DNA of 64,000 nucleotides, taken from Planctomycetaceae bacterium. GTDB taxonomy: Bacteria; Planctomycetota; Planctomycetia; Planctomycetales; Planctomycetaceae. Positions 1 through 64,000 of the stretch are shown here, piece by piece. Position numbers and translations under genes: made by a program. The stretch covers positions 1 to 64,000 of the forward strand of contig JAKFUG010000008.1 of NCBI GenBank assembly GCA_021732785.1. The letters run 5' to 3'. The notes beneath the pieces are model-generated. The model was given only the letters and a program-made list of their open reading frames with translations, was not told the DNA's origin and did no database searches. The stretch's first letter is position 1. Each line of letters opens with the position of its first letter.

Positions 1-58
1 CGCGCACATCGGGCGGCAAAGCAGCCAACTCTTCAGGACTGATCGGTCGCGACGACAT
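1..58 (-). CDS. N-terminal fragment of a gene running off the window
   Basis: Reading leftwards from an ATG at 58 there is an open frame of 19 codons, beginning MSSRPISPEELAALPP, that reaches the window edge without a stop. The composition (Pro/Glu/Leu-rich, ELAALPPDV) looks like a real protein start. A similar stretch occurs near the N-terminus of some IS66-type transposases, but so little sequence is visible that no function is assigned. The rest of the gene lies outside the window. Confidence 0.45.
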   Translation of the reverse strand, partial: MSSRPISPEELAALPPDVR

Positions 59-235
59 CCCACAGATGTCGCCCATTTCTCAATCCGCGAGAAGCCCAAA
101 TTCCGTCCCCGCCCTGTGAACGGTTACCTGGTGGCTCAAAGCCGCCGTCAGTGATACCCGGTTGGGTGTGATGGTCTGTGCAAGGCATTACCTTGATCGT
201 AACATCAATGTGAACTTATTCACTGGGGTGGCGCG

Positions 236-556
236 ATGGCTGATTTCTCAGACAAAAAACTTGCACTACACATGTTGGCTGCGCGCGATGCCGACGGCTA
301 CCCTTTAGCCGCATTCCTGCGCAGAAGCATCGGGCGATACGCAATTCTTGTAACGTTCGCCGGCATCTTGGCCATTCTGTCGGTTAACCCTAGCGCGAGG
401 CTCTTGTGTGTGGCGGGCATCGGCATTTTTGCGGGCAGCGTGCTTCGCGATTTCGGCTGGGTGCGCACGGCCAATCGCCAATGGCCATTTACCAAGAAGG
501 CTGTCGATTGGGATAAAGTGCAGAAGATGGCAGATGGTGAACTCGTCGATGACTGA
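236..556 (+). CDS. Small predicted membrane protein, function unknown
   Basis: A 106-residue protein with an ATG start and a weak purine-rich upstream stretch (ggggtgg). Residues about 31-52 (YAILVTFAGILAIL...) and 54-70 (ARLLCVAGIGIFAGSVL) are two closely spaced hydrophobic segments, so it is probably a two-pass inner-membrane protein with both ends on the same side. The first 30 residues are charged and may form a cytoplasmic helix. The C-terminus is acidic. No family is recognised. It stands alone between the window-edge gene and a repeat-rich intergenic region, with no sign of an operon. Confidence 0.6.
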   Translation: MADFSDKKLALHMLAARDADGYPLAAFLRRSIGRYAILVTFAGILAILSVNPSARLLCVAGIGIFAGSVLRDFGWVRTANRQWPFTKKAVDWDKVQKMADGELVDD

Positions 557-639
557 CACCCAGCGTATGGGGCTCTTCCATGTCATCGGAATACCACAAG
601 CGAGGTGGCCCGGCTTGAATTAGTTTAGCAACCGTGGAT

Positions 640-725
640 GTGCCACTGCTTCGTACTCGAAGCAGTGCTTTCGGACGTTTCGGGAAGCGCCCCAAGACAC
701 TGCTTCGAGTACAAAGCAGTGGCAC
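640..725. repeat. Long imperfect palindrome (GTGCCACTGCTTCG family)
   Basis: The left arm at 640-670 (GTGCCACTGCTTCGTACTCG...) is complementary to the right arm at about 696-725 (...CAAAGCAGTGGCAC). Each arm also contains an inner CACTGCTTCG/CGAAGCAGTG hairpin. The arm ends resemble the GTGCCACTGG elements at 26 kb, 30 kb and 54 kb and the TGCCACGGCTTCG element at 10.7 kb. It is a transcribable cruciform-like intergenic repeat. Confidence 0.75.
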
Positions 726-890
726 TTTCATTTTGAGCTTGGCGGGCGGCAGGTGGCTGGGGCGAAGTCTTCGCCGCCCTGGAGGTTGTTTCGAGACGTT
801 TGCTGAACTCAACGATTGTTGCCGAGGAACTGGGTCGTCGAGGACTCCGACGCCAGCCACCCGGCCGCGCCGCCTTGATCAGGCTCGTCT

Positions 891-1043
891 CAGACCGGAG
901 CGCGAGCGACGGTCGTCATTGGAGGGAAGTGCCCAGATTCAAACGCCTAAAGCGATGAGTGGCGAAGTGAATTCAAACTCTGTGTTTGTCGCGTCGCTTT
1001 GGAGATTCCATTTCTTGACTCCCGTCGCTTGCGCTCCGGTCTG
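891..1043. repeat. Inverted repeat with widely spaced 22-base arms
   Basis: Arm 891-912 is CAGACCGGAGCG followed by CGAGCGACGG. Arm 1022-1043 is its reverse complement with about one mismatch (CCGTCGCTTGCG...CCGGTCTG). The arms enclose about 110 bases of non-coding DNA just downstream (3') of the minus-strand AraC-type gene. Confidence 0.65.
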
Positions 1044-1051
1044 GGACGGAG

Positions 1052-1825
1052 TTAACGCCATCGCTGCTGCGCGTCCGGGGCGTATTGCCGGCGATACGCC
1101 CGTGGTGTCAGTCCCGTGTGTCGTGAGAACTGTTTGGTGAAACTGCTTTGATCGTAGAAGCCGGTCTCTTCGGAGATCGATGCGATGGTGCGGTCGCTGT
1201 GGAGCAGGGCCTGGCTGGCGGCGTTGATGCGGACGCGGAGGACGTATTGCTGCGGCGTCATCTGGAACAGGTTTTTGAACTTGCGGTCGAACTGGCTCAC
1301 CGACAAATGCACGAGCCGCGCGAGGTCTTCGATGCGAAGCCGCTCGGCGTAGTGTTCGACGACATACGTCAGGACGCGTTCCATTTCCTGATACGGTTTC
1401 AGCAGCGTTTCGGTCTGCTCGAAGTCGCGCATCACACCGGCGACGCCGATGACTTTGCCGCCGTCGCCGAAGAGGGGCGTCTTCGTCGAGATGAACCACC
1501 GCAGTTGACCGGCCGCGTCGCCCACCAGCCAGATTTGATTCGGCAGCGCTACGCCCGCTTCCATCACCCGCCGGTCTTCGCGAACGTATTGCTCGGCGAG
1601 GTGCCGGGGGTGAAAATCGAAATCGGTGAGGCCGACGATCTGCTCGACATGCTGGCAGCCGTGCAGCCGAAGGTTGGCGGCATTCATCAGCATGAACCGC
1701 CCGGCGGCGTCCTTCGCGAAGAAATAGACTTCGGGAAGAAAGTCGAGCAGTCGTAACAGATGGGCCGGATTCTCCAGTCGCTGAAAGAATTCCGACTGAG
1801 CGGCGCGAGCGTCTTCAGTCCTCAT
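1052..1825 (-). CDS. PAS-sensor AraC/XylS-family transcriptional regulator
   Basis: A 257-residue cytoplasmic DNA-binding regulator. Residues about 20-130 form a PAS domain (DFLPEVYFFAKDAAGRF near the start, GVAGVMRDF near its end), a likely small-ligand or redox sensor. Residues about 150-250 form the double helix-turn-helix AraC domain, with IEDLARLVHLSVSQFDRKFK in the first helix-turn-helix and GFYDQSSFTKQFSRHTGLTP as the family signature. The frame can be extended to a TTG two codons earlier, but the ATG at 1825 is preferred. It is divergent from the DUF1501 gene starting at 2051, with a double palindrome between them. Its targets are not indicated by the sequence; this PAS-AraC layout is common in planctomycetes. 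Confidence 0.9.
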   Translation of the reverse strand: MRTEDARAAQSEFFQRLENPAHLLRLLDFLPEVYFFAKDAAGRFMLMNAANLRLHGCQHVEQIVGLTDFDFHPRHLAEQYVREDRRVMEAGVALPNQIWLVGDAAGQLRWFISTKTPLFGDGGKVIGVAGVMRDFEQTETLLKPYQEMERVLTYVVEHYAERLRIEDLARLVHLSVSQFDRKFKNLFQMTPQQYVLRVRINAASQALLHSDRTIASISEETGFYDQSSFTKQFSRHTGLTPRAYRRQYAPDAQQRWR

Positions 1826-1916
1826 GCGCAAAAAATACCAAAACTTGCGGAGACGTTACAAGACGACAGCGGTCGCCGGTCGGTATACAATGCACAGACG
1901 CTGCGCGGTTGCGACC

Positions 1917-2002
1917 GCACCCCGGCTGCTTCTTCGCAGCCGGGGTGCTTGCAGACAGCGCTGACCTTGAGCATCCCGGCTTCTCGGAAGCAGCCGGGAT
2001 GC
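1917..2002. repeat. Tandem pair of palindromes (CACCCCGGCTGC / CATCCCGGCTTC)
   Basis: Two adjacent palindromes, 1917-1948 (GCACCCCGGCTGC...GCAGCCGGGGTGC) and 1971-2002 (GCATCCCGGCTTC...GCAGCCGGGATGC), lie in the divergent gap between the AraC-type regulator and the DUF1501 gene. The same pair, in the same order and orientation, recurs at 20568-20662. Confidence 0.85.
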
Positions 2003-2050
2003 GACTGTCTATCGACCAAGTTTGATGAACGTGTTCGAGGAGCTTCGCCG

Positions 2051-3439
2051 ATGTTGCAACTCACCGGTTCCGGGACGGCTCACACCTGCGATGGGATGAC
2101 CCGCCGCGATTTTCTGCAGGTCGGCTCGCTGGGGGCGATCGGCCTAACGCTGGCCGATCTGGCGGCGATGGAAGCCCGCGCGGCGTCCACCGGCGGGAAG
2201 CCGGGGCGAGATGATCGCAGCGTGATCATGATCTTCAACCTCGGGGCACCGAGTCAGCTCGACACGTTTGATCCGAAGCCCGAAGCGCCGTCGGAAATCC
2301 GCGGGCCGTTTCAGGCGATCAGAACGGCGTCCCCCGAGATCGAGTTGAGCGAGATTCTGCCGAAGCACGCGGCGGTCGCGGACAAGTTCTCGCTGATTCG
2401 CAGTTGCAATCACAGCAACCCGGCGGTGCATGATGTCGGCTGGCAGATGATGCAGACCGGCCGGTTCTTCACTGGTGGCGTCAACACGCCGCATGCGGGA
2501 AGCGTGGCGTCGTATCTGATGGGTCGCCGCACCGATCTGCCGCCGTTCGTGGTGCTGCCCGAACTGATGGGGTCCGGCGGCGGCGGGTTGCCGAACGGTC
2601 AGGCGGGGGGCTTTCTCGGAAAGGGACACGACCCGTTCGTGTTGAATGCCGATCCGTCGAAGCCCGATTTCCAGGTGCCGGACCTGTTGCCGCCGAAGCA
2701 GATTGGCGACGTGCGGATTGAACGGCGTCGTAAGCTGCGCGATGTGGTCGATTCCACAATTGATGCGTTCGAGAAGAGTGAAAACGCCTCGCTGGTGGAC
2801 AGTAATTTCCAGGCAGCGTTCCGGATGATTTCGAGCACGCAGGCCCGAGCCGCGTTCGATCTCACGCAGGAACCGCAATCGGTCCGCGAACGCTACGGCA
2901 TGACACGGTTCGGTCAATGCTGCCTGCTCGCCCGGCGGCTGGTGGAAGCCGGGGTGCGGTTCGTGACCATCAATACGTTCCTGACTGTGTTTAACGAAGT
3001 GACATGGGACATTCATGGGACGCTGCCCTTCACTTCGATTGAAGGGATGAAGAACATCGTCGCGCCGATGTACGATCAGGCTTACAGCGCGTTGATTGAA
3101 GACTTGGTGCAGCGCGGGATGCTCGATAACACGCTGGTCTGCAACATGCAGGAATTCGGTCGCACCCCGCGCGTCAACCCGGCGGGCGGGCGCGACCATT
3201 GGCCGCAAGTGTGGACGAGCTACTTTGCCGGCGGTGGCGTGAAGGGGGGCCGGGTGATTGGCCGCAGCGACCCCATCGGCGGCTATCCCGCGGAACGTCC
3301 GGTCGGTCCTGGCGAACTCGTCGGCACCATCTTCCACAGCCTCGGCTTCGACTGCGAATCCCACCTCCCCGGCCCCGCGGGAAGACCATTCACACTGGTG
3401 GATTCGGGCATGAAGCCGGTGATGGAGTTGTTTTCGTAA
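2051..3439 (+). CDS. DUF1501 family protein, Tat-exported
   Basis: A 462-residue protein. The ATG at 2051 was chosen because it has an AGGAG ribosome-binding site at 2038-2042 and starts just before a twin-arginine signal (MTRRDFLQVGSLGAIGLTL, residues about 17-35). The upstream extension of the frame only reads through the palindromes. The body has DUF1501 features: an early NLGAPSQLDTFDPKP stretch, SHSNP-like SCNHSNPAVHDVGWQ, and late QEFGRTPRVNPAGGRDHWP with metal-ligand-like His and Asp residues. DUF1501 belongs to the alkaline-phosphatase/sulfatase-like fold and is massively expanded in planctomycetes. It usually neighbours DUF1549/DUF1553 genes, as here (4748), although two toxin-antitoxin-like pairs now separate them. 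The exact substrate is unknown. Confidence 0.92.
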   Translation: MLQLTGSGTAHTCDGMTRRDFLQVGSLGAIGLTLADLAAMEARAASTGGKPGRDDRSVIMIFNLGAPSQLDTFDPKPEAPSEIRGPFQAIRTASPEIELSEILPKHAAVADKFSLIRSCNHSNPAVHDVGWQMMQTGRFFTGGVNTPHAGSVASYLMGRRTDLPPFVVLPELMGSGGGGLPNGQAGGFLGKGHDPFVLNADPSKPDFQVPDLLPPKQIGDVRIERRRKLRDVVDSTIDAFEKSENASLVDSNFQAAFRMISSTQARAAFDLTQEPQSVRERYGMTRFGQCCLLARRLVEAGVRFVTINTFLTVFNEVTWDIHGTLPFTSIEGMKNIVAPMYDQAYSALIEDLVQRGMLDNTLVCNMQEFGRTPRVNPAGGRDHWPQVWTSYFAGGGVKGGRVIGRSDPIGGYPAERPVGPGELVGTIFHSLGFDCESHLPGPAGRPFTLVDSGMKPVMELFS

Positions 3440-3534
3440 AGTCCACGGTCAACGCTTGCGCTTTGCTGACGCTCTGGGATGACCTCACACTACTCTGGCA
3501 ACACCCCAAACGCATACTGTCCGCCGAGTTCACA

Positions 3535-3792
3535 ATGCGCCGTTTCAAATGGATTGAATGGAATCTGCAGAAGATCGACGGACACGCTTTGATGCCTGAA
3601 GCGGTCGAAGCTGCTTTCGATCGCGTTTACCACCTGAAAGAACGAAACGACGGCTCTTTTGAAATGTACGCCGAAACTCCCTCGGGCCGACGAATCTGGG
3701 TGATCTGGCGGTATGATCGAGAAGGGGATGCGATTCCGGACATTTTTGGTGATCTGGATGACGCTCCGATTTTCGTCATCACCGCCTATTAG
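3535..3792 (+). CDS. BrnT-like putative toxin
   Basis: An 85-residue protein. The pattern FKWIEWNLQKIDGHALMPEAVEAAF followed by RRIWVIWRY and a final IFVITAY matches the general layout of BrnT ribonuclease toxins (a W-x-x-x-N-x-x-K-I-x-x-H N-terminus and an R-V-I-T-A-like C-terminus). The frame is open further upstream into the DUF1501 gene, but the ATG at 3535 begins the conserved region. The next gene starts 11 bases downstream and looks like a small antitoxin, which fits the toxin-first order of BrnTA. Resemblance was judged by eye, and an unrelated DUF4258-like protein is possible. Confidence 0.6.
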   Translation: MRRFKWIEWNLQKIDGHALMPEAVEAAFDRVYHLKERNDGSFEMYAETPSGRRIWVIWRYDREGDAIPDIFGDLDDAPIFVITAY

Positions 3793-3803
3793 GGAAAACC
3801 AAC

Positions 3804-4052
3804 ATGTTGATTCCGATCATTGATGATCGCCCGGCGGAACGACGGGCGCAGGACGAGGAAATTGCCGCAGAACCCCCGCTTCCACCACCGGAGTTGCCTG
3901 CCGATGCGCAGGCATTCCCAGTGGAAAAGCATCTCCCACAGAGGCGTCCCGTGGCGGTGGCAGGCATTGTCGAAAACGGACTCGTGCGTCCACTCGATGC
4001 GTCCGTCAAACTGCGCGAAAGCGGGCGCGTCATTATTGTCACATCAGAGTAA
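3804..4052 (+). CDS. Small putative antitoxin with AF2212/DUF104-like C-terminus
   Basis: An 82-residue protein. The N-terminal half is low-complexity, acidic and Pro-rich (EEIAAEPPLPPPELP), probably disordered. The C-terminal 32 residues (VAGIVENGLVRPLDASVKL...VIIVTSE) look like the short beta-rich AF2212/DUF104 antitoxin fold, whose hallmark is an A-x-Y-E-N-G-V-L-x-P-L motif. It starts 11 bases after the BrnT-like gene, with AGGGA upstream of the ATG, so the two are probably co-transcribed. Assignment as the cognate antitoxin is inference from position and this motif. A BrnA-type ribbon-helix-helix is not seen. Confidence 0.5.
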   Translation: MLIPIIDDRPAERRAQDEEIAAEPPLPPPELPADAQAFPVEKHLPQRRPVAVAGIVENGLVRPLDASVKLRESGRVIIVTSE

Positions 4053-4112
4053 TGGAGATTGGAACGATTCCGTAACGCTTGCGCTTTGCGGGTCACAAAG
4101 GAAGCCGACGTT

Positions 4113-4370
4113 ATGTCCTTAACGATTTCCGACGAACTCCTCACGGCCGTCAAAGCCGCCTCGGGTAAACCGGTGCTTCTCACCGACCCGCAGACCCATC
4201 AAGATTATGTGGTGATCCCCGCCACGTTATATGACGAATTGACCGCCGGGAGTCCGCAAAAAGTCTTCTCGAAGGAGGAGCAAGTTCAACTACTGGTCGC
4301 GGTCGGGCTTCGTGTCGGATGGGATGATCCGGCTTTGGATGTCTATAACGACGTGGAGCCGGAGTCGTGA
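4113..4370 (+). CDS. Putative MazE-like antitoxin of the downstream MazF-type toxin
   Basis: An 85-residue acidic protein beginning MSLTISDELLTAVKAASGKP. The ATG at 4113 follows an AAAGGA site. The region just upstream carries a dispersed CGCTTGCGCTTTGCG sequence and is unlikely to be coding. The Asp/Glu-rich C-terminus is typical of a flexible toxin-neutralising tail. The stop codon overlaps the GTG start of the MazF/PemK-type gene (GTGA), giving translational coupling and strong support for an antitoxin-toxin pair. No AbrB-type DNA-binding motif is clearly visible, so the function rests mainly on context. Confidence 0.65.
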   Translation: MSLTISDELLTAVKAASGKPVLLTDPQTHQDYVVIPATLYDELTAGSPQKVFSKEEQVQLLVAVGLRVGWDDPALDVYNDVEPES

Positions 4371-4726
4371 AAAGCGTGCGGCGTGGCGACGTTGTGGTCG
4401 CCAATTTCCCCTACAGCGATCAGAGTGGCAGCAAGAAACGTCCCGCGCTGGTGGTGCAGGATGATCGATGGAATCAAAGCCTTGATGACACCATTCTGGC
4501 CTTCATCACAAGCGGCGTTCATCAGTATGTCGGTGCTCCTACACAGAAGCTCATTCAGATGGGAACGCCGGAAAGTAGCGGGTCGGGACTTCGGACAGAT
4601 TCGGTGATCGAGTGCAATACACTCTTGACCTATGACATCAGCTTAATTGTGAACAGTGTCGGTCGTTTGAATCCCGCAGTGATGGCAGACATTGACAACT
4701 GTCTTCGTGCAAGTCTCGGACTGTAA
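4367..4726 (+). CDS. MazF/PemK-family endoribonuclease toxin
   Basis: A 119-residue protein with the PemK/MazF fold signature. The N-terminal RRGDVVVANFPYSDQSGSKKRPALVVQ has the conserved R-G-D/E-V and K-x-R-P-A-L-V motifs. A central LRTDSVIECN strand and a VGRLNPAVMADI C-terminus follow. Members cleave mRNA at short single-stranded sequences and are neutralised by the upstream gene product. It starts at a GTG overlapping the upstream stop, so the pair is coupled. It lies between DUF1501 and the DUF1549/1553 gene, immediately after another toxin-antitoxin-like pair. Confidence 0.9.
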   Translation: MKSVRRGDVVVANFPYSDQSGSKKRPALVVQDDRWNQSLDDTILAFITSGVHQYVGAPTQKLIQMGTPESSGSGLRTDSVIECNTLLTYDISLIVNSVGRLNPAVMADIDNCLRASLGL

Positions 4727-4747
4727 TTCCATCAATGAGGTGCTTCC

Positions 4748-7174
4748 GTGCATTGGTTTCCAGTCTTATTGGTGTTCTCGACTGTTGCAGTCTCCGCCGC
4801 GGACATCGCTGTCCTGCCCGCGGACATCACGCTCACCGGCCCGGAAGCCCGGCAGCGTTTGCTCGTGCAGCGTGTGGACGACGGCAGCATCGGGGCGGAA
4901 CTGCGCAATGGCGTGCAGTACACGTCATCGAATGAAGCGGTTGTCCGCGTAATCGATGGCATTCTCACCCCCATCGGCAACGGGCAGGCGAAGGTCACCG
5001 TGGCCGCCGAGGGGAAGACCGTCACCGCGAATGTGGTCGTCGAGAAATTCGAGGTGCCGCATGTGTGGAACTATCGCAATCAGGTGCAGTCGGTGTTGTC
5101 GAAGACCGGGTGCAACACGGGGGCGTGTCACGGAGCGTCCGCGGGGAAGAACGGGTTCAAACTGTCGTTGCGCGGATACGATCCCGAAGGCGATTTTCTC
5201 ACGCTCACTCGGCAAGCACGGGGACGGCGCATCGTGCCGCATGATCCCGGCCGGAGTCTGTTGCTGACGAAACCGACGGGGGCGATTCCGCACAAGGGGG
5301 GCTTGCGGTTCCGCGAAGATTCCCTCGAATACCGCGTGATCGCCGAGTGGATCGCCCAGGGACAACCCGGCCCGTCGGCGGACGATCCGAAAGTCTCCCG
5401 GCTGGAGATTCTTCCCGCCGGGGTGCGACTTTCCGCAGGCGACAAGCAGTCGCTGGTGGTGCGGGCCCACTTCTCGGACGGCCATGTCGAAGATGTGACC
5501 CGCTGGGCGAAGTACACAACGACCAATCTCACCGCGTGCAATGTCGATGATCAAGGATTGGTGTCGGTGACGGGCAGCGGAGAAGCCGCGGTCGTGGCGT
5601 GGTACCTCGCCCACAATGTCGCGGCGACAGTGACGGTGCCCTATGCCCAGGCGGTCGCTCCCGAGGCGTACACGCTCGCCCCGCAAGCGAACATCATCGA
5701 CAAACTCGTGCTCGACAAATTGCAGGCGCTGAACATGCCCCCGTCGGCGCTCTGCACCGATGGCGAATTCCTCCGCCGCGCCCATCTCGACACCATCGGC
5801 GTTCTTCCGACTGCCGAGGAAGCCACGCGGTTTCTTGCCGATCCCGATCCGCTGAAGCGACAAAAACTCGTCGATGATCTGCTCACACGGGCCGAGTTCG
5901 TCGACTATTGGACGTATTATTGGTCGGACGTGTTACTGCTGACGGGCAATCGCCTGCGGCCAGATGCGCTGAAATCGTTCTCGAACTGGATTCGGGACAA
6001 GGTCGCGGCGAACGCGCCGTGGGATCAGTTCGTCCGCGAGATGGTGACAGCGAAGGGAAGCACGATCGAGAACGGTGCGGCGAACTTCTACGCGCTCCAT
6101 CAAGACCCGCTCGACATGGCCGAAACGACCTCGATGGCGTTTCTGGGGATGTCGATCAACTGTGCCCGCTGCCATGATCACCCCCTCGAAAAATGGACCA
6201 ACGACGATTACTACGGCATGGCGAGTCTGTTTGCCCGCGTCCGAGGCAAAGGCTGGGGCGGCGATTTTCGCAGCGGCGACGGCAACCGCACGATCTTCCT
6301 GGCGGACCGTGGCGAACTCATCCAACCGCGAATTGCCAGAGCCCAATTGCCGCGGCCATTGGATGGGACCGCATTAACGTTTGAAGACCCCGCCGATCGT
6401 CGCGAGCATCTCGCCAAGTGGTTGACCTCGCCGGAGAACCCGTACTTCAGCCGGGCGGTGGCGAACCGCATCTGGGCGAATTTTCTGGGTGTGGGACTGG
6501 TCGAAAAAGTCGATGACCTGCGGCTCACCAACCCCGCGAGCAACGAGCATCTGCTGACGGCGCTCGCGGACCACGTCGTGCAGAACCAGTACGACCTGAA
6601 GTCGCTCATGCGGTTGATCCTCAACTCACAGACGTATCAACGCTCCAGTCACGTCTTGCCGGAAAATGTGGCGGATCAACGGTTCTATGCCCGGTGTTAT
6701 CCACGGCGGTTGAAAGCCGAAGTGCTGCTCGATGCGGTGAGTGATGTCACCGGCGTGATGAATGCCTTCAAGGATCACCCTGCGGGGACACGGACGCTGC
6801 AACTGAAGGATGCCTCCGTGGCGTCGTACTTCCTCGACACCTTCGGCCGTCCAGAGCGCATCCTCACCTGCACTTGTGAACGAAGCGACGAACCGAGCAT
6901 GACGCAGATTCTGCACCTCGCGAACGGCAAGACGCTGCTCGAAAAACTGGAAGCGAAAGAGGGCCGCATCGCAAAATGGGTCGACGACAAAACGCCGCCG
7001 GAGCAATTGGTCGATCAGTTGTTTCTCACTGCACTCAGTCGGTTGCCGTCGGAGAACGAAAAATCGCGGCTCATCGCCGCGTTGACGGAAGTCCCCGAGA
7101 ACGAACGCCGGGCGGTGATGGAAGACATCATGTGGAGCGTGCTGACCAGCCGCGAGTTTTTGTTTCAGCATTGA
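4748..7174 (+). CDS. Secreted DUF1549/DUF1553 protein with Ig-like domains
   Basis: An 808-residue protein starting at GTG 4748. Residues 1-18 are a signal peptide ([16 protein letters not shown]). Residues about 20-98 are a bacterial Ig-like segment. Next come a cysteine segment CNTGACHGASAGKNGFKLSLRG (residues about 119-140) with a CX4CH motif, and a second Ig-like stretch (about 215-300). DUF1549 follows (about 310-490, FLRRAHLDTIGVLPTAEEA... and CARCHDHPLEKW with CXXCH). DUF1553 is last (about 535-800, FSRAVANRIWANFLGVGLV and RRLKAEVLLDAVSDVTG). This architecture is close to restricted to planctomycetes and verrucomicrobia and is paired with DUF1501 proteins in the periplasm. Its biochemical role is unproven; the CXXCH suggests possible haem binding. 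Confidence 0.92.
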   Translation: MHWFPVLLVFSTVAVSAADIAVLPADITLTGPEARQRLLVQRVDDGSIGAELRNGVQYTSSNEAVVRVIDGILTPIGNGQAKVTVAAEGKTVTANVVVEKFEVPHVWNYRNQVQSVLSKTGCNTGACHGASAGKNGFKLSLRGYDPEGDFLTLTRQARGRRIVPHDPGRSLLLTKPTGAIPHKGGLRFREDSLEYRVIAEWIAQGQPGPSADDPKVSRLEILPAGVRLSAGDKQSLVVRAHFSDGHVEDVTRWAKYTTTNLTACNVDDQGLVSVTGSGEAAVVAWYLAHNVAATVTVPYAQAVAPEAYTLAPQANIIDKLVLDKLQALNMPPSALCTDGEFLRRAHLDTIGVLPTAEEATRFLADPDPLKRQKLVDDLLTRAEFVDYWTYYWSDVLLLTGNRLRPDALKSFSNWIRDKVAANAPWDQFVREMVTAKGSTIENGAANFYALHQDPLDMAETTSMAFLGMSINCARCHDHPLEKWTNDDYYGMASLFARVRGKGWGGDFRSGDGNRTIFLADRGELIQPRIARAQLPRPLDGTALTFEDPADRREHLAKWLTSPENPYFSRAVANRIWANFLGVGLVEKVDDLRLTNPASNEHLLTALADHVVQNQYDLKSLMRLILNSQTYQRSSHVLPENVADQRFYARCYPRRLKAEVLLDAVSDVTGVMNAFKDHPAGTRTLQLKDASVASYFLDTFGRPERILTCTCERSDEPSMTQILHLANGKTLLEKLEAKEGRIAKWVDDKTPPEQLVDQLFLTALSRLPSENEKSRLIAALTEVPENERRAVMEDIMWSVLTSREFLFQH

Positions 7175-7231
7175 AGACGAGCGGCGCGGCGTCAGCCCTC
7201 CGTGCGTGTGTATGGAAATGCGAGTCCCGTG

Positions 7232-7867
7232 ATGTCAACCATTCTTGAACCACTGACGTCTGTCGAAGAGTCGGTCGCGCGTTTGCCCGCGGAAGTGCCG
7301 ACCGTACCGATCTACCGGCTATCAGTTGAGCAATACCACCGGATGGCGGAAGTCGGAATCCTGCTCGACGGCGATCCTCTCGAACTCCTCGAAGGTTGGC
7401 TGGTACCGAAGATGACCAAGAACCCGCCGCATGAATCGACGATTCGTCTCTTGTATCGTCACCTGCATCCGCTCATGCCGGACGATTGGACCATTGATCT
7501 TCAGAGTCCGATCGAACTGGCCGATAGCGAGCCCGAGCCCGATCTCAGTATCGTTCGTTTTACCGAAGATGCCTATGCCAACCGGCATCCCACCGCGGAA
7601 GCCATTGGCCTGGTGATCGAAGTGGCGCACACCACGTTGGCCATCGACCGCGGGATCAAGCGTCGCGTCTACGCCGCCGCGGGAATCGGCGAGTATTGGA
7701 TCGCCAACTTGATGGAGGAAATCATTGAAGTCTACACCCAGCCAAATCCCTCCGCTGGCGGTGCCACCTATTCACAGCGGCACGACTACACACCGGGGCA
7801 ATCCGTGCCCCTGGTGCTGGGTGGGAAAACGCTGGGTGAGATCGCGGTGGCTGATGTGTTGCCCTGA
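7232..7867 (+). CDS. Uma2-family (DUF820) putative endonuclease
   Basis: A 211-residue protein. Uma2 features are GILLDGDPLELLEGWLVPKMTKNPPHE near residue 50 (the E-L-x-x-G motif), PDLSIVRF, and VIEVAHTTLAIDRGIKRRVYAAAGIGEYWI with the conserved E-V-x-x-x-T and K-x-x-x-Y-A-x-x-G-I-x-E-Y-W-I motifs. This is a PD-(D/E)XK-like nuclease core abundant in cyanobacteria and planctomycetes. Start 7232 (ATG) is preferred; a GTG at 7202 is possible. It sits alone between two secreted planctomycete-specific proteins and has no obvious functional link to them. Confidence 0.85.
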   Translation: MSTILEPLTSVEESVARLPAEVPTVPIYRLSVEQYHRMAEVGILLDGDPLELLEGWLVPKMTKNPPHESTIRLLYRHLHPLMPDDWTIDLQSPIELADSEPEPDLSIVRFTEDAYANRHPTAEAIGLVIEVAHTTLAIDRGIKRRVYAAAGIGEYWIANLMEEIIEVYTQPNPSAGGATYSQRHDYTPGQSVPLVLGGKTLGEIAVADVLP

Positions 7868-7913
7868 TCCGTGAACATGGTCTGTGAAATCTGACATCGA
7901 AGAGAGTCATCCG

Positions 7914-10685
7914 ATGCTACGCACGATGTTCGTAATTGCCTTGCTCGCCGGAACGACCATTGCCGCGGAACCGCCTGATTTTGCGGCGTTGCAACCCGTC
8001 TTCCGTACGTACTGCAACGGTTGCCACAACGCGAAAGAAGCCGAGGGCGGCCTTGTTCTCGAAGACTTCGCCCGTGCCATGAAGGGGGGCGAGTCCGGCC
8101 CCGCGATTGTCGCTGGTGATCATGCCAGGAGCGCTCTCTGGAAACGACTCAACGCCACCGATGACACGATGATGCCGCCGAAGGATCAGCCGCGACTCAA
8201 ACCGGCGGAACTTGCGTTGGTAAAAGCGTGGATCGACGCCGGGGCGAAACCCCCCGTTGGCGGGCTGGCGGCGCAGGGTTTGGTCACGCCGAAAATCGTG
8301 CTGAAGTCGAAAGCCCGCTCGCCGATCACCGCGCTCGCGGTTGATCCACAGGGGCGATTCCTGGCCATCGCGAAGCCGCATGTCGTGGAAATTGTGACGG
8401 CCGCGGATCGCCAGCCGGTGACGCAACTCGTCGGTCATGCGGGCGCGATTGCCGATGTGCAGTTCTCGAAGACCGGGGACCGCCTGGTGGTCGCCGCCGG
8501 GGAAACGGGATTGAGCGGGGAAGCCACCGTGTGGAACACCGCGGACTGGTCCCGCGGTCTCGTGATCAACGGACATCGCGACACCTTGTACGCCGCGGCG
8601 ATCAGCCCCAACGGCACCGTGATCGCGACGGCGAGTTACGACCGCGACATTCGCACGTGGGATGCAAAGACGGGTGCTGCGCTGAAGACGCTCGCCGGGC
8701 ATAACGATGCGGTCTACAGCATCGCGTTTCATCCGGGTGGAAAAATTCTCGCCTCCGCCAGCGGCGACCGTACGATCAAGTTGTGGGATGTCGCGCAGGG
8801 TCACCGGCTCGACACGTTCTCGCAACCGGCGAAGGAACAATATCACGTGCAGTTCGCCCCCAACGGCAAACAACTCGTTGCCGGCGGCGTCGATATGCGG
8901 GTCCGGCTCTGGCAGATTTCCGAAACGGCTCAGGAAGGGACCAACCCCATCGAATACGCCCGCTTCGCCCACGAAGCGCCGATTCTCCGCACGGTCTTTT
9001 CCCTCGACGGCCGGTTGCTTGCCTCCGCGTCCGAAGACCGCCGGATCAAACTGTGGGAAACCCGCACATTCACCCAGGTGGCGATGTTGGAACGCCAAGC
9101 CGACTGGCCCTCCGCCGTGACATTTTCACACGACTCAAAAGCCCTCTTTGTTGGTCGCATGAGCGGTGATTTCGCGGCGTATCCGATCGATCCAACATGG
9201 GCCGATAAGACCAACGATCTCGAAGCGTTGCCCGAATCACCGACGATCACGGCGACCAATCCCGCACCCATGCCTGCGGAAGTCGCCGAAGTCGAACCGA
9301 ACAACGTCCTCGCCGAAGCCCAGCCGCTCACCATTCCCGCCAGTGTGAAAGGTTCTTTCCAGGCAGCGACCGGCAGCGATCCCGATCTGTATCGGTTTGA
9401 CGCGAAGGCCGGGCAGACGTGGATGATCGAAACCAACGCGGCTCGCAGTGGCTCGAAGGCCGACACGAAAGTCGAAGTTCTCGACGCCCACGGCCGTCCG
9501 GTCCCACGCGCGTTGTTGCAGGCCGTGCGCGATTCCTACATCAACTTCCGGCCGATCGATTCGTCGCAACTGGAAGTCCGACTCGATTACTGGGAAGAGA
9601 TGGACCTCAACCAGTTGCTCTACATGAACGGCGAAATCTGCAAGCTCTACCGGGCCCCGCGCGGACCCGACTCGGGGTTCGAACTGTACCAGAACGCGGG
9701 GAAACGGCGGAACTACTTCGACACGTCGGCGACCGGGCAGGCGAAGGAACAGCCGGTCTACATCGTGGAAGCGTTTCCGCCGGGCGCGCCGATCGTGGAC
9801 AACGGTCTGCCGATCATTCCGCTGTTCTACATCAACGATGACGACGCCGAGCGCGAACTGGGGACCGATTCCCGGCTCACGTTCACCGCCCCCGCCGATG
9901 GCACGTATCTTCTGCGCGTCACCGATTCGCGCGGCTCGGTGAGCGACAAGCACACGTATCAACTCACAGTCCGCGCCCCGCAGCCGGACTTCCGCGTCAG
10001 TGTCGAAACGATGAATGTGAAGCTTCCGGCCGGCAGTGGACAACGGCTGAAGTTCAACGTCGACCGGATCGACAACTTCGATGGGCCGGTCCGCATCGAA
10101 GTCGCGAATCTTCCGGCGGGATACCACGTCGCCCAGCCGACGGTGATCGCCGCGGGGCAACTCAACACGTTCAGTGTCATCACTGCCGCCGCGGATGCCC
10201 AAGCGGTCGACAAAGAGATGTGGGAGAAAGTCGTCGTCACCGGCACCGCCGACATCGGCGGGCAAGCCGTCACCAAACGGTTCGGCCACCTCGGCACGAT
10301 CGCGCTCGAAAAACCGCCGATGATTCGCGTGATTCTCGTCCCCGATGACCTCGCCACCACGGCGACCGATGGCGGGCTGGTCATCGTTCCTGGCACCACC
10401 ATCACCGCGAAAATTCGTATCGAACGCAACGGCTTCGACGGCGATGTGAAGCTCGATGTCGACAACCTGCCCCACGGCATGATTGTCGACAACATCGGCC
10501 TGTCGGGGGTGCTCGTCCGGGCCAATGAAACCGAACGGCAAATCTTCCTCACCGCCCGGCCGTGGGTGAAAGAGACCACGCGATGGATCGATGCGGTGGC
10601 TCAAGGCCAGGGCAACCAGGCGTCCGGGGCGATCCCGTTGCATGTCCGTCCCAACGCCGCCGTCGTGCAGACATCGGGGAAATGA
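7914..10685 (+). CDS. Secreted planctomycete-type cytochrome c with WD40 repeats
   Basis: A 923-residue protein. A signal peptide spans residues 1-19 (FVIALLAGTTIAA), followed by a planctomycete cytochrome c domain (about 25-110) with CNGCHNAKEAEGG as the CXXCH haem-binding motif and MMPPKDQPRL as the likely distal Met region. WD40 repeats follow at about 130-430, each ending near ...TWDA, ...LWDV, ...LWQI or ...LWET. The C-terminal half (about 450-920) contains beta-sandwich segments, including a pre-peptidase-like stretch EVEPNNVLAEAQPLTIPASVKGSF. ATG 7914 is chosen because it precedes the signal peptide; a GTG ten codons upstream is less likely. It is probably periplasmic. The domain combination is typical of planctomycetes; substrate and partners are unknown. 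Confidence 0.9.
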   Translation: MLRTMFVIALLAGTTIAAEPPDFAALQPVFRTYCNGCHNAKEAEGGLVLEDFARAMKGGESGPAIVAGDHARSALWKRLNATDDTMMPPKDQPRLKPAELALVKAWIDAGAKPPVGGLAAQGLVTPKIVLKSKARSPITALAVDPQGRFLAIAKPHVVEIVTAADRQPVTQLVGHAGAIADVQFSKTGDRLVVAAGETGLSGEATVWNTADWSRGLVINGHRDTLYAAAISPNGTVIATASYDRDIRTWDAKTGAALKTLAGHNDAVYSIAFHPGGKILASASGDRTIKLWDVAQGHRLDTFSQPAKEQYHVQFAPNGKQLVAGGVDMRVRLWQISETAQEGTNPIEYARFAHEAPILRTVFSLDGRLLASASEDRRIKLWETRTFTQVAMLERQADWPSAVTFSHDSKALFVGRMSGDFAAYPIDPTWADKTNDLEALPESPTITATNPAPMPAEVAEVEPNNVLAEAQPLTIPASVKGSFQAATGSDPDLYRFDAKAGQTWMIETNAARSGSKADTKVEVLDAHGRPVPRALLQAVRDSYINFRPIDSSQLEVRLDYWEEMDLNQLLYMNGEICKLYRAPRGPDSGFELYQNAGKRRNYFDTSATGQAKEQPVYIVEAFPPGAPIVDNGLPIIPLFYINDDDAERELGTDSRLTFTAPADGTYLLRVTDSRGSVSDKHTYQLTVRAPQPDFRVSVETMNVKLPAGSGQRLKFNVDRIDNFDGPVRIEVANLPAGYHVAQPTVIAAGQLNTFSVITAAADAQAVDKEMWEKVVVTGTADIGGQAVTKRFGHLGTIALEKPPMIRVILVPDDLATTATDGGLVIVPGTTITAKIRIERNGFDGDVKLDVDNLPHGMIVDNIGLSGVLVRANETERQIFLTARPWVKETTRWIDAVAQGQGNQASGAIPLHVRPNAAVVQTSGK

Positions 10686-10696
10686 ACAAGGCGATG

Positions 10697-10785
10697 ATGC
10701 CACGGCTTCGGAGTCTGCGGAGAAGCCGTGTCTTCGCATGCTGAAGGAAGCACGCAGCACTGCTTCGCGGACGAAGCCGTGGCAC
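10697..10785. repeat. Imperfect palindrome (TGCCACGGCTTCG family)
   Basis: The left arm TGCCACGGCTTCG at 10699 is complementary to CGAAGCCGTGGCA ending near 10785, with nested GGCTTC and GAAGCC hairpins between. It lies in the 3' region between the cytochrome/WD40 gene and ispH. Layout is like the element at 640-725. Confidence 0.65.
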
Positions 10786-10886
10786 AATTGAGCGATGTGT
10801 ACCGCGTAACGTCGTCGCGCGGTGCAATGTTGGGGTGAGGTGTCTAGAATGCAGGACGGTGACACCGGTCTCGAAATGGAATGGCG

Positions 10887-11834
10887 ATGCGAATTCTACT
10901 GGCGAACCCGCGCGGCTTTTGCGCGGGGGTGAACATGGCAATTGAGTGCCTCGACGAAGTCATTCGGATGTGCGGTCCGAAAGTGTTCGTGTACCACGAA
11001 ATCGTGCACAATAAATACGTCGTCGACCGCTTCACGGAACAGGGCGTGACGTTTGTCGATGCGATCGACGAAGTCCCTCACGGCGCGATTCTGCTCTACA
11101 GCGCGCACGGGGTCTCGCCGGAAATTCGGCAGCAGGCCCGCGAACGCCATCTGCGGACGATCGACGCCACCTGCCCGCTGGTGACCAAGGTCCATCTCGA
11201 AGCGATCCGTTACGCCGAGGGAGGGTATCACATCGTGCTGATCGGTCACGAAGGGCACGATGAAGTGATCGGCACGATGGGCGAAGCGCCGGAAAGCATC
11301 ACGCTGGTGGAAACGCCGGAAGAGGTCGCGAATCTGTCATTTCCCGCCGGGGCGAAGATCGCGTACCTCACGCAGACGACGCTCAGCGTTGATGAAGCGG
11401 GCCGGGTGATTGCGGCGCTCAAGCAGTATTTCCCCACGATCGAAAGTCCGCCGAAGGAAGACATCTGTTATGCCACCACCAACCGGCAGGAAGCGGTGAC
11501 GATCCTGGCGTCGCGTTCGGATGTGCTGCTGGTGCTCGGCAGTCAGAACAGTTCCAACAGCCGCCGGTTGATGGAAATTGGTCAGTCGCTCGGCAAGCCA
11601 TCGTATCTGATTGATGGCGTCCACGAATTACAACGGGAGTGGTTCCTTCCCGAACAGACGGTGCTGATTACGGCGGGAGCAAGTGCGCCGGAAGTGGTCG
11701 TGCAGGATGTAATCCGTTACCTGCAGACCGAGTTCGCCGCTGAAATGGAAGAAGTCACCACGCGCGAGGAGCACGTTTCGTTCCCGTTGCCAAAAGAGCT
11801 GCGGCAGATGCAGAAACTGGCCGTGGTGCAATAA
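10887..11834 (+). CDS. ispH: 4-hydroxy-3-methylbut-2-enyl diphosphate reductase
   Basis: A 315-residue cytoplasmic iron-sulfur enzyme that performs the last step of the MEP isoprenoid pathway, converting HMBPP to IPP and DMAPP. The start at 10887 gives MRILLANPRGFCAGV, the usual family N-terminus, and length close to the E. coli enzyme; an in-frame ATG exists at 10881. The three [4Fe-4S] cysteines are visible as C12 (GFCAG), C96 (DATCPLV) and C194 (EDICYATTNRQ). The substrate-binding residues H41, H74 and H124 and the catalytic E126 (GHEGHDEVIG) are also visible. It appears monocistronic, with a palindrome upstream. Confidence 0.97.
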   Translation: MRILLANPRGFCAGVNMAIECLDEVIRMCGPKVFVYHEIVHNKYVVDRFTEQGVTFVDAIDEVPHGAILLYSAHGVSPEIRQQARERHLRTIDATCPLVTKVHLEAIRYAEGGYHIVLIGHEGHDEVIGTMGEAPESITLVETPEEVANLSFPAGAKIAYLTQTTLSVDEAGRVIAALKQYFPTIESPPKEDICYATTNRQEAVTILASRSDVLLVLGSQNSSNSRRLMEIGQSLGKPSYLIDGVHELQREWFLPEQTVLITAGASAPEVVVQDVIRYLQTEFAAEMEEVTTREEHVSFPLPKELRQMQKLAVVQ

Positions 11835-11884
11835 CCGGGGGCTATCAGTCCGTGGCACACAGAACCGAATATTTCCACGGGCCG

Positions 11885-12721
11885 CTAAGACCGGAAGCGC
11901 AGGCGGGTGAAGGCTTCGGTTTGAGCGGTAATGGCGGGTTCGACGGGCAGGCGTTCCATCGAGCTGGCACCGTAAAAGCCGACGATGCCTTCGGTGTGAT
12001 CGAGGATGAATTGCGCGTCCGCGGGGTCCGCAATCGGGCCGCCGTGACAGAGGACGAGGATGTCGCGATTGACCCGCCTGGCGGCGTCGTGCATGGCCTG
12101 ACACCGCTGTGCCGATTCCTCCAGCGTGAGCGCGGTCTGTGCGCCGATCGAACCCTTGGTCGTCAATCCCATGTGCGGGATCAGAATGTCCGCCCCGGCT
12201 TGGGCCATCGCCGCGGCCTCATCGGTGTTGAAACAGTACGGCGTCGTCAGCAAGTCCATTTCTCGGGCGAGGCGAACGAGATCGACCTCCAGCCCGTACC
12301 CCATGCCGGTTTCTTCGAGTCCCTGCCGGAACGTCCCGTCGATCAACCCGACCGTCGGGAAATTTTGAATCCCGGCAAACCCCGCGGCCTGCACTTCCCG
12401 CAGAAAGACCGGCATCAGCCGAAACGGGTCGGTTCCGCACACGCCTGCCAGCACCGGCGTGTGCTTCACCACCGGCAGCACCTCGCGGGCCATGTCCATC
12501 ACGATGGCATTCGCGTCGCCGTAAGGCATCATCCCCGCCAGCGAACCGCGGCCCCCCATGCGGAATCGGCCGGAATTATAGATCACAATCAGATCGATCC
12601 CGCCGGCCTCTTCCAGTTTCGCCGACAGCCCGGTGCCTGCCCCGCCGCCGATAATCGGCTGTCCCGCGGCGACTTTCGCCCGGAGCCGTTCCAGAATTGC
12701 CGTGCGTGTCATGGTCGCCAT
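11885..12721 (-). CDS. Phosphoenolpyruvate hydrolase-like TIM-barrel protein
   Basis: A 278-residue protein with a good AGAGGAAG ribosome-binding site before ATG 12721. Features of the PEP-hydrolase-like family (PF09370) are [33 protein letters not shown] near the start, [44 protein letters not shown] and a final [15 protein letters not shown]. These enzymes resemble isocitrate-lyase/PEP-mutase barrels and occur in plants, fungi and bacteria, but their true substrate is poorly defined. It is convergent with ispH, with only 50 bp between stop codons. Confidence 0.85.
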
Positions 12722-13045
12722 GGGTGCTTCCTCTTGAGATTACGGTAACGGCATACACCAATGTGCGGTGAAAAGAAACCGACGAAGAAGCGGCCGCAGA
12801 AATTCCAAACGAAGAGCATTCCCATCCCGAGATTCCCGGGAACGCCGCGCTCCTCTTCCCCGTTTGGAATTTGGAACTTTCCCCCCTTGCTTGGAGCTTG
12901 GATTTTGAAACTTGGAATTTCATCCGCTATCCAGCATGTCGCATGATTGACTTGCTGGAAAACGGCGATTCTGGCAAACCGCCCGCGGGTGTGCTAGCAT
13001 TCCCACGTCGATCGATATTGTTTCCCCTTGCCCCCGGTTGCCGCG
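12722..13045. other. Intergenic region with A/T-rich inverted repeat, no gene seen
   Basis: This gap lies between the divergently transcribed PEP-hydrolase-like gene and the PH-domain gene. It carries a palindromic AATTCCAAAC-type repeat at 12799-12920 that is markedly A/T-richer than its surroundings. Promoters for both genes should lie here, but no convincing -35/-10 pair was identified. Confidence 0.55.
12799..12920. repeat. AATTCCAAAC-family imperfect palindrome, copy 1
   Basis: The left part reads AAATTCCAAACGAAGAGC and the right part CCGTTTGGAATTTGGAAC, GCTTGGAGCTTGG and AAACTTGGAATTTC. The units TTGGAATTT and AAATTCCAA repeat with slight variation. Related copies are at 14412-14531, 30935-31074 and 63075-63212. 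Confidence 0.8.
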
Positions 13046-13561
13046 ATGTTGACGAAGAAGCCGCAGGCCATTTCCGGCGTCAGCCCGAAGTCCGAAAGCG
13101 TGATCGAAGAACTCTATCCGTCGATCGCCACGACGGGTCTCGGACAGCTTTTGAATTCGCTCTACGAATCGATTCCGATCGGCATCGGCGAATTCAAGAT
13201 CTCGTATCTGATCTTCATTCCCCCCACGATTCCGCTGGCTCTGCTGCTGTATTTTGGGCTGAAAGTCTTTGGCAGCAAGTACATTGTGACGAATCGGGCG
13301 GTGAAAATCGGCAACGCTCTGGGGTTGCGGGTCACCGATGAAGTCGCGATTGAAAAAGTCAGCGTCGTGTCGATCGATCCCGATTCGCGGTTGTCGTTTT
13401 ACCGCACGGGCGATGTCCGCCTGACGGGTTCCGCCGGCGAAACGCTGATGCTCCTTCGCGGCGTTCCGTTCCCCGAGCGGTTCCGGCAGGTGATCGCCGA
13501 AACGGCCGATTCCCACCGCATGGTGGCCGCGTCGCTCGTCACCATCCGCAACCGCAAATAG
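13046..13561 (+). CDS. PH-domain (YdbS/bPH2-like) membrane protein
   Basis: A 171-residue protein. A hydrophobic segment (YLIFIPPTIPLALLLYFGLKVF, residues about 54-75) is followed by a small beta-rich domain with KYIVTNRAVKIGNALGLRVTDEVAIEKVSVVSI. This matches the bacterial PH-like domain (the Y-x-x-T-x-x-R motif). These proteins are membrane-anchored with the PH-like domain facing the cytoplasm; function is unknown. ATG 13046 is preferred over an in-frame TTG slightly upstream. It is followed 26 bases later by a small gene on the same strand, a probable two-gene operon. Confidence 0.75.
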   Translation: MLTKKPQAISGVSPKSESVIEELYPSIATTGLGQLLNSLYESIPIGIGEFKISYLIFIPPTIPLALLLYFGLKVFGSKYIVTNRAVKIGNALGLRVTDEVAIEKVSVVSIDPDSRLSFYRTGDVRLTGSAGETLMLLRGVPFPERFRQVIAETADSHRMVAASLVTIRNRK

Positions 13562-13587
13562 TTCCCGTTCTGCAGGATAGCCGCGTC

Positions 13588-13833
13588 ATGGCTTACGACA
13601 AGTTTGATGCCCGGATCGATTCCCTCGTGATGGAAACGCGGACCTTCTGGGATCCCGCGGTCGGGACGCTCGCCGACGAAGACAAAAGCTGGCTGGCGGA
13701 CGCCGTACATCAGCAGCCGCAACAGGCGAAGAAGATCGCTTACGAACGGTCGCACACCGGATTCACGCGGCAGATTACCGTGACACCGGATGACATCGCG
13801 CGGATTTATCGGGAACGGGTTGCTGCGGGTTGA
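13588..13833 (+). CDS. Small conserved-looking protein, function unknown
   Basis: An 81-residue soluble protein rich in charged and aromatic residues (KSWLADAVHQQPQQAKKIAYER, ITVTPDDIARIYRER). There is no signal peptide or membrane segment. The ATG is preceded by AGGA at 13573. It is 26 bases downstream of the PH-domain gene and probably co-transcribed. No family was recognised. Confidence 0.65.
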   Translation: MAYDKFDARIDSLVMETRTFWDPAVGTLADEDKSWLADAVHQQPQQAKKIAYERSHTGFTRQITVTPDDIARIYRERVAAG

Positions 13834-13873
13834 CCGGTTCTCAAGAGACCCAGCCTTAAAAACGGGCGGGGCT

Positions 13874-14146
13874 TCAGGCGGGTTCGACGTCGGTGTCGCT
13901 CAGGCACGCCATCTGGTAGTAGAGCTGCTGGGTTTCGCACCTGGCGACGTACTCGGGGGGCATTTTCCCGAGTGTGGCGACGTCCCACTCGATGATCACT
14001 TTCACGGCCGGGGGCTTGCCGGACGATTCGATCACCGTCCCCGTCCATCCTTCCAGCGAGACTTCCGGGAACTCCGGAGACGTCACACCGGGGCGGACGC
14101 GGATACGACTCCCCTCCAATCCGCCGTTCGCTTTTTTCTTCGCCAT
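13874..14146 (-). CDS. Small SH3-like conserved protein, function unknown
   Basis: A 90-residue protein. It has a basic N-terminus (MAKKKANGG), then a beta-rich core with VRPGVTSPEFPEVSLEGWTGTVIE and VKVIIEWDVATLGKMPPEYVARCE. The pattern (PG...GW.G.V...W...TL..MP..Y) suggests a small SH3-like barrel known from planctomycete and cyanobacterial hypothetical proteins. It is convergent with the upstream 81-residue gene (40 bp between stops). Function is not assigned. Confidence 0.7.
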   Translation of the reverse strand: MAKKKANGGLEGSRIRVRPGVTSPEFPEVSLEGWTGTVIESSGKPPAVKVIIEWDVATLGKMPPEYVARCETQQLYYQMACLSDTDVEPA

Positions 14147-14654
14147 TCCGTTACCAGCTCACCCCTGCGAGAAAGTCTGGGCGAATCGGGGAATCCTTGC
14201 CGCCCGAACGATCCTACTATCCTTTGACCACCCCGTAAAATCAAGCGCGTAGCGAAGTTGGAAAAGTTCTTCGCAATTCCGCTGAAATGAGGGAACCACG
14301 GAAGACACGGAACACACGGAAAGGGAAGGCAGGGACGTGGTGAGCGCCGCTTTTTGCGTGTTCTTCGTACGACTCATCGTCAGAAGCTTTGCACGGCGCG
14401 AAGAATTTTGAAGTTTCAAATTCCAAACGCCAAATTCCAAACGAAGGCCAAGTTCCAAGTTCCAAACGGGGAGCGGTCACTCTTCGTTTGGAATTTCTCC
14501 CTGCCTGGAATTTGTTTGGAGCTTGGAATTTCGTTCTGTCGGCAGGGGTTGCGGGTGGCCCGCGCTGGGTCTTCCGTGGTTCTCTCCGGTTTCGCTTGCA
14601 TCGTTCCGCGGCTTCTGGTCTTCTGTTCGCTTACCCTCGCAAGGATGCGCCGTC
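14147..14654. other. Intergenic region, about 500 bp, of nested inverted repeats
   Basis: No gene is supported. It contains the AATTCCAAAC-type palindrome at 14412-14531. Outside that lies a second inverted repeat with arms GAACCACGGAAGAC (14291-14304) and GTCTTCCGTGGTTC (14569-14582), so the two are nested. The promoter of prmC must lie in or near this region. Confidence 0.6.
14412..14531. repeat. AATTCCAAAC-family imperfect palindrome, copy 2
   Basis: Repeated TTCCAAAC units on the left (TTTCAAATTCCAAACGCC, AAATTCCAAACG, AAGTTCCAAG) pair with TTTGGAATTTC, CTGGAATTTG and GCTTGGAATTTC on the right. Same family as 12799-12920. Confidence 0.8.
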
Positions 14655-15542
14655 GTGAGTCAGCCGAGTTCTACACCGTCCGCGCAGCCGTGGACGATTC
14701 GCCGCGTCCTGGAATGGACCACCGGGCATCTGCAAAAAAACGGGAGCGAGACCCCGCGGCTCGAAGCCGAGATTTTGCTGGCCCATGCGCGGAAATGTAA
14801 GCGGATCGAACTCTACACCAACTACGACCTCGAACTCACCGACGCGGTGCGGGCGACGATGCGCGATCTCGTCAATCGCCGGGCCAAACGGGAACCGGTG
14901 GCGTATCTCGTCGGTTATCGCGAGTTCTTCAGTCTCGAATTCCACGTCACGGCGGACGTGCTCATTCCCCGTCCCGAAACCGAGACGCTGGTGATGGAAG
15001 CGATTGCCGTCGCGAAGCCGCTGCCAACACCGGCGGTGCTCGATCTCTGCACGGGCTCCGGCTGCGTGGCGGTAGCAATCACGAAGCATTGCCCAACGGC
15101 GACCATCACCGCGACCGACATCAGCCCGGCTGCATTGACCATTGCGAACGAGAATGCCGCCAGGCACAAAGTCATCGAGCGTGTGTCATTTCACGAAGGT
15201 GATCTGTTCGCTCCACTGGCTTCGGATCAATTGTTCGACGTGATTGTCAGCAACCCGCCGTACATTCCGTCCGCGGAGATCGCCACACTGGATGCCGATG
15301 TGCAGCAGTACGAACCGCGGCTCGCTCTCGATGGCGGCGGCGATGGGTTAGACATCATCCGCCGCATTCTCGTCGATGCAAAAGCGTACCTGGAACCGGG
15401 CGGCTGGCTGATGTTCGAGTTCACCCCCGAGCAAGTCGCGACGATTCTGAACCTCACGACGGAGCACGGCTATAGTGACGCGACGATCGTGAAAGACACG
15501 GCGCAACAACCGCGGTTCCTCCGCGCCCGCTATTCAAAGTAG
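14655..15542 (+). CDS. prmC: Peptide chain release factor N5-glutamine methyltransferase
   Basis: A 295-residue SAM-dependent methyltransferase that methylates the GGQ glutamine of class I release factors; prfA lies at 62 kb in this window. The GTG at 14655 is preferred for its AAGGA site at 14641-14645. It has an N-terminal helical domain (EILLAHARKCKRIELYTNYD) and the R-E-P-V-A-Y-L-V-G-Y/IPRPETETLV linker. The SAM motif is VLDLCTGSGCVAVAI (residues about 128-142), with acidic TATDIS and catalytic NPPY at 200-203. Length matches the family. Confidence 0.95.
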   Translation: MSQPSSTPSAQPWTIRRVLEWTTGHLQKNGSETPRLEAEILLAHARKCKRIELYTNYDLELTDAVRATMRDLVNRRAKREPVAYLVGYREFFSLEFHVTADVLIPRPETETLVMEAIAVAKPLPTPAVLDLCTGSGCVAVAITKHCPTATITATDISPAALTIANENAARHKVIERVSFHEGDLFAPLASDQLFDVIVSNPPYIPSAEIATLDADVQQYEPRLALDGGGDGLDIIRRILVDAKAYLEPGGWLMFEFTPEQVATILNLTTEHGYSDATIVKDTAQQPRFLRARYSK

Positions 15543-15546
15543 GCAT

Positions 15547-15580
15547 CACACTCCGCTCGTGATGAGCGGCACGCTGTGTG
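15547..15580. terminator. Possible bidirectional hairpin between convergent genes
   Basis: CCGCTC (15553-15558) pairs with GAGCGG (15564-15569), and the flanks CACAC/GTGTG extend the stem. It lies between the stop codons of prmC (+) and the membrane protein at 15591 (-). No clear U-tract follows on either strand, so termination is only suggested. Confidence 0.35.
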
Positions 15581-15590
15581 ACACCGGCGG

Positions 15591-16196
15591 CTAACGCGTT
15601 CCGGATGATGTCGCCTGATCTGTCTTTGAGGGCCAGAAGAACCGCATGATCACCGCGGCTCCCACACTTGAAGCCGCCGCTTCGCCGAGCAGGCAGAGTA
15701 TCATTCGCAGCCGCTCGCCGTTCCCATAGCGATGGTGCAAGTACGCTTCGATCGCGCTCGACGTCGGTTCTATGGAGACGGGGTCCTGCTTCTCAATATG
15801 CTGGATGAGACGCTCCGCCAGCGGATTCGTGGGTGTTTGCTGGCGTTTCGCCGAGACGAAACAGGACGCGAGCACAAGCCCCCCCGCACCGATGATGACG
15901 GCGACCACGGCGGACCGTCGGCGGGGAAGATCGCAATACCTCGCGAACAGGACGGCTGCCCCGCCGAGTGCTGCTCCTAAAAGCAGCGGGAAAATCACGA
16001 GCGGTTTGGCTCGATCGGCGGACCACGCGACAAGGACGGCGGCCATTACCGCCAGGCAAACGGCCCACAAACTCCACGACGGCGTTGCTGCGGGGGCGAT
16101 GATCTCTGGTGATGGCCCATCCGGCGCTTCGTTCACGATGACTCTCGAAGGAAAATAATCGGAATCGAAGCATCGTGGCATGAAGCCGCCCGGCAT
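15591..16196 (-). CDS. Predicted membrane protein, function unknown
   Basis: A 201-residue protein with about three or four membrane segments: residues 42-60 (SLWAVCLAVMAAVLVAW), 66-87 (LVIFPLLLGAALGGAAVLFA), 94-113 (AVVAVIIGAGGLVLASCFV), and a weaker one near 166-188 (LRMILCLLGEAAASSVGAAVIMRFF). A soluble stretch between the third and fourth is acidic. ATG 16196 and an in-frame ATG at 16181 are both possible starts. No family is recognised. It is downstream of the flagellar cluster on the same strand, separated by a palindrome. Confidence 0.65.
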   Translation of the reverse strand: MPGGFMPRCFDSDYFPSRVIVNEAPDGPSPEIIAPAATPSWSLWAVCLAVMAAVLVAWSADRAKPLVIFPLLLGAALGGAAVLFARYCDLPRRRSAVVAVIIGAGGLVLASCFVSAKRQQTPTNPLAERLIQHIEKQDPVSIEPTSSAIEAYLHHRYGNGERLRMILCLLGEAAASSVGAAVIMRFFWPSKTDQATSSGTR

Positions 16197-16243
16197 TCAA
16201 TCCGCGACGCAAGACAAATCGGAAGTTGATCGTCGCCAAAAAA

Positions 16244-16315
16244 GTCGGGGCGGAGGCCCCGACCTATGGATGTGAAAATCAACCGAAAATTATAGGTCGG
16301 GGCCCCCGCCCCGAC
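16244..16315. repeat. GTCGGGGC palindrome, copy 1
   Basis: The arms GTCGGGGCGGAGGCCCC (16244 on) and GGGGCCCCCGCCCCGAC (to 16315) are extended by GACCTAT/ATAGGTC. The same element recurs at 24338-24407 with small changes. Here it sits between flhB (3' end at 16351) and the next minus-strand gene. Confidence 0.85.
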
Positions 16316-16350
16316 GCCTTTGAATTTGAATTGGCCCATTCTCCGAAGTC

Positions 16351-17415
16351 TTACCCGACCTTCTTGCCGGTGAGTCGGTAGACATAAGCCAGGATTTCAA
16401 CGAAGACTTCGTACATGTCCGGCGGAATGGGCTGGCCGACTTTGACGAGATTGTACATCGACCGAGCCAAGGCGGTCCGTTCGATGATCGGGATCTTGTG
16501 CTGGGCCGCGATTTCACGAATCCGCTCGGCGACATCGCCCTTGCCTTTCGCCACCACGATGGGCGCGGGCATCTTCTCGGCGTCGTACTTGATTGCGATG
16601 GCAATATGCACCGGGTTCACAATCACCGCGTCGGCCGTGGGGACCTGGCTGACGTCACGCGCTTCGGCGAGTTTCCGATGGGCTTCTTTCCGCCGCGCCC
16701 GCATTTGCGGATTGCCGTCCATTTCTTTCGATTCTTCGCGGATTTCCTGCTTCGACATCCGCAGGTCGCGCTCGTGCTGCCACCATTGATAGCCGTAGTC
16801 GAGAATCGCCAGCGAGACCAACGTGATCGCCAGCGAGAATCCCAACTCGCAATACGAACGCCCGGCGGTCATCAGCAAGATTGGCAAGTCCTGCTGCGCC
16901 AGCGACTGAAACTCATCCTGATGGCTGGCCAGATACGAATAGGCGACGGCTGCCACCGCCGCGATTTTGATGAAACTGCCCACGAGTCGCATGGCTGACT
17001 GCAATGAAAACAAGCGCTGAAAACCGCTGAGCGGGTTAAGGCGTTCCCACTTCGGTTGGAGCGCTTCCGGTGAGAACAAGAAGCCAACCTGTGCGACCGA
17101 TGCGAGAAAGCTGCCGAGCATCACCAGCAGCATGAGTGGCACAACCGATCCGGCCACGGTGATGCCGATCGACCAGATCAGCGCGACCGCCGACTGCCGA
17201 TCAAGTTGCAGCAACGGATCGGACTGCAACGTCCTTCGCAGCAGTTGCACGAAGGCCTCACCGCAACGGGGACCGATGAAATACAATCCCCCAGCCGCCG
17301 CCAGCAACACCGTCGCCGCGGTGACATCGACACTGCGCGCAATGTTCCCCTGCTGCCGCGCCTGGGTGCGCCGGCGGTCGGTGGGTTGCTCTGTCTTATC
17401 GCCGGAGTCGGACAT
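16351..17415 (-). CDS. flhB: Flagellar type III export apparatus protein FlhB
   Basis: A 354-residue inner-membrane export-gate protein. The N-terminus DKTEQPTDRRRTQARQQGNI is family-typical. Four membrane helices lie in residues about 30-210. The linker is charged (HERDLRMSKQEIREESKEMDGNPQ), and the cytoplasmic domain contains residues 267-270 Asn-Pro-Val-His, where the autocleavage motif is normally NPTH. FlhB controls the switch from rod-hook to filament export and binds FliR. The Asn and Pro of the cleavage site are retained, so cleavage is probably possible. It is the last gene of the fliOPQR-flhB cluster, 79 bp after fliR. Confidence 0.97.
   Translation of the reverse strand: MSDSGDKTEQPTDRRRTQARQQGNIARSVDVTAATVLLAAAGGLYFIGPRCGEAFVQLLRRTLQSDPLLQLDRQSAVALIWSIGITVAGSVVPLMLLVMLGSFLASVAQVGFLFSPEALQPKWERLNPLSGFQRLFSLQSAMRLVGSFIKIAAVAAVAYSYLASHQDEFQSLAQQDLPILLMTAGRSYCELGFSLAITLVSLAILDYGYQWWQHERDLRMSKQEIREESKEMDGNPQMRARRKEAHRKLAEARDVSQVPTADAVIVNPVHIAIAIKYDAEKMPAPIVVAKGKGDVAERIREIAAQHKIPIIERTALARSMYNLVKVGQPIPPDMYEVFVEILAYVYRLTGKKVG
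16606..16617 (-). other. FlhB autocleavage site variant NPVH
   Basis: Codons AAC CCG GTG CAT (minus strand) encode Asn-Pro-Val-His at FlhB residues 267-270, replacing the usual Asn-Pro-Thr-His. The scissile Asn-Pro bond is kept. Confidence 0.85.
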
Positions 17416-17417
17416 GT

Positions 17418-17491
17418 CAGTTGATAGTTGTCAGTTGGTAGTTGTCAGTTGCCGTTTGTATTTCAACTGACAACTGACAACTACCAACTAT
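17418..17491. repeat. CAGTTG-type inverted repeat between flhB and fliR
   Basis: Left units GTCAGTTGATAG, TTGTCAGTTGG and TAGTTGTCAGTTG are complementary to CAACTGACAACTGACAAC and TACCAACTATC on the right. A strong stem with a short loop lies inside the flagellar gene cluster and could affect the relative expression of fliR and flhB. Confidence 0.75.
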
Positions 17492-17494
17492 CCA

Positions 17495-18502
17495 CTACCA
17501 TCGCTCCATCGGGTTTACCAAGGCATCGCGTAGCGACTCTAATGCCGCCGGAACTGCCGAGAGTGTGGCTTCGGGTACGCCCGAAAGCATGATCGCCAGG
17601 AAGAACATGCACAGGGCCGCGCGGGCGGCGTAACCGACCCCTTGCAGATTCACTTGCGGGACCGAATGTCCCAGGAATCCCAGCGTGAGATCGACGAGCG
17701 ACATCGTGATGATCAACGGGGCCGAGACGCGCAGTCCCAGCAGCAACGATTGCTGAACCAGCGTGCCGACGAGTTCCACGGCGGACCGGGAAATGAACGC
17801 TTCCCCAATCGGCAGCGTTTCGAACGTTTGAATCATGGTCCGCAACATCGTGAGATGTCCGCCCATCGGTTCGAATACGAGGAACATCGTCATCCCCAGC
17901 GAAAACAGCGATTGCCCGGAGACGGAAGCCGTGCTGTCGAAGTCCGGATTGATGATTTCGCCCAGACTGAAGCCCGCCTGCTGATCGACAATCTGCCCCG
18001 CGAGTTGCAGTCCTGAAAGAATGGTCAGCACACCCAACCCGAGCAAAAATCCCAGCGATAATTCGCCGAGCAAGGCCCCCGCATATTCGATGAGATTGAT
18101 CGGCGACGGGACCGTGGTGGCCAGGTAATCGTCCGCCCGGATGCCGGCGTCGGGACTCAAGTGCCGGGCTTGCAGAATCGCGTCCCGGCGATGTTCCAAA
18201 CCGGGCGGGATTTCGTCCTCCACGAGTTGTCCATCGCCGTTTTCATCCAGTCGATCAAAGCCGCGTTGCAACTGTGAGGGCAACGCCGGCGTGATGATTA
18301 ACGCCAATGAAATCACGAGCAAGGCCCGCACATTCATCGGCACCGCGGTTTGCCCGAAGAACGGACCGATGATCATCAGCCCGCTGAGCCGCACCAGCAC
18401 GAGAACAAACCGGGCGACCTCCAACAGCGCACTGTCGACGAGCGCCCGCGATAACCACGGTGCCAGCCGTTCGGGATCAAGCAGTGTGGTGAAGGAGTCC
18501 AT
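17495..18502 (-). CDS. fliR: Flagellar export-gate protein FliR with an EF-hand insertion
   Basis: A 335-residue membrane protein; typical FliR is about 260 residues. Family features are the N-terminal RFVLVLVRLSGLMIIGPFFGQTAVPMNVRA, LLGELSLGFLLGLGVLTILSGLQLAGQIVDQQAG with the conserved G-x-x-x-D-x-Q-x-G pattern, and QQSLLLGLRVSAPLIITMSLVDLTLGF. The excess length sits between the second helix (about 60-75) and residue 135. It contains DENGDGQLVEDE at residues 86-97, a perfect 12-position EF-hand calcium loop (Asp1, Asn3, Asp5, Gly6, Leu8, Glu12). FliR forms the core of the FliPQR export gate. A calcium role is inference, but the motif itself is plain. Confidence 0.95.
   Translation of the reverse strand: MDSFTTLLDPERLAPWLSRALVDSALLEVARFVLVLVRLSGLMIIGPFFGQTAVPMNVRALLVISLALIITPALPSQLQRGFDRLDENGDGQLVEDEIPPGLEHRRDAILQARHLSPDAGIRADDYLATTVPSPINLIEYAGALLGELSLGFLLGLGVLTILSGLQLAGQIVDQQAGFSLGEIINPDFDSTASVSGQSLFSLGMTMFLVFEPMGGHLTMLRTMIQTFETLPIGEAFISRSAVELVGTLVQQSLLLGLRVSAPLIITMSLVDLTLGFLGHSVPQVNLQGVGYAARAALCMFFLAIMLSGVPEATLSAVPAALESLRDALVNPMERW
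18212..18247 (-). other. EF-hand calcium-binding loop encoded within fliR
   Basis: These 36 bases encode the loop DENGDGQLVEDE (FliR residues 86-97), matching D-x-[DN]-x-[DN]-G-x-[ILV]-x-x-x-E at every position. The flanking FDRL and IPPGL are like planctomycete EF-hand proteins. Confidence 0.85.
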
Positions 18503-18532
18503 GACATGATCGCGAAACGAAATGAAGGCGGT

Positions 18533-18799
18533 TTACAGATGCGTCGGGATCGCATGGAAAACGTCCGTGGCGTATTCCATCAATAGATGCAACGTCCACG
18601 GCAGCGTGTAGAGCAGCACCAGCGTCATCGCGATCATCTTCGGCACGAAGCTCAACGTCTGATCCTGCAACTGCGTCACCGCCTGGCCAATGCTGATCAG
18701 CAAGCCCATGGCCAATGCCGCAGCCAGAACCGGCAGGCTGAGCATGAATGCCATCACGACGGCTTGCCGAACGAGCTCAATGGCGGCATCGGTGGTCAT
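18533..18799 (-). CDS. fliQ: Flagellar export-gate protein FliQ
   Basis: An 88-residue protein with two membrane helices (about 15-38 and 53-75) and the family motif GLLISIGQAVTQLQDQTLSFVPK between them. FliQ packs around the FliP-FliR core of the flagellar type III export gate. It lies between fliP and fliR with 30 bp to fliR, in the standard order. Confidence 0.96.
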   Translation of the reverse strand: MTTDAAIELVRQAVVMAFMLSLPVLAAALAMGLLISIGQAVTQLQDQTLSFVPKMIAMTLVLLYTLPWTLHLLMEYATDVFHAIPTHL

Positions 18800-18840
18800 G
18801 GAGGAACTCGGAACGTGAAAACTGATGAGGGTGGAAGAGA

Positions 18841-18862
18841 CCCAGGGATAAGAATCCCTGGG
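18841..18862. repeat. CCCAGGGAT hairpin, copy 1, just after the fliP stop
   Basis: A perfect 9-base stem (CCCAGGGAT / ATCCCTGGG) with a 4-base loop, six bases beyond the fliP stop codon. An identical stem is at 31093-31114, two bases beyond the terC stop. There is no U-tract, so it is more likely a dispersed repeat or mRNA 3' stabiliser than a classical terminator. Confidence 0.8.
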
Positions 18863-18868
18863 CTTCTA

Positions 18869-19858
18869 TTACCCGGACATGGGGCGGACGCTTTCCAGCA
18901 GCATGCCCACGGTGAGGAACCAGCCGTCGATCAACACGAACAACAACAGCTTCAGTGGCAGCGAAATCAACACCGGCGGCAACATCATCATCCCCATGCT
19001 GATGAGGAGTGCGGAGATGACGAGATCGATGACCAGAAACGGCAGATAAATCTGAAAGCCGATGAGGAACGATGTCTTTAACTCGCTGAGCATGTACGCC
19101 GGAATGAGAACCGACAGCGGGACTTCCTCGTAGCTTTGTGGTTCGACATAATTCCGCGCGGCCGTGGTTCCGGCCACGGGGCGTTGGTAATCGAGAAACA
19201 TCCAGATCGCGTCGCCGTTATCGGCCCGGTCGATCTGATCGGCCATGAAGCGCCGCACCGGACCGATCGCCCGTTGAAACGCCGTGTATTCGTCGATCGG
19301 CGCTTCTCCCGGCAACGGGTGCGAATACGGTCGAATCCCCGCGTCATACGATTCCTGCCAGACCGGCATCATCACCATGACCGTGAGGAACAGGCACAAC
19401 GAAACAATCACCTGATTCGGCGGCAACTGCTGCGTTCCCAGCGCTTGCCGCAAGAGTCCGAGAACGATCACGAACCGGATAAAGCACGTCGTCATCATCA
19501 AAATGGACGGTGCCAGCGACAATACCGTCAGCAACAACATCACCTTCAGCGATGAAGTGAGACCCTGCGGCGAGGTGAGCTGGTTGGCATCGATTCCCAG
19601 CGGCAGCGCGGGAGCCACCGGTCCCGCGGCATTGCCGTTGGGTGGTGCCGGTCGGGTTTCCACCACGGGACGCACATCGTTGCGAAACGCGGGAGCCGAA
19701 CCGCCGGGATTGGCACGCGGTGTCAGCGGTTGTTGCTGAGCCGATGCGGATGAACCCAGCAGAAGGATGATGACAAGAAGAAATCCGAAATCCGAAATCC
19801 GAAATCCGAAGGAAATTCGAAAATGAGAAAGAAGGAAACAAGAACAAATCGCGTGCAT
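18869..19858 (-). CDS. fliP: Flagellar export-gate protein FliP
   Basis: A 329-residue protein with a signal peptide, as is usual for FliP. ATG 19858 is chosen because AGGA lies eight bases upstream; in-frame ATGs also occur at 19867 and 19942. A variable Pro-rich stretch (about 45-80) precedes the FliP core: [45 protein letters not shown] and [57 protein letters not shown]. Residues about 13-26 ([15 protein letters not shown]) are encoded by a dispersed repeat whose other arm lies at 19896-19930. No alternative start exists after it, so the repeat appears to be translated as part of the signal peptide. Confidence 0.95.
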
Positions 19859-19930
19859 GCGATTCATCCTGTTTTCCAGTTTGAATTTCGTGCTTCTTTC
19901 GGATTTCGGATTTGGGATTTGGGATTTTGT
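19779..19930. repeat. ATCCGAAATCCGAA inverted repeat overlapping the 5' end of fliP
   Basis: Left arm 19779-19815 (GAAATCCGAAATCCGAAATC...) pairs with right arm 19896-19930 (TTTCGGATTTCGGATTTGGG). The left arm is inside fliP, and the right arm lies upstream of the chosen start, so the start codon and ribosome-binding site sit in the loop of the potential hairpin. Confidence 0.8.
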
Positions 19931-19934
19931 GAAA

Positions 19935-20537
19935 CTAACCATCCGCCGTCTCCGCTAAGGAAACGGGTTGACTGCGGCGGGGGCGAGTTTCAAACGAGCC
20001 ATTGCGATTGGTCGCTGTTTCGCGAGTGAAAAGCTGTGAGAACGAATTCCCGCCGGCGGTTTCATCACGACGGCGACACGCACCGGCGAGCAGATCCACC
20101 TCCACAGGATCGGTGATTTCAGACAACGTACGGATCCCGTCGGGACCGACGCCGAGAACCAGCATGCGTGTTCCACAGCGCACGAGATGAACCGCAACGC
20201 CACGACTGAGAACGCGTTGGCCCAACGGTTCCAGCGCTTCGTTGGGCAGACCGCGCAGGCTCGATGGTCCATGCACGCGGAGCCAGCGACTGGCGACGAG
20301 CATGCCCACAACCACCACGGCGAGACCCGCCAGGCTTCCCCATACGGAGGTCGATGCCGGCATGGCGCGCGAAGTCGGTTCCTTCGCTGATGATGGTGCG
20401 TTTCGGACCGGTAATAGATGGGGACGTGTCTCGGCCGCTTCGCTCAGTCGACGTGGCTCCGCCGACAGCGGCGGCGCGAATGCCAGTGACCCGCCTGCGG
20501 CCAGCATCCACAACAGCGCCCACCGCAGCCATGTCAC
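19935..20537 (-). CDS. fliO: FliO-like flagellar export protein
   Basis: A 200-residue protein with an N-terminal signal-like hydrophobic stretch ([18 protein letters not shown]) and a second membrane helix ([19 protein letters not shown]). The FliO-type cytoplasmic domain follows, with [38 protein letters not shown]. FliO assists assembly of FliP. GTG 20537 is preferred because the longer frame (to 20633) would have to translate the dispersed palindrome pair at 20568-20662. Poor conservation is normal for FliO. Position directly upstream of fliP supports the call. Confidence 0.82.
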
Positions 20538-20567
20538 GATTTGCTCTGCCCACGAAAAGAAGACGTC

Positions 20568-20662
20568 GCACCCCGGCTGCTTCTTCGCAGCCGGGGTGCT
20601 CGAAGTTGGCAAGCGGGTTGGATTATCCAGCATCCCGGCTTCTCGGAAGCCGCCGGGATGCG
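20568..20662. repeat. Tandem pair of palindromes, second copy
   Basis: Same two palindromes as 1917-2002 (GCACCCCGGCTGC... then GCATCCCGGCTTC...GCCGGGATGC), here about 40 bases apart. It lies between the POTRA-domain gene and fliO. Confidence 0.85.
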
Positions 20663-20734
20663 AAGACGTTCACGTTTCACTCGACAATCCGCGATCATCG
20701 AGTGCGGGGTGAATACCGGAACCGACGATTTCCA

Positions 20735-23326
20735 TCAATCCCGTTTCGGCAGAAATTGCTGGTTTGTGAGGTCCGGCGGCGGATCGGGCAGCTTGAGATT
20801 TGGTCCTCGATTCTGGAACGGCGCATCGGGCAACGCCAGCGGTTTCACGTCCGCCTTCCCATTGGCCGCTTGCACGGGGGCCTCCAGCCGCTGCAATTCC
20901 GCAACCAAAGCCGGGCGAATCAGCGCGGGATACACCTGCTCCAGAACTTCGGGGAGCACTTGCGCGAGCGGTTCATCCTTGCGACGCGAGAGTTCACGAA
21001 ACGCCGGCCGTAAAACGTCATCGTATTGGGCTTTGGTCACCCAACTGGCAATCACGGACAAATCTTCCGCCGAGGCATCACGCAACGCGGTTGCCAGGGC
21101 GAGCACCACTTTCCCCGCGAGACTGCGATCGTTCGCCAGCACGCGCAAATCGGACCGCACCGCGGGGCTATCCAACCGCTCGGCTGCCGCGGTTGATAAG
21201 ACGTACCGATGATACGGCGAGACGAACTGAAACATTTCCGCGGCCAGCAGAAAGCTGATCGGCCCCGCGTCGGCCTGATCCAGCACATCGACCACACGCG
21301 CCGGAGGCATGGCCCCCTTCTTGCCCGCGAGCAGCGACAGGGCTGCCTCGCGTCCTGCCACCCAACTTCCCGTTTCCCGCGGGAAGACGAGGGAGTAACC
21401 TTGGAAAGCAACGTGTAACAACGGCTTCAACCACGCCAGGGGATGCGGCGGTCCCGTCGGAGTTTCCGGGGCAATTCCAAACGTCGGCTTACGGTTCAAT
21501 GCGTCCTCTTCAGTGAACGCCTCCGGTCGAAGCTCGTAGTCAATCCCTCGTAACACGCCGGCATCCAGCAGACGATGCACGGTGGCGACGGTTTCCGGGC
21601 GGCCCAATAAAGAGGCGATTTCCAGCCCCGCGATTTCATCGAGCAAAAAGCGGCAGGTCTGCGTCAGGCGGGCCTGGTCCTGCATCACTTCCTGACAAGC
21701 CGCATAGGATGACGCGACTTCCTTGATCCGGCGGCGATACAGGCCGGTCTCGGCAATCAGCGAAAAAGCCGGTGTGCCATCCTGCATCACGCGGAATTGT
21801 CGCAGTTGCCCGGAATCCGCGTCGAATTCCATGATTTTCCCGAGACTCTCCAACTTCAGCGAACCGTCGGCTAAGGTGACCTGCTGCTCGGGCTTAAGCA
21901 TTTCCACCAACAATGCAGCAGGCACAACAATCGTCTTGATTTCCGGGATTCGTGGTCCCTTTTTGCCGTTGTTATTGAAGCCGAAGCCGAAGAACATCGC
22001 TGAACCGCGGCCTTCGGCATCGGGCTTCCGCACCAACCAGTTGGCATTCAGAATCAGTTTTGTCTCCGCCACCTCAAACGACAATTTCGCTTTGCGGGTG
22101 AGGTTCACCAACTGAAACTGCTGATGATCGACATGAGCCTGCGCCGACCAGAGCGAAGTCTGGTCCGCATGACGAAATTCCACTTCGAGAATCGCGGCAC
22201 CTTCCGCTGTCGAGAGCGTCAACCGAATCGCCAGCGTCTCGGCACCGCGCCACGCCGGGACCAGATAGGGTTGATAGTCCGCCGGAATCTTCAGGGCCGC
22301 GGACAGTTGCCAGTCTTCCTTTTTTGGTGCCGTCATCCACGCGGCAGCGCGAACCGCGGCTTGCTGAGACGGCGTCAGTGGCTCGTCCAGCATCGGCAAC
22401 CCTGGAATTTCGACGACATTCACATCGAGACGCGATGGACCCGTGCCGAAGGGGGGCGGAGTCACTTCGACCTTAGCCTCATAAAACCGGGCCGATTCCT
22501 GCAGTTTCCATTGCCAGCGCGACGCCGATTCGATGTCGAGCGCTTGTCCCGGTTGAATTTCGAGATAGGCCAGGATCTGTTCCGGCGAGTTGAGTTTACC
22601 CCCGTGAATTTCGACGTCGCCCAAAACCGCGCGCGGGCCTTCGTCTTCGATCGTCATGATCAACGTGGTCAACCCGTCGGCTTGCGGTTCAAACGTCGCC
22701 GAGATCAGCGGGTCCATATAACCGCAGCGCTGCAGAATCAATTTGGCCTTGGCCACAATGCCGGTTTCCCGCCCCGAACCAAAGGACGTGAACTGATCAC
22801 GTTTCCAGATGGCCGCCTCCTGTTCGACCTTTTCGCCGTTGGCCTTGCACCATTCGCGCATGCCCCCCTGCCCGGGCGGCTGTGTCCAGCGCAGAAAAGC
22901 GTCCTGCGGGCCCGTCCCCTCGGTCAGGCCCGTGATCAATTCTCCTACAGGAATCGTTTTCGCACCGTCGACGCGGACCACACCATTGCGATAGCTCGGG
23001 CCTTCCTTCACGTTCAGGACGATCCGCTGACGGTCAACGACGACTTCCGACGTCACCACGGCCTCAGGAAAACCGCTGTGGCGATACCCCGCGGCTAACC
23101 GTTCGGCGAGCATTTCCGCCAACCTCTCCGAATCCAGTGGTGCGCGCGATGTCAGAAGCACATCGATATCTGCCGCGAGGGTATCGCGGAGTTTGATGAC
23201 GTCGAATGTCAACGAGCCCAGAAATTCCCAGTGATCGGGATCGGCCCAGACGGCACGCGGTTCTTCAGCGGACGAGCGAACGCAGGTCGTGATGACGATC
23301 GATAAGGCAAGCAGAGCGCGCAACAT
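20735..23326 (-). CDS. Secreted POTRA-domain protein without an outer-membrane barrel
   Basis: An 863-residue protein. Signal peptide residues 1-20 are LRALLALSIVITTCVRSSA. Residues about 35-320 contain at least three POTRA-like modules: YRHSGFPEAVVTSEVVVDRQRIVLNVKEGPSYR, a second beginning VVRVDGAKTIPVGELITGL, and a third beginning LGDVEIHGGKLNSPEQILAYLEIQPGQALDI. Such modules normally precede a BamA/TamA beta-barrel, but here the remaining 500 residues are mixed alpha/beta with no barrel-like aromatic pattern. The C-terminus is Pro-rich (PDPPPDLTNQQFL). It may be a periplasmic scaffold or outer-membrane assembly accessory. It lies just upstream of fliO on the same strand; a functional link is unproven. 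Confidence 0.75.
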   Translation of the reverse strand: MLRALLALSIVITTCVRSSAEEPRAVWADPDHWEFLGSLTFDVIKLRDTLAADIDVLLTSRAPLDSERLAEMLAERLAAGYRHSGFPEAVVTSEVVVDRQRIVLNVKEGPSYRNGVVRVDGAKTIPVGELITGLTEGTGPQDAFLRWTQPPGQGGMREWCKANGEKVEQEAAIWKRDQFTSFGSGRETGIVAKAKLILQRCGYMDPLISATFEPQADGLTTLIMTIEDEGPRAVLGDVEIHGGKLNSPEQILAYLEIQPGQALDIESASRWQWKLQESARFYEAKVEVTPPPFGTGPSRLDVNVVEIPGLPMLDEPLTPSQQAAVRAAAWMTAPKKEDWQLSAALKIPADYQPYLVPAWRGAETLAIRLTLSTAEGAAILEVEFRHADQTSLWSAQAHVDHQQFQLVNLTRKAKLSFEVAETKLILNANWLVRKPDAEGRGSAMFFGFGFNNNGKKGPRIPEIKTIVVPAALLVEMLKPEQQVTLADGSLKLESLGKIMEFDADSGQLRQFRVMQDGTPAFSLIAETGLYRRRIKEVASSYAACQEVMQDQARLTQTCRFLLDEIAGLEIASLLGRPETVATVHRLLDAGVLRGIDYELRPEAFTEEDALNRKPTFGIAPETPTGPPHPLAWLKPLLHVAFQGYSLVFPRETGSWVAGREAALSLLAGKKGAMPPARVVDVLDQADAGPISFLLAAEMFQFVSPYHRYVLSTAAAERLDSPAVRSDLRVLANDRSLAGKVVLALATALRDASAEDLSVIASWVTKAQYDDVLRPAFRELSRRKDEPLAQVLPEVLEQVYPALIRPALVAELQRLEAPVQAANGKADVKPLALPDAPFQNRGPNLKLPDPPPDLTNQQFLPKRD

Positions 23327-23363
23327 CGGTGTTCATCCTTGAACGACCTGACAGACGGAGAGA

Positions 23364-23386
23364 CCCCGCCGTCGAAATGACGGGGC
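23364..23386. repeat. Short GC-rich hairpin between two minus-strand genes
   Basis: CCCCG-CCGTC pairs with GACGGGG around a GAAAT loop with one bulge, between the stop of the alpha/beta hydrolase (23402) and the start of the POTRA gene (23326). It could attenuate or stabilise the transcript. No U-tract is present. Confidence 0.5.
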
Positions 23387-23401
23387 TTCTGGTGGACATA
23401 T

Positions 23402-24232
23402 TTACTGCCGAACGGCGGTGCGCGCCAAGAACGATTCGAGGGCCGCGTTCACGGCCGGGGCGTCTTCCATCGGCGACATGTGCCCGACGTTGGGGATCAC
23501 GACGTACTGTGCACCGGGAATCGCCGCCGCGGTGGCCTGCATTTCGGCCGGGGGGGAAATCAGGTCGTGCTCGCCCACAATCACCAGCGTGGGGACCGTA
23601 ATCGTCTCCAGCCAGGGCGTGCAATCGGGACGATCCGCCAGCGCGTGTTGTCCCGCGGCAATCGATCGCCCGGACGTCGCCAGAATCGTATTCCGGACTT
23701 TATCCACGATTTCCGGACGTTTTTCGTTGGTCTTCGGCCCAAAGAGGCGGGGCATCATCGCCTCCGCGGCAATGGTGGACCCTTCCGTCATCACCCGTTC
23801 CGCCATTTTGCGGCGCGTCGCCTGCCCCTCGGCACTGTCCCCGACGGACCGCATATCGCACAACACCAGGCCACTCATCCGAGCGGCATACTGTTTGACG
23901 AATGCCAGGGCGACGCAGCCCCCCATCGATAATCCGCACACCGTCACCGGATCGGCAGCCCCGACGGCATCGAGCAGCATCGCAAGCTCCTCGGCCAGTC
24001 CGGGAATCGTCAACGGGGCGGTTGCGGATGCGCTGCGACCAAACCCGCGCAGATCGGGAATGATCACTCGGTAGCGGTCGCGAAGAGCGCGGCGTTGTGC
24101 GTCCCACATCGTGTGATCGAGGGGAAAACCGTGGATCAGCAACACCACCGGTCCATCACCTTCATCGATCACATGCCAGCGTTGCCCGTTGAGATCCACA
24201 TTCGCCACGGCGGAGTTCCCCTCATCGATCAT
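23402..24232 (-). CDS. Alpha/beta hydrolase
   Basis: A 276-residue soluble hydrolase. HGFPLDHTMW gives the oxyanion-hole HGFP motif. LRGFGRS follows strand 4. CGLSMGG is the nucleophile elbow with Ser. GEHDLISP carries the acid Asp and VGHMSPMEDA the catalytic His, so the triad is complete. The family covers esterases, haloperoxidase-like and C-C bond hydrolases (3-oxoadipate enol-lactonase-like); the substrate cannot be deduced. ATG 24232 is used, with GTG 24247 possible. Confidence 0.88.
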   Translation of the reverse strand: MIDEGNSAVANVDLNGQRWHVIDEGDGPVVLLIHGFPLDHTMWDAQRRALRDRYRVIIPDLRGFGRSASATAPLTIPGLAEELAMLLDAVGAADPVTVCGLSMGGCVALAFVKQYAARMSGLVLCDMRSVGDSAEGQATRRKMAERVMTEGSTIAAEAMMPRLFGPKTNEKRPEIVDKVRNTILATSGRSIAAGQHALADRPDCTPWLETITVPTLVIVGEHDLISPPAEMQATAAAIPGAQYVVIPNVGHMSPMEDAPAVNAALESFLARTAVRQ

Positions 24233-24247
24233 TCCGGATGGACGCAC

Positions 24248-24548
24248 TCTTCCGAATCATACCGCATGGCGATCTTCAAGGAACGTCTCCTGCGGTCGCC
24301 TGTTCGAAACGATCGTGAGTCAGTTTGATCCAAAGGCGTCGGGGCAGGGGCCCCGAGCTATGATTTTAGGTCAAATTACATCCATAGGTCGGGGCCCCTG
24401 CCCCGACTCTTCAAACTGCCCCGCTACCTTCGAAACGGCCAGGAACATGGATCATAAATCCAGACAGCGGGATGGCGTTCTCTGGCCAACACAGCACCGA
24501 CTCGCCATCATAACGGCACTTCCGGATTTCATTCGCTGGAGAAGCAAC
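24248..24548. other. Divergent intergenic region, about 300 bp
   Basis: Apart from the GTCGGGGC palindrome at 24338-24407, no gene or recognisable regulatory site is seen. Promoters of the divergent alpha/beta hydrolase and isomerase/epimerase-like genes should lie here. Confidence 0.5.
24338..24407. repeat. GTCGGGGC palindrome, copy 2
   Basis: The left arm GTCGGGGCAGGGGCCCC and right arm GGGGCCCCTGCCCCGAC, with the flanking CTATG/CATAG, match the element at 16244-16315 in layout and most bases, including the ATAGGTCGGGGCCCC right arm. Confidence 0.85.
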
Positions 24549-25448
24549 ATGACGAACTGGACACGACGCGAAGTCCTCGGCACGGCGGCGGCAACACTGG
24601 CCGCCATGGGTGGGACGTGGATGTGGCCGAGCACCATCGCGGCGCAGGAGAAAAAGGGGGGCAGCATCCGCTTCGGGCTCGTCACCTACCAGTGGGGCAA
24701 AGACTGGGATCTGCCGACGCTGATTGCCAACCTCGCGAAAACCAAAGTGCTGGGCGTGGAATTGCGGACCACGCATAAACACGGCGTCGAACCGTCGCTC
24801 AACGAAGCCCAGCGGCAGGATGTCCGCAAGCAATTTCTCGATAGCGGCGTCACCTGCCTCGGCATCGGCAGCGACGAACGCTTCGACAACCCCGACCCCG
24901 CGGTCGTCAAGAAGGCCATTGAGGCTTCGAAAGCGTTCGTCCAGCTCAGCCACGACATCGGCGGCACCGGCGTGAAAGTGAAACCCGACCGCTTCTGGCC
25001 GGAGATCCCCCGCGAAAAAACCATCGAACAAATCGGCAAGGCGCTCAACGAACTCGGTGAATACGCCGAGGGATTCGGTCAGCAGATTCGACTCGAAGTG
25101 CACGGTCAATGCCAGGAATTGCCGACAATCAAGGCGATTATGGACGTCGCCGATAACCCCAACGTGGCGGTTTGCTGGAATTCAAACCCGACCGATTTGC
25201 AGGGAGCCGGACTCGAAGCGAACTTCGCGATGGTCAACAAACGCTTCGGGGCCACGTCGCACGTCCATGTGCTCGACATGAAGGATTACCCGTTCGCAAA
25301 GCTGTTCGATCTCTATGTCGGCATGGATTACGAGGGTTGGTGGCTGCTCGAAGAAGGCAAAGTGCCCGCCGATCCGGTGACCGCCTTGGCCGAGCAAAAA
25401 GTGCTCTTCGACAAGATGCTCGCCGAGAGCCGCGCCCGCGTGGGATGA
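24549..25448 (+). CDS. Tat-exported sugar phosphate isomerase/epimerase-like protein
   Basis: A 299-residue protein. ATG 24549 follows GGAGAAG; the long open frame upstream reads through a repeat and is not used. The Tat signal is TRREVLGTAAATLAAMGGTWM at residues 4-24. The AP-endonuclease-2/xylose-isomerase-like TIM barrel shows FGLVTYQWGKDWDLPTLIANL, VLGVELRTTHKHGVEPSL, IRLEVHGQCQELPTIKAIMDV, VAVCWNSNPTD and HVHVLDM, including metal-ligand-like Glu and His residues. This secreted class is greatly expanded in planctomycetes. The sugar substrate is unknown. Confidence 0.9.
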   Translation: MTNWTRREVLGTAAATLAAMGGTWMWPSTIAAQEKKGGSIRFGLVTYQWGKDWDLPTLIANLAKTKVLGVELRTTHKHGVEPSLNEAQRQDVRKQFLDSGVTCLGIGSDERFDNPDPAVVKKAIEASKAFVQLSHDIGGTGVKVKPDRFWPEIPREKTIEQIGKALNELGEYAEGFGQQIRLEVHGQCQELPTIKAIMDVADNPNVAVCWNSNPTDLQGAGLEANFAMVNKRFGATSHVHVLDMKDYPFAKLFDLYVGMDYEGWWLLEEGKVPADPVTALAEQKVLFDKMLAESRARVG

Positions 25449-25449
25449 C

Positions 25450-26199
25450 TTACGGCATCAACGATTCGAGCAACTGCTTCCAGAACAACGCATACCAGTT
25501 GCCGACTTCGATCGCCCCGGCGCCGACCGCTTGCGCGGTGACCCGTTCGTTGCCCCAGTCGACCATGCCGCCGACCCAGTGTGGGGCTACGTCGCTGGCG
25601 AACGCGGCCGTCTTACCGAGCTCACACTGGCCGAGCACGAGAGCCGGAATGGCCGCCATCGTCGTCATTTCGAGGTTGTTCTCGGCGTCAAACCGCGACA
25701 GCAGTGGCAACGCTTCTAACACCGTCCGCGTGTCCGGTTTGGCGTGGAAACGGTTCATGCCGCCGATGAGCGGTGACCGCTCGCGCCACGGCAGCCCCGC
25801 CGTTGGTACCGATGCGAGGGCTTCTCGCAAATAGGCTCCTTGATCGAAGTTGATGCGGTCGTCTTCCTTGGCGATTTCCACCGGCAGCGCGTCCCCAATC
25901 AACGTATCATTCCAGTTTCCACCCGAGCCGCGGAAGGATTCCCAACCGCCGATCATCAGCAAGCCAGCACCGTCCTCGACGTGATCGATGACGTGATCCT
26001 GCAGTTCCAGCGGAATCATCGCCGCCGGATAGTCGGACAGAATGATCAACGACCGCGGGACTTCCAGGAGCGCGGCATCCAAGGGGACGTTGCTGGGGAC
26101 GTAATCGAACGTCATCCCCGCGTGGGTCATGACTCCCGCGAGATACGCCGCCGCGGACGTGAGGTCGGTGTCGCCGCAGTAGAGAATGGAACCGGGCAT
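25450..26199 (-). CDS. Glutamine amidotransferase-like (ThuA/DUF1355-type) protein
   Basis: A 249-residue cytoplasmic protein with a class-I glutamine-amidotransferase-like fold: SILYCGDTDLTSAAAYLAGVMTHAGMTFDYV, SLIILSDYPA, GAGLLMIGGWESFRGSGGNWND and TAAFASDVAPHWVGGMVDWG. The pattern matches the putative glutamine amidotransferase family PF07090. There is no Cys at the position where true amidotransferases have their nucleophile (the elbow reads GGWESF), so it is probably not a standard amidotransferase. It is convergent with the isomerase-like gene, the two stop codons being nearly adjacent. Confidence 0.75.
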   Translation of the reverse strand: MPGSILYCGDTDLTSAAAYLAGVMTHAGMTFDYVPSNVPLDAALLEVPRSLIILSDYPAAMIPLELQDHVIDHVEDGAGLLMIGGWESFRGSGGNWNDTLIGDALPVEIAKEDDRINFDQGAYLREALASVPTAGLPWRERSPLIGGMNRFHAKPDTRTVLEALPLLSRFDAENNLEMTTMAAIPALVLGQCELGKTAAFASDVAPHWVGGMVDWGNERVTAQAVGAGAIEVGNWYALFWKQLLESLMP

Positions 26200-26226
26200 T
26201 CAATAAATCCTTCGTGGAGAATCTGG

Positions 26227-26312
26227 TGTGCCACTGGCTCTGCCAGTGTCTTCTCTTTGAATTGGTTAACCGACACGAAACGAATACAGACACTGGCAGA
26301 GCCAGTGGCACA
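26227..26312. repeat. TGTGCCACTGGCTCTGCC palindrome, copy 1
   Basis: Arms 26227-26250 (TGTGCCACTGGCTCTGCCAG...) and 26289-26312 (...CTGGCAGAGCCAGTGGCACA) are perfectly complementary over 24 bases, with a 38-base loop. It is between two minus-strand genes. Further copies are at 30146-30217 and, degenerate, near 54497. Confidence 0.9.
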
Positions 26313-26325
26313 CAAAGATCAGCGA

Positions 26326-27615
26326 TCATTGCCAGGCGGCGCCGTGAGGGAACGTGTATTCCGCGATCGACGATGGCTTCATCGTGATACTGTAGCCCGG
26401 CGCATGCGGCACGGTGTACCGGCCGTTCTGCATCACGACGGGATCGAAAAAATGCTCGTGCAGATGCCCGGCATATTCGCACAGCCGGTTTTCGAGTGAC
26501 CCGCTGACGGCGATGTAATCGATCATCGCGAGATGTTGCACGTATTCGCACAGGCCAACGCCCCCCGCATGCGGACAGACCGGAACGCCGAACTTCGCCG
26601 CGAGCAACAGCACCGCGAGGACTTCGTTCACGCCGCCGAGACGGCAACTGTCGATCTGGCACACGCCAATCGCACCGGCTTGCAGAAACTGTTTGAACAG
26701 AATGCGGTTCGCACAATGTTCCCCCGTGGCGACCGCGATGGGGGCAACGGCTTTGGCAATCGCCGCGTGAGCCAGCACGTCGTCGGGATTCGTCGGCTCT
26801 TCAATAAACCACGGTTTGAACTCGGCGAGTGCCCGCATCCATTCAATGGCGGTGCCGACATCCCACACCTGGTTCGCATCCATCATCATCCGCCGGTCCC
26901 AACCGATCTCCTCACGAATGATCCGGCAGCGGCGAATGTCGTCCTGCAGATCGCGTCCGACTTTGATCTTGAAGACGTTCCAACCCTGCGCGAGGCAATC
27001 ACGACACAACTGCCGCAGTTTGTCATCGTCGTATCCGAGCCAGCCCGCGGACGTGGTGTAGGCGGGGTAACCATCGCGTTTCAGTTCGGTGACGCGCGTG
27101 GCTTTGGTCGCGTGTTGCTTGCGGAGAATGGCGAGCGCGTCGTCCGGCGTGAGGGCATCGGTGAGGTAACGGAAATCGATGCAGCGGACGAACTCTTCCG
27201 GGGTGAAATCGCTCACCAGTTGCCACAGCGGTTTCCCGGCGACCTTCGCCCACAGATCCCACAGCGCATTGACAACGGCCGCGGTCGCGAGATGGATCAC
27301 GCCCTTCTCAGGACCGACCCAGCGGAGTTGACTGTCGCCGGTGATGTGCCGCCAGAACTTGCCGGGATCGCTGGTGAATTCTTCGAGATCATGCCCGACG
27401 ACCAGCGGGGCGAGCGCATTGATCGCCGCGACGCAGAGTTCGTTCCCGCGACCAATCGTGAACGTCATCCCATGCCCGGCGAACCGGTCGTCATCGGTTT
27501 GCAGCACGACATACGCCGCGGAGTAATCGGGATCGGGATTCATCGCGTCCGATCCGTCCAGCGAACGGGAGGTCGGGAAGCGAAGGTCGTATGCGGTGAG
27601 GCCGAGGATTTTCAT
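26326..27615 (-). CDS. L-fuconate dehydratase-like enolase-superfamily enzyme
   Basis: A 429-residue protein starting at ATG 27615 ([25 protein letters not shown]), which matches the L-fuconate dehydratase N-terminus. The longer frame upstream is repeat-derived. It shows the capping domain, the catalytic VFKIKVG lysine motif, metal ligands in [21 protein letters not shown] and ATGEHCANR, and the general-base histidine in [23 protein letters not shown]. The enzyme dehydrates L-fuconate to 2-keto-3-deoxy-L-fuconate in L-fucose catabolism. Mandelate-racemase relatives have similar folds, but [19 protein letters not shown] is characteristic of the fuconate dehydratase branch. Confidence 0.88.
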
Positions 27616-27653
27616 GGGCGGTGGGTGATCGGTGGTGGGTGGCAGGAAATCAA

Positions 27654-27801
27654 AACTCGTTCCCATGCTCTGCGTGGGAACGCGCAGTGGCGACGCTCTG
27701 CGTCGCGGGACGATCAATCGAACATGGCAATACTCACTTGAAGGAAAGACGACGCGGAGCATCTCGGCCGGGCATTCCCACGCGGAGCATGGGAACGAGT
27801 T
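27654..27801. repeat. ACTCGTTCCCATGC long inverted repeat
   Basis: Left arm ACTCGTTCCCATGCTCTGCG at 27656 is nearly complementary to CGCGGAGCATGGGAACGAGT ending at 27800. A second inner pair is CGACGCTCTGCGTCG against CGACGCGGAGC. It lies in the gap between fuconate dehydratase and the formamidase-like gene. Confidence 0.8.
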
Positions 27802-27820
27802 GAATTGGTCTTCCTGTCAC

Positions 27821-28732
27821 CTACCCCCTGCCACCCATCACCTTTTTCTCCAACCGGCAGACCATCGCAAATGCGGGGTCGAAAATGTTGCCGAGGTCGT
27901 AGCGGACGCATTGGCCGAGGAGCATGCTGGCGCCGAGGGCGTCCAATCCATAATCGGTTTGCAGCCATTTGAGCATTTCCGTCGTCGCGTGCTGCACACA
28001 CTGGTCGAGCGGGCGGGCACATCCCACGGTGAAGATGCAGTCTTTGTTTTCCCCACGCGGCCAGCCGATGGTTTTCCCTTTCAGCACGCGAACGGTGACG
28101 GTCACATCCATGCTGATTTCGATGCCGGTGCCGACGATCTCACCGCAACCTTGCGCAGCATGTCCGTCACCCACGAACAGCAACGCACCAGGTTCAAAGA
28201 CGGGAAAATAAACCGTCGTCCCGGAGACGAAGCCGCGGTAATCCATGTTGCCGCCGTATTCCCCGGAGGTCGCCGTCGAAATCGCCTGCTTGCGTGGCGG
28301 TGCGACGCCGAAGCAACCCAGCATCGGTTCAATGGGAATCGTCAACTCGCCAAGTTTCGAGGCCGGCGCGACAATCTGCGCCGTCCTGGCATCGACATCA
28401 ACATACCACTCGGTCAACGGCGCTTCCGGCAACTCTTTCACATAACCGGGATCGACCACATTCGGGGCGACCGACGAACCGCTCCAGCCGTAAGTGCGGT
28501 TCGGACGGATGTCGTCCAACTGCACGACCAGCGTATCCCCTGGCTCGGCACCGCGAACAAAGAACGGCCCCGTCTGTGGATTCCCGCGAGGCGTGATCTG
28601 TTCCCGCCGGTGATCAAAGCCGCGGGCATCCACCGTGGTGGTGGTGATTGTGTCGCCATCGTCCACCGTCAACACCGGTGCATACGGCCCAATGGCGGTG
28701 TGGTAATGCGTCGGCGTGAAGTGGTGAATCAT
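27821..28732 (-). CDS. Acetamidase/formamidase-family protein
   Basis: A 303-residue protein; ATG 28732 (MIHHFTPTHYH) is used because the extended N-terminus is not protein-like. Family features are GPYAPVLTVDDGDTITTTTVDARG, NPQTGPFFVRGAEPGDTLVVQL, MLGCFGVAPPR, GGNMDYRGFVSGTTVYFPVFEPGALLFVGDGHAAQGCGE and DALGASMLLGQC. These zinc-dependent enzymes hydrolyse formamide or acetamide to ammonia and the acid, in the cytoplasm. The ammonia source in this organism is not indicated by neighbours. Confidence 0.9.
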   Translation of the reverse strand: MIHHFTPTHYHTAIGPYAPVLTVDDGDTITTTTVDARGFDHRREQITPRGNPQTGPFFVRGAEPGDTLVVQLDDIRPNRTYGWSGSSVAPNVVDPGYVKELPEAPLTEWYVDVDARTAQIVAPASKLGELTIPIEPMLGCFGVAPPRKQAISTATSGEYGGNMDYRGFVSGTTVYFPVFEPGALLFVGDGHAAQGCGEIVGTGIEISMDVTVTVRVLKGKTIGWPRGENKDCIFTVGCARPLDQCVQHATTEMLKWLQTDYGLDALGASMLLGQCVRYDLGNIFDPAFAMVCRLEKKVMGGRG

Positions 28733-28814
28733 GAGGCAACTCGATGGCAACGGCTGATGACACAACCCCGGAAGCCCTGCCATTCTGATGGCTGGGTCTC
28801 TTCTCTTCCCAATG

Positions 28815-28985
28815 TCACCGTTCAATCCACAAAAACACTCCGGCGGCGATCGCGAGTAATCCCGTCACTGACTGGATTACGCGACTGACGCCGGGGATTT
28901 CGTGCAGACTGAGCGCAATCGCCCCGCCGTAGGTCAGCAGGAACAGCGACAGAAACAACATGCTCTTACGCGGCGGCAAACTCAT
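28815..28985 (-). CDS. 56-residue two-helix membrane protein
   Basis: On the minus strand an ATG at 28985 begins a 56-codon frame ending in TGA at 28815. The protein starts MSLPPRKSMLFLSLFLLTYG and continues with a second hydrophobic segment (VTGLLAIAAGVFLW) and a basic end. It is a plausible small inner-membrane protein with a short periplasmic loop, just upstream of the formamidase-like gene on the same strand (83 bp). No family is recognised; it could be chance open frame. Confidence 0.5.
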   Translation of the reverse strand: MSLPPRKSMLFLSLFLLTYGGAIALSLHEIPGVSRVIQSVTGLLAIAAGVFLWIER

Positions 28986-29189
28986 GGCGGACAATCTCGG
29001 CGAAAACGAATGTCGGCAAGTTGCCCGATTGTGTCACGTCCGCAGGCCGCGGTCGAGCGTGCCATCAACGACCATCGTCATTTCATGGTTGCAAGCGGTT
29101 GAGTTCGACGAAAGATATGGCACCTTGGACCCGATCACACCGCGGGATACGATCTTCGGTGCGACGTCCTGACCGAAAGGAGTTCTCTC

Positions 29190-30119
29190 GTGACCATTCT
29201 TTATCACGACCCGTTGTTTCAGAAGCATCTCACCGGGCGGCATCCGGAATCGCCGGCGCGGCTGGCGGCGATTGACCGGCGTCTTGAAGAGCGCGGGCTT
29301 GTTGCCCGCTGCACGCGGGGTGAAATTCGCCCGGCGACGCGTGAGGAAATTGTGCGACTGCACGACGGCGATTATTTCGAGAAAGTGCGGACCTTCGCTC
29401 AGAACGGCGGCGGACGGATCGAAGCGGATACCGTGGTTTGCCCGGATTCATTCGATGTCGCCCTGCACGCCGCAGGGACTGCCATCGCTGCTGTTGATGC
29501 CGTGCTGACGGGGCAGGACTTGACCGCGTTGTGTCTGGTGCGACCGCCGGGGCATCATGCGCTGCCCGATCACGCGATGGGGTTCTGTCTGCTGAATAAC
29601 GTCGCATTGGCCGCCGAGCATGCGCTGCGCGTGCATGATCTGGAGCGAGTGCTGATCGTCGATTGGGATGTGCATCACGGTAACGGTACCCAGGATGTGT
29701 TCTATCGCCGGGATGATGTCACATTTTTCTCGGCCCACCGGTTTCCGTTCTATCCGGGCTCGGGGGACGACCACGAAACCGGCACCGGCCGCGGGTTGGG
29801 ATACACGTTCAATCTGCCGCTGGCGTTTGGGTGTTCGCGGCGGGAATATCTCCTGCGCTTCGAGCAGATGCTGCGGGATGCGGCGGCGAAATGTCGTCCG
29901 CAACTGGTGCTCATCAGTGCTGGGTTCGATGCCCACCGGTTGGATCCCATCGGTTCGCTCGGTTTGGAAACGGAAGATTTTCAGACGTTAACCGAAATGC
30001 TGCAAGGGACCGCAACGGAGTATTGCGGCGGTCGATTGGTGAGCCTGCTGGAAGGGGGCTACGACGTGGAAGCCCTCGCCGACAGCGTGGCGATTCATCT
30101 GGAGACGTTGTTAACGTAG
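29190..30119 (+). CDS. Histone-deacetylase-like amidohydrolase (acetoin utilisation AcuC family)
   Basis: A 309-residue zinc hydrolase. GTG 29190 is set seven bases after AAGGAG (29177-29182). It has HPESPARLAAIDRRL, CLVRPPGHHALPDHAMGFCLLNNVALAAEHAL with the paired active-site histidines, VLIVDWDVHHGNGTQDVFYR with the zinc Asp and His, FYPGSGDDHETGTGRG, VLISAGFDAHRLDP with the second zinc Asp, and SLLEGGYDVEAL. Bacterial members deacetylate small acetylated compounds such as polyamines or acetyl-lysine proteins. The fold is complete and all metal ligands are present. Confidence 0.93.
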   Translation: MTILYHDPLFQKHLTGRHPESPARLAAIDRRLEERGLVARCTRGEIRPATREEIVRLHDGDYFEKVRTFAQNGGGRIEADTVVCPDSFDVALHAAGTAIAAVDAVLTGQDLTALCLVRPPGHHALPDHAMGFCLLNNVALAAEHALRVHDLERVLIVDWDVHHGNGTQDVFYRRDDVTFFSAHRFPFYPGSGDDHETGTGRGLGYTFNLPLAFGCSRREYLLRFEQMLRDAAAKCRPQLVLISAGFDAHRLDPIGSLGLETEDFQTLTEMLQGTATEYCGGRLVSLLEGGYDVEALADSVAIHLETLLT

Positions 30120-30145
30120 TGCTTCGGTAACTGGAAACTCGATCT

Positions 30146-30217
30146 CGTGTGCCACTGGCTCCGCCAGTGCTATCTTTTCTTTCATCGGAAAGACACTGGC
30201 AGAGCCAGTGGCACACG
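30146..30217. repeat. GTGCCACTGGCTCCGCC palindrome, copy 2
   Basis: Left arm CGTGTGCCACTGGCTCCGCC (from 30146) pairs with right arm GGCAGAGCCAGTGGCACACG (to 30217) with one mismatch. It sits between the convergent stops of the HDAC-like gene and the NAD(P)HX epimerase gene, where it could serve as a bidirectional terminator. Confidence 0.85.
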
Positions 30218-30229
30218 AAGAGGGGAGAT

Positions 30230-30889
30230 TTACATCGAATCGAGCAGCGCGCGGGGAACACCAATGTCGACAACATCCACCGGCCCGGTCCATTGCTCCG
30301 CACCGGGTTGATCGAAGCCGATTTTGCGGGCGACGAACGTCACGGTGCGCGTCGCGCGGACACACGCTCCCAGCGGTTGACCGGTATCGGCATCCATCCC
30401 CGATGGCAAATCGACGGCGAGGACTTTGCAGCCCGACATGTTGATCGCGTTGATTGCCGTCACGTAAGGTTCGCGAACGGGTCCCGTCAGACCGGTACCG
30501 AGCAGCGCGTCGACAATCCACTCCGCGGATTGCAGTTCGTGTTGCCATTCGTCGAACGCGGATGTGGGGATTCTGCGAAGTGGCAAGCGGGCGGATTGGA
30601 TCACTCGCAAAAAAATCGCGGCGTCACCGATGTCATCTTCCGGGTCACAGGCCAGCAGCACGCGGACATCGACGCCGGCGTTATCGAGATGCCGGGCGAT
30701 CACGAAGCCGTCGCCGCCGTTGTTGCCCTTGCCGCAACAGATCACGACGCGTCCCGTCACCCCCGTGGACAGCAACACCGCGGCGGCATTGCGACCGGCG
30801 TTCTCCATCAGCACCACGCCGGGCAGGCCGAACTCGTCGATGGCGCGGCGATCAACGTGGCGAACTTCGGCGCGGGAGAGGGAACGCAT
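30230..30889 (-). CDS. nnrE: NAD(P)H-hydrate epimerase
   Basis: A 219-residue protein of the YjeF_N family. Start 30889 (MRSLSRAEVRHVDRRAI) gives the normal N-terminus. It has LPGVVLMENAGRNAA, VVICCGKGNNGGDGFVIARHL (the nucleotide-binding GxGNNGGDG), EWIVDALLGTGLTG and VLAVDLPSGMDADTG. It interconverts the R and S forms of hydrated NAD(P)H so that the partner dehydratase can repair them. It is a stand-alone epimerase; the kinase-like dehydratase (NnrD) is not in this window. It is convergent with the HDAC-like gene. Confidence 0.92.
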   Translation of the reverse strand: MRSLSRAEVRHVDRRAIDEFGLPGVVLMENAGRNAAAVLLSTGVTGRVVICCGKGNNGGDGFVIARHLDNAGVDVRVLLACDPEDDIGDAAIFLRVIQSARLPLRRIPTSAFDEWQHELQSAEWIVDALLGTGLTGPVREPYVTAINAINMSGCKVLAVDLPSGMDADTGQPLGACVRATRTVTFVARKIGFDQPGAEQWTGPVDVVDIGVPRALLDSM

Positions 30890-30934
30890 GGGCGAACAGT
30901 TTGAATGATGTGCTGTCGTACGGATGAATGAAGA

Positions 30935-31074
30935 TCCAAATTCCAATCGTCAAATTCCAAACAAAAGCCAAATTCCAAGTTTCAAACGAAGAGAATGATG
31001 AAGTCTCACCCCTTTGTTTGGAATTTATTCTTTGGAAATTGTTTGGAATTTAGAGCTTGGAATTTGGAACTTGA
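30935..31074. repeat. AATTCCAAAC-family imperfect palindrome, copy 3
   Basis: Units AAATTCCAATCG, AAATTCCAAACA, AAATTCCAAG and TTTCAAACG on the left pair with TTTGTTTGGAATTT, GTTTGGAATTTAG and TTGGAATTTGGAAC on the right. It lies upstream of nnrE and downstream of terC. Confidence 0.8.
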
Positions 31075-31092
31075 TTTCATCCTCCGTATTGA

Positions 31093-31114
31093 CCCAGGGA
31101 TCGGAATCCCTGGG
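31093..31114. repeat. CCCAGGGAT hairpin, copy 2, just after the terC stop
   Basis: Perfect 9-base stem CCCAGGGAT/ATCCCTGGG with a 4-base loop, two bases beyond the terC stop codon (31117). The same stem is at 18841-18862 after fliP, in both cases immediately 3' of a minus-strand gene, with a similar flank (GGGCTTCA / GGGCTTCT). Confidence 0.8.
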
Positions 31115-31116
31115 CT

Positions 31117-32205
31117 TCAGTTGGGTTCTTCGGCAGACGTGGGTTCGACTTTGGCTTCGGGGATGACCCACGACATGCCGATGCCGACGCCGAGCGCGAT
31201 CGCAATCAACCCCAGCGATACCAGTGGCGAGACTTCCAGAAAATCGTGGATCAACATCTTGATGCCGACGAACGCGAGAATCACCACCAGGCTGTATTTC
31301 AGGAAGCGAAACTTGTCGAGCAGATCGGCGAGCGCGAAGTACAACGAGCGCAGCCCGAGAATCGCGAACACGTTCGACGTGAAGACGAGGAACGGATCGC
31401 GCGTGATCCCGAACACCGCGGGAATGGAATCGACGGCGAAAATCACGTCCGTGGTTTCGACGATAATCAGCGCCAGGAACAATGGCGTCGCACCGAGCAC
31501 GCCATCCACCCGCGTCAGGAATTTGTCGCCGTCAAAGCCGGGATGGACACGGATGAACCGGCGAACCAGTTTCACGGTGAAGCTGTTTTCGGGATCGAGT
31601 TGATCATCATCGTGCCCCAGCATTTTCCATGCGGTGTACACCAGCAGGGCACCGAAAAAATAGATGATCCAACTGAACATGTGGATGAGCTGGGCACCGA
31701 GGCCGATCATCACGCCGCGAAGCACCAGCGCCGTGAGAATCCCCCACAAGAGCACGCGGTGCTGGTACGCCGCGGGCACTTTGAAAAAGGCGAGGATCAG
31801 CGCGATGACGAAAATGTTGTCCATGCTGAGGGACTGCTCCACCAGATAACCGGTGAAGTACATCGACGCCGCTTCGGCACCGTTGGCGGGCAACCCATCA
31901 CCGGCGGCCGCTTTCAGTTCCGGCTCAAACGGAAACGCAATCCGTAGGGCTTTCCCGTGTGCTTTGGCAACTTGCTGACCGGCACCCCCTTTCGGGGGTA
32001 CTCCGAGGTCAAACCAGTGGTGCTGGAAAGCGAAGTACACGAAGACTGTGAAGCAGACCGACAGACAGAAATAGATCGCGGTCCGCACCAGCGCTTGCCG
32101 GGCGGTGATCGAGCGGGAAGCGTGCTTCGAGAACGCTCCCAGGTCGAATGCGAGAATGAACATCACCAGGAGCACAAACGCTCCCCAGACGAGCACAGTG
32201 CTCAC
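31117..32205 (-). CDS. TerC-family integral membrane protein
   Basis: A 362-residue protein with about eight or nine membrane helices. It has the TerC/Alx signature: GYLVEQSLSMDNIFVIALILAFFKVP with the conserved S-x-D-N-x-F motif, HRVLLWGILTALVLRGVMI, FGALLVYTAWKML, ALIIVETTDVIFAVDSIPAVFGITRDPFLVFTSNVFAILGLRSLYFAL and KYSLVVILAFVGIKMLIHD. TerC proteins are implicated in metal-ion (manganese/calcium) homeostasis and in tellurite resistance. GTG 32205 follows AGGGA; a TTG at 32223 is possible. No riboswitch-like sequence was recognised upstream, although Mn riboswitches are known for this family. Confidence 0.9.
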   Translation of the reverse strand: MSTVLVWGAFVLLVMFILAFDLGAFSKHASRSITARQALVRTAIYFCLSVCFTVFVYFAFQHHWFDLGVPPKGGAGQQVAKAHGKALRIAFPFEPELKAAAGDGLPANGAEAASMYFTGYLVEQSLSMDNIFVIALILAFFKVPAAYQHRVLLWGILTALVLRGVMIGLGAQLIHMFSWIIYFFGALLVYTAWKMLGHDDDQLDPENSFTVKLVRRFIRVHPGFDGDKFLTRVDGVLGATPLFLALIIVETTDVIFAVDSIPAVFGITRDPFLVFTSNVFAILGLRSLYFALADLLDKFRFLKYSLVVILAFVGIKMLIHDFLEVSPLVSLGLIAIALGVGIGMSWVIPEAKVEPTSAEEPN

Positions 32206-32477
32206 GCGGCGGATTCCCTGCAACAGTAATCAAGGGGAACGCTGTCGACAGGCGACACATCCCGGTCGGAGAGCCCACGATTCTACACAATGGGCGCTCG
32301 CCGCCAACGTCGGCGACACCATCTCCCTCTGAACGGGACAATTTGGTGGGCGGATTAGCGAAAACGGAGCCGATCGGCACGGATTTTCGGCAAACGGGTC
32401 CGGGAAATCGGCAGATCATCGTTGACGCAGGCCGTGAAACGTCCGGCAGCGCAGAAACTGGCGATCGTGGTGGGGCG

Positions 32478-33485
32478 TTATTCGTCGACCATGCGCAGCA
32501 GCACTTTCCCGGCTTTTCCGGGTTGCTCGGCGGCTTTCACCGCGTTGATGATCTCCGTCAGCGAGTAGGAAGACGCCACTTCCGCCGTTAAAACGCCTTG
32601 CTGAATGAGCCCGGTCAAAGTGCGCATCAACCCGAGTTTCGCGAGCAGTCCACACTGCGCCATGTAATGACTGAGCCAGAAACCTTCGACCCGTGCCCCG
32701 ATCGTCATCAGGTGCCGTGATGAAAACGACAACGGTTCCGGCGAAAGCGTGCCGTAAACCAGCATTCGGCCGCCGTCGGTGAGACACGGAACAACCGCGG
32801 AACCGGTCGGTCCGCCCACGGGATCGATCGCGTATTTCACGCCGCCGCCGGTCTTTTCGCGGACTTCTTTTGCAAATTCGGTCGGCGCGGTTTTAGCCGG
32901 ATCAAACACGACCACGGCGTCGCCACCGTCTTTGAGGAGTTCGGCAGCTTGCTCGGCCCGGCGAACGACGTTGAGCGTGCGGAAACCGAATCGTTGTCCG
33001 AGGCGGATGACCATTTTGCCGACAGCGGAACCGGCGGCGGTTTGCATCAGCCATGCGCCGCGAGGGACAGGCATCACCTTCTGCGTCATCAAATAAGCCG
33101 CGGCCGGATTCACGAAGAACATCGCGGCTTGTTCATCGGTCAACGACGACGGCAGCGGCACGACATTTTTGACGGGGACCACCGTCTGGTCCTGCCAGTT
33201 TCCCGTTCCCGGGTTGAGCACGGCGACGCGCTTGTTCACCATCAAGCGGCCATGAATGCCTGCATCGGCGGCGACGACAACGCCCACGCCTTCGTAACCA
33301 GGAACCGCGGGGAGATCGGGGACTTTGCCGTAAATGCCGCGCACGGTCATCAGGTCGGACGGATTAACGGGGCTGGCGATCATCGCCACCCGCACCATGC
33401 CGCGACTCAGCTTCGGTTCGCTGACGTCCTGAATCTGGAGCACTTCAGCCGGTTCGCCGAACCGGGAAAAGACCGCGGCACGCAT
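32478..33485 (-). CDS. MDR-family zinc-independent oxidoreductase (enoyl/quinone reductase-like)
   Basis: A 335-residue medium-chain dehydrogenase/reductase. It has GroES-like N-terminal IASPVNPSDLMTVRGIYG, VPGYEGVGVVVAADAG and the nucleotide motif AAGSAVGKMVIRLGQRFGF (A-x-G-S-A-V-G). The substrate side has YAIDPVGGPTGSAVVPCL. The usual structural-zinc cysteines are absent, so it belongs to the quinone oxidoreductase / trans-2-enoyl-CoA reductase (MECR/ETR1-like) branch and uses NADPH. The substrate is not determined. Confidence 0.87.
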   Translation of the reverse strand: MRAAVFSRFGEPAEVLQIQDVSEPKLSRGMVRVAMIASPVNPSDLMTVRGIYGKVPDLPAVPGYEGVGVVVAADAGIHGRLMVNKRVAVLNPGTGNWQDQTVVPVKNVVPLPSSLTDEQAAMFFVNPAAAYLMTQKVMPVPRGAWLMQTAAGSAVGKMVIRLGQRFGFRTLNVVRRAEQAAELLKDGGDAVVVFDPAKTAPTEFAKEVREKTGGGVKYAIDPVGGPTGSAVVPCLTDGGRMLVYGTLSPEPLSFSSRHLMTIGARVEGFWLSHYMAQCGLLAKLGLMRTLTGLIQQGVLTAEVASSYSLTEIINAVKAAEQPGKAGKVLLRMVDE

Positions 33486-33497
33486 GCGAATCCTTCT

Positions 33498-33980
33498 TCA
33501 CCGAGCCGCCGGTGCCAGGGCCGCGATCGGCGAAAACTGGGCACTGAGCTGTCGGACCGCATCTTGCGGATTCATGTTGAACAACGCGCGGCCACCGGTT
33601 CCCCAGACGCCGTCACGGTAATGAAACACAGCGGCGGCATCCCGGATGGTACTCACCGCCGCGACGTCCTCCATCTCGCCCCCTTCGATCGCCTCGAAGC
33701 GGATGTTCACGGCGACGAACGCGGTCAACAAACCCGTTTGTTTGTCACGGGCGAACGTCACGCCGTTCTGCCAGTCGCATTCGACCCACCGCAAGCCACG
33801 GGGTTTGCCGAGTCCGCGGGCGACATCGAAAAAACGGGCTTCCAGCATTTCCCGACGCAGGCGGAAGAGTTGCAACGCGTGCTTCAACTCACGGCGGCGC
33901 CACGCATTCGCGAGGGGAATCGCCAAGCCGGCGACCGCCACGAGAACCACCGCACCGCTACCGATCAACCAGGGCCACAT
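33498..33980 (-). CDS. Membrane-anchored protein, function unknown
   Basis: A 160-residue protein with an N-terminal membrane helix (MWPWLIGSGAVVLVAVAGLAIPL, residues about 1-23) then a basic linker (NAWRRRELKHALQLFRLRREMLE) and a soluble domain with LRWVECDWQNGVTFARDKQTGLLTAFV. ATG 33980 is preferred; the frame extends upstream without a convincing protein-like sequence. It is 12 bp upstream of the MDR oxidoreductase start, so probably co-transcribed. Planctomycete relatives likely exist, but no named family was recognised. Confidence 0.65.
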   Translation of the reverse strand: MWPWLIGSGAVVLVAVAGLAIPLANAWRRRELKHALQLFRLRREMLEARFFDVARGLGKPRGLRWVECDWQNGVTFARDKQTGLLTAFVAVNIRFEAIEGGEMEDVAAVSTIRDAAAVFHYRDGVWGTGGRALFNMNPQDAVRQLSAQFSPIAALAPAAR

Positions 33981-34124
33981 CGCACGCCTCCGACAAGACA
34001 GCACCCGCACATCACTATGGTAGTCACATCGGACCGAATCTGTTACCCCCGCCCTCACGAAATTGTCAGACAACGAGGAACTTCCTCGTCGGTCCACGCC
34101 CCACTTCCCGTCGTTTCGCAACAG

Positions 34125-35606
34125 TTAACGAATCTTGGCTGGCGGCTTTTGACCGGTTGGAATCAGGGTGGTGTACGGTTTGTCCTTCATGCGCGTGGCG
34201 AAATCGGCCTTCGCCGCCGCGACGATATCCGGCCGCTGCAGCAGTTCCACCGCGGCGGCGGACAGCAGTTGCGCCGCATACACCGTCCCTTTTTCCCCGA
34301 CGGTGGACCCGATGGAAGCGACATTCTGCCAGCAGTGACCGGGGCTTCCAAACGGAAAACACGCCGTCCGTAATCCCATGGTCGGAAGGTGCCAACTGAT
34401 GTCGCCGACATCGGTGGAGCCTTTCGACTTTTCCCCGACGGCGAGCAACGGATAAATCTTTTCGTCAATCGCCACCGTAAACGGCTTACCGTTTTGTTCG
34501 ATCAACGGTTCCTGCAACCGCCGGGCGAAGGCGTGTTCCTCTTCCGTAAATTTCGGTGCCGGAATGCGGGCATACTGCCGGGATACGAGCTCGGCGAGCG
34601 GGGTGTTGCCGACTAGCTCGTGGCAATCGGTATCGATGTCCATTTTGAGTTTCGTGCGGGACATCATGGCCGCTCCCTTGGCGATGTCCTGCACCCAGGC
34701 AAAGTACCGCTCGACGTCCTTGTGATCATCCGCCCGGACGTAATACCAGACGGTCGCCGTCGCCGGGACCACGTTCGGTGCCCCGCCGCCGTCGGTGATT
34801 ACGTAGTGCAGTCGGGCATCTTCTTTCACGTGCTCCCGCATGAAGTTCACGCCGATGTTCATCAGTTCCACGGCATCGAGCGCGCTGCGACCATTTTCCG
34901 GACTTCCTGCCGCGTGCGCCGTGACGCCGTTGAAAGTGAACTTGGCCGAGACGATGGCCTTGCTGCTGCCGTTCCAGACTTCATTTTTTGTGGACGGATG
35001 CCAGTGGAGACAGACGTCGACATCGTGAAACACGCCGCCGAGGGTCATGTAGACTTTGCCGATCGTCGTCTCTTCGGCAGGTGTGCCATACAGCCGGATG
35101 GTGCCGGGCAGTTGGTGCTGCATCATGGCCGCTTTCACCGCGAGAGCCGCACCGAACGCGCCCGCTCCCAGGCCACTGTGGCCACAACCGTGTCCCGGTG
35201 CTCCTTCGGTGACGGGGTCCAAATCTGGCGAAATTTTCTGCGACAAATTCGGCAGCGCGTCATACTCGGCGAGAATCGCGATCACCGGTTTACCACTGCC
35301 GTAACTGGCCACAAACGCCGTCGGCATGTCCGCGACACCAGTCTGCACCGTGAACCCGGCCGCTTTGAGCCGTTCGACCAGCAACGCCGACGATTTCTTC
35401 TCCGCGAGCCCGACCTCGGCGAACTCCCAGATCGCATGATTGACAGCCCGGATATCGGAAGCCCGCTGTTGCACTTCCGCCAGCGCCGTCTGTTGCGGGG
35501 CGGTCAATGGGTCTTCGGCGCTGAACGCTTTGTCATCGACGAACAACATCGCTCCGATAACGGCACAGAGCGAAATCCGAAGCCCAGCGGTGAAAGCGTT
35601 CGACAT
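34125..35606 (-). CDS. Secreted M20-family amidohydrolase (AbgB/aminobenzoyl-glutamate-hydrolase-like)
   Basis: A 493-residue protein. ATG 35606 is preferred, with AAAGG six bases upstream. Signal peptide residues are about 8-29 (LRISLCAVIGAMLFVDDKAFSA). The M20 dimetal core has VIAILAEYDALPNLSQ (metal Asp), GHGCGHSGLGAGAFGAALAV with the conserved H-x-C-G-H, and YGTPAEE (Glu pair). Later come TFNGVTAHAAGSPENGRSALDAVELM and STDVGDISWHLPTMGLRTACFP. It hydrolyses an amide bond of an amino-acid conjugate, and being exported, probably in the periplasm. The substrate is inferred only from family resemblance to AbgB. Confidence 0.88.
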   Translation of the reverse strand: MSNAFTAGLRISLCAVIGAMLFVDDKAFSAEDPLTAPQQTALAEVQQRASDIRAVNHAIWEFAEVGLAEKKSSALLVERLKAAGFTVQTGVADMPTAFVASYGSGKPVIAILAEYDALPNLSQKISPDLDPVTEGAPGHGCGHSGLGAGAFGAALAVKAAMMQHQLPGTIRLYGTPAEETTIGKVYMTLGGVFHDVDVCLHWHPSTKNEVWNGSSKAIVSAKFTFNGVTAHAAGSPENGRSALDAVELMNIGVNFMREHVKEDARLHYVITDGGGAPNVVPATATVWYYVRADDHKDVERYFAWVQDIAKGAAMMSRTKLKMDIDTDCHELVGNTPLAELVSRQYARIPAPKFTEEEHAFARRLQEPLIEQNGKPFTVAIDEKIYPLLAVGEKSKGSTDVGDISWHLPTMGLRTACFPFGSPGHCWQNVASIGSTVGEKGTVYAAQLLSAAAVELLQRPDIVAAAKADFATRMKDKPYTTLIPTGQKPPAKIR

Positions 35607-35740
35607 GGACAACCTTTTTGTCGCGCATGAGTGAAGTGATGAGGATCGAGATCAACCAAACCCGCTGCGCAGGGTATGATCGCGTCCCTGAAATTGTGCG
35701 TTGTTCAATCGGGACATGCAATCCGCCAGGAGAATCGTCC

Positions 35741-36211
35741 ATGATCGACATCACTCGAATGACCGACCGTTCCCGTAAAGTCGTTCGTATTGCAGAAACG
35801 GAAGCCCGTCTTCGCGGAACGACGACGGTCATGCCGGAGCATGTTCTGCTGGCGCTCGCCCTGGAAGGGTCCGGAGTCGCAGCGCATGTTCTCAAGAACC
35901 TCGACGCCACTGATCAAGCCATTTGCAGTCTGCTTCCTCCACCACATTCCAGCGCCGCAGATTTAACCGGCCTTATCAGTTGGAATGACAACGCTGTGCA
36001 GGCAGTTCAGCGAGCCATGATCGAAGCAACCCGGCTCAATCACCATTACATCGGCACCGAACATCTCGTCCTCGCGATCGTGCTTTCGGATGATGCTGCG
36101 GTCCTCGACATCTTGTCGAAGCTCAATATCAGTCCCGAAGCGGTCTGCAACGAAGTTTACAATCTCCTCGGCCACGGGGATTATTCGCGGCATAATCCTC
36201 ATGCGGAATGA
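35741..36211 (+). CDS. Stand-alone Clp N-terminal-domain protein
   Basis: A 156-residue protein with a good AGGAG site. It consists of two Clp-N repeats: residues about 5-50 (RSRKVVRIAETEARLRGTTTVMPEHVLLALALEGSGVAA) and about 78-125 (WNDNAVQAVQRAMIEATRLNHHYIGTEHLVLAIVLSDDAAV), with the hallmark [TI]-x-x-H-[VL]-L-x-A-[LI]. No AAA+ ATPase follows; the protein stops just after. In full ClpC/ClpA this domain binds substrates and adaptors. A free copy might act as an adaptor or decoy for the unfoldase. Start chosen at ATG 35741; upstream in-frame sequence is not protein-like. Confidence 0.85.
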   Translation: MIDITRMTDRSRKVVRIAETEARLRGTTTVMPEHVLLALALEGSGVAAHVLKNLDATDQAICSLLPPPHSSAADLTGLISWNDNAVQAVQRAMIEATRLNHHYIGTEHLVLAIVLSDDAAVLDILSKLNISPEAVCNEVYNLLGHGDYSRHNPHAE

Positions 36212-36229
36212 ATGTTCATCGTGCGATTT

Positions 36230-36294
36230 TTGAGCGGCACGGCGCTAGCCGCCGGTGTGTTGGCCAAACCGGCGGCTAGCGCCGTGCCGCTCAA
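36230..36294. repeat. Perfect 27-base palindrome with 11-base loop
   Basis: Left arm TTGAGCGGCACGGCGCTAGC... (36230-36256) and right arm ...GCTAGCGCCGTGCCGCTCAA (36268-36294) are complementary at all 27 positions. It lies between the Clp-N gene and the M3 peptidase gene (both plus strand) and would form a very stable hairpin; transcription terminator or dispersed repeat. Confidence 0.9.
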
Positions 36295-36369
36295 GGTGAT
36301 GTTTTCATGCCGGGTGTTTATCATCCTTGATCGACATCCTTTTGCATTCTTCTTTCCAATGGAATCGTT

Positions 36370-38457
36370 GTGAGTCAAGACACGCGTGCAGAGAACCCGC
36401 TGTTGGTCGACACCGGGTTGCCGGAATTTGGACGGATTCAAGCCGAGCACGTCATCCCGGCGGTGCGGGAAACGGTGACGCGGGCGCTGGCCCGGATGGC
36501 AGAACTCGAACAGAGTTTCACGCCAACATGGGCCGGCACGATGGAACCGATGGAAGAACTGGAGCGGCCGTTCGAGCACGCCTGGAAACCGGTCGGCCAC
36601 TTGTTCGGCGTGCGAAATTCACCCGAATTGCGGACCGCGTACGACGAAGCCCAACCGCTGATCATCGAGTTCAGTCTGCGTGTCCGGCAAAGCGAACCGT
36701 TGTATCGCGCGTTGCTCGGCATCAAGAATGATCCCGCGACCTGGGCCGCATTATCCGGCACACAACAACGGATCATTGCCGATCGATTGAAGGACGCGGA
36801 ACTCGCGGGGATCGGCTTACCGGTCGAACAGCGGGAACGGTTCAACGCCATCGAACAGGAACTCTCGCAACTCAGCACCGACTTTTCCAACCACGTGCTC
36901 GATGCGACGAAGGCATACGCGCTCGAAATCACCGACGTCGCGAACACCGAAGGCTGGCCGTTGTCGCTGCGTCAATTGGCCGCGCAAACCTGGAGCCGTG
37001 CCCACACCGATGCGCCAGCCGCGACACCCGAAGCCGGGCCGTGGCGGATCACGCTGGAAACGCCGCTGTTTGTGCCGTTCATGGAACATTGCTGCGACAG
37101 TGCCCTGCGCGAACAGGTTTACCGGGCGTTCGTTACGCGTGCTTCACAGCCGCCGTTCGACAACGCGCCGCTGATGACACGCATTCTGCAATTGCGAAAA
37201 GAGAAAGCCGCCCTGCTCGGTTATCCGCACTTCGCCGCCGTCAGCCTGATGCGCAAAATGGCACCGGGTGTCGAAGCAATCCAGGCGATGTACGACCAAC
37301 TCCACGATGCGGCCTGGAATGTCGCACAACAAGATCTGCAGGACCTGATCGATTTCAAAGCGAAGAAAGGGGACACCGCGCCGCTGAACCTGTGGGACGT
37401 GGCCTTCTGGTCGGAACGCTTGCGCGAAGAACGTTACGCCTACACCGACGAAGAAATCCGGCCCTATTTTTCTTTCGAGCGTGTGCTCGACGGCTTGTTT
37501 CGGCTGCTCACGCGATTGTTCGGTATCACGGTGGAACGTGTCACGGAAGGCATTTCCACATGGCATGCCGACGTGCGGTACTACGTGATTCGCAACGAGG
37601 CCGGTGAGCCGATCGCAAGCTTCTATCTCGACCCGTACTCTCGCCCGGAAAACAAACGCGGCGGTGCCTGGATGGACGACTGCCTCGGTCGCCGCCGAAT
37701 CAACGGCGTGCTGCAACTTCCGGTCGCACACCTCGTCTGCAATCAAACTCCGCCGGTGGGTGATCGTCCCGCGCTCATGACGTTCCGCGAAGTCGAAACG
37801 TTGTTCCATGAAATGGGACACGGTCTGCAACACATGCTCACCACCATCGAGCATCCCGACGCCGCGGGAATTAGCGGTGTCGAATGGGACGCGGTCGAGT
37901 TGCCGAGCCAGTTCATGGAGAACTGGTGTTATCACCGCCCCACGCTGATGGGCATGACGGGGCATGTCGACACCGGAGCACCGTTACCAGAAGACCTGTT
38001 TCAGAAAATCTGCGCCGCCCGCAATTACCGCGCGGCCACACAACTGCTGCGACAGATGCTGTTCGGCATCACGGACATTGAACTCCACACGACGTTCGAT
38101 CCCACGGGAACGGAAACGCCGTTCGAAGTGCAGCGACGCATTGCCCAGAAGACGGCGGTGCTGCCCTTGTTGCCGGAAGATCGATTTTTGTGCGGGTTTT
38201 CGCACATTTTCGCCGGGGGATATGCTGCGGGGTACTACAGCTACAAATGGGCGGAAATTCTCAGCGCCGATGCTTTCGGAGCGTTTGTGGACGCCGGTCT
38301 CGATAACGACGCCGCCGTCGCCGCCGCGGGTCGCCGCTTCCGCGACACCGTTCTGTCCCTCGGCGGCAGCCAGCACCCGCTGGAAATCTTCCGCGCCTTC
38401 CGGGGCCGTGACCCGCAAGTCGAACCACTGCTGAAGCAATGCGGCCTGCTGGCGTGA
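36370..38457 (+). CDS. prlC: M3-family oligopeptidase (oligopeptidase A-like)
   Basis: A 695-residue cytoplasmic zinc metallopeptidase. GTG 36370 starts MSQDTRAENPLLVDTGLPEFGRI, typical of oligopeptidase A. The catalytic HEMGH is at residues 480-484 within ETLFHEMGHGLQHMLT, with the downstream zinc Glu in GISGVEWDAVELPSQFMENW. A C-terminal AGYYSYKWAEILSADAF motif is also conserved. It degrades short peptides released by ATP-dependent proteases and signal peptides. Length is normal for the family. Confidence 0.93.
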   Translation: MSQDTRAENPLLVDTGLPEFGRIQAEHVIPAVRETVTRALARMAELEQSFTPTWAGTMEPMEELERPFEHAWKPVGHLFGVRNSPELRTAYDEAQPLIIEFSLRVRQSEPLYRALLGIKNDPATWAALSGTQQRIIADRLKDAELAGIGLPVEQRERFNAIEQELSQLSTDFSNHVLDATKAYALEITDVANTEGWPLSLRQLAAQTWSRAHTDAPAATPEAGPWRITLETPLFVPFMEHCCDSALREQVYRAFVTRASQPPFDNAPLMTRILQLRKEKAALLGYPHFAAVSLMRKMAPGVEAIQAMYDQLHDAAWNVAQQDLQDLIDFKAKKGDTAPLNLWDVAFWSERLREERYAYTDEEIRPYFSFERVLDGLFRLLTRLFGITVERVTEGISTWHADVRYYVIRNEAGEPIASFYLDPYSRPENKRGGAWMDDCLGRRRINGVLQLPVAHLVCNQTPPVGDRPALMTFREVETLFHEMGHGLQHMLTTIEHPDAAGISGVEWDAVELPSQFMENWCYHRPTLMGMTGHVDTGAPLPEDLFQKICAARNYRAATQLLRQMLFGITDIELHTTFDPTGTETPFEVQRRIAQKTAVLPLLPEDRFLCGFSHIFAGGYAAGYYSYKWAEILSADAFGAFVDAGLDNDAAVAAAGRRFRDTVLSLGGSQHPLEIFRAFRGRDPQVEPLLKQCGLLA

Positions 38458-38504
38458 TTTATCGGGATTCACGACCTGTCAATCGGGCGCTTGCACGGAG
38501 GCCG

Positions 38505-39434
38505 TCAGCGATTCAATAACTTCAATTGTTCCACGCGCTGCTGGGCGACGGTTTCCCAATTATCGTCGGCAGCAGTGAAGAAGCCGATGGCGGTTTGGAA
38601 GGTGCCATCGAAACCGGCGGGCATGGTTTGTTCCAGAAAACTCAGCAGCCGCACCTTGCGATAGACGCCGGGGGCATCGGTGGATTGCAGGCACGCCCCG
38701 GCGTTCATCGGCGACTGCGTGACGTATAACACCGCCCCCTTCTGTTCGCGCGGACTGTAGACCGCCACCCATTGCGACGTTTTTTCATTCCCCTCGCCCG
38801 GCTTTTCGCTGTCGCCCAGAAACGCGCCCCGCTTCTGAATGCCCTTGTCGTCACCATAAAGATATTTCGACATCGCCGGCGACCACGCATACATCATCGC
38901 CCCGCAGAGCCGTAGATCGACGGCTTCCTTTGTTCGCATCCGCACGGTTTCCGTCAGCACGCCGTCGCGCAGCGTCACGCTCGAAACCAGATCGACCGCC
39001 CGGATTTTCGATTCGCGCTGCATGCGAAACGATTGGCCGGCGACATTCATCGTCGGCGCGATGTCCGCAAGGGGCTGCTCATCGAGAAAGAATCGAACCA
39101 GCGATACCGGCTCCTTCTCGACCGCGCCGGGTTTGCCGGGGACATCCAGAAAATGAGCCGACCCCAACGCCCCCACCCCGCGGATGTTGAGCACCGACCC
39201 ATACGCACTGTCTTCCACGGCGATGGGAAACTGCCGATAATCGATGCCGCTCAACGTCCACCGCTTCGGCCCGTCGATGCGGATCAGGACGTCCCCCACT
39301 GTCACCGTCAATTTGTCGGGGCGGGTTGCCGGATCCTTCGGTTGAGCCCACGCCTCCCGTGCAACGCCGGTCGCAAGCAGGATCAGTACCCATCGCAGAC
39401 AGGCCACAGAGATTCTCCACGCCGGGTGCCACAT
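38505..39434 (-). CDS. Secreted protein, function unknown
   Basis: A 309-residue protein with a signal peptide (residues about 8-30, SVACLRWVLILLATGVAREAWA). The mature part is beta-rich (VLIRIDGPKRWTLSGIDYRQFPIAVEDSAYGSVLNIRGVGALG, TLRDGVLTETVRMRTKEAVDLRLCGAMMYAW), suggesting a carbohydrate-associated beta-sandwich. The family is not recognised. It is convergent with the M3 peptidase gene. Confidence 0.7.
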   Translation of the reverse strand: MWHPAWRISVACLRWVLILLATGVAREAWAQPKDPATRPDKLTVTVGDVLIRIDGPKRWTLSGIDYRQFPIAVEDSAYGSVLNIRGVGALGSAHFLDVPGKPGAVEKEPVSLVRFFLDEQPLADIAPTMNVAGQSFRMQRESKIRAVDLVSSVTLRDGVLTETVRMRTKEAVDLRLCGAMMYAWSPAMSKYLYGDDKGIQKRGAFLGDSEKPGEGNEKTSQWVAVYSPREQKGAVLYVTQSPMNAGACLQSTDAPGVYRKVRLLSFLEQTMPAGFDGTFQTAIGFFTAADDNWETVAQQRVEQLKLLNR

Positions 39435-39545
39435 TCCGCCGTTAACCCGGCATTCGCACGTTGCTGTTGTGCCGATGAGACACCGGGAACTGCCACATCG
39501 GAAAGCTGCAGAATGTCTGCGCGTGCCATGCGATGCAATTTATGC

Positions 39546-40907
39546 TCATGCGGCGGCGCTTGCAACCACGGGCGTGACCTCCGCCATCACGGCCAGCGTT
39601 TTCGCCGTCGCGCCTTGTTGGGTCTGGACGAACTCGCGGGCGGCGTGACCCATACGGTGGCGTTCTTCAACATCACGCAGCAGTTGGCCGACGGCGGTGG
39701 TGAGTTCGTCGCCGTTCTGTACCACTCGGGCGGCGTCACAAGCCAGCAGTTGTCCGACGATGTCCTTGAAGTTCCGCGTGTTCGGGCCGAACAGCACGGC
39801 GGCCCCGTAACCGGCCGGTTCGAGCATGTTCTGCCCGCCGCGGTTGGTGAGGCTGCCGCCGACGAAGGCGACATCGGCGAGCCCCCAGCCCGCGCCGAGT
39901 TCGCCGAGGGTGTCGAGGAGGCAGAGGGGTTGAGGGGCGAGGGTTGAAGGTTGAGAGTCAGAGGAAGATGGTGGCGGGTCATTTTTCTGACCCTCAACCT
40001 TCGACCCTCGACCCTCAACGTGACTGCGACGCAGCACGCTGTGACCCTGCAAAGCGGCAAGCCTTGCGACATCTTCGAATCGTTCTTTGTGTCGCGGGAC
40101 GAGGATCAATCGCAGTTGCGGGAACTCGGCGCGCAGTGATTCCCACGTCGTGATCGCGGCGGCTTCTTCGGTTTCCTGAGTGCTGCCGGCAATGAAGACC
40201 AGTTCGTGGTCGCCGATGCCGAAGAAGCGACGCAGTTCCTCGGTCTTCGGATTGCGGCGGTTCATCTGCACGCGATCGAACTTGATGTTGCCGGTCACGA
40301 TCACTCGCTCGGCGGGCACACCGAGGCCCATCAACCGCTCGGCATATTCTTCCGTCTGCACCGCACAGCGCGTGAGGGCCGGTAGCACTTGACGCCAGAG
40401 AAGGCGCAAGCGTTGATATCCGCGGAAACTGTTCGCGCTGATGCGGCCGTTGATCAGCACCACGGGAACGTCAAGCGACTTCGCGGCGAGCAAGAAATTC
40501 GGCCACAACTCCAGTTCGACGAGGACGACCATTTCCGGTCGGATTGTCTGCAAAGCACGAGTGACCGCCCAGGTGAAATCGAACGGCCAGTATCCAATCG
40601 TGTGCTGCGAGAATTTTTGCTGGGCGACATCGAACCCGGTGCCGGTCGTCGTTGTGATGAGAATTTCATGCTGCGGATGCGTTGCAACAAAATCGGCCAC
40701 CAGAGTCGGCAACTGCAACACCTCCCCGACGCTGACGGCATGGAACCACACGCACGGCCGTTCGGGGTGCCGGCGCGTGAGCCGCCCGGTGAGTTTAGCG
40801 AACAATCCCGCGACCGGCTTCTTCTGCACGACGCGCCGGTACAGCAGCCACGGCGATGCGAGCAGCAGCACCGTCAGATAGATTCCGTTCAAGCACCACG
40901 AAAGCAT
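39546..40907 (-). CDS. waaA: 3-deoxy-D-manno-octulosonic acid transferase with repeat-derived insertion
   Basis: A 453-residue glycosyltransferase (KdtA family) that transfers Kdo from CMP-Kdo to lipid A, anchored by an N-terminal helix (residues about 5-20). ATG 40907 follows AAAGGA; the frame upstream overlaps the divergent lipoprotein gene and is unlikely. It has RHPERPCVWFHAVSVGEVLQ (catalytic Glu), ITTTTGTGFDVAQ, PEMVVLVELELWPNFLLAA, INGRISANSFRGY, VIVTGNIKFD and VFIAGSTQETEEAAA. The C-terminal half has DTLGELGAGWGLADVAFVGGSL and GGQNMLEPAGYG. Residues about 297-327 (GRGSKVEGQKNDPPPSSSD...) come from a palindromic repeat inserted in frame just before the LLDTLGEL motif. It supports a Kdo-containing lipopolysaccharide. 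Confidence 0.93.
   Translation of the reverse strand: MLSWCLNGIYLTVLLLASPWLLYRRVVQKKPVAGLFAKLTGRLTRRHPERPCVWFHAVSVGEVLQLPTLVADFVATHPQHEILITTTTGTGFDVAQQKFSQHTIGYWPFDFTWAVTRALQTIRPEMVVLVELELWPNFLLAAKSLDVPVVLINGRISANSFRGYQRLRLLWRQVLPALTRCAVQTEEYAERLMGLGVPAERVIVTGNIKFDRVQMNRRNPKTEELRRFFGIGDHELVFIAGSTQETEEAAAITTWESLRAEFPQLRLILVPRHKERFEDVARLAALQGHSVLRRSHVEGRGSKVEGQKNDPPPSSSDSQPSTLAPQPLCLLDTLGELGAGWGLADVAFVGGSLTNRGGQNMLEPAGYGAAVLFGPNTRNFKDIVGQLLACDAARVVQNGDELTTAVGQLLRDVEERHRMGHAAREFVQTQQGATAKTLAVMAEVTPVVASAAA
39929..40019. repeat. GTTGAGG-type palindrome inside waaA, in frame
   Basis: Left arm GTTGAGGGGCGAGGGTTG... (39929-39961) pairs with right arm ...CGACCCTCGACCCTCAAC (39987-40019). It encodes about 31 residues of low complexity (Gly/Ser/Pro/Lys/Asp) without frame disruption. 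Confidence 0.85.
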
Positions 40908-41142
40908 GGGTATCCTTTCCCCGCCGTCTTCCGGCCATCTTGCGAGGCCGCATGATAACCGTTCGCAACGAACGCGCGAATTCGAGTTGCGGACAGGCCG
41001 TTGATCCCCGAAATCTGCGGGCGACGCAGTTTTTTTCGGGATCTGGTATGCTGTTGCCGCGTTGTTGTCTTGCGAAAATATGTATGGACTGTGCGTTTCA
41101 TGACATGGCGGCGATTCGTCGCGCGCCGGGGAGTGGCTGGGA

Positions 41143-42357
41143 ATGGTGTACCTGCGTCGGTGGATGTGTGTCGGGCTGGGATTCGCGTTCGTGTGTGGCT
41201 GCGGTTCGCCTGCCGCCCCTCCGGTTTCATCGGGCGAGTTGGCACCCGCCGGGATCGAAGCCACTCCCGCCGATGCCGCGGCGGCGGTGATGGCTGCCGC
41301 GAAAGCCATGCGCGACGGGAAAATTGAAGCGGCGTACGATCTCCTGCCGGCTTCGTATCAGAAAGACATCGACGGACTGGTGCATGATTTCGCCGGGCGC
41401 ATGGATCGCGAAGTGTGGGAAACCGGCTTCAGCACGATCGGCAAAGCCGCGGGTCTGTTAAAAGCCAAAAAAGAGCTGCTCCTGTCCATGGTTCCAAAAC
41501 AACCCGGAAATGAATCGCAAACTGAGCAATTGATCGCGAATTGGGATGGGCTGGCCAGCGGTTTGGAACAGTTCGCCGCCAGCGATCTCTCCCGCATCGA
41601 AAAGCTCGAGTCCGCTCCCGCACGAGATCTGCTGAAGAGCGGCATCGGTCCGATGGCAAAAGTCGTGGTCTCGATGGCAACGGTGCGCACGCAGGATGGT
41701 GCCGCAACGCTGGCGGATCTCGATAAAGTTAAAGCCGAGGTTGTTTCTACAACGGAAAGCACGGCCTCCGTGAAGATCACTTCGCCCAACAAGCCGGAAC
41801 CGGAAACGGTTGAGTTTGCGAAGGTCGAAGGCAAATGGATTCCGAAGTCGCTGGCCGACGATTGGGCTTCCCATATGGAAAAAGCCCGCGAGCAATTGAA
41901 GGCCGTGGATGCGGACACCATCACGGCGAACAAGCCGCAGATTCTGCAAGTGCTGAAGACCGTCGATGGCGTGCTGGACGAAATGAAGAAAGCCGAAACC
42001 CCGGAACAGATTCAGCAGGCCGCGTTCCCGTTGATTCTGCAGGCGATGATGATGCAGGGCCAGATGGGCGGGGGGGCAAAGCCGAAGCCGGAACCGACCG
42101 CCGCCCAGGTCACCATCACCGTGGGGCATGTTCTCACGGATGAGGACCAGACGAAATTGACGGCGCTGCTGAAAACGCTGGTCGACGAATCGGCGGCATT
42201 ATCGACGTCGTTCGCACTTGTGGACGACAAGACGATCATTACCGTCAGCCCGGTGGACGATGTGGCCGAGTTCGCCAAGAAGCTGTCGATTGCCAAAGAG
42301 GTGGAAGTCGATGAAGACGCCCGCACGATCAGCGTCGGCAAGATCGAATTCGAGTGA
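41143..42357 (+). CDS. Putative lipoprotein, function unknown
   Basis: A 404-residue protein with an N-terminal signal (WMCVGLGFAFVCGCGS). The cysteine after VCG suggests a lipobox, so it is probably a lipid-anchored envelope protein. The mature part has a helical N-terminal half (AAAAVMAAAKAMRDGKIEAAYDLLPASYQKDIDGLVHDFAGRMD) followed by mixed sequence with GGGAKPKPEPTAAQVTITVGHVLTDED and a C-terminal acidic beta segment. No family was recognised. Confidence 0.7.
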   Translation: MVYLRRWMCVGLGFAFVCGCGSPAAPPVSSGELAPAGIEATPADAAAAVMAAAKAMRDGKIEAAYDLLPASYQKDIDGLVHDFAGRMDREVWETGFSTIGKAAGLLKAKKELLLSMVPKQPGNESQTEQLIANWDGLASGLEQFAASDLSRIEKLESAPARDLLKSGIGPMAKVVVSMATVRTQDGAATLADLDKVKAEVVSTTESTASVKITSPNKPEPETVEFAKVEGKWIPKSLADDWASHMEKAREQLKAVDADTITANKPQILQVLKTVDGVLDEMKKAETPEQIQQAAFPLILQAMMMQGQMGGGAKPKPEPTAAQVTITVGHVLTDEDQTKLTALLKTLVDESAALSTSFALVDDKTIITVSPVDDVAEFAKKLSIAKEVEVDEDARTISVGKIEFE

Positions 42358-42380
42358 GCGCGTCAGCGACTCATGCCGTG

Positions 42381-42752
42381 TCAATCGCGCATGAGCCAGC
42401 GCAATAACGGCGGGCCAAGAATCAGCAATCCCGCGATCGCCGCGGTCAGAGCGGACAATAACACCGCTCCGGCCGCGGCGTCTTTGCTGGTGCGGGCCGC
42501 TTCGTGATACTCCGGCGACACCAGATCCACCAGCGCTTCAATCGCCGTGTTGTGCAATTCGCTCGCAAACACCAGTCCCATCGCGAGGGCCAGGATCGCC
42601 CCTTCTGTGGGAGAAATCCGCAACGCGCTCGCCAATGCGGCAACGGCGACCGCGACCACGACGTGAATCCGAAAATTCCGCTCCCGCCACCATGTGCGAC
42701 CGACGCCATGCAGGGCGTATCCAAAGCTGCGCCACAGACTCGGTTGCTTCAC
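42381..42752 (-). CDS. dgkA: Diacylglycerol/undecaprenol kinase family protein (DgkA-type)
   Basis: A 123-residue membrane kinase. GTG 42752 starts MKQPSLWRSFGYALHGVGRTWWRERNFRIHVVVAV. Three membrane helices follow. The family catalytic motif is FASELHNTAIEALVDLVSPEYHEAARTSKDAAAGAVLL, with the E-x-x-N-T-A-I-E sequence and metal-binding Glu and Asp. Gram-positive-type members phosphorylate undecaprenol, the E. coli type diacylglycerol; the motif does not separate them here. It is convergent with the lipoprotein gene. Confidence 0.93.
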   Translation of the reverse strand: MKQPSLWRSFGYALHGVGRTWWRERNFRIHVVVAVAVAALASALRISPTEGAILALAMGLVFASELHNTAIEALVDLVSPEYHEAARTSKDAAAGAVLLSALTAAIAGLLILGPPLLRWLMRD

Positions 42753-42820
42753 GATCTCATGTCCGAGTGAATGAAGTGAGCCACAAAATGCAAAAGGAAT
42801 TCAAGAATTCAAAGAGGTTT

Positions 42821-42910
42821 GCCACAAAAGGCACAGAAGACACAAAAAGGACAGAACGAGTTAGCTGGCTCATGCCTTTTTCCGTTTGTGTCCTTTGTGC
42901 TTCTTGTGGC
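42821..42910. repeat. GCCACAAAAGGCAC-type inverted repeat
   Basis: Left arm GCCACAAAAGGCACAGAAGA... (42821-42850) is approximately complementary to ...AAAGCACAAGAAGTGGC-like right arm 42875-42910 (CCTTTTTCCGTTTGTGTCC then TTTGTGCTTCTTGTGGC). Strongly A-rich on one strand. It lies between dgkA and the metallophosphoesterase. Confidence 0.7.
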
Positions 42911-42958
42911 AAATTTCTTTGTTTTTCTCTTTCTGCGATCCTTTGCGCCTTTTCGCGG

Positions 42959-44131
42959 CTAACTCGCTGATCCACAGCGCAGAATCACTTTCGTCAATTC
43001 CGGGCGGCAATTGTAGCGGATCGGTTCGCGTCCGGAGATGCCGCGCGTGACCGACATCAATGTGGGCGGACGATAAAATACGCCGGAGGCATACCGGCAA
43101 CTGTATCGGCTCGGCGCGTACACCGGACCGAGAATCGGCAATCGAATCTGCCCGCCGTGGGTGTGACCGGCGAACATCAGGTCAACCCGGTTCGCCTCCG
43201 CCCAGTCGATTTGATCGGGGCCGTGACTCAGGACGATGCGAAAGACATCCGCCGGGACGCCGCTCAAATCGGGCGCGGTCCCCATCCACGGGCGTTCGGT
43301 CCCCGCGATGACGAGGCGGTCGTCCCCGCGGTTGAATTCGATCACTCGTCCCGAAGTGTCATGCCAGCCGTGTGACTGCAACCGTCGCCGCATTTCGTCC
43401 GTCACTGGCAGATACCAGTCGTGATTGCCCAGCACGAAGAAACATCCGAGCGGCGCGGACAGTCTGCCGAGGGTCGACGGAATCCATTCGAGACATTGCC
43501 GGTGATCCATCAGATCGCCGGTGAAGAAAATGAGATCGCCTTTCAGCGCCGCCGCTTCCGCCATCACCTCTTCAAAGTACCGCCGGCTGACCGGCCCGCG
43601 AAAATGGACGTCCGAAAAATGAACGATTGATAGCCCGTCCCACGCTTTCGGCAGGCGTGCAAACGGGTACGATTTTTCCACGATTTCCAGTTGAAACTGC
43701 TGGTTGTACGGGAGTTTGGCGAGCCATTGAGCACGCCCTTCGCCAACCAGTTCGTCGATCGGCACACGCTGTGTGACATCCAGAATTTGCGTGCGGAGAA
43801 CCGTCTCGAACGCGGGCGGTCGGTATTGCCAGTGGCGAATGGTCGACAGGATTAACAACACGAATCCTATCGCACCGGGCAAGAGCCACAGCCCGGTCGC
43901 GACCGTGAATGGCGGGGTTGTTGCCGAAGTCGCCCACTTCGGCCCGGCATATCCGACTTGCCAGAGTAACAGTACGGGATACGAGAACAGCAGCAGATTA
44001 TGAAACCCGCGCACGCGCTGCAGCGTCACGCGCGGCAATCCGCAACTGTGCAGCACGTTTTCGGCGATCGCCAACAACTTGGCCACGCCCGCGCACGCCA
44101 GAAACCACACGCACCAGAAGCCTGCATTCAT
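42959..44131 (-). CDS. Membrane-anchored metallophosphoesterase
   Basis: A 390-residue protein with membrane segments in residues about 1-110 (including VRGFHNLLLFSYPVLLLWQVGY and FTVATGLWLLPGAIGFVLLILS). A calcineurin-like phosphatase domain then spans about 165-380: SIVHFSDVHFRGPVS, LIFFTGDLMDH, FFVLGNHDWYLP, RIVLSHGPDQID and LMFAGHTHGGQIRLP, so all five metal-binding blocks are present. Similar YaeI/YkuE-type enzymes act on envelope-lipid substrates. The catalytic domain orientation is not settled by eye. Confidence 0.9.
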   Translation of the reverse strand: MNAGFWCVWFLACAGVAKLLAIAENVLHSCGLPRVTLQRVRGFHNLLLFSYPVLLLWQVGYAGPKWATSATTPPFTVATGLWLLPGAIGFVLLILSTIRHWQYRPPAFETVLRTQILDVTQRVPIDELVGEGRAQWLAKLPYNQQFQLEIVEKSYPFARLPKAWDGLSIVHFSDVHFRGPVSRRYFEEVMAEAAALKGDLIFFTGDLMDHRQCLEWIPSTLGRLSAPLGCFFVLGNHDWYLPVTDEMRRRLQSHGWHDTSGRVIEFNRGDDRLVIAGTERPWMGTAPDLSGVPADVFRIVLSHGPDQIDWAEANRVDLMFAGHTHGGQIRLPILGPVYAPSRYSCRYASGVFYRPPTLMSVTRGISGREPIRYNCRPELTKVILRCGSAS

Positions 44132-44250
44132 CGCAGCAAAAATACCGCAGCGGACAAGGGGAAGGAAGGGGAGCGGGAATCGGCCATGAGAATCGCCTTC
44201 GTTGCAGGATCAGGACGAGCCCGATTTTCAGGGATGTTCGCGAAATCCAT

Positions 44251-46458
44251 TCACGAACGATCATCGCGCGACAGGGCCGTTGTGAAGAGCGCGATGTCTC
44301 GTTGCAACCAGCGAAAAATCGAAATGGCAATCCCAAAGCCGAACAGACCGGCCGCCGCCAGAACAACGAGCGCGAACCGCCGATCTTGACCGCTGAGGAC
44401 CAGACACACGACGGACAGCATCGGCACGGACGCCGCCAGCACGAGATAAATCCACGTCCGTCGGCCCAGCCGTTCCAGCGGAACGAGATCGGCACGGGTG
44501 ACCGTTTCCCAGTGCAGCAATGTCGGATAGAAACTTCGCACCGCAATCAACGTCACCCCAAAGAACGGGTAGGCCATCGCGATCAAACCGCACAGAACCA
44601 GCGATGCGATGAAGGTCACATAGACTTCGATGGGCACACTCCCGCGAATCAGATGGAGCGAGATCGGATAAGCCGGCGCTGCGAGGACCCACAATGTCAG
44701 ACTGACCATCGCCGCCAGGTGACCGAGCTCCAGGCACCGTTTGCGTTGCGCGATTTGAAACTCCGCCGTGTGGACCAGGGGCAGCATGTTACTCGTCGCC
44801 TTGGCCACCGACCCGGCCAACCACCACGCGCAACTCGCCCCGGTGGGAAAGGCAATCAGATTGATGATTGATTGAATCCGCATGAACGTCGGCAGCGCAT
44901 CCGGAATTCGCTCGATGATTTCCCCGCGGTTGTAGAGGAAATTAAATACCGCCGCTACGGCGTTCGGCAGGATGGTGGCGGTGATGACCGCGAACAACGG
45001 CGCTTGCCGGGCATGCAGCTTCCAGCCTGCATTCGGCCCGGTTAACAAGCGGTACAATTCCGGCTGCAGACACGATTCCAGCGCAAACGCCAGGGCGCGT
45101 CCGGTGGCATAACGCTCCGTGGGATCGCAGGCGAGGCATTGGCGGAAGACGTCGTCCATCCCCGGCGCATCGATTTCAACCAGCGGCGTAATCGCATCGA
45201 ACCGAGGGCCGCCGCGACGCAGGGTGGTCATCTGTTCGAGCCGCGTTCCCCAACGGGGGCCTTGCGTCGGATCGAGAAACGGACGGTCGCCCGTCAGCAA
45301 TTCCCAGAGCACAATGCCGAGGGAATAGAGATCGCTGCGGCCATCGAGACTGCCCGCCTGGCGGTCGTGCCGCGGGTTGCAGGCTTCCAGTTGTTCGGGC
45401 GACATGTAGGCGATGCTGCCGCCGAAGTGATCCTCAGGCGCGGCCCCTTCCAACTGCGAGGCAAAGCTGATGTTAAAGTCCGCGAGTTTGGGCAACCCTT
45501 CGGCCGTCAACAGAACATTCGCCGGCTTCAAATCGCGATGCAACACGCCGCGACGATGAGCGTAATCGAGAGCACCGGCCAGTTGCGCACCGAGCCAACA
45601 GACCAGTTGCGACCAGGTCATCCCGGCGATTTTTCGCCGCAGCGACGAATCCGCCGGGGGTGATTCACCGCGCTCTTCGAGACCACGGTCGAGCGCCCGC
45701 AGAAATTCCCGCCCCGACCACTCCGTCCGCGGGACCGCTCGCAGGGCATGCAGAATCCCGGCGAGTGTCCCTCCCGCAGCGTACTGCATGTAGAGCAGTC
45801 GCAACTGCCGATCGGGAACCAGCCGTTGGTCATAAACCCGGATGATGTTGTCGTGGTCGAGTTGCGCCAGCGTTTGCGGTTCGCTTCCTTCATCCGCGGA
45901 AACTTTCAGGGCCACGATGCGCTGCATCGATCGCTGCCGGGCGAGAAACACGGTGGCAAATGCGCCTTGACCGACGCGCAATACCAAATCGAAATCATCG
46001 ATCCGTTCGCCGGGCTGGAGATCGAGTTGTGCCACTTGCGCCGCGTCGACAATCAGCGTCGATCGCAATTGCGGATCGACACGGAAGAGTTCGGCCAGCG
46101 CGGACGATTGATCCGGAAAGCGGGTGAAGAACTCCGACGGCAAGACCGCATCCCCCGCGAGTTTTCGAGTGTGATATTCCTCAAACAGCAGCTCTGGCGG
46201 GACACAACCGGCAAGGTCCGGGATCTCCGGAAAATAATCTTCAATCAGTCGCCGCAGACCGCGCTGCCAGCGCTGTTCCAGATCCACCTTGATCATTTCG
46301 ACCGCGGCGGGAAGCCGGCTGGCAGGAGAGAAATCGTCCAGATATTCGCTGATGACCGGCGGCGTCCCGTCTTCGTCCCACGCCCCAACGAACGCCCCCA
46401 GGGCCGCTTCGAGCAGCGGCCAATCGGTTTCGGCGAATTGGGATTCGGGTGTCGTCAC
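44251..46458 (-). CDS. Membrane-spanning Ser/Thr protein kinase with DFN motif
   Basis: About 735 residues from GTG 46458 (a TTG start at 46494 adds 12 residues). A soluble N-terminal segment (about 1-150) has no recognised domain. The kinase domain follows at about 157-470: GQGAFATVFLARQ (glycine-rich loop), IVALKVSADEG (catalytic Lys), YAHRRGVLHRDLKPANVLL (HRD and DLKPAN), PKLADFNISFASQ with DFN in place of the usual DFG, and SIAYMSPEQLEA. After it come six hydrophobic segments (about 485-720) suggesting an integral membrane sensor or transporter-like region. It may phosphorylate Ser/Thr of cytoplasmic proteins in response to an envelope cue. The Asn for Gly change is seen in some planctomycete and plant kinases. 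Confidence 0.88.
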   Translation of the reverse strand: MTTPESQFAETDWPLLEAALGAFVGAWDEDGTPPVISEYLDDFSPASRLPAAVEMIKVDLEQRWQRGLRRLIEDYFPEIPDLAGCVPPELLFEEYHTRKLAGDAVLPSEFFTRFPDQSSALAELFRVDPQLRSTLIVDAAQVAQLDLQPGERIDDFDLVLRVGQGAFATVFLARQRSMQRIVALKVSADEGSEPQTLAQLDHDNIIRVYDQRLVPDRQLRLLYMQYAAGGTLAGILHALRAVPRTEWSGREFLRALDRGLEERGESPPADSSLRRKIAGMTWSQLVCWLGAQLAGALDYAHRRGVLHRDLKPANVLLTAEGLPKLADFNISFASQLEGAAPEDHFGGSIAYMSPEQLEACNPRHDRQAGSLDGRSDLYSLGIVLWELLTGDRPFLDPTQGPRWGTRLEQMTTLRRGGPRFDAITPLVEIDAPGMDDVFRQCLACDPTERYATGRALAFALESCLQPELYRLLTGPNAGWKLHARQAPLFAVITATILPNAVAAVFNFLYNRGEIIERIPDALPTFMRIQSIINLIAFPTGASCAWWLAGSVAKATSNMLPLVHTAEFQIAQRKRCLELGHLAAMVSLTLWVLAAPAYPISLHLIRGSVPIEVYVTFIASLVLCGLIAMAYPFFGVTLIAVRSFYPTLLHWETVTRADLVPLERLGRRTWIYLVLAASVPMLSVVCLVLSGQDRRFALVVLAAAGLFGFGIAISIFRWLQRDIALFTTALSRDDRS
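45472..45480 (-). other. Kinase DFG position encoded as DFN
   Basis: Codons GAC TTT AAC (minus strand) encode Asp-Phe-Asn at the magnesium-binding DFG position of the membrane Ser/Thr kinase. The Asp that binds Mg2+ is kept; the Gly is replaced by Asn. Confidence 0.85.
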
Positions 46459-46669
46459 AGTGCCGCACGGTCCGAAAACAACGGGGCGAAACAATCCGAT
46501 GGTCGTTCTACCGGATCGTTGCCTGGCCTTGTAGTGACTCGAGATGAAAACGAAATCGACGTGGTTCGGTTGTCCGTGAGTGCTGACGGCGGTTCAATGA
46601 TCGTCGAACGCCGATCTGTCCGCGATGCGATTCTGCTCCACGAAATTCATAACGCCAGCCGAGGTTCCG

Positions 46670-48064
46670 ATGAGCAACGTGCGTGATTTTGGAGCGATGG
46701 GCGATGGCCAGCACGATGACACCGCCGCGATTCGGCATGCTCTCGAAATGCACGACGGCGTGCTCCATTTCCCCCGCGGCGAATATGTGGTTTCGCAAAC
46801 GATCGTCATCGCCTTGAAGGACGTCGGTCGCACAACGATTCACGGCACCGGTGGAACGGCCAAGATTCTGATGACCGGCCCCGGACCGGCATTCGAGTTC
46901 CGCGGGACGCACACCACTTCGGCCGATCCCGGCAGCTTCCGCCCCGACGAATGGGAGCGCGAACGGATGCCCACACTGCGTGACATCGAAATTGAAGGCC
47001 GACATCCGGAGGCCGACGGCGTGCGGATCATCGGCGTCATGCAGCCGACGCTGACGGGTGTGCTGATTCGCAAAGTGCGTCATGGCGTGCACATCACCGA
47101 GCGCGCCCGCAATGTGCTGATCAGTCATTGCCATATCTTTCACAACACGGGCATTGGCGTTTATCTCGATCGTGTGAATCTTCATCAAACGATCATTACG
47201 GGAAGTCATATCAGTTATAACAGACTCGGCGGCATTCGCATTGAGAACAGCGAAATTCGCAATCTGCAGATCACGGGCAATGATATCGAGTACAATAACA
47301 ATCGGGCAATCAAAGTCCCCGATGCGGACGATGTTCCCACCGCGGAAATTTACATCGACTGTGGCGAAACCGGCACCGTCCGTGAAGGAACGATCTGCAG
47401 CAATACCATTCAAGCGACCTACAGCCCAAACGGCGCGAATCTCCGCATCATCGGCCAATCTACCGCCGAACGGCAAAAGGCCGGCATGTGGACGATCAGC
47501 GGCAATCTGATTGGCAGCCAGGCCACCAATATCCATTTCACCAGCGCCCGCGGGATCACGCTCGAAGGCAATTACATCTACAGCGGACACCACCGCAACT
47601 TATTACTGGAACAGTGCAAAAGTATTCTCGTCGGCACCAACTGCTTCGGACATAACCCCGATTATAAAGAAAAAGAACTCTGCACTGGCATTCGCCTGGT
47701 CGACTGCACCGACTGTACGTTGACCGGGCTGCAAATCCAGGACGCGCAAGCGGGCGAGCACACCGTGGCGGGCGTCGTGCCGATTCAGCGCGATGGCTTG
47801 ATCGAATGCGTCAACTGCCAGCGGTTGACCGTCACCGGCATCCAGGTGCTGGAAGGCTCGCCTTACGCCATGAAGCTCGAAAACTGCTCCGACACGCTCA
47901 TCACCGGGTGTAGTTTCCTCGATACCCGCGCAACGCCGCTCACGAAAGCCGCAATTCATTGGACCGGTAGCGGGACCGGCAACGCCATCGCTCATTGCCG
48001 CAGTAACCGTCCGTTTGTGATCGAAGCCAAAGTGAAGCTCGGCGAAAACTTTCTCGACGCGTAA
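46670..48064 (+). CDS. Right-handed parallel beta-helix (pectate-lyase-like) protein
   Basis: A 464-residue protein; ATG 46670 with GAGG five bases upstream (MSNVRDFGAMGDGQHDDTAAI). The start motif V-x-D-F-G-A-x-G-D-G-x-x-D-D-T-x-A-I is typical of glycoside hydrolase family 28 or polysaccharide-lyase beta-helices. The body has many short strand repeats (VLISHCHIFHNTGIGVYL, TIITGSHISYNRLGGIRIENS, LQITGNDIEYNNNRAIKV). No signal peptide is visible, so cytoplasmic or non-classically exported. Catalytic Asp residues were not identified, so the polysaccharide substrate is unknown. Confidence 0.85.
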   Translation: MSNVRDFGAMGDGQHDDTAAIRHALEMHDGVLHFPRGEYVVSQTIVIALKDVGRTTIHGTGGTAKILMTGPGPAFEFRGTHTTSADPGSFRPDEWERERMPTLRDIEIEGRHPEADGVRIIGVMQPTLTGVLIRKVRHGVHITERARNVLISHCHIFHNTGIGVYLDRVNLHQTIITGSHISYNRLGGIRIENSEIRNLQITGNDIEYNNNRAIKVPDADDVPTAEIYIDCGETGTVREGTICSNTIQATYSPNGANLRIIGQSTAERQKAGMWTISGNLIGSQATNIHFTSARGITLEGNYIYSGHHRNLLLEQCKSILVGTNCFGHNPDYKEKELCTGIRLVDCTDCTLTGLQIQDAQAGEHTVAGVVPIQRDGLIECVNCQRLTVTGIQVLEGSPYAMKLENCSDTLITGCSFLDTRATPLTKAAIHWTGSGTGNAIAHCRSNRPFVIEAKVKLGENFLDA

Positions 48065-48113
48065 GGCTTGCGCTTTGCAGCACCTCAGCACTCACGATCA
48101 CCTTCAAGACTGC

Positions 48114-50657
48114 CTATTCCAGCGTTAATACGCCCAAATCGAGCGGCTCATCAGTTCGCGGCTCAGCCATCGGCGGGATCGTGAAGCGGTAGCCGTGCAG
48201 TTTGCCTGGGGCATTTTGTTCGAATCGGATCGAGAGCATGTAAACTCCTGCGGGCATATCTTCAAAGCGGACTTTTCCCGTGCGATCAACACTCGCCCAA
48301 TGGTAAGGATTGGAATCGCTTTGTCGTTGTTGCTCCTCGATTACGGCCCGGTAAGCCGTCCAAGCCCGCCCTTCCGGCGTTTGCTGCCATTGCAAGATCC
48401 ACAACTGCCGTTTCGCCACATCCGCGCGAATCGCTTCAGGGATATTCGGCGGATTCGGCATCGGCAAGTCGGCCTGAGCAAGTCCCACGTTGACGATGGC
48501 AAACGCCCAGTCCACTTTCCCCTGATGTCCCGGCGGTGGTTCGAATTGAGCTACCACCGGACGTCCTTCGCCTCCCAGATCGAGATGGGTCGTCTTTCCG
48601 CCGGGCAATTCGACGGGAACCATACTGCTGGAAGCGATGTCTTTCGCTCCTTCGTTGACCATCAGCAGAATGCGCCGTCCAATCCGGGCGCGGCCGGGCA
48701 CCACGCGGTCAAACACAAACCGTCCATTCTGATCTGTCGAACTCTCATAGTGCGTGGAGACATGAGGCACGCCCTCTCCGTAAGAATGAAAGCCTGCCGG
48801 ATTCAGCGACAGTGGCACTCGGGGAACCGGGTCTTTGCCGATGCGGAATGTCCCTTCCACTTTGGCCCAGGGTTCCAGTGTGATGGTCGCGGGAAATGTT
48901 TCGGCCGTCGCATCGAGGTACATGTACCCCTGCGGATGAGTGATCACGATCTGAAAGGGCTTCTCTTCCGGCGGGAAGCGGAATTTCCCCTCGGCGGTGG
49001 TTTCCCGATGGGCACAATAAGTTTGACGCAGATCGATGTCTCCGTTTCGGACAATGATCTGTGATCCGGCCAAGCCGAGAGCCACCCGCGCGTTGCTGGC
49101 GGGCACCCCCTCCGATGTCAACACCGTGGCGGCGAGATCTTTGCCTGTTCGCAGTTCAAAATCGATGGTCACCTGACCTTCGTCGCTTTTGATGTTGCGG
49201 GAAACGGCCGGCTGATAGCCCTCCGCTTCAATCCGCACCAGCCGGGCTTCCTGATCGTGGACGTGTCGCAGTTGATATTGCCCGTCGACCGCCGCGAACT
49301 GCTCGCTGCGGGACCAGTGAATGCTGCCATCATCCCAGCGCAGCCCCGGCACTACCGTGAACGATTTTACTGGCTGTTTCGTCTCCGCATCGATCACCTT
49401 GCCGCGGATGACAAGGGCGGGCGGCGTCCGGAACAAAAACTCCTCTTCCCGGGCGAGGAGGGGTTGCTTGCCCAGTTGCATGCCGTTGGGCGGGCAGATA
49501 TCCGCTTCAAACCCATCCAGCGGGGCTTCGTTCCAGACCCACACGCCGTTTTCGTCGGCGTACTGGCTGACATGATTGAACTCGAAGTAGCGGAACGGGC
49601 CGCGCCAGTGTTGAAAGAAGATGCGGGCTTTGGGCACAGGGCGGCCTTGCTCATCCTGCACCCGCACGCGCACCGTCCCGCCGGGGGACATCGTAAAATC
49701 GAGCGGGTCCAGACCCGCTTCCAGGCGGAGTTCGCGCATGTCGGTCGCTTTTCCCGGCGCAAAGACCACAATGCGGGCCATCGCCGGTTCCAGTCCGCTC
49801 AAGCGGTAGGTTCCCAGCTCATTCGTTTTGGTTTCCCGAATGTCGTTGATCAACTTGGTGCGAATGGTGGCCCCGGCGATCGGTTGGCCGTCGGTGTCAG
49901 TGACGGTGCCGACGACGGACAAGCCCCGATCAAGCGTGATGCGGGCCACCGGTGGCTGATCGAGTCCGATCCCGAACTCGGCCCGAGACAGCGACCGCCG
50001 ATCGGGTTCGAAGTCCGTGTGATTGAGCTCCACATGGACGGCGTCCTTCGAGACGGGGACCGAGTCATACCGCCAATGGCCGGCGGCGTCCGTTTTGACC
50101 ACGGTCCCGACACCCAGTTCACGAAGATCGCCCGGCCTCTTTTTGAAGCGGACACTGGGCCGAACACTCACGCCCACCACCGGTTGCCCGGCGTCATCGA
50201 GAATCACTCCGCCGACGGACCAGCCGGCGTCCAACTCCGCGGTGAACCGGCTCGGAATGGCTTCGGAATTCTCGCCGTTCGACCAGCCCGCCGAGTAGGG
50301 GGCGAATCCGGGCATCTCGGCGTTGATCTGGAAGTGGCTGGAATTCACCGGTCGGTTGACGACGAGCGTTCCGTCCTCATCCGTTGTGACGATCACGCCA
50401 TAACTGTGCTTGCGGACGAACTTCCCGCGTGTGATCTGCTCGGCGGTCGGTAACGGGCTACCGCGCAATTCCACTTCGGTCCGCGGGATGGGCATCTTGT
50501 CGGGCCCGACGACCACGAATTCAAACGGCCGCAGCATTTCGACCGGCGGTTCGTCTCCTGCCGCCAGGTTGATGACCGCGAAACAGGTGATCGCACTGCA
50601 TAACACCGCAGCCGTTCTGGTTACAATTCCGCCATGCCCGATCGTTGGACTCGTCAT
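48114..50657 (-). CDS. Secreted carboxypeptidase-regulatory-like (Cna-B/SdrD-type) multidomain protein
   Basis: An 847-residue protein. ATG 50657 has AAGGGG six bases upstream; GTG at 50660 is also in frame. Signal peptide residues about 10-35 (RTAAVLCSAITCFAVINLAAG). The mature part is a tandem of carboxypeptidase-regulatory-like beta-sandwich domains: RFTAELDAGWSVGGVILDDAGQPVVGVSV, GTVTDTDGQPIAGATI, TVRVRVQDEQGRPVPKARI, GKVIDAETKQPVKSFTVVPGL and a late DRTGKVRFEDMPAGVYMLS. Planctomycetes have many. Domain repeats of this type bind or stabilise surface structures; function here is unknown. It is convergent with the beta-helix gene. Confidence 0.83.
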   Translation of the reverse strand: MTSPTIGHGGIVTRTAAVLCSAITCFAVINLAAGDEPPVEMLRPFEFVVVGPDKMPIPRTEVELRGSPLPTAEQITRGKFVRKHSYGVIVTTDEDGTLVVNRPVNSSHFQINAEMPGFAPYSAGWSNGENSEAIPSRFTAELDAGWSVGGVILDDAGQPVVGVSVRPSVRFKKRPGDLRELGVGTVVKTDAAGHWRYDSVPVSKDAVHVELNHTDFEPDRRSLSRAEFGIGLDQPPVARITLDRGLSVVGTVTDTDGQPIAGATIRTKLINDIRETKTNELGTYRLSGLEPAMARIVVFAPGKATDMRELRLEAGLDPLDFTMSPGGTVRVRVQDEQGRPVPKARIFFQHWRGPFRYFEFNHVSQYADENGVWVWNEAPLDGFEADICPPNGMQLGKQPLLAREEEFLFRTPPALVIRGKVIDAETKQPVKSFTVVPGLRWDDGSIHWSRSEQFAAVDGQYQLRHVHDQEARLVRIEAEGYQPAVSRNIKSDEGQVTIDFELRTGKDLAATVLTSEGVPASNARVALGLAGSQIIVRNGDIDLRQTYCAHRETTAEGKFRFPPEEKPFQIVITHPQGYMYLDATAETFPATITLEPWAKVEGTFRIGKDPVPRVPLSLNPAGFHSYGEGVPHVSTHYESSTDQNGRFVFDRVVPGRARIGRRILLMVNEGAKDIASSSMVPVELPGGKTTHLDLGGEGRPVVAQFEPPPGHQGKVDWAFAIVNVGLAQADLPMPNPPNIPEAIRADVAKRQLWILQWQQTPEGRAWTAYRAVIEEQQRQSDSNPYHWASVDRTGKVRFEDMPAGVYMLSIRFEQNAPGKLHGYRFTIPPMAEPRTDEPLDLGVLTLE

Positions 50658-50719
50658 CACTTGCCCCTTCCGAGTGGTTCCGCGGAGATCCTGCGCAGAC
50701 GGGATGTCTTCCGCTGCGA

Positions 50720-51667
50720 TTAGAGTCCAGCAGGGGAAGATTGTCGAGACCGTGCGAGCAGCGACAGAAATTCGAACACGAGATTCGCGCCCAAAATGGA
50801 TGTGATGGCGGTCGGATCAAATGGCGGGGAAACTTCCACTAAATCGAAGCCGACGCAGTTCAGGCCGACGAGACACCGCACGAGTTGCAGGACTTCGTAA
50901 CTCGTGAAACCGCCGACTTCCGGGGTGCCGGTGCCAGGGGCAAACGCCGGGTCGACGCCATCGATATCGAACGTCACATACAAGGGCCGGGTGCCGATGC
51001 GCTGCCGGATTTCGGCGATCACGTCGGCCATAGCCCGCTGGCGAAACTCGTCCATCGTGATCATGCGGGCACCGAGATGGAGGGCGTCGACGTAATCCTG
51101 CGGGCCACTGGTCGGACCGCGAATGCCGAGCTGAATGTACGCCTCGCGATCGATGAGGCCTTCTTCCATCGCGCGAATAAATGGCGTGCCGTGGCTGTAT
51201 TTCTGGCCGGGGTATTCACTGTCCCATGTGTCGGGGTGGGCATCGAAATGCAACACCGCGAGCGGGCCATACACCGCGGCATGCCGGCGCAAGAGCGGCA
51301 ACGCGATCGAATGATCCCCGCCGAGCGTGATCAGCTTCGCACCGGCGTTTAGCCAACTTTCCGCAGTGGATTCAATAGCTCGGTGCGTCGCGAGAATGTC
51401 AACCGGCACCACGCTGACATCGCCGGCATCCACCACGGTCAAGGCTGTGAACGGCGAGATCTGCAGAGCATTGTTGTAGCCCCACAACAGCAGCGACTGC
51501 TCCCGCAATGCGCGGGGGCCCAGTCGCGTGCCGCTGCGGTAAGAAGTCGAACTGTCGTACGGGACGCCGAGGATGGCCACATCGACCGCCGAGGGGGTCG
51601 GCTGAAACGGCATCCGGGCGAAGGTGCAAATCCCCGCAAACGGCGGCAGCGGTGGCGTGTAAGTCAT
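50720..51667 (-). CDS. speB: Agmatinase/ureohydrolase family protein
   Basis: A 315-residue binuclear manganese enzyme. Several starts are possible (51703, 51676, 51667); the ATG at 51667 (MTYTPPLPPFAGICTFARMP) is used. It has VAILGVPYDSSTSYRSGTRLGP (typical agmatinase), ITLGGDHSIALPLL, VLHFDAHPDTWD, TFDIDGVDPAFAPGTGTPEVGGF and CVGFDLVEVSPPFD, carrying the six metal-binding His and Asp residues. It converts agmatine to putrescine and urea. Arginase or guanidinobutyrase specificity cannot be excluded. It is divergent from carA. Confidence 0.9.
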   Translation of the reverse strand: MTYTPPLPPFAGICTFARMPFQPTPSAVDVAILGVPYDSSTSYRSGTRLGPRALREQSLLLWGYNNALQISPFTALTVVDAGDVSVVPVDILATHRAIESTAESWLNAGAKLITLGGDHSIALPLLRRHAAVYGPLAVLHFDAHPDTWDSEYPGQKYSHGTPFIRAMEEGLIDREAYIQLGIRGPTSGPQDYVDALHLGARMITMDEFRQRAMADVIAEIRQRIGTRPLYVTFDIDGVDPAFAPGTGTPEVGGFTSYEVLQLVRCLVGLNCVGFDLVEVSPPFDPTAITSILGANLVFEFLSLLARSRQSSPAGL

Positions 51668-51896
51668 GAGCGACATTCGTGCATGGTCAGTGGGTGGAAT
51701 CAATCGAAGTTCATTGAATCGTGCGGCGCGTCAAACTGCCATGATCGTGACGGAATCAGCTCCACGAATGGGTTGTCCGTCGGCACTTCAAGCGAGTAAT
51801 TTCACTCGATGCAGTCTCTTCTATTTTGCCCTCGGAACCGCTATAAATGAGCAGTTTCGGTTTTGTGACGTTCATCCCCAGCGGAACACGCGGAGC

Positions 51897-53024
51897 ATGG
51901 TTGCAGTGGAAGCCAAATTGGCTCTGGAAGACGGTTCGCTCTTTGCCGGGCGGGCCTTCGGCGCGAGTGGCGAAGTCTTCGGCGAGGTCGTGTTCAATAC
52001 GAGCATGACCGGCTATCAGGAAATTCTGACCGACCCGTCGTACTGCGGGCAGATCGTCACCATGACGTATCCGCAGATCGGTAACTACGGCGTCAACTGG
52101 GAAGATGTCGAGAGCGGCAAACTGTCGATCCGCGGCTTCATTGTTCGCGAACTCTGCCATATTCCCAGCAATTTTCGCTCGCAACAAACGCTCGATAAGT
52201 ATTTGAAAGCGGCCGGGGTGATTGGTCTCGAAGGGATCGACACCCGGGCGCTGGTGCGTCGCTTGCGGATTCGCGGGGCGATGACCGGCGTCATTTCGAC
52301 CGTCGATCTGGACGACGCATCGTTGATTCACAAAGCCCGGAACAGTCCGTCGATTGTCGGACGCGATCTGGTGAAGGAAGTGATGCCGCCGACCGCGTTC
52401 GAATGGAAGCAAACGCTGTCGCCGTTGAATTCCTTTGGACCAACGGTGGCCACGGACGGCGATAAAGACGAACACATCGTCGCCATCGATTACGGGATGA
52501 AATGGAATATCCTGCGGCACCTGCGTCAAACGGGTGCCCGGGTGACGGTCGTTCCGGGCAATGCGACCGCGGATGAAGTTCTGGCGCTTAAGCCGAATGG
52601 CGTGTTCCTTTCCAATGGCCCCGGCGACCCGCGCCCGCTGACGTACGCCATCGACACCATTCGCGGTTTGCTGGGCAAGGTGCCGGTGTTCGGAATTTGT
52701 CTCGGCCATCAACTGATGGGGCTCGCCTGCGGTGCGGAAATCTTCAAGTTAAAGTTCGGCCATCGCGGGGCGAATCAACCGGTGTTGAATCAGGCCACGG
52801 GGCGTGTCGAGATCACCTCGCAAAACCACGGCTTTGCGATTTCGACGGAAAACTTGCCGTCGCATCTGGAAGTGACACACATCAACCTGAACGATCAAAC
52901 GGTGGAGGGCCTGCGGCACAAGGGCGTCCCCGCGTTCTGCGTGCAGTACCATCCGGAAGCCGCCGCCGGTCCGCACGACAGTGCGTACTTGTTCGACGAA
53001 TTCCGCAAAATGATGCGGGCATAA
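51897..53024 (+). CDS. carA: Carbamoyl phosphate synthase small subunit
   Basis: A 375-residue glutaminase subunit that feeds ammonia to CarB in arginine and pyrimidine synthesis. ATG 51897 starts MVAVEAKLALEDGSLFAGRAFG, the normal N-terminus; the longer upstream frame overlaps the divergent agmatinase gene and is not used. It has GEVVFNTSMTGYQEILTDPSY, GVFLSNGPGDPRPL, FGICLGHQLMGLA with nucleophile C268, and the His/Glu in CVQYHPEAAAGPHDS. The large subunit carB is not in the window. Confidence 0.96.
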   Translation: MVAVEAKLALEDGSLFAGRAFGASGEVFGEVVFNTSMTGYQEILTDPSYCGQIVTMTYPQIGNYGVNWEDVESGKLSIRGFIVRELCHIPSNFRSQQTLDKYLKAAGVIGLEGIDTRALVRRLRIRGAMTGVISTVDLDDASLIHKARNSPSIVGRDLVKEVMPPTAFEWKQTLSPLNSFGPTVATDGDKDEHIVAIDYGMKWNILRHLRQTGARVTVVPGNATADEVLALKPNGVFLSNGPGDPRPLTYAIDTIRGLLGKVPVFGICLGHQLMGLACGAEIFKLKFGHRGANQPVLNQATGRVEITSQNHGFAISTENLPSHLEVTHINLNDQTVEGLRHKGVPAFCVQYHPEAAAGPHDSAYLFDEFRKMMRA

Positions 53025-53089
53025 GGCACCGTTTCGAACCGAATCAAACGAATCCATCGGAATCCTTTTTCTTCAGTGAGTGATCTGGA

Positions 53090-53557
53090 ATGGCTGTGGA
53101 ACGTACGCTGGTGTTGTTGAAGCCGGATGCTGTGGCGCGGCGGTTGTCCGGCCCGATTCTCACGCGGTTTGAAGCCCGCGGTTTGAAGATCGTCGGCCTG
53201 AAGATGCTGCAGGTGACGCCCGAATTATCGAAAAAGCACTACGCGGAGCACGTGAGCAAGCCGTTTTATCCGCAGTTGGAAGAGTTCATTACGTCCGCAC
53301 CGATCGTTGCCATCGCCTTGGAAGGTCCGGAAGCGATCGCCGTCGTGCGGGCGATGATGGGACCCACGAACGGTCGTCAAGCGGCACCGGGCACCATCCG
53401 CGGCGATTTCGGCCTCAGCCGGCAGATGAATCTGGTTCACGGCAGCGATGGCCCAGAAGCGGCTGCGAAAGAATTGTCGATTTATTTCGGTCCGAACGAA
53501 TTGATCTCTTCCTGCGGTCCGTTGGATCATCTGACATTGGCCGACGACGAAAAGTAA
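53090..53557 (+). CDS. ndk: Nucleoside diphosphate kinase
   Basis: A 155-residue phosphotransferase that balances NTP and dNTP pools with ATP as donor. It has RTLVLLKPDAVARRLSG near the N-terminus, PIVAIALEGPEAIAVVRAMMGPTNGRQAAPGTIRGDFGL, and the catalytic His 117 in NLVHGSDGPEAA. Length is normal. Start ATG 53090 with GGA upstream. It is 65 bp downstream of carA and may be co-transcribed with it. Confidence 0.96.
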   Translation: MAVERTLVLLKPDAVARRLSGPILTRFEARGLKIVGLKMLQVTPELSKKHYAEHVSKPFYPQLEEFITSAPIVAIALEGPEAIAVVRAMMGPTNGRQAAPGTIRGDFGLSRQMNLVHGSDGPEAAAKELSIYFGPNELISSCGPLDHLTLADDEK

Positions 53558-53588
53558 CCGGCCTCGATGGGCACAGGGAGGGAACATC

Positions 53589-54467
53589 ATGCGGTTAGAC
53601 GGCGGTCGGGAAAGTGGAAATGTGGAGGACCGCCGGGGACAACGGGGTGGTGCGCCGCTGATGCTGGGCGGCGGACTGGGCTCCATCGTTCTGATCATCA
53701 TCGTGATCGCCCTGGGGGGAGACCCCCGGCCGCTGTTGCAGAATATGGCGAACAATGCTCAGCAGAACGCTGGGCCCGACGGCGGCGAAGACGTCGCGAT
53801 TCCGCAGGACGATCATTCGCAAAAGCTGAAGAAGTTCGTCGCCGTGGTCCTGGCCGATACTGAAGATGTCTGGACCGATGTTTTCGCGGAACAGAACAAA
53901 CAATACCCTCCGCCCAAGCTGGTGCTGTTTACGGGGCAGGTGCAATCGGCGTGCGGGTTTGCCAGCGCGGCGTCCGGGCCGTTCTATTGCCCGGAAGATC
54001 AGAAGGTCTATATCGATCTCGCGTTTTACGATGAGCTTCAGTCGCGGTTTGGTGCTCCCGGCGACTTCGCCCAGGCGTATGTCATCGCGCACGAGATTGG
54101 CCATCATGTGCAGAATCAACTCGGGATTCTCCAGAAAGTGCATGCGCTGAAGGGACGTGTCAGCGACGAGGAATACAATCAGGCCTCGGTGCGACTGGAA
54201 CTGCAAGCCGATTTTCTCGCCGGCATGTGGGCGAACCACGCGCAAAAAATGCGGGACATTCTCGAACCCGGCGATCTCGAAGAAGCCTTGCGAGCGGCGA
54301 CGGCCATCGGCGACGACACGCTGCAGCGACAGGCCACCGGGCACGTGGTCCCGGATTCATTCACCCACGGCACTTCCAGCCAGCGCGTTCGCTGGTTCCG
54401 CAAAGGAATCCAATCGGGCAAGCTCCGCGACGGCGATACGTTCAAGCCCGCTTATGATGAACTGTAG
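53589..54467 (+). CDS. Membrane-anchored neutral zinc metallopeptidase (YpfJ family)
   Basis: A 292-residue protein; ATG 53589 after AGGGAGG. An N-terminal soluble Gly/Arg-rich stretch (MRLDGGRESGNVEDRRGQRGG) precedes one membrane helix (GGGLGSIVLIIIVIALGG, residues about 27-44). The zinc peptidase domain has VIAHEIGHHVQNQLG with HEIGHH at 168-173, and VRLELQADFLAGMWAN with the downstream Glu/Asp ligands. The family (PF04228) is widespread but its substrate is unknown. It is separated from ndk by 31 bp. Confidence 0.92.
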   Translation: MRLDGGRESGNVEDRRGQRGGAPLMLGGGLGSIVLIIIVIALGGDPRPLLQNMANNAQQNAGPDGGEDVAIPQDDHSQKLKKFVAVVLADTEDVWTDVFAEQNKQYPPPKLVLFTGQVQSACGFASAASGPFYCPEDQKVYIDLAFYDELQSRFGAPGDFAQAYVIAHEIGHHVQNQLGILQKVHALKGRVSDEEYNQASVRLELQADFLAGMWANHAQKMRDILEPGDLEEALRAATAIGDDTLQRQATGHVVPDSFTHGTSSQRVRWFRKGIQSGKLRDGDTFKPAYDEL

Positions 54468-54496
54468 TCCGCGATAGTTCATCATAATTTCGCCTT

Positions 54497-54560
54497 GTGT
54501 GCCACTGGCTCTGCCAGTGTCTTTCTCGGAGAGGACACGCAACCTTACAATGCACTGGCG
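54497..54560. repeat. Degenerate GTGCCACTGGCTCTGCC palindrome, copy 3
   Basis: Left arm TGTGTGCCACTGGCTCTGCC (54496-54515) is intact, but the right arm (TGCACTGGCG, about 54551-54560) is much degraded. It lies between convergent genes, as at 30146-30217. Confidence 0.6.
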
Positions 54561-54578
54561 ATTCTCATGTCAATAGGA

Positions 54579-56108
54579 CTACCGATTCTCAAATCGCACG
54601 ACTTTGGATTGCGAATCGTTGCGGCGGCGCTGAAGCTGAATCAACAATCGTGAGCCGTTGCCGGAACCGAAAGTCCACCATTCGTCGATGCCGCCGATGG
54701 TGGCGATCACCGTGCGCTTCGCAGGCTGACCAATCTGGCGCGTGAGTTCCTCCGCGGTCATGCCGACGGCAATCGGCGCGTCGAAACCCGGTGGGGCTTG
54801 TGGGGTCGCGGGCGTTGTTGAAGCCGCTTTTGCCCAGCGTCCTCCCTGCAGTTCGTAGCCCAGGTCCGTCAATCGCGTCTTGACGTCTTCGGACAGCGGC
54901 TCAATGCGATGGGCCGCCATCAACAACGAAACCGCTTTGGCATCGTCTTTCAGCCATTGTCGATAATCGTCCGCGAGAGCGACGAGCGTGGGCGCATCGA
55001 CCTCCGCGGAGCGGTCTTTCTCGCGGGCTCCTAACCATTTTCGAAGGGTTTCCGCCGCGACTTCGGGCCGCTGCTTCTGTCGAAACTGTTCCGAGAGCGA
55101 CAACGCTTCCTGTCGCGAAGCCGTCGCAATTTTGCCGAGGCGATAGGCGAGTTCCTTGTCGCGATAGCGTTCGGCCAGTTGCGGCTGTTCGGGAATGGCG
55201 CGGGCCAGTTTGTCGGCGATGTCGCTGCCGTTCCGCCCGTCGTCTAACACATCGCGGGTGATGCGGCGGAGTTGAACGTGGGTGCCGAACACGCGCTGGA
55301 GTTGCCGCTGCTCGAGCGGATCCGCCTCGCTGAAAGTGGTGATGGGGTCTTTGGTGTATTTTTCGGCGAGCTCACCCGGCCAGTTGGCGAGCGGTCGTAG
55401 CGCCTCGGGCCAGACTTCCGTCAGGCGTTTTTCCAGCGCGGCGAGTTCTTCGCTCTCTTTGGGATTGTTGAGCACCGCCAACTGCCACCAGAGACGAAAC
55501 GCATCGTGGCGCAAGTTACTGCTGAGGGATGCGGGAAGTTTGAATTCCGCGGCTTTGTCGGCGAGTTTCAAACGGCCTTCACGATCGTCCGGCGTCAACG
55601 CGCGGGCTTCGTATCCCACTGCGCGGGTCAGGCACAACGAGTATGATTCTTTCAGTGCGGGGTCATCGTAGAAGTTACCGCGTTCACGGGCCCACTCGGC
55701 GAGGGCATACCATTCTTCCGGCCGATTCGCTTTGATCGCCCGTTCTTTCGTCTGGAACTGTTCGCTGTCGGGCGGCATCGATTTCAGACTCGCGACTTCA
55801 AACGTCAGCTTGTTATTTTCCTTTCGGATTCGTCCCGAGACTTCGATGTTCTTCGCGTTGGCCGCGAGGCGAGCCAATTCTTCCGTCATCGTGAAAGACA
55901 AGTCGCACTTTTGCAGACGGATCTGGTTTTTCAGTACCGAAGACAGTCGGCCCTCCACCTGCATCGGCGTATCAACGAGCTTGTCCCATTCGCCTTTGGC
56001 CCCCTGAAATTGGATCACCGACCACGCCTGCGCGGACGCGTTCTGGACCGATGCCACCGTCAGCAGCAGCGCAAGCAGGATCGTCCGATCGCGGCGTGGC
56101 AGCATCAT
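54579..56108 (-). CDS. Secreted protein, function unknown
   Basis: A 509-residue protein; ATG 56108 overlaps the upstream gene's stop (ATGATGC...). Signal peptide residues about 8-26 (RTILLALLLTVASVQNASA). The mature part has a beta stretch (SVIQFQGAKGEWDKLVDTPMQVEGRLSS), long helical regions (LARLAANAKNIEVSGRIRKENNKLTFEVASLK, LEKRLTEVWPEALRPLANWPGELAEKY) and a C-terminal SMF/BamE-like small domain (GMTAEELTRQIGQPAKRTVIATIGGIDEWWTFG). The C-terminus resembles outer-membrane lipoprotein OmlA/BamE folds by eye, not proven. It is translationally coupled with the zinc-ribbon protein upstream. Confidence 0.7.
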   Translation of the reverse strand: MMLPRRDRTILLALLLTVASVQNASAQAWSVIQFQGAKGEWDKLVDTPMQVEGRLSSVLKNQIRLQKCDLSFTMTEELARLAANAKNIEVSGRIRKENNKLTFEVASLKSMPPDSEQFQTKERAIKANRPEEWYALAEWARERGNFYDDPALKESYSLCLTRAVGYEARALTPDDREGRLKLADKAAEFKLPASLSSNLRHDAFRLWWQLAVLNNPKESEELAALEKRLTEVWPEALRPLANWPGELAEKYTKDPITTFSEADPLEQRQLQRVFGTHVQLRRITRDVLDDGRNGSDIADKLARAIPEQPQLAERYRDKELAYRLGKIATASRQEALSLSEQFRQKQRPEVAAETLRKWLGAREKDRSAEVDAPTLVALADDYRQWLKDDAKAVSLLMAAHRIEPLSEDVKTRLTDLGYELQGGRWAKAASTTPATPQAPPGFDAPIAVGMTAEELTRQIGQPAKRTVIATIGGIDEWWTFGSGNGSRLLIQLQRRRNDSQSKVVRFENR

Positions 56109-57277
56109 TCGGGTTTCGCCTCGGAAAGATCGAGCGCGGCCCGCTGCGACTCCAGCAGCGCTTGCCATTGCTTTCGTTCTTCTTCATCCGCCGGTGGTGG
56201 GATCAAACCGGCGTACCCTTCCGTGGACGTCCACAGTACGGCTGTCGGTCCGCGCAACACGATGACGGCATCGGCACCGGGACTTCCGCCGACACGAATC
56301 GTTTCCAACTGCGCGGCGAAAATCACCCGTTGCGGCTGCGGGTCGGTCTGGGGGGCGGGCCAACCTTTGCCGGGGTGACGCGAGAATTCCATTCGGCAGG
56401 TGATCTTGCCGACGATCAATGCCGTGTCGACTTCGAGACGGCCATTGTCGGAGCGGCTATCCGGACTGCTGCTGGCCAGCAGCGAAGCATCGAGGAATAA
56501 CCATTGACCCGCGAGCCGGCGTTCCACACGGGTGGCGAGCGGTTCGTCAGATTTCTCGTTGAGGATGTCTTCGAGGGTGTCTGCCAGCGGTGATGTTAAC
56601 AGCCCGGCGGCGGCCCGAGCTTCCTTCGCGCGCTGACGAACCTGTCGCGAAGCCGCATCGGTCCGCCCGAGACGGTCGAGCGCCGTCACCGCGACCGTGA
56701 GTTCTTGCGACGCCGTGGAGAAATTGTGTTCGCTGTAGGCTTTCAGGCCCCGTTCGATGGCGGGTTCGACATCGCGGCGGGCACTTTCAAACCGGGCATT
56801 CCGCACGGCAATCGCCACGGTTCCCCCCACCGTGACGGCCAAACCGATCATCACGACGCGCAGGGGAGTGAAGGTGGAACGCACCCACTGCCCGAAGGGG
56901 ATAGTAGGTTCCGCGGGCAACACCGATTTTCTGGTCGCCGTCTGCGGACCGGAATCCGTCAGTGCGCCGGTTGATTTAGCGCCTTTTTTGGTTTTGCCGC
57001 TTTTTTCGGAGGGAGCCGGATCGGATTTCTTCGACTTGGAGGGAGCCGGTTCCTGACTCTGCAAGCGGATTTCGACCGATGCGGGCAGAGGGTAGGGGCA
57101 CCGGGGGAAGATGAACAAACCGCTTCCACACCGCGAGCAGGCGGTTTTTTGCGGCTTGGCGGCGCGGAGGCCGGAGTATGTCATGCCGCATTCACACCGG
57201 ATAACGTACGGCTGAGGCGGCTCTTCCCGGCGTCCGAAGACGGCCGACTGCGCCTTTTGTAACCAGCCGGATGCCAT
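56105..57277 (-). CDS. Zinc-ribbon and single-pass membrane protein, function unknown
   Basis: A 390-residue protein. An N-terminal zinc ribbon (residues about 28-61: CECGMTYSGLRAAKP...CSRCGSG) is followed by a Lys/Ser/Pro-rich linker (PSKSKKSDPAPSEKSGKTKK). A single membrane helix (LRVVMIGLAVTVGGTVAIAV, residues about 138-157) precedes a helical C-terminal domain. The zinc ribbon would face the cytoplasm. It is divergent from the FHA gene at 57702, and its stop overlaps the start of the next gene (ATGA), so the two are probably co-expressed. The family is not recognised. Confidence 0.75.
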   Translation of the reverse strand: MASGWLQKAQSAVFGRREEPPQPYVIRCECGMTYSGLRAAKPQKTACSRCGSGLFIFPRCPYPLPASVEIRLQSQEPAPSKSKKSDPAPSEKSGKTKKGAKSTGALTDSGPQTATRKSVLPAEPTIPFGQWVRSTFTPLRVVMIGLAVTVGGTVAIAVRNARFESARRDVEPAIERGLKAYSEHNFSTASQELTVAVTALDRLGRTDAASRQVRQRAKEARAAAGLLTSPLADTLEDILNEKSDEPLATRVERRLAGQWLFLDASLLASSSPDSRSDNGRLEVDTALIVGKITCRMEFSRHPGKGWPAPQTDPQPQRVIFAAQLETIRVGGSPGADAVIVLRGPTAVLWTSTEGYAGLIPPPADEEERKQWQALLESQRAALDLSEAKPE

Positions 57278-57701
57278 CCGCTCGCTTCCCCGTTTCGTGG
57301 CAGACGCACGGTTTCGTCACGAATTACCGCTCATGCGATTATTGACGGCTATCGGGAGTGGGTCAATCAGGAGTCCGCGGGAAAGAAAGAGATTCACGAT
57401 CAACCTTTCCGGTCAGGAAGACGCTGATGCTCCGGTTGACCTTCCGCCGATGGGTGAGATCACGCGGGATTCCCTGTGGCGTTCGTTCGGATGGTGTTTC
57501 GCAATTTCTCGAATTTTCCGGCACGACCGGAACAAGTCGACATCGTGCGAATGGGTTGAGGGATTTACCGCATTGTAACCGACCCTGCCTGAGTCGTCAG
57601 GCGGTACGGGGACCAGCACGACTCGGAGTATGAGCTACATTTCGGTAGGGCGATGCGGGTTGCTCCCTTGTCACGGCGACGGGGAAACAGGAGCGGAACG
57701 G
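57278..57701. other. Divergent intergenic region, about 420 bp
   Basis: Lies between the minus-strand zinc-ribbon gene and the plus-strand FHA gene. No repeat family seen elsewhere is present, and no convincing promoter or gene was identified; small open frames have non-protein-like sequence. Promoters for both genes should lie here. Confidence 0.5.
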
Positions 57702-60700
57702 ATGACAGCGAGTGTGCGGACGAGGTCGCGAACGAGCACCCCGGTAATGCCGGCGGGGCCTGTGCTCGTACTGCAACCGCCGTCCCACGCCGCGATGGCA
57801 CCGCTGTTGTTATCGCCTGGTCTCTATCATCTTGGCCGCGACGCCGAGTGCGAGTTTGTGGTGGATGCCGAAGGGATCGCGCCGCAACATGTGCAGTTGG
57901 TGGTGCAAGCGCACTCCCTCGTGTTGAAGGCGCTCGACTCGCGGACGTGGGTGAACGATTTCCTCGTCAAGGAAACGGCACTCCGCCGGGGCGATCGAAT
58001 CTCGCTGGGGCCGCTGACGTTCACGCTCCGCGCGGCGACGCCGGATGATCTGCTGACGCAACTCCCGGAAGCATTTGAGCCCGAACCGGTCGCCATTTCC
58101 GCCGTGCGGCAGCCGGTTTCGGTCGCCACCGTGGATGCCACGCTCGCTCAGGTTCAGGCTGACCGCGCCGCGGTTGAATCGGTCGCCCTTGCTACGCCGC
58201 CTGTCGCTGCAGCGGAGCCGATTGAAGAACCAACGGTTGCTGAATCGGCTGATGTGGTTCCGACAGCCGTCATGGAACAAACGCCGTCGGCACCGCGGGA
58301 AGTCACGCCGACGGTCGATCGTCTTGCCGAACAGATGGCGAAATGGGAAGCGGATCGCGCCGAGCAGGAGCGTGAACTCGCCGACATTCGGACACAGCTC
58401 GCGACACTCGCGGCGGGGTTGGAAGAGCGCGAGTCCCGCCTGCACGCCTTTGAGATTCGGCTGACCCGCCGGGAAGATGCCCTCGATCAACGGCACGCCG
58501 AGTTCGACACGCAGCGGACGGCTCTGGATGCTCGCGAAACGGCATTAGCGGAAGAACGCTTGCGGCTGGAAACCGTCGCGGCCAACGCGCGGGCGGAGTT
58601 GACCGCCGAAACCGAAAAACAAACCGCGGCATGGGCGGAATGGGAAGAATCGCACCGGCACCTGACCGCTCAGTTGAACGAGCAGTTCGCGGAAATCGAG
58701 GCGGCGGAATCGCGCTGCGCCGCAGCAAAAACCGAACTGCAAGCCGAGCAGCAGACCTGGTCGTTAACTCATCAGAGCTGGATCGCAGAACGGGCCGAAT
58801 GGGATACCCGTCGCGAGGAGCAGCAGCTCGAACTCGCCCAATGGGAAGCGGAATCCCATCAGCAGCGCGATGAGTTAGCGCGTCGGACCGCGCAGCTCGA
58901 AACGCAACGGGCGGAGCTGCATGCGGAAGCGTGCCAGCGGGCTGCCGCACACCGCGAGTTGTTCGCCGCCCGTCAGGAGACGCAGCGCGAACGCCGGTTG
59001 TTAGCCGAGCAGCAAGCCGCCTGGATGGCCGAGCGCGAGTCGCAAGGGAACGATTTGCGCGAACGTCGTCGTCGCTTCGATGCCGACGAGCGGGAAATCG
59101 CCGAGTTACGCCGCACTGCGCAGGAAACGCTTGAACAATTGGAGCGGGATCGCGCCGCGCTGGCGGCATTCCCCCCGGTGGTGATCGCGCCGGTGCCTTC
59201 CGATCCCGTGCCAGTCGCGATGGATGTGGGTGTTTCCGCGGACTCGGCTGTCACGGTGAACACGTCGTCCGAAGAAATCCCATCGGCACCCGAAGAGGAG
59301 TTGTTTGCGAAGGACGATCAACCAACAGAATTTCCAGCTCTGATTGAAACGGAGCCGCCTCTGCCCCCGATTTGGGAAACATTTCTCCCTGCGGAATCCC
59401 ACACTGCACCCGATTGGTCGCCGGATCGCCCGGAAGTCTTCGCCGCGGAGACAACCGCTGGCCCGGTGGACGAACCGATGGTCGCAGAATCGATGTTCAT
59501 TCCCACCGTCATGTCGGAAAGCCCGACTCCCGATTTTGCGTACGACCGCGAAGAAAGAACTGCGGCCGCAATTGATGACGATTCGGCTTACACTCCGAAT
59601 GATTTCGGCGCTCACTCCGCGATGACGGATCATCAACCGTCGGGTTGGTCCGAGGCTTGGAATTCTCCGACTGAAAGCCCGGTCGTTTCCGGTCTGGGTG
59701 GCGTTGATCACGCTCCTGCGGAGTTCGGGTTCAACGGGATGGAAGAGTTCCCGGAATCATTCTCACGGGCGTCCGCGATGGAGCCCGCCGCTCACCGAGA
59801 AGAAATACAGCGGGATGCGACCGGCATCTCAGCGGAATCCTTATTCAATAGCCTCTCCACCGAGTTCGAACCGGAAGCCGACGCCTCCGACGAAGATCTT
59901 CACAGCAAGCTGGCGAAAATGTTTGGCCTGCCTGAAAACTTCGGCCATCAGGACGCGCCCGCCCCGGATGAGTGTTCGGCAACAACGGTCGAGATGCCCG
60001 CGAGTGATCCGGTGATTGAAGCGGAAGAGGTGATCGAAGCGGTTATTGAAGAGCCGATCGAGGAGAACGAATCCAGCGCTGCTGTTGATCTTGCCGGTAG
60101 TGATGAGGACTGGCGTGCCCGGCTCGCGCTGATGCTTGCCACGCCGAAGGTTGAGGTTCCAAGCGAACCGCCCCAACCGGAAATCATGGCCCCGCCGCCC
60201 ATTCCCGTCCGTTCCGCGCCGAAGGCCCTCGAACCGGTTCCCTCACCCGCAGCGGCCATCGAAGAAGATTCGATCGCCGCCTACATGGAACGCTTGCTCG
60301 CTCGGAACAAGATGAGTTCCGATGCGAGTGATTTCGTGCCCGTCACGAAACCCGTCCCCAGCGAACCAGCACCGCCGCCGATGGCGTCCGCACCGATGAG
60401 TCCGTTGGAATCGATGGACGATCACGGCGATGATGCGGGAGCTTTGCCCGACCGTGGTTCCGCAGTTCCATTTGAATCACGAACGCGCGTCGACAAAGAT
60501 GAAGTCCGGGCCGCGCTGCAATCGTTCCGGCAAGTCGCCAATTTCTCTGCCCGTTCGGCACTCGCCACGCACTCATCCAAAACGGTCCGCGGCGACCTGG
60601 CCGTCCAAGGGGTGCTCACAGGGCTCGCCACGCTGGCCGCTGCCGGTTACTGGTGCGGGCCCCTCTTCGGCGGGTCCATCCAGCCATTGCAGGGCACCGG

Positions 60701-61088
60701 GTGTCTGGTTGCCGCGGGAGTGATGGGCTGGCAGATTTCGCGGTCGCTCAATCGACTGAAAAACTGGAACCCCGACGACGTACTGCTGAACGAAGCCATC
60801 GACGAAACCGCGGCAGCCACGACGAATCTCGGTGACAAAACCGACACTCCCAGTGATGCCGCAACGGTGAACGAACTCGATGGCTCCCCTGCTTCCGATG
60901 ATCAACCGAGGTCATTTCAAGAAACCACGCGTCCCGAGCCAGTGGGCGGCATGATCGGGCCAGGTGGAGATCTGGGATCCGGCGACGGGTCGCAAGCCAT
61001 AACCGTGTCCCCCATTCCCGTAGACATGCAGTTCCGCGGGGATGCCCTGTTTCTTCAAGCCAGCGTAGAAGAGCACCGCACCCATTGA
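57702..61088 (+). CDS. Giant FHA-domain coiled-coil protein
   Basis: An 1128-residue protein; ATG 57702 is eight bases after AGGAG. The FHA domain (about residues 20-110) has LYHLGRDAECEFVVDAEGIAPQHVQLVVQ with the G-R, S/A-H and phosphothreonine-binding features, though the usual Ser before His is replaced (APQHVQ). Next is a very long charged coiled coil (about 200-510, runs such as ERELADIRTQLATLAAGLEERESRL), then a disordered acidic/Pro-rich middle. A C-terminal hydrophobic hairpin (LAVQGVLTGLATLAAAGYWC..., about 970-1010) may anchor it in the membrane. The last ~59 codons overlap, on the opposite strand, the esterase gene. It may scaffold phosphoprotein signalling. Confidence 0.88.
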   Translation: MTASVRTRSRTSTPVMPAGPVLVLQPPSHAAMAPLLLSPGLYHLGRDAECEFVVDAEGIAPQHVQLVVQAHSLVLKALDSRTWVNDFLVKETALRRGDRISLGPLTFTLRAATPDDLLTQLPEAFEPEPVAISAVRQPVSVATVDATLAQVQADRAAVESVALATPPVAAAEPIEEPTVAESADVVPTAVMEQTPSAPREVTPTVDRLAEQMAKWEADRAEQERELADIRTQLATLAAGLEERESRLHAFEIRLTRREDALDQRHAEFDTQRTALDARETALAEERLRLETVAANARAELTAETEKQTAAWAEWEESHRHLTAQLNEQFAEIEAAESRCAAAKTELQAEQQTWSLTHQSWIAERAEWDTRREEQQLELAQWEAESHQQRDELARRTAQLETQRAELHAEACQRAAAHRELFAARQETQRERRLLAEQQAAWMAERESQGNDLRERRRRFDADEREIAELRRTAQETLEQLERDRAALAAFPPVVIAPVPSDPVPVAMDVGVSADSAVTVNTSSEEIPSAPEEELFAKDDQPTEFPALIETEPPLPPIWETFLPAESHTAPDWSPDRPEVFAAETTAGPVDEPMVAESMFIPTVMSESPTPDFAYDREERTAAAIDDDSAYTPNDFGAHSAMTDHQPSGWSEAWNSPTESPVVSGLGGVDHAPAEFGFNGMEEFPESFSRASAMEPAAHREEIQRDATGISAESLFNSLSTEFEPEADASDEDLHSKLAKMFGLPENFGHQDAPAPDECSATTVEMPASDPVIEAEEVIEAVIEEPIEENESSAAVDLAGSDEDWRARLALMLATPKVEVPSEPPQPEIMAPPPIPVRSAPKALEPVPSPAAAIEEDSIAAYMERLLARNKMSSDASDFVPVTKPVPSEPAPPPMASAPMSPLESMDDHGDDAGALPDRGSAVPFESRTRVDKDEVRAALQSFRQVANFSARSALATHSSKTVRGDLAVQGVLTGLATLAAAGYWCGPLFGGSIQPLQGTGCLVAAGVMGWQISRSLNRLKNWNPDDVLLNEAIDETAAATTNLGDKTDTPSDAATVNELDGSPASDDQPRSFQETTRPEPVGGMIGPGGDLGSGDGSQAITVSPIPVDMQFRGDALFLQASVEEHRTH

Positions 61089-61781
61089 TGACGAGCGGTC
61101 ATCATCGGTATGCACGATGTACGTCGGCGGGCACGTCTTCGGCACGGCGACGCCCTCAATCAACGTGTCTTTGGCGGCGTCGTACATGTTCCACGGATAG
61201 ATGAGGATCGCGAAATCGGGGCGATGCGCCACGGCATCCGCCTCGTCGATCCGGTCATACGTCTTCGTCCCGCCATCGCTGAGCAATCGCGCGCCGACTT
61301 GCCCCCCGGCCGAGAACGCGACGATCCCGATGCGATCCGGCTTGATGTTCAATTGGTCGGCTTGCGAACGAACGAGAGCCATCGCCCGTTGCGCATCCTG
61401 TAGCGGCTTCACCCAACCCGGCGTTTGATTCCCTTCGGTCGTGCGGTAACTGAGCACGAACGCCGTCACGCCGTGGCGATTGAGCCAATCCGCCGCTTCG
61501 GTTCCTTCGAGATCGGGCACCACTTTCGCAAAGCCGCCGCCAGGGAGAATGATCGCCGCGGTCCCGTTCGGCGTTGCGGCCCGATGCACGGTCATGGTGG
61601 GCCGGGTCACCTTCACCATGCGCGTGATGGGGAGTGTTTCATTCGGCGGGGATGGCTGTTTTTCGCCCACGCTCCGTGTCGTCTCACCGGGGGCCAATCC
61701 GGGCCAGACATCCAGCGGTTCTGCGGCCATCAACGATCCACACCACAAGCAATAAGCCACGAACAACCCGGCAACTCGCAT
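60912..61781 (-). CDS. Secreted alpha/beta-hydrolase (acetyl-xylan-esterase-like)
   Basis: A 289-residue secreted hydrolase with a signal peptide (residues 1-19, GLFVAYCLWCGSLMAA). It has AIILPGGGFAKVVPDLEGTEAADWLNRHGV, FVLSYRTTEGNQTPGWVKPLQDAQRAM, IGIVAFSAGGQVGARLL (nucleophile Ser in F-S-A-G-G), YIVHTDDDRSS (acid) and YGNGGHGYGLRP (catalytic His). This resembles the acetyl-esterase/BD-FAE branch in planctomycetes. Its 3' end overlaps the FHA gene by 177 bp in opposite orientation, and the overlap covers the catalytic His motif. Confidence 0.88.
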   Translation of the reverse strand: MRVAGLFVAYCLWCGSLMAAEPLDVWPGLAPGETTRSVGEKQPSPPNETLPITRMVKVTRPTMTVHRAATPNGTAAIILPGGGFAKVVPDLEGTEAADWLNRHGVTAFVLSYRTTEGNQTPGWVKPLQDAQRAMALVRSQADQLNIKPDRIGIVAFSAGGQVGARLLSDGGTKTYDRIDEADAVAHRPDFAILIYPWNMYDAAKDTLIEGVAVPKTCPPTYIVHTDDDRSSSMGAVLFYAGLKKQGIPAELHVYGNGGHGYGLRPVAGSQISTWPDHAAHWLGTRGFLK

Positions 61782-61949
61782 GCTGTATTTCCTCAGTGGG
61801 TGATGAACTTCGCGGACATGGGATGGGTTGGATTGTAACGGAACCAGTCGGGAAGTGTGCCGCGAGAATGGTGCGAAACGGCTGGCGCGGGGCGCGAAAC
61901 CCCACAGCGGGGTGGCGGGACTTCTTGAACCGTGCGGAGACGGCGAAGA

Positions 61950-63023
61950 TCAGATCAGCGAGCCGCCCTTCAGGCGTTCTTCGCGGTCGAATTGCAGCAG
62001 CGACTGGATGAGTTCGTCGAGGTTGCCCTGCATCATCTGGTCGAGCTTGTGCAGCGTCAGGCCGATACGGTGGTCGGTCATCCGGTTCTGCGGAAAGTTG
62101 TAGGTGCGAATGCGTTCGCTCCGATCACCCGAGCCGATGAGCGTGCGACGTTGCTCGGCTCGTTCCTTATCGATGGCGGCGGTGCGGGATTCCATCAGCT
62201 TGGCCCGCAGCACGCGCATGGCTTTGGCCTTATTTTTGTGCTGACTCTTTTCATCCTGGATCCGCACGACAATGCCCGAAGGCTTGTGCAGAATGCGGAC
62301 CGCGGATTCCGTCTTGTTGACCTTCTGACCGCCCGGACCGCCCGCGCGCATCGTGTCGATCTGCAGGTCGTCGTCCTTGATCTCGACATCGACTTCGCTG
62401 GCTTCAGGCATCACCGCGACGGTCGCCGCCGAGGTATGCACGCGGCCTTGCGTTTCGGTCTCGGGAACGCGCTGCACCCGGTGGCCGCCGCTCTCGAATT
62501 GCAGTTGATGGAATGACGCCGCACCAGTGATGGTGATCACGACTTCTTTCAGCCCGCCGAGTTCCGACGGGGAAAGGTCCATCACTTCGTATTTCCAGCC
62601 GACCTTTTCGCAGTAGCGGGTATACATGTCGAACAGGTCGCGGGCAAACAGGGCGGCTTCATCGCCCCCCGTCCCGGCCCGGATTTCCATGATGAGGCTG
62701 CCGCGCGTGAGCGAATCCCCCGCGGTCACCATGTCTTCGAGTTCGGCTCGCAGCGGTTCGTACGTCGCTTTCAGTTCGCGGAGTTCTTCCTCGGCGTAAG
62801 CTTTTTCTTCTGCGTCAGTCGAAGCATCCGCCATCTCCTGCGCGGAGGCGATGGCAGCCTCCAGTTGATTGAAGCCGCGGATCGTCAGCGCGACTTTCGA
62901 GAGCCCGCCGTGTTCCCGCTGGATCTCAACCATTTTGGACGTGTCGTTGAAGACATCCGGATCTTGCAACTGCCGGTCGAGTTCCTCGTACCGCGTGAGT
63001 TTGGCTTGCAGGGTGGGGAACAT
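61950..63023 (-). CDS. prfA: Peptide chain release factor 1
   Basis: A 357-residue class I release factor recognising UAA and UAG. The P-x-T anticodon-like motif is Pro187-Glu-Thr189 in [26 protein letters not shown], and GGQ is at 231-233 in [18 protein letters not shown]. It is the substrate of prmC (14655). ATG 63023. bL31 lies upstream on the same strand, and rpmE-prfA is a common gene neighbourhood. Confidence 0.97.
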
Positions 63024-63394
63024 GGCAGTGTCTCGTGGGCTTAGGCAGCGTTAAACTGCGCCGATTGAACGAGGAAGTTCCAAATTCCAAACACCAAATT
63101 CCAAAAAATTTCAAATTTCAAGTTCCAAACGAAAGACCGAGAATCGGAAGCTCTTCGTTTGGAATTTGGAGCTTGTCTGTTGTTTGGAATTTGGCGCTTG
63201 GAACTTGGACTTTACTTCGTGGCGCTAGTCTCGTCCTAATCGGACTTGAAAACGAACGCGGGGAAACGGCAATCGGGTTCGCGAGGTCGCGCTGGAATCG
63301 AGCCTCTGGCTTCCGCCGGCACCCGATTTGTGCGTGACCCTGCGTCGCCCCATTCCCGTTTCCCCGCGTTTCCGCGCTGGACGAGTGGCGTTCG
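63024..63394. other. rpmE-prfA spacer, about 370 bp, repeat-filled
   Basis: The region between rpmE and prfA on the minus strand holds the AATTCCAAAC-family palindrome at 63075-63212 and an outer GCGGGGAAACG (63257-63267) / CGTTTCCCCGC (63357-63367 approx.) inverted repeat. No gene is supported. Confidence 0.55.
63075..63212. repeat. AATTCCAAAC-family imperfect palindrome, copy 4
   Basis: Units GAAGTTCCAAATTCCAAACACC, AAATTCCAAAAAATTTCAAATTTC and AAGTTCCAAACG pair with CGTTTGGAATTTGGAGC, TGTTTGGAATTTGGCGC and TTGGAACTTGG. Located between rpmE and prfA. Confidence 0.8.
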
Positions 63395-63655
63395 CTAAGC
63401 TTCCGCCTTCTTTTCGCCCCACTTGTACTTCTTCTGGAATTTTTCCACGCGACCGGCAGTGTCGATGAACTTCTGCTTGCCGGTGAAGAACGGGTGCGAC
63501 GCCGAGCTGATATCGACCGTCGACATCGCCACTTTGCGGCCATCAATCTCGATGGTCTTGTCGGTCTTGAGCGTGGAACGCGTGAGGAACTGGACTCCCG
63601 TGGCGGAATCCACGAAGACCACTTCGTTGTATGCGGGATGAATGTCTGATTTCAT
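63395..63655 (-). CDS. rpmE: 50S ribosomal protein bL31, cysteine-free (type B) form
   Basis: An 86-residue ribosomal protein; ATG 63655 ([20 protein letters not shown]) is the usual bL31 N-terminus. It contains the family core [29 protein letters not shown]. No zinc-ligand cysteines are present, so it is the zinc-independent (type B) form. It lies upstream of prfA on the same strand, although a repeat-filled 371-bp gap separates the two. Confidence 0.95.
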
Positions 63656-64000
63656 TGCCGAATCTGCCTGGACAAGCGGTCCCGGAAAACACAATCCGCG
63701 CGGAAACACCGTCGCGCGGCGAGCCGGGCAGTTTACTGGACAATGCCATTTGCTGCAAGGATTGCCCGATGTGATGTGTTTGTATGTTCAGTTTTTGTTG
63801 GAAAGCCAGAGAAATGCAGTGCAAAATGAAGTATGTAAAGTGCAAAATGTTGAGTGGAAGAATTCTCGATCATCGCTTGCGCTTTGCAGATCGCACAGAT
63901 CGCGTTGTTTTATCGTCTGCAAAGCGCAAGCGATATTGAACCCCTTTCGACATTCTGCCTTCCTCACTCGACATTTCCCGAGACCTCATGGAACTCCTCC
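63656..64000. other. Window end: rpmE upstream region with a palindrome
   Basis: The 5' region of rpmE, its promoter presumably here, plus the repeat at 63872-63934. An ATG at 63988 followed by GAACTCCTC reaches the window edge; too short to call a gene. Confidence 0.45.
63872..63934. repeat. ATCGCTTGCGCTTTGCAGA palindrome
   Basis: Left arm ATCGCTTGCGCTTTGCAGA (63872-63890) and right arm TCTGCAAAGCGCAAGCGAT (63916-63934) are perfectly complementary with a 25-base loop. The core CGCTTGCGCTTTGC also appears singly at about 3450, 4077 and 48066. Confidence 0.85.

Follow-up and report, generated by a model that had tools for sequence, protein, structure and literature searches.

The flagellar locus of a Planctomycetaceae bacterium raises the question of how a calcium-binding-type EF-hand loop came to lie within FliR, a core protein of the flagellar export gate, and what it could do there. 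The window analysed here is the whole stretch of 64,000 nucleotides (contig JAKFUG010000008.1, positions 1 to 64,000), in which the open reading frame of fliR occupies positions 17495-18502 of the minus strand and encodes a protein of 335 residues. Residues 30-313 match Pfam Bac_export_1 (PF01311) with E 3.1e-42 and 145.2 bits, above the cut-off of 27.8. The gene order is fliO-fliP-fliQ-fliR-flhB, with fliO at 19935-20633, fliP at 18869-19942, fliQ at 18533-18799 and flhB, the downstream neighbour of fliR, at 16351-17415, all on the minus strand. This arrangement is widely kept, as fliQ adjoins fliR on the same strand in 49 of the 51 EF-type loci that exceed 2,400 bases and FlhB is also present in 43 of them. 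When the predicted model of the whole protein was submitted to VIA-align, the first 13 of the best 50 rows were FliR or SctT chains (Z 11.7-17.6, the best being 8z5s_8 with Z 17.6) and row 14 was the export-gate/rod chain 7bin_A (Z 8.1); rows 15-50 were EF-hand-containing by title, mostly over model residues 73-132. A search with the FliR family found one FliR in the window's genome. The neighbouring FliP is 357 residues long and matches the Pfam FliP domain from residue 137 only, giving it an apparent long N-terminal extension. No match to FlhA (PF00771) was found in this genome (G000) despite the presence of FliE, flagellin, FliF and FliOPQR-FlhB, and the simplest reading is an assembly gap.

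The sequence-only reading had placed a calcium loop, DENGDGQLVEDE, at residues 86-97 (18212-18247, minus strand) of a 335-residue FliR carrying an insert after its second helix, and had regarded every key position of the loop as matched. All of this holds: the coordinates are exact, the open reading frame has the stated length, the profile alignment places the insert between helices 2 and 3, and the loop conforms to the EF-hand motif, which we take to be 12 residues with D at position 1, D, N or S at positions 3 and 5, a hydrophobic residue at position 8 and E at position 12. Relatives were examined by taking FliR from 156 loci, which gave 120 distinct sequences (L077 and L153 had no usable FliR match and L001 was omitted as a copy of L002). 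The EF-type set comprises 49 distinct FliRs chosen by the loop residues D1 and E12, so that these two residues define the set and the independent evidence lies in the remaining positions. L068 passed the length filter, which retained 50 rows, and was excluded as the sole row without E at position 12. The complete motif is present in 49 of 49 relatives preselected in this way, with N or D at position 3, D or N at position 5 and L, I or V at position 8 in every one. Changes mapped on the tree number 11 at position 3 and 7 at position 5, all of them swaps of N and D, and 5 at position 8, where L, I and V replace one another; each of positions 2, 4, 6, 7, 9, 10 and 11 has 14-29 changes, and Gly occupies position 6 in just 24 of the 49. 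At the sequence level, this alternation of kept and changing positions looks like the pattern expected from side-chain metal ligation. The pattern D.[DN].[DN]..[ILV]...E occurs in all 49 EF-type inserts and in 83 of 98,000 shuffles of those inserts; within the 49 proteins it is confined to the insert, and the remaining 71 distinct FliRs gave no match. A chance motif was rejected on the shuffles and the conservation, and a loop unique to the window's genome was rejected because relatives carry the same loop with its ligands conserved.

A second EF-hand loop lies downstream in the same insert, at residues 114-125 (HLSPDAGIRADD; 18128-18163, minus strand). It is degenerate: its ligand positions 1, 3 and 5 are not conserved and change 18-26 times on the tree. 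Position 8 is hydrophobic in 48 of the 49 sequences, position 12 is E or D in 35 and position 13 is F, Y, W or L in all of them. In a FliR model folded from a 20-sequence alignment, a helix at residues 56-85 (18248-18337, minus strand) extends from the second FliR helix directly into loop 1, forming the entering helix of the first EF-hand, and is followed by beta residues 92-93, a helix at 103-112, beta residues 121-122 and a helix at 123-128. Averaged in blocks of ten residues, pLDDT lies between 83 and 91 over residues 71-130. The insert with its flanks, residues 74-132 (18107-18283, minus strand), takes the same fold when modelled in isolation (mean pLDDT 85.7). Both predicted models contain two helix-loop-helix halves with short beta stretches, and it is in such predicted models only that the paired EF-hand geometry was seen, loop 1 included. 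The FliR segment is thus predicted to be a complete EF-hand pair, with one calcium-binding-type loop and a degenerate partner. The earlier statement that only one EF-hand is present stands as far as ligand loops are concerned and fails for the fold, as models and conservation both point to the degenerate partner; a lone EF loop was rejected for the same reasons.

Structure comparison returned EF-hand proteins, with middling to weak scores. With the insert fragment, the best 50 VIA-align rows were all EF-hand proteins by title, the best reaching Z 7.9 with rmsd 1.9 over 54 residues, where the tool itself notes values below 8 as middling; in the whole FliR model, residues 73-131 superposed on a calmodulin chain at rmsd 1.9 over 55 residues (Z 7.8). 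Foldseek hits to the fragment were weak (best E 0.053, none below 0.001), and the best 50 rows were EF-hand or calcium-sensor proteins by title. The insert profile matched PDB EF-hand chains with E 6.1e-11, a value summed over repeated EF loops, the best single stretch having an i-E of 0.084, and the whole-FliR profile found EF-hand chains, calmodulin and polcalcin among them, over columns within 63-147 (E 0.013-0.5 among the best 60 rows). Of 20 insert fragments, 15 matched Pfam EF-hand_7 at E ≤ 1, the lowest value being 0.00043. For the window's sequence taken singly, no Pfam EF-hand score exceeded its cut-off in either the whole FliR or the insert fragment: EF-hand_6 gave E 0.17 and 12.1 bits in the whole protein and 15.5 bits in the fragment scan, below a cut-off of 25 that is a score threshold and not a structural feature. 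Neither dockerin nor Excalibur was among the nine Pfam families matched by the 20 insert fragments, and the modelled entering helix together with E at position 12 would argue for an EF-hand over dockerin- or Excalibur-type loops.

The distribution of the insert is narrow. FliR was found in 141 of 170 genomes of the window's family and was read from 101 family genomes (two unclassed), with the EF type in 45, although the loci had been chosen to favour long-insert FliRs and 45 of 101 is not a frequency. In 43 of these genomes the EF type was the only one read, and in two it stood beside a second FliR. Members include Gimesia, Alienimonas chondri and Planctomyces. The family contains two FliR lineages, sometimes in one genome (G027, G059), and the EF insert occurs in one of them only. 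A tree built without the insert columns (119 rows; root not inferred; fragment L053, the same protein as L156, left out) grouped all 49 EF sequences with four FliRs that lack the insert, in one clade of 53 (SH-aLRT 84, not starred). The EF label needs five changes on this tree, of which starred branches force at least three, and the simplest reading would be one gain and several losses. The FliR loops of L068 and L118 look by eye like possible remnants of a decayed EF-hand. Further, a sample of 392 genomes of the phylum contained FliR in 243, 27 in the window's family and 216 in other families. The region profile A3 gave at least 17 matches spanning positions 2-93 of 94, all within the window's family, and among the matches listed none came from the 216 genomes with FliR outside the family; the search scored 13 first-look candidates per genome and could miss a strongly diverged case. 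A contig scan yielded six loci from Bacillota and Pseudomonadota (L072, L073, L075, L076, L078, L079), and none of these has the EF loop. On these sequences, EF-type FliR appears to be inherited within one clade of one planctomycete family.

The presence of the insert was compared with that of FliE and flagellin. Genomes in which only EF-type FliR was read have both in 42 of 43 cases, the exception, G101, having neither. Where only the EF-less FliR of the sister clade was read (24 genomes), 16 have neither, two have flagellin only and six have both; each of these six (G161, G162, G167, G169, G171, G173) has a second FliR match outside the set that was read. Both proteins are also present in the three genomes that combine sister and clade-1 FliR copies and in 20 of the 23 genomes in which only the other EF-less lineage was read. 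Finally, the four genomes that lack the insert within the EF clade divide equally, G008 and G129 lacking FliE and flagellin and G004 and G118 keeping both. Strong as it is in raw counts, the association between the EF insert and FliE reduces to three independent contrasts (sign test p 0.25, not significant) and was dropped as a result; as a lead, it suggests that the EF domain goes with an axial structure. Flagella in general do not require the domain, since G004, G118 and 20 of those 23 EF-less genomes keep FliE and flagellin.

A separate observation concerns 16 family genomes (G174, with locus L206 at 9295-11978, and 15 others) in which FliR is of the EF-less sister type and neither FliE nor flagellin was detected. 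Adding G008 and G129 brings the sampled total to 18; a YscJ/FliF match is present in every one, and FlhA in 17 (all but G112). In L206, a single frame of 495 residues (9295-10779) matches both FliO and FliP, an apparent fusion, and is followed by an 88-residue frame and then FliR; no other type III gene was found among the ten frames scanned there. Secretin counts in 11 genomes were uninformative, since each of them has several matches. The 18 genomes are candidates for type III systems of Planctomycetota that are non-flagellar or have diverged strongly; a 2012 paper reports NF-T3SS only from Chlamydiae, Proteobacteria and Verrucomicrobia (PMC3459982).

The likely donor of the module is found in the same bacteria. 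The FliR region profile retrieved a free multi-EF protein from the window's own genome (L170) with E 1.4e-7, and some free EF proteins repeat a unit made of a live EF, the motif E-[IV]-P and a degenerate EF; the resemblance to planctomycete EF-hand proteins that had been noticed from the flanks of the loop is borne out by this match and this shared unit. Six free EF proteins have N-termini that resemble signal peptides when judged by eye. L170-L173 and L175 are secreted-looking, with 7-8 EF-type loops each, the second loop being degenerate in some units. The EF module would most likely have been recruited from secreted multi-EF-hand proteins of these bacteria.

Published homologue structures serve to assign the insert to one side of the membrane. 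In the profile alignment, residues 63 and 68 of Salmonella FliR stand opposite columns 79 and 137, which places the insert within the loop between helices 2 and 3. In Salmonella, residues 55-68 form the loop that Kinoshita et al. 2025 (PMC12403130) name the R-loop, located at the periplasmic gate. By alignment, the EF insert maps to the inside of this R-loop, a site that would lie over the periplasmic mouth of the channel. Residues 18-55/71-155 of FliR have been matched to residues 64-100/173-245 of FliP (PMC8239009, presumably Huesing et al. 2021), and FliP is described as having a periplasmic domain between TM2 and TM3 (PMC5542437); because of this match and this position, the EF pair in FliR would take the place where FliP has its periplasmic domain. 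The R-loop site, the FliP equivalence, the periplasmic C-terminus of FliR in cryo-EM of homologues (PMC7064499) and the secreted look of the free EF-hand proteins together make it most likely that the EF domain faces the periplasm. The opposite orientation, in which a cytoplasmic insert would sense cytoplasmic calcium near FlhB/FlhA, could draw on FliR-FlhB fusions that were once taken to suggest that the FliR C-terminus and the FlhB N-terminus lie on the same side (PMC7064499). It conflicts with the same cryo-EM structures, with the R-loop at the periplasmic gate (PMC12403130) and with donor-like proteins that look secreted, and is very improbable.

The R-loop also appears to be a place where FliR changes length, because EF-less FliRs (L104, L106, L107, L109, L110, L111) carry other segments of 46-67 residues between the same anchors. 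This bears on the alternative that the EF pair is a tolerated spacer, a filler that is neutral or improves stability, in a loop open to insertions. Long unrelated R-loop segments in other FliRs of the family (L104, L106, L107, L109) and the four EF-clade FliRs without the pair would fit such a filler, which would nonetheless have no need of ligands, and these are kept in 49 distinct sequences while their neighbours change 14-29 times. This alternative is judged unlikely.

The reading preferred here, with a probability of about 0.6, is that the FliR EF pair is a calcium-stabilised element of the R-loop, derived from secreted EF-hand proteins and located in the periplasm, facing FliE, FliP or the MS-ring. 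The pair would enlarge the R-loop, which links helix 2 to helix 3 where the FliPQR channel opens outwards. From the ligand positions we infer that EF loop 1 binds calcium; glutamate at position 12 of an EF loop suits calcium better than magnesium. The periplasm follows the calcium of the outside medium, and a usual EF-hand would be loaded there most of the time. At the calcium concentrations of the periplasm, loop 1 should usually be occupied, and the insert would fold as a rigid block anchored where the second FliR helix ends. This block would probably act as a bulkier R-loop, lying across the pore between FliR and FliP5 at the point where the first FliE comes in, or brace FliR against a neighbouring FliP or the MS-ring, or do both. 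Its role would be at the FliE/rod junction.

The suggestion in the sequence-only reading that calcium could tune flagellar export is not supported in that form. Since calcium at the periplasmic R-loop follows the medium, a constitutively loaded, structural role is likelier than a regulatory one. A calcium sensor proper, an R-loop that reshapes with periplasmic calcium and thereby regulates gate opening or FliE entry, is unlikely. Its ligands are kept while the positions between them change, the R-loop has been proposed to block or gate early secretion in Salmonella (PMC12403130), and another type III apparatus responds to calcium by way of SctV-SctW (PMC13231503), all of which would agree with sensing. 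The apparent EF losses in G004 and G118, which keep FliE and flagellin, speak against it, as does the dead partner loop. Moreover, an EF-hand in the periplasm would be loaded for most of the time. A more specific version, a calcium-dependent periplasmic latch in which calcium on the EF R-loop sets the entry of FliE into the beta-cap pore and hence the start of the rod and motility, is considered quite unlikely; if it were true, the start of rod assembly and motility would depend on calcium outside the cell.

A whole lineage carries in its R-loop an independently folding domain of a metal-dependent type whose ligands have been kept. The EF R-loop could serve as a natural handle, as a single-ligand mutation or a change in calcium should perturb the R-loop alone, and EF-type FliR bears on whether extracellular ion conditions can act on the flagellar export gate. 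FliR and the EF-hand are each well known; the new part is their combination, of which no report was found in the open-licence PMC literature. The window's protein shares with known FliR/SctT proteins (PF01311) the Pfam match, the gene order, the model fold and the insertion site in the R-loop, and differs from them in about 60 extra residues that form the EF-hand pair; the R-loop is short in the three homologous chains with alignments shown. Like pairs of the calmodulin/NCS-1 type, the insert consists of two helix-loop-helix halves (Z up to 7.9), but it keeps ligands in one loop and sits inside an integral membrane protein. It shares a live EF loop and the E-[IV]-P after it with the planctomycete multi-EF proteins, some of whose units also contain a degenerate second EF, whereas those proteins are free-standing repeats with signal-peptide-like N-termini and no membrane-protein context. 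Calcium control of injectisomes through SctV/SctW resembles the case proposed for FliR in that calcium acts on a type III export apparatus; as described, it works through the gatekeeper SctW and SctV and not through the FliR homologue (PMC13231503). Finally, the lineage-specific LysM and AMIN domains of FliO (PMC12403147) offer a parallel of domain accretion onto a core component of flagellar export, as in FliR, in another protein and with other domains.
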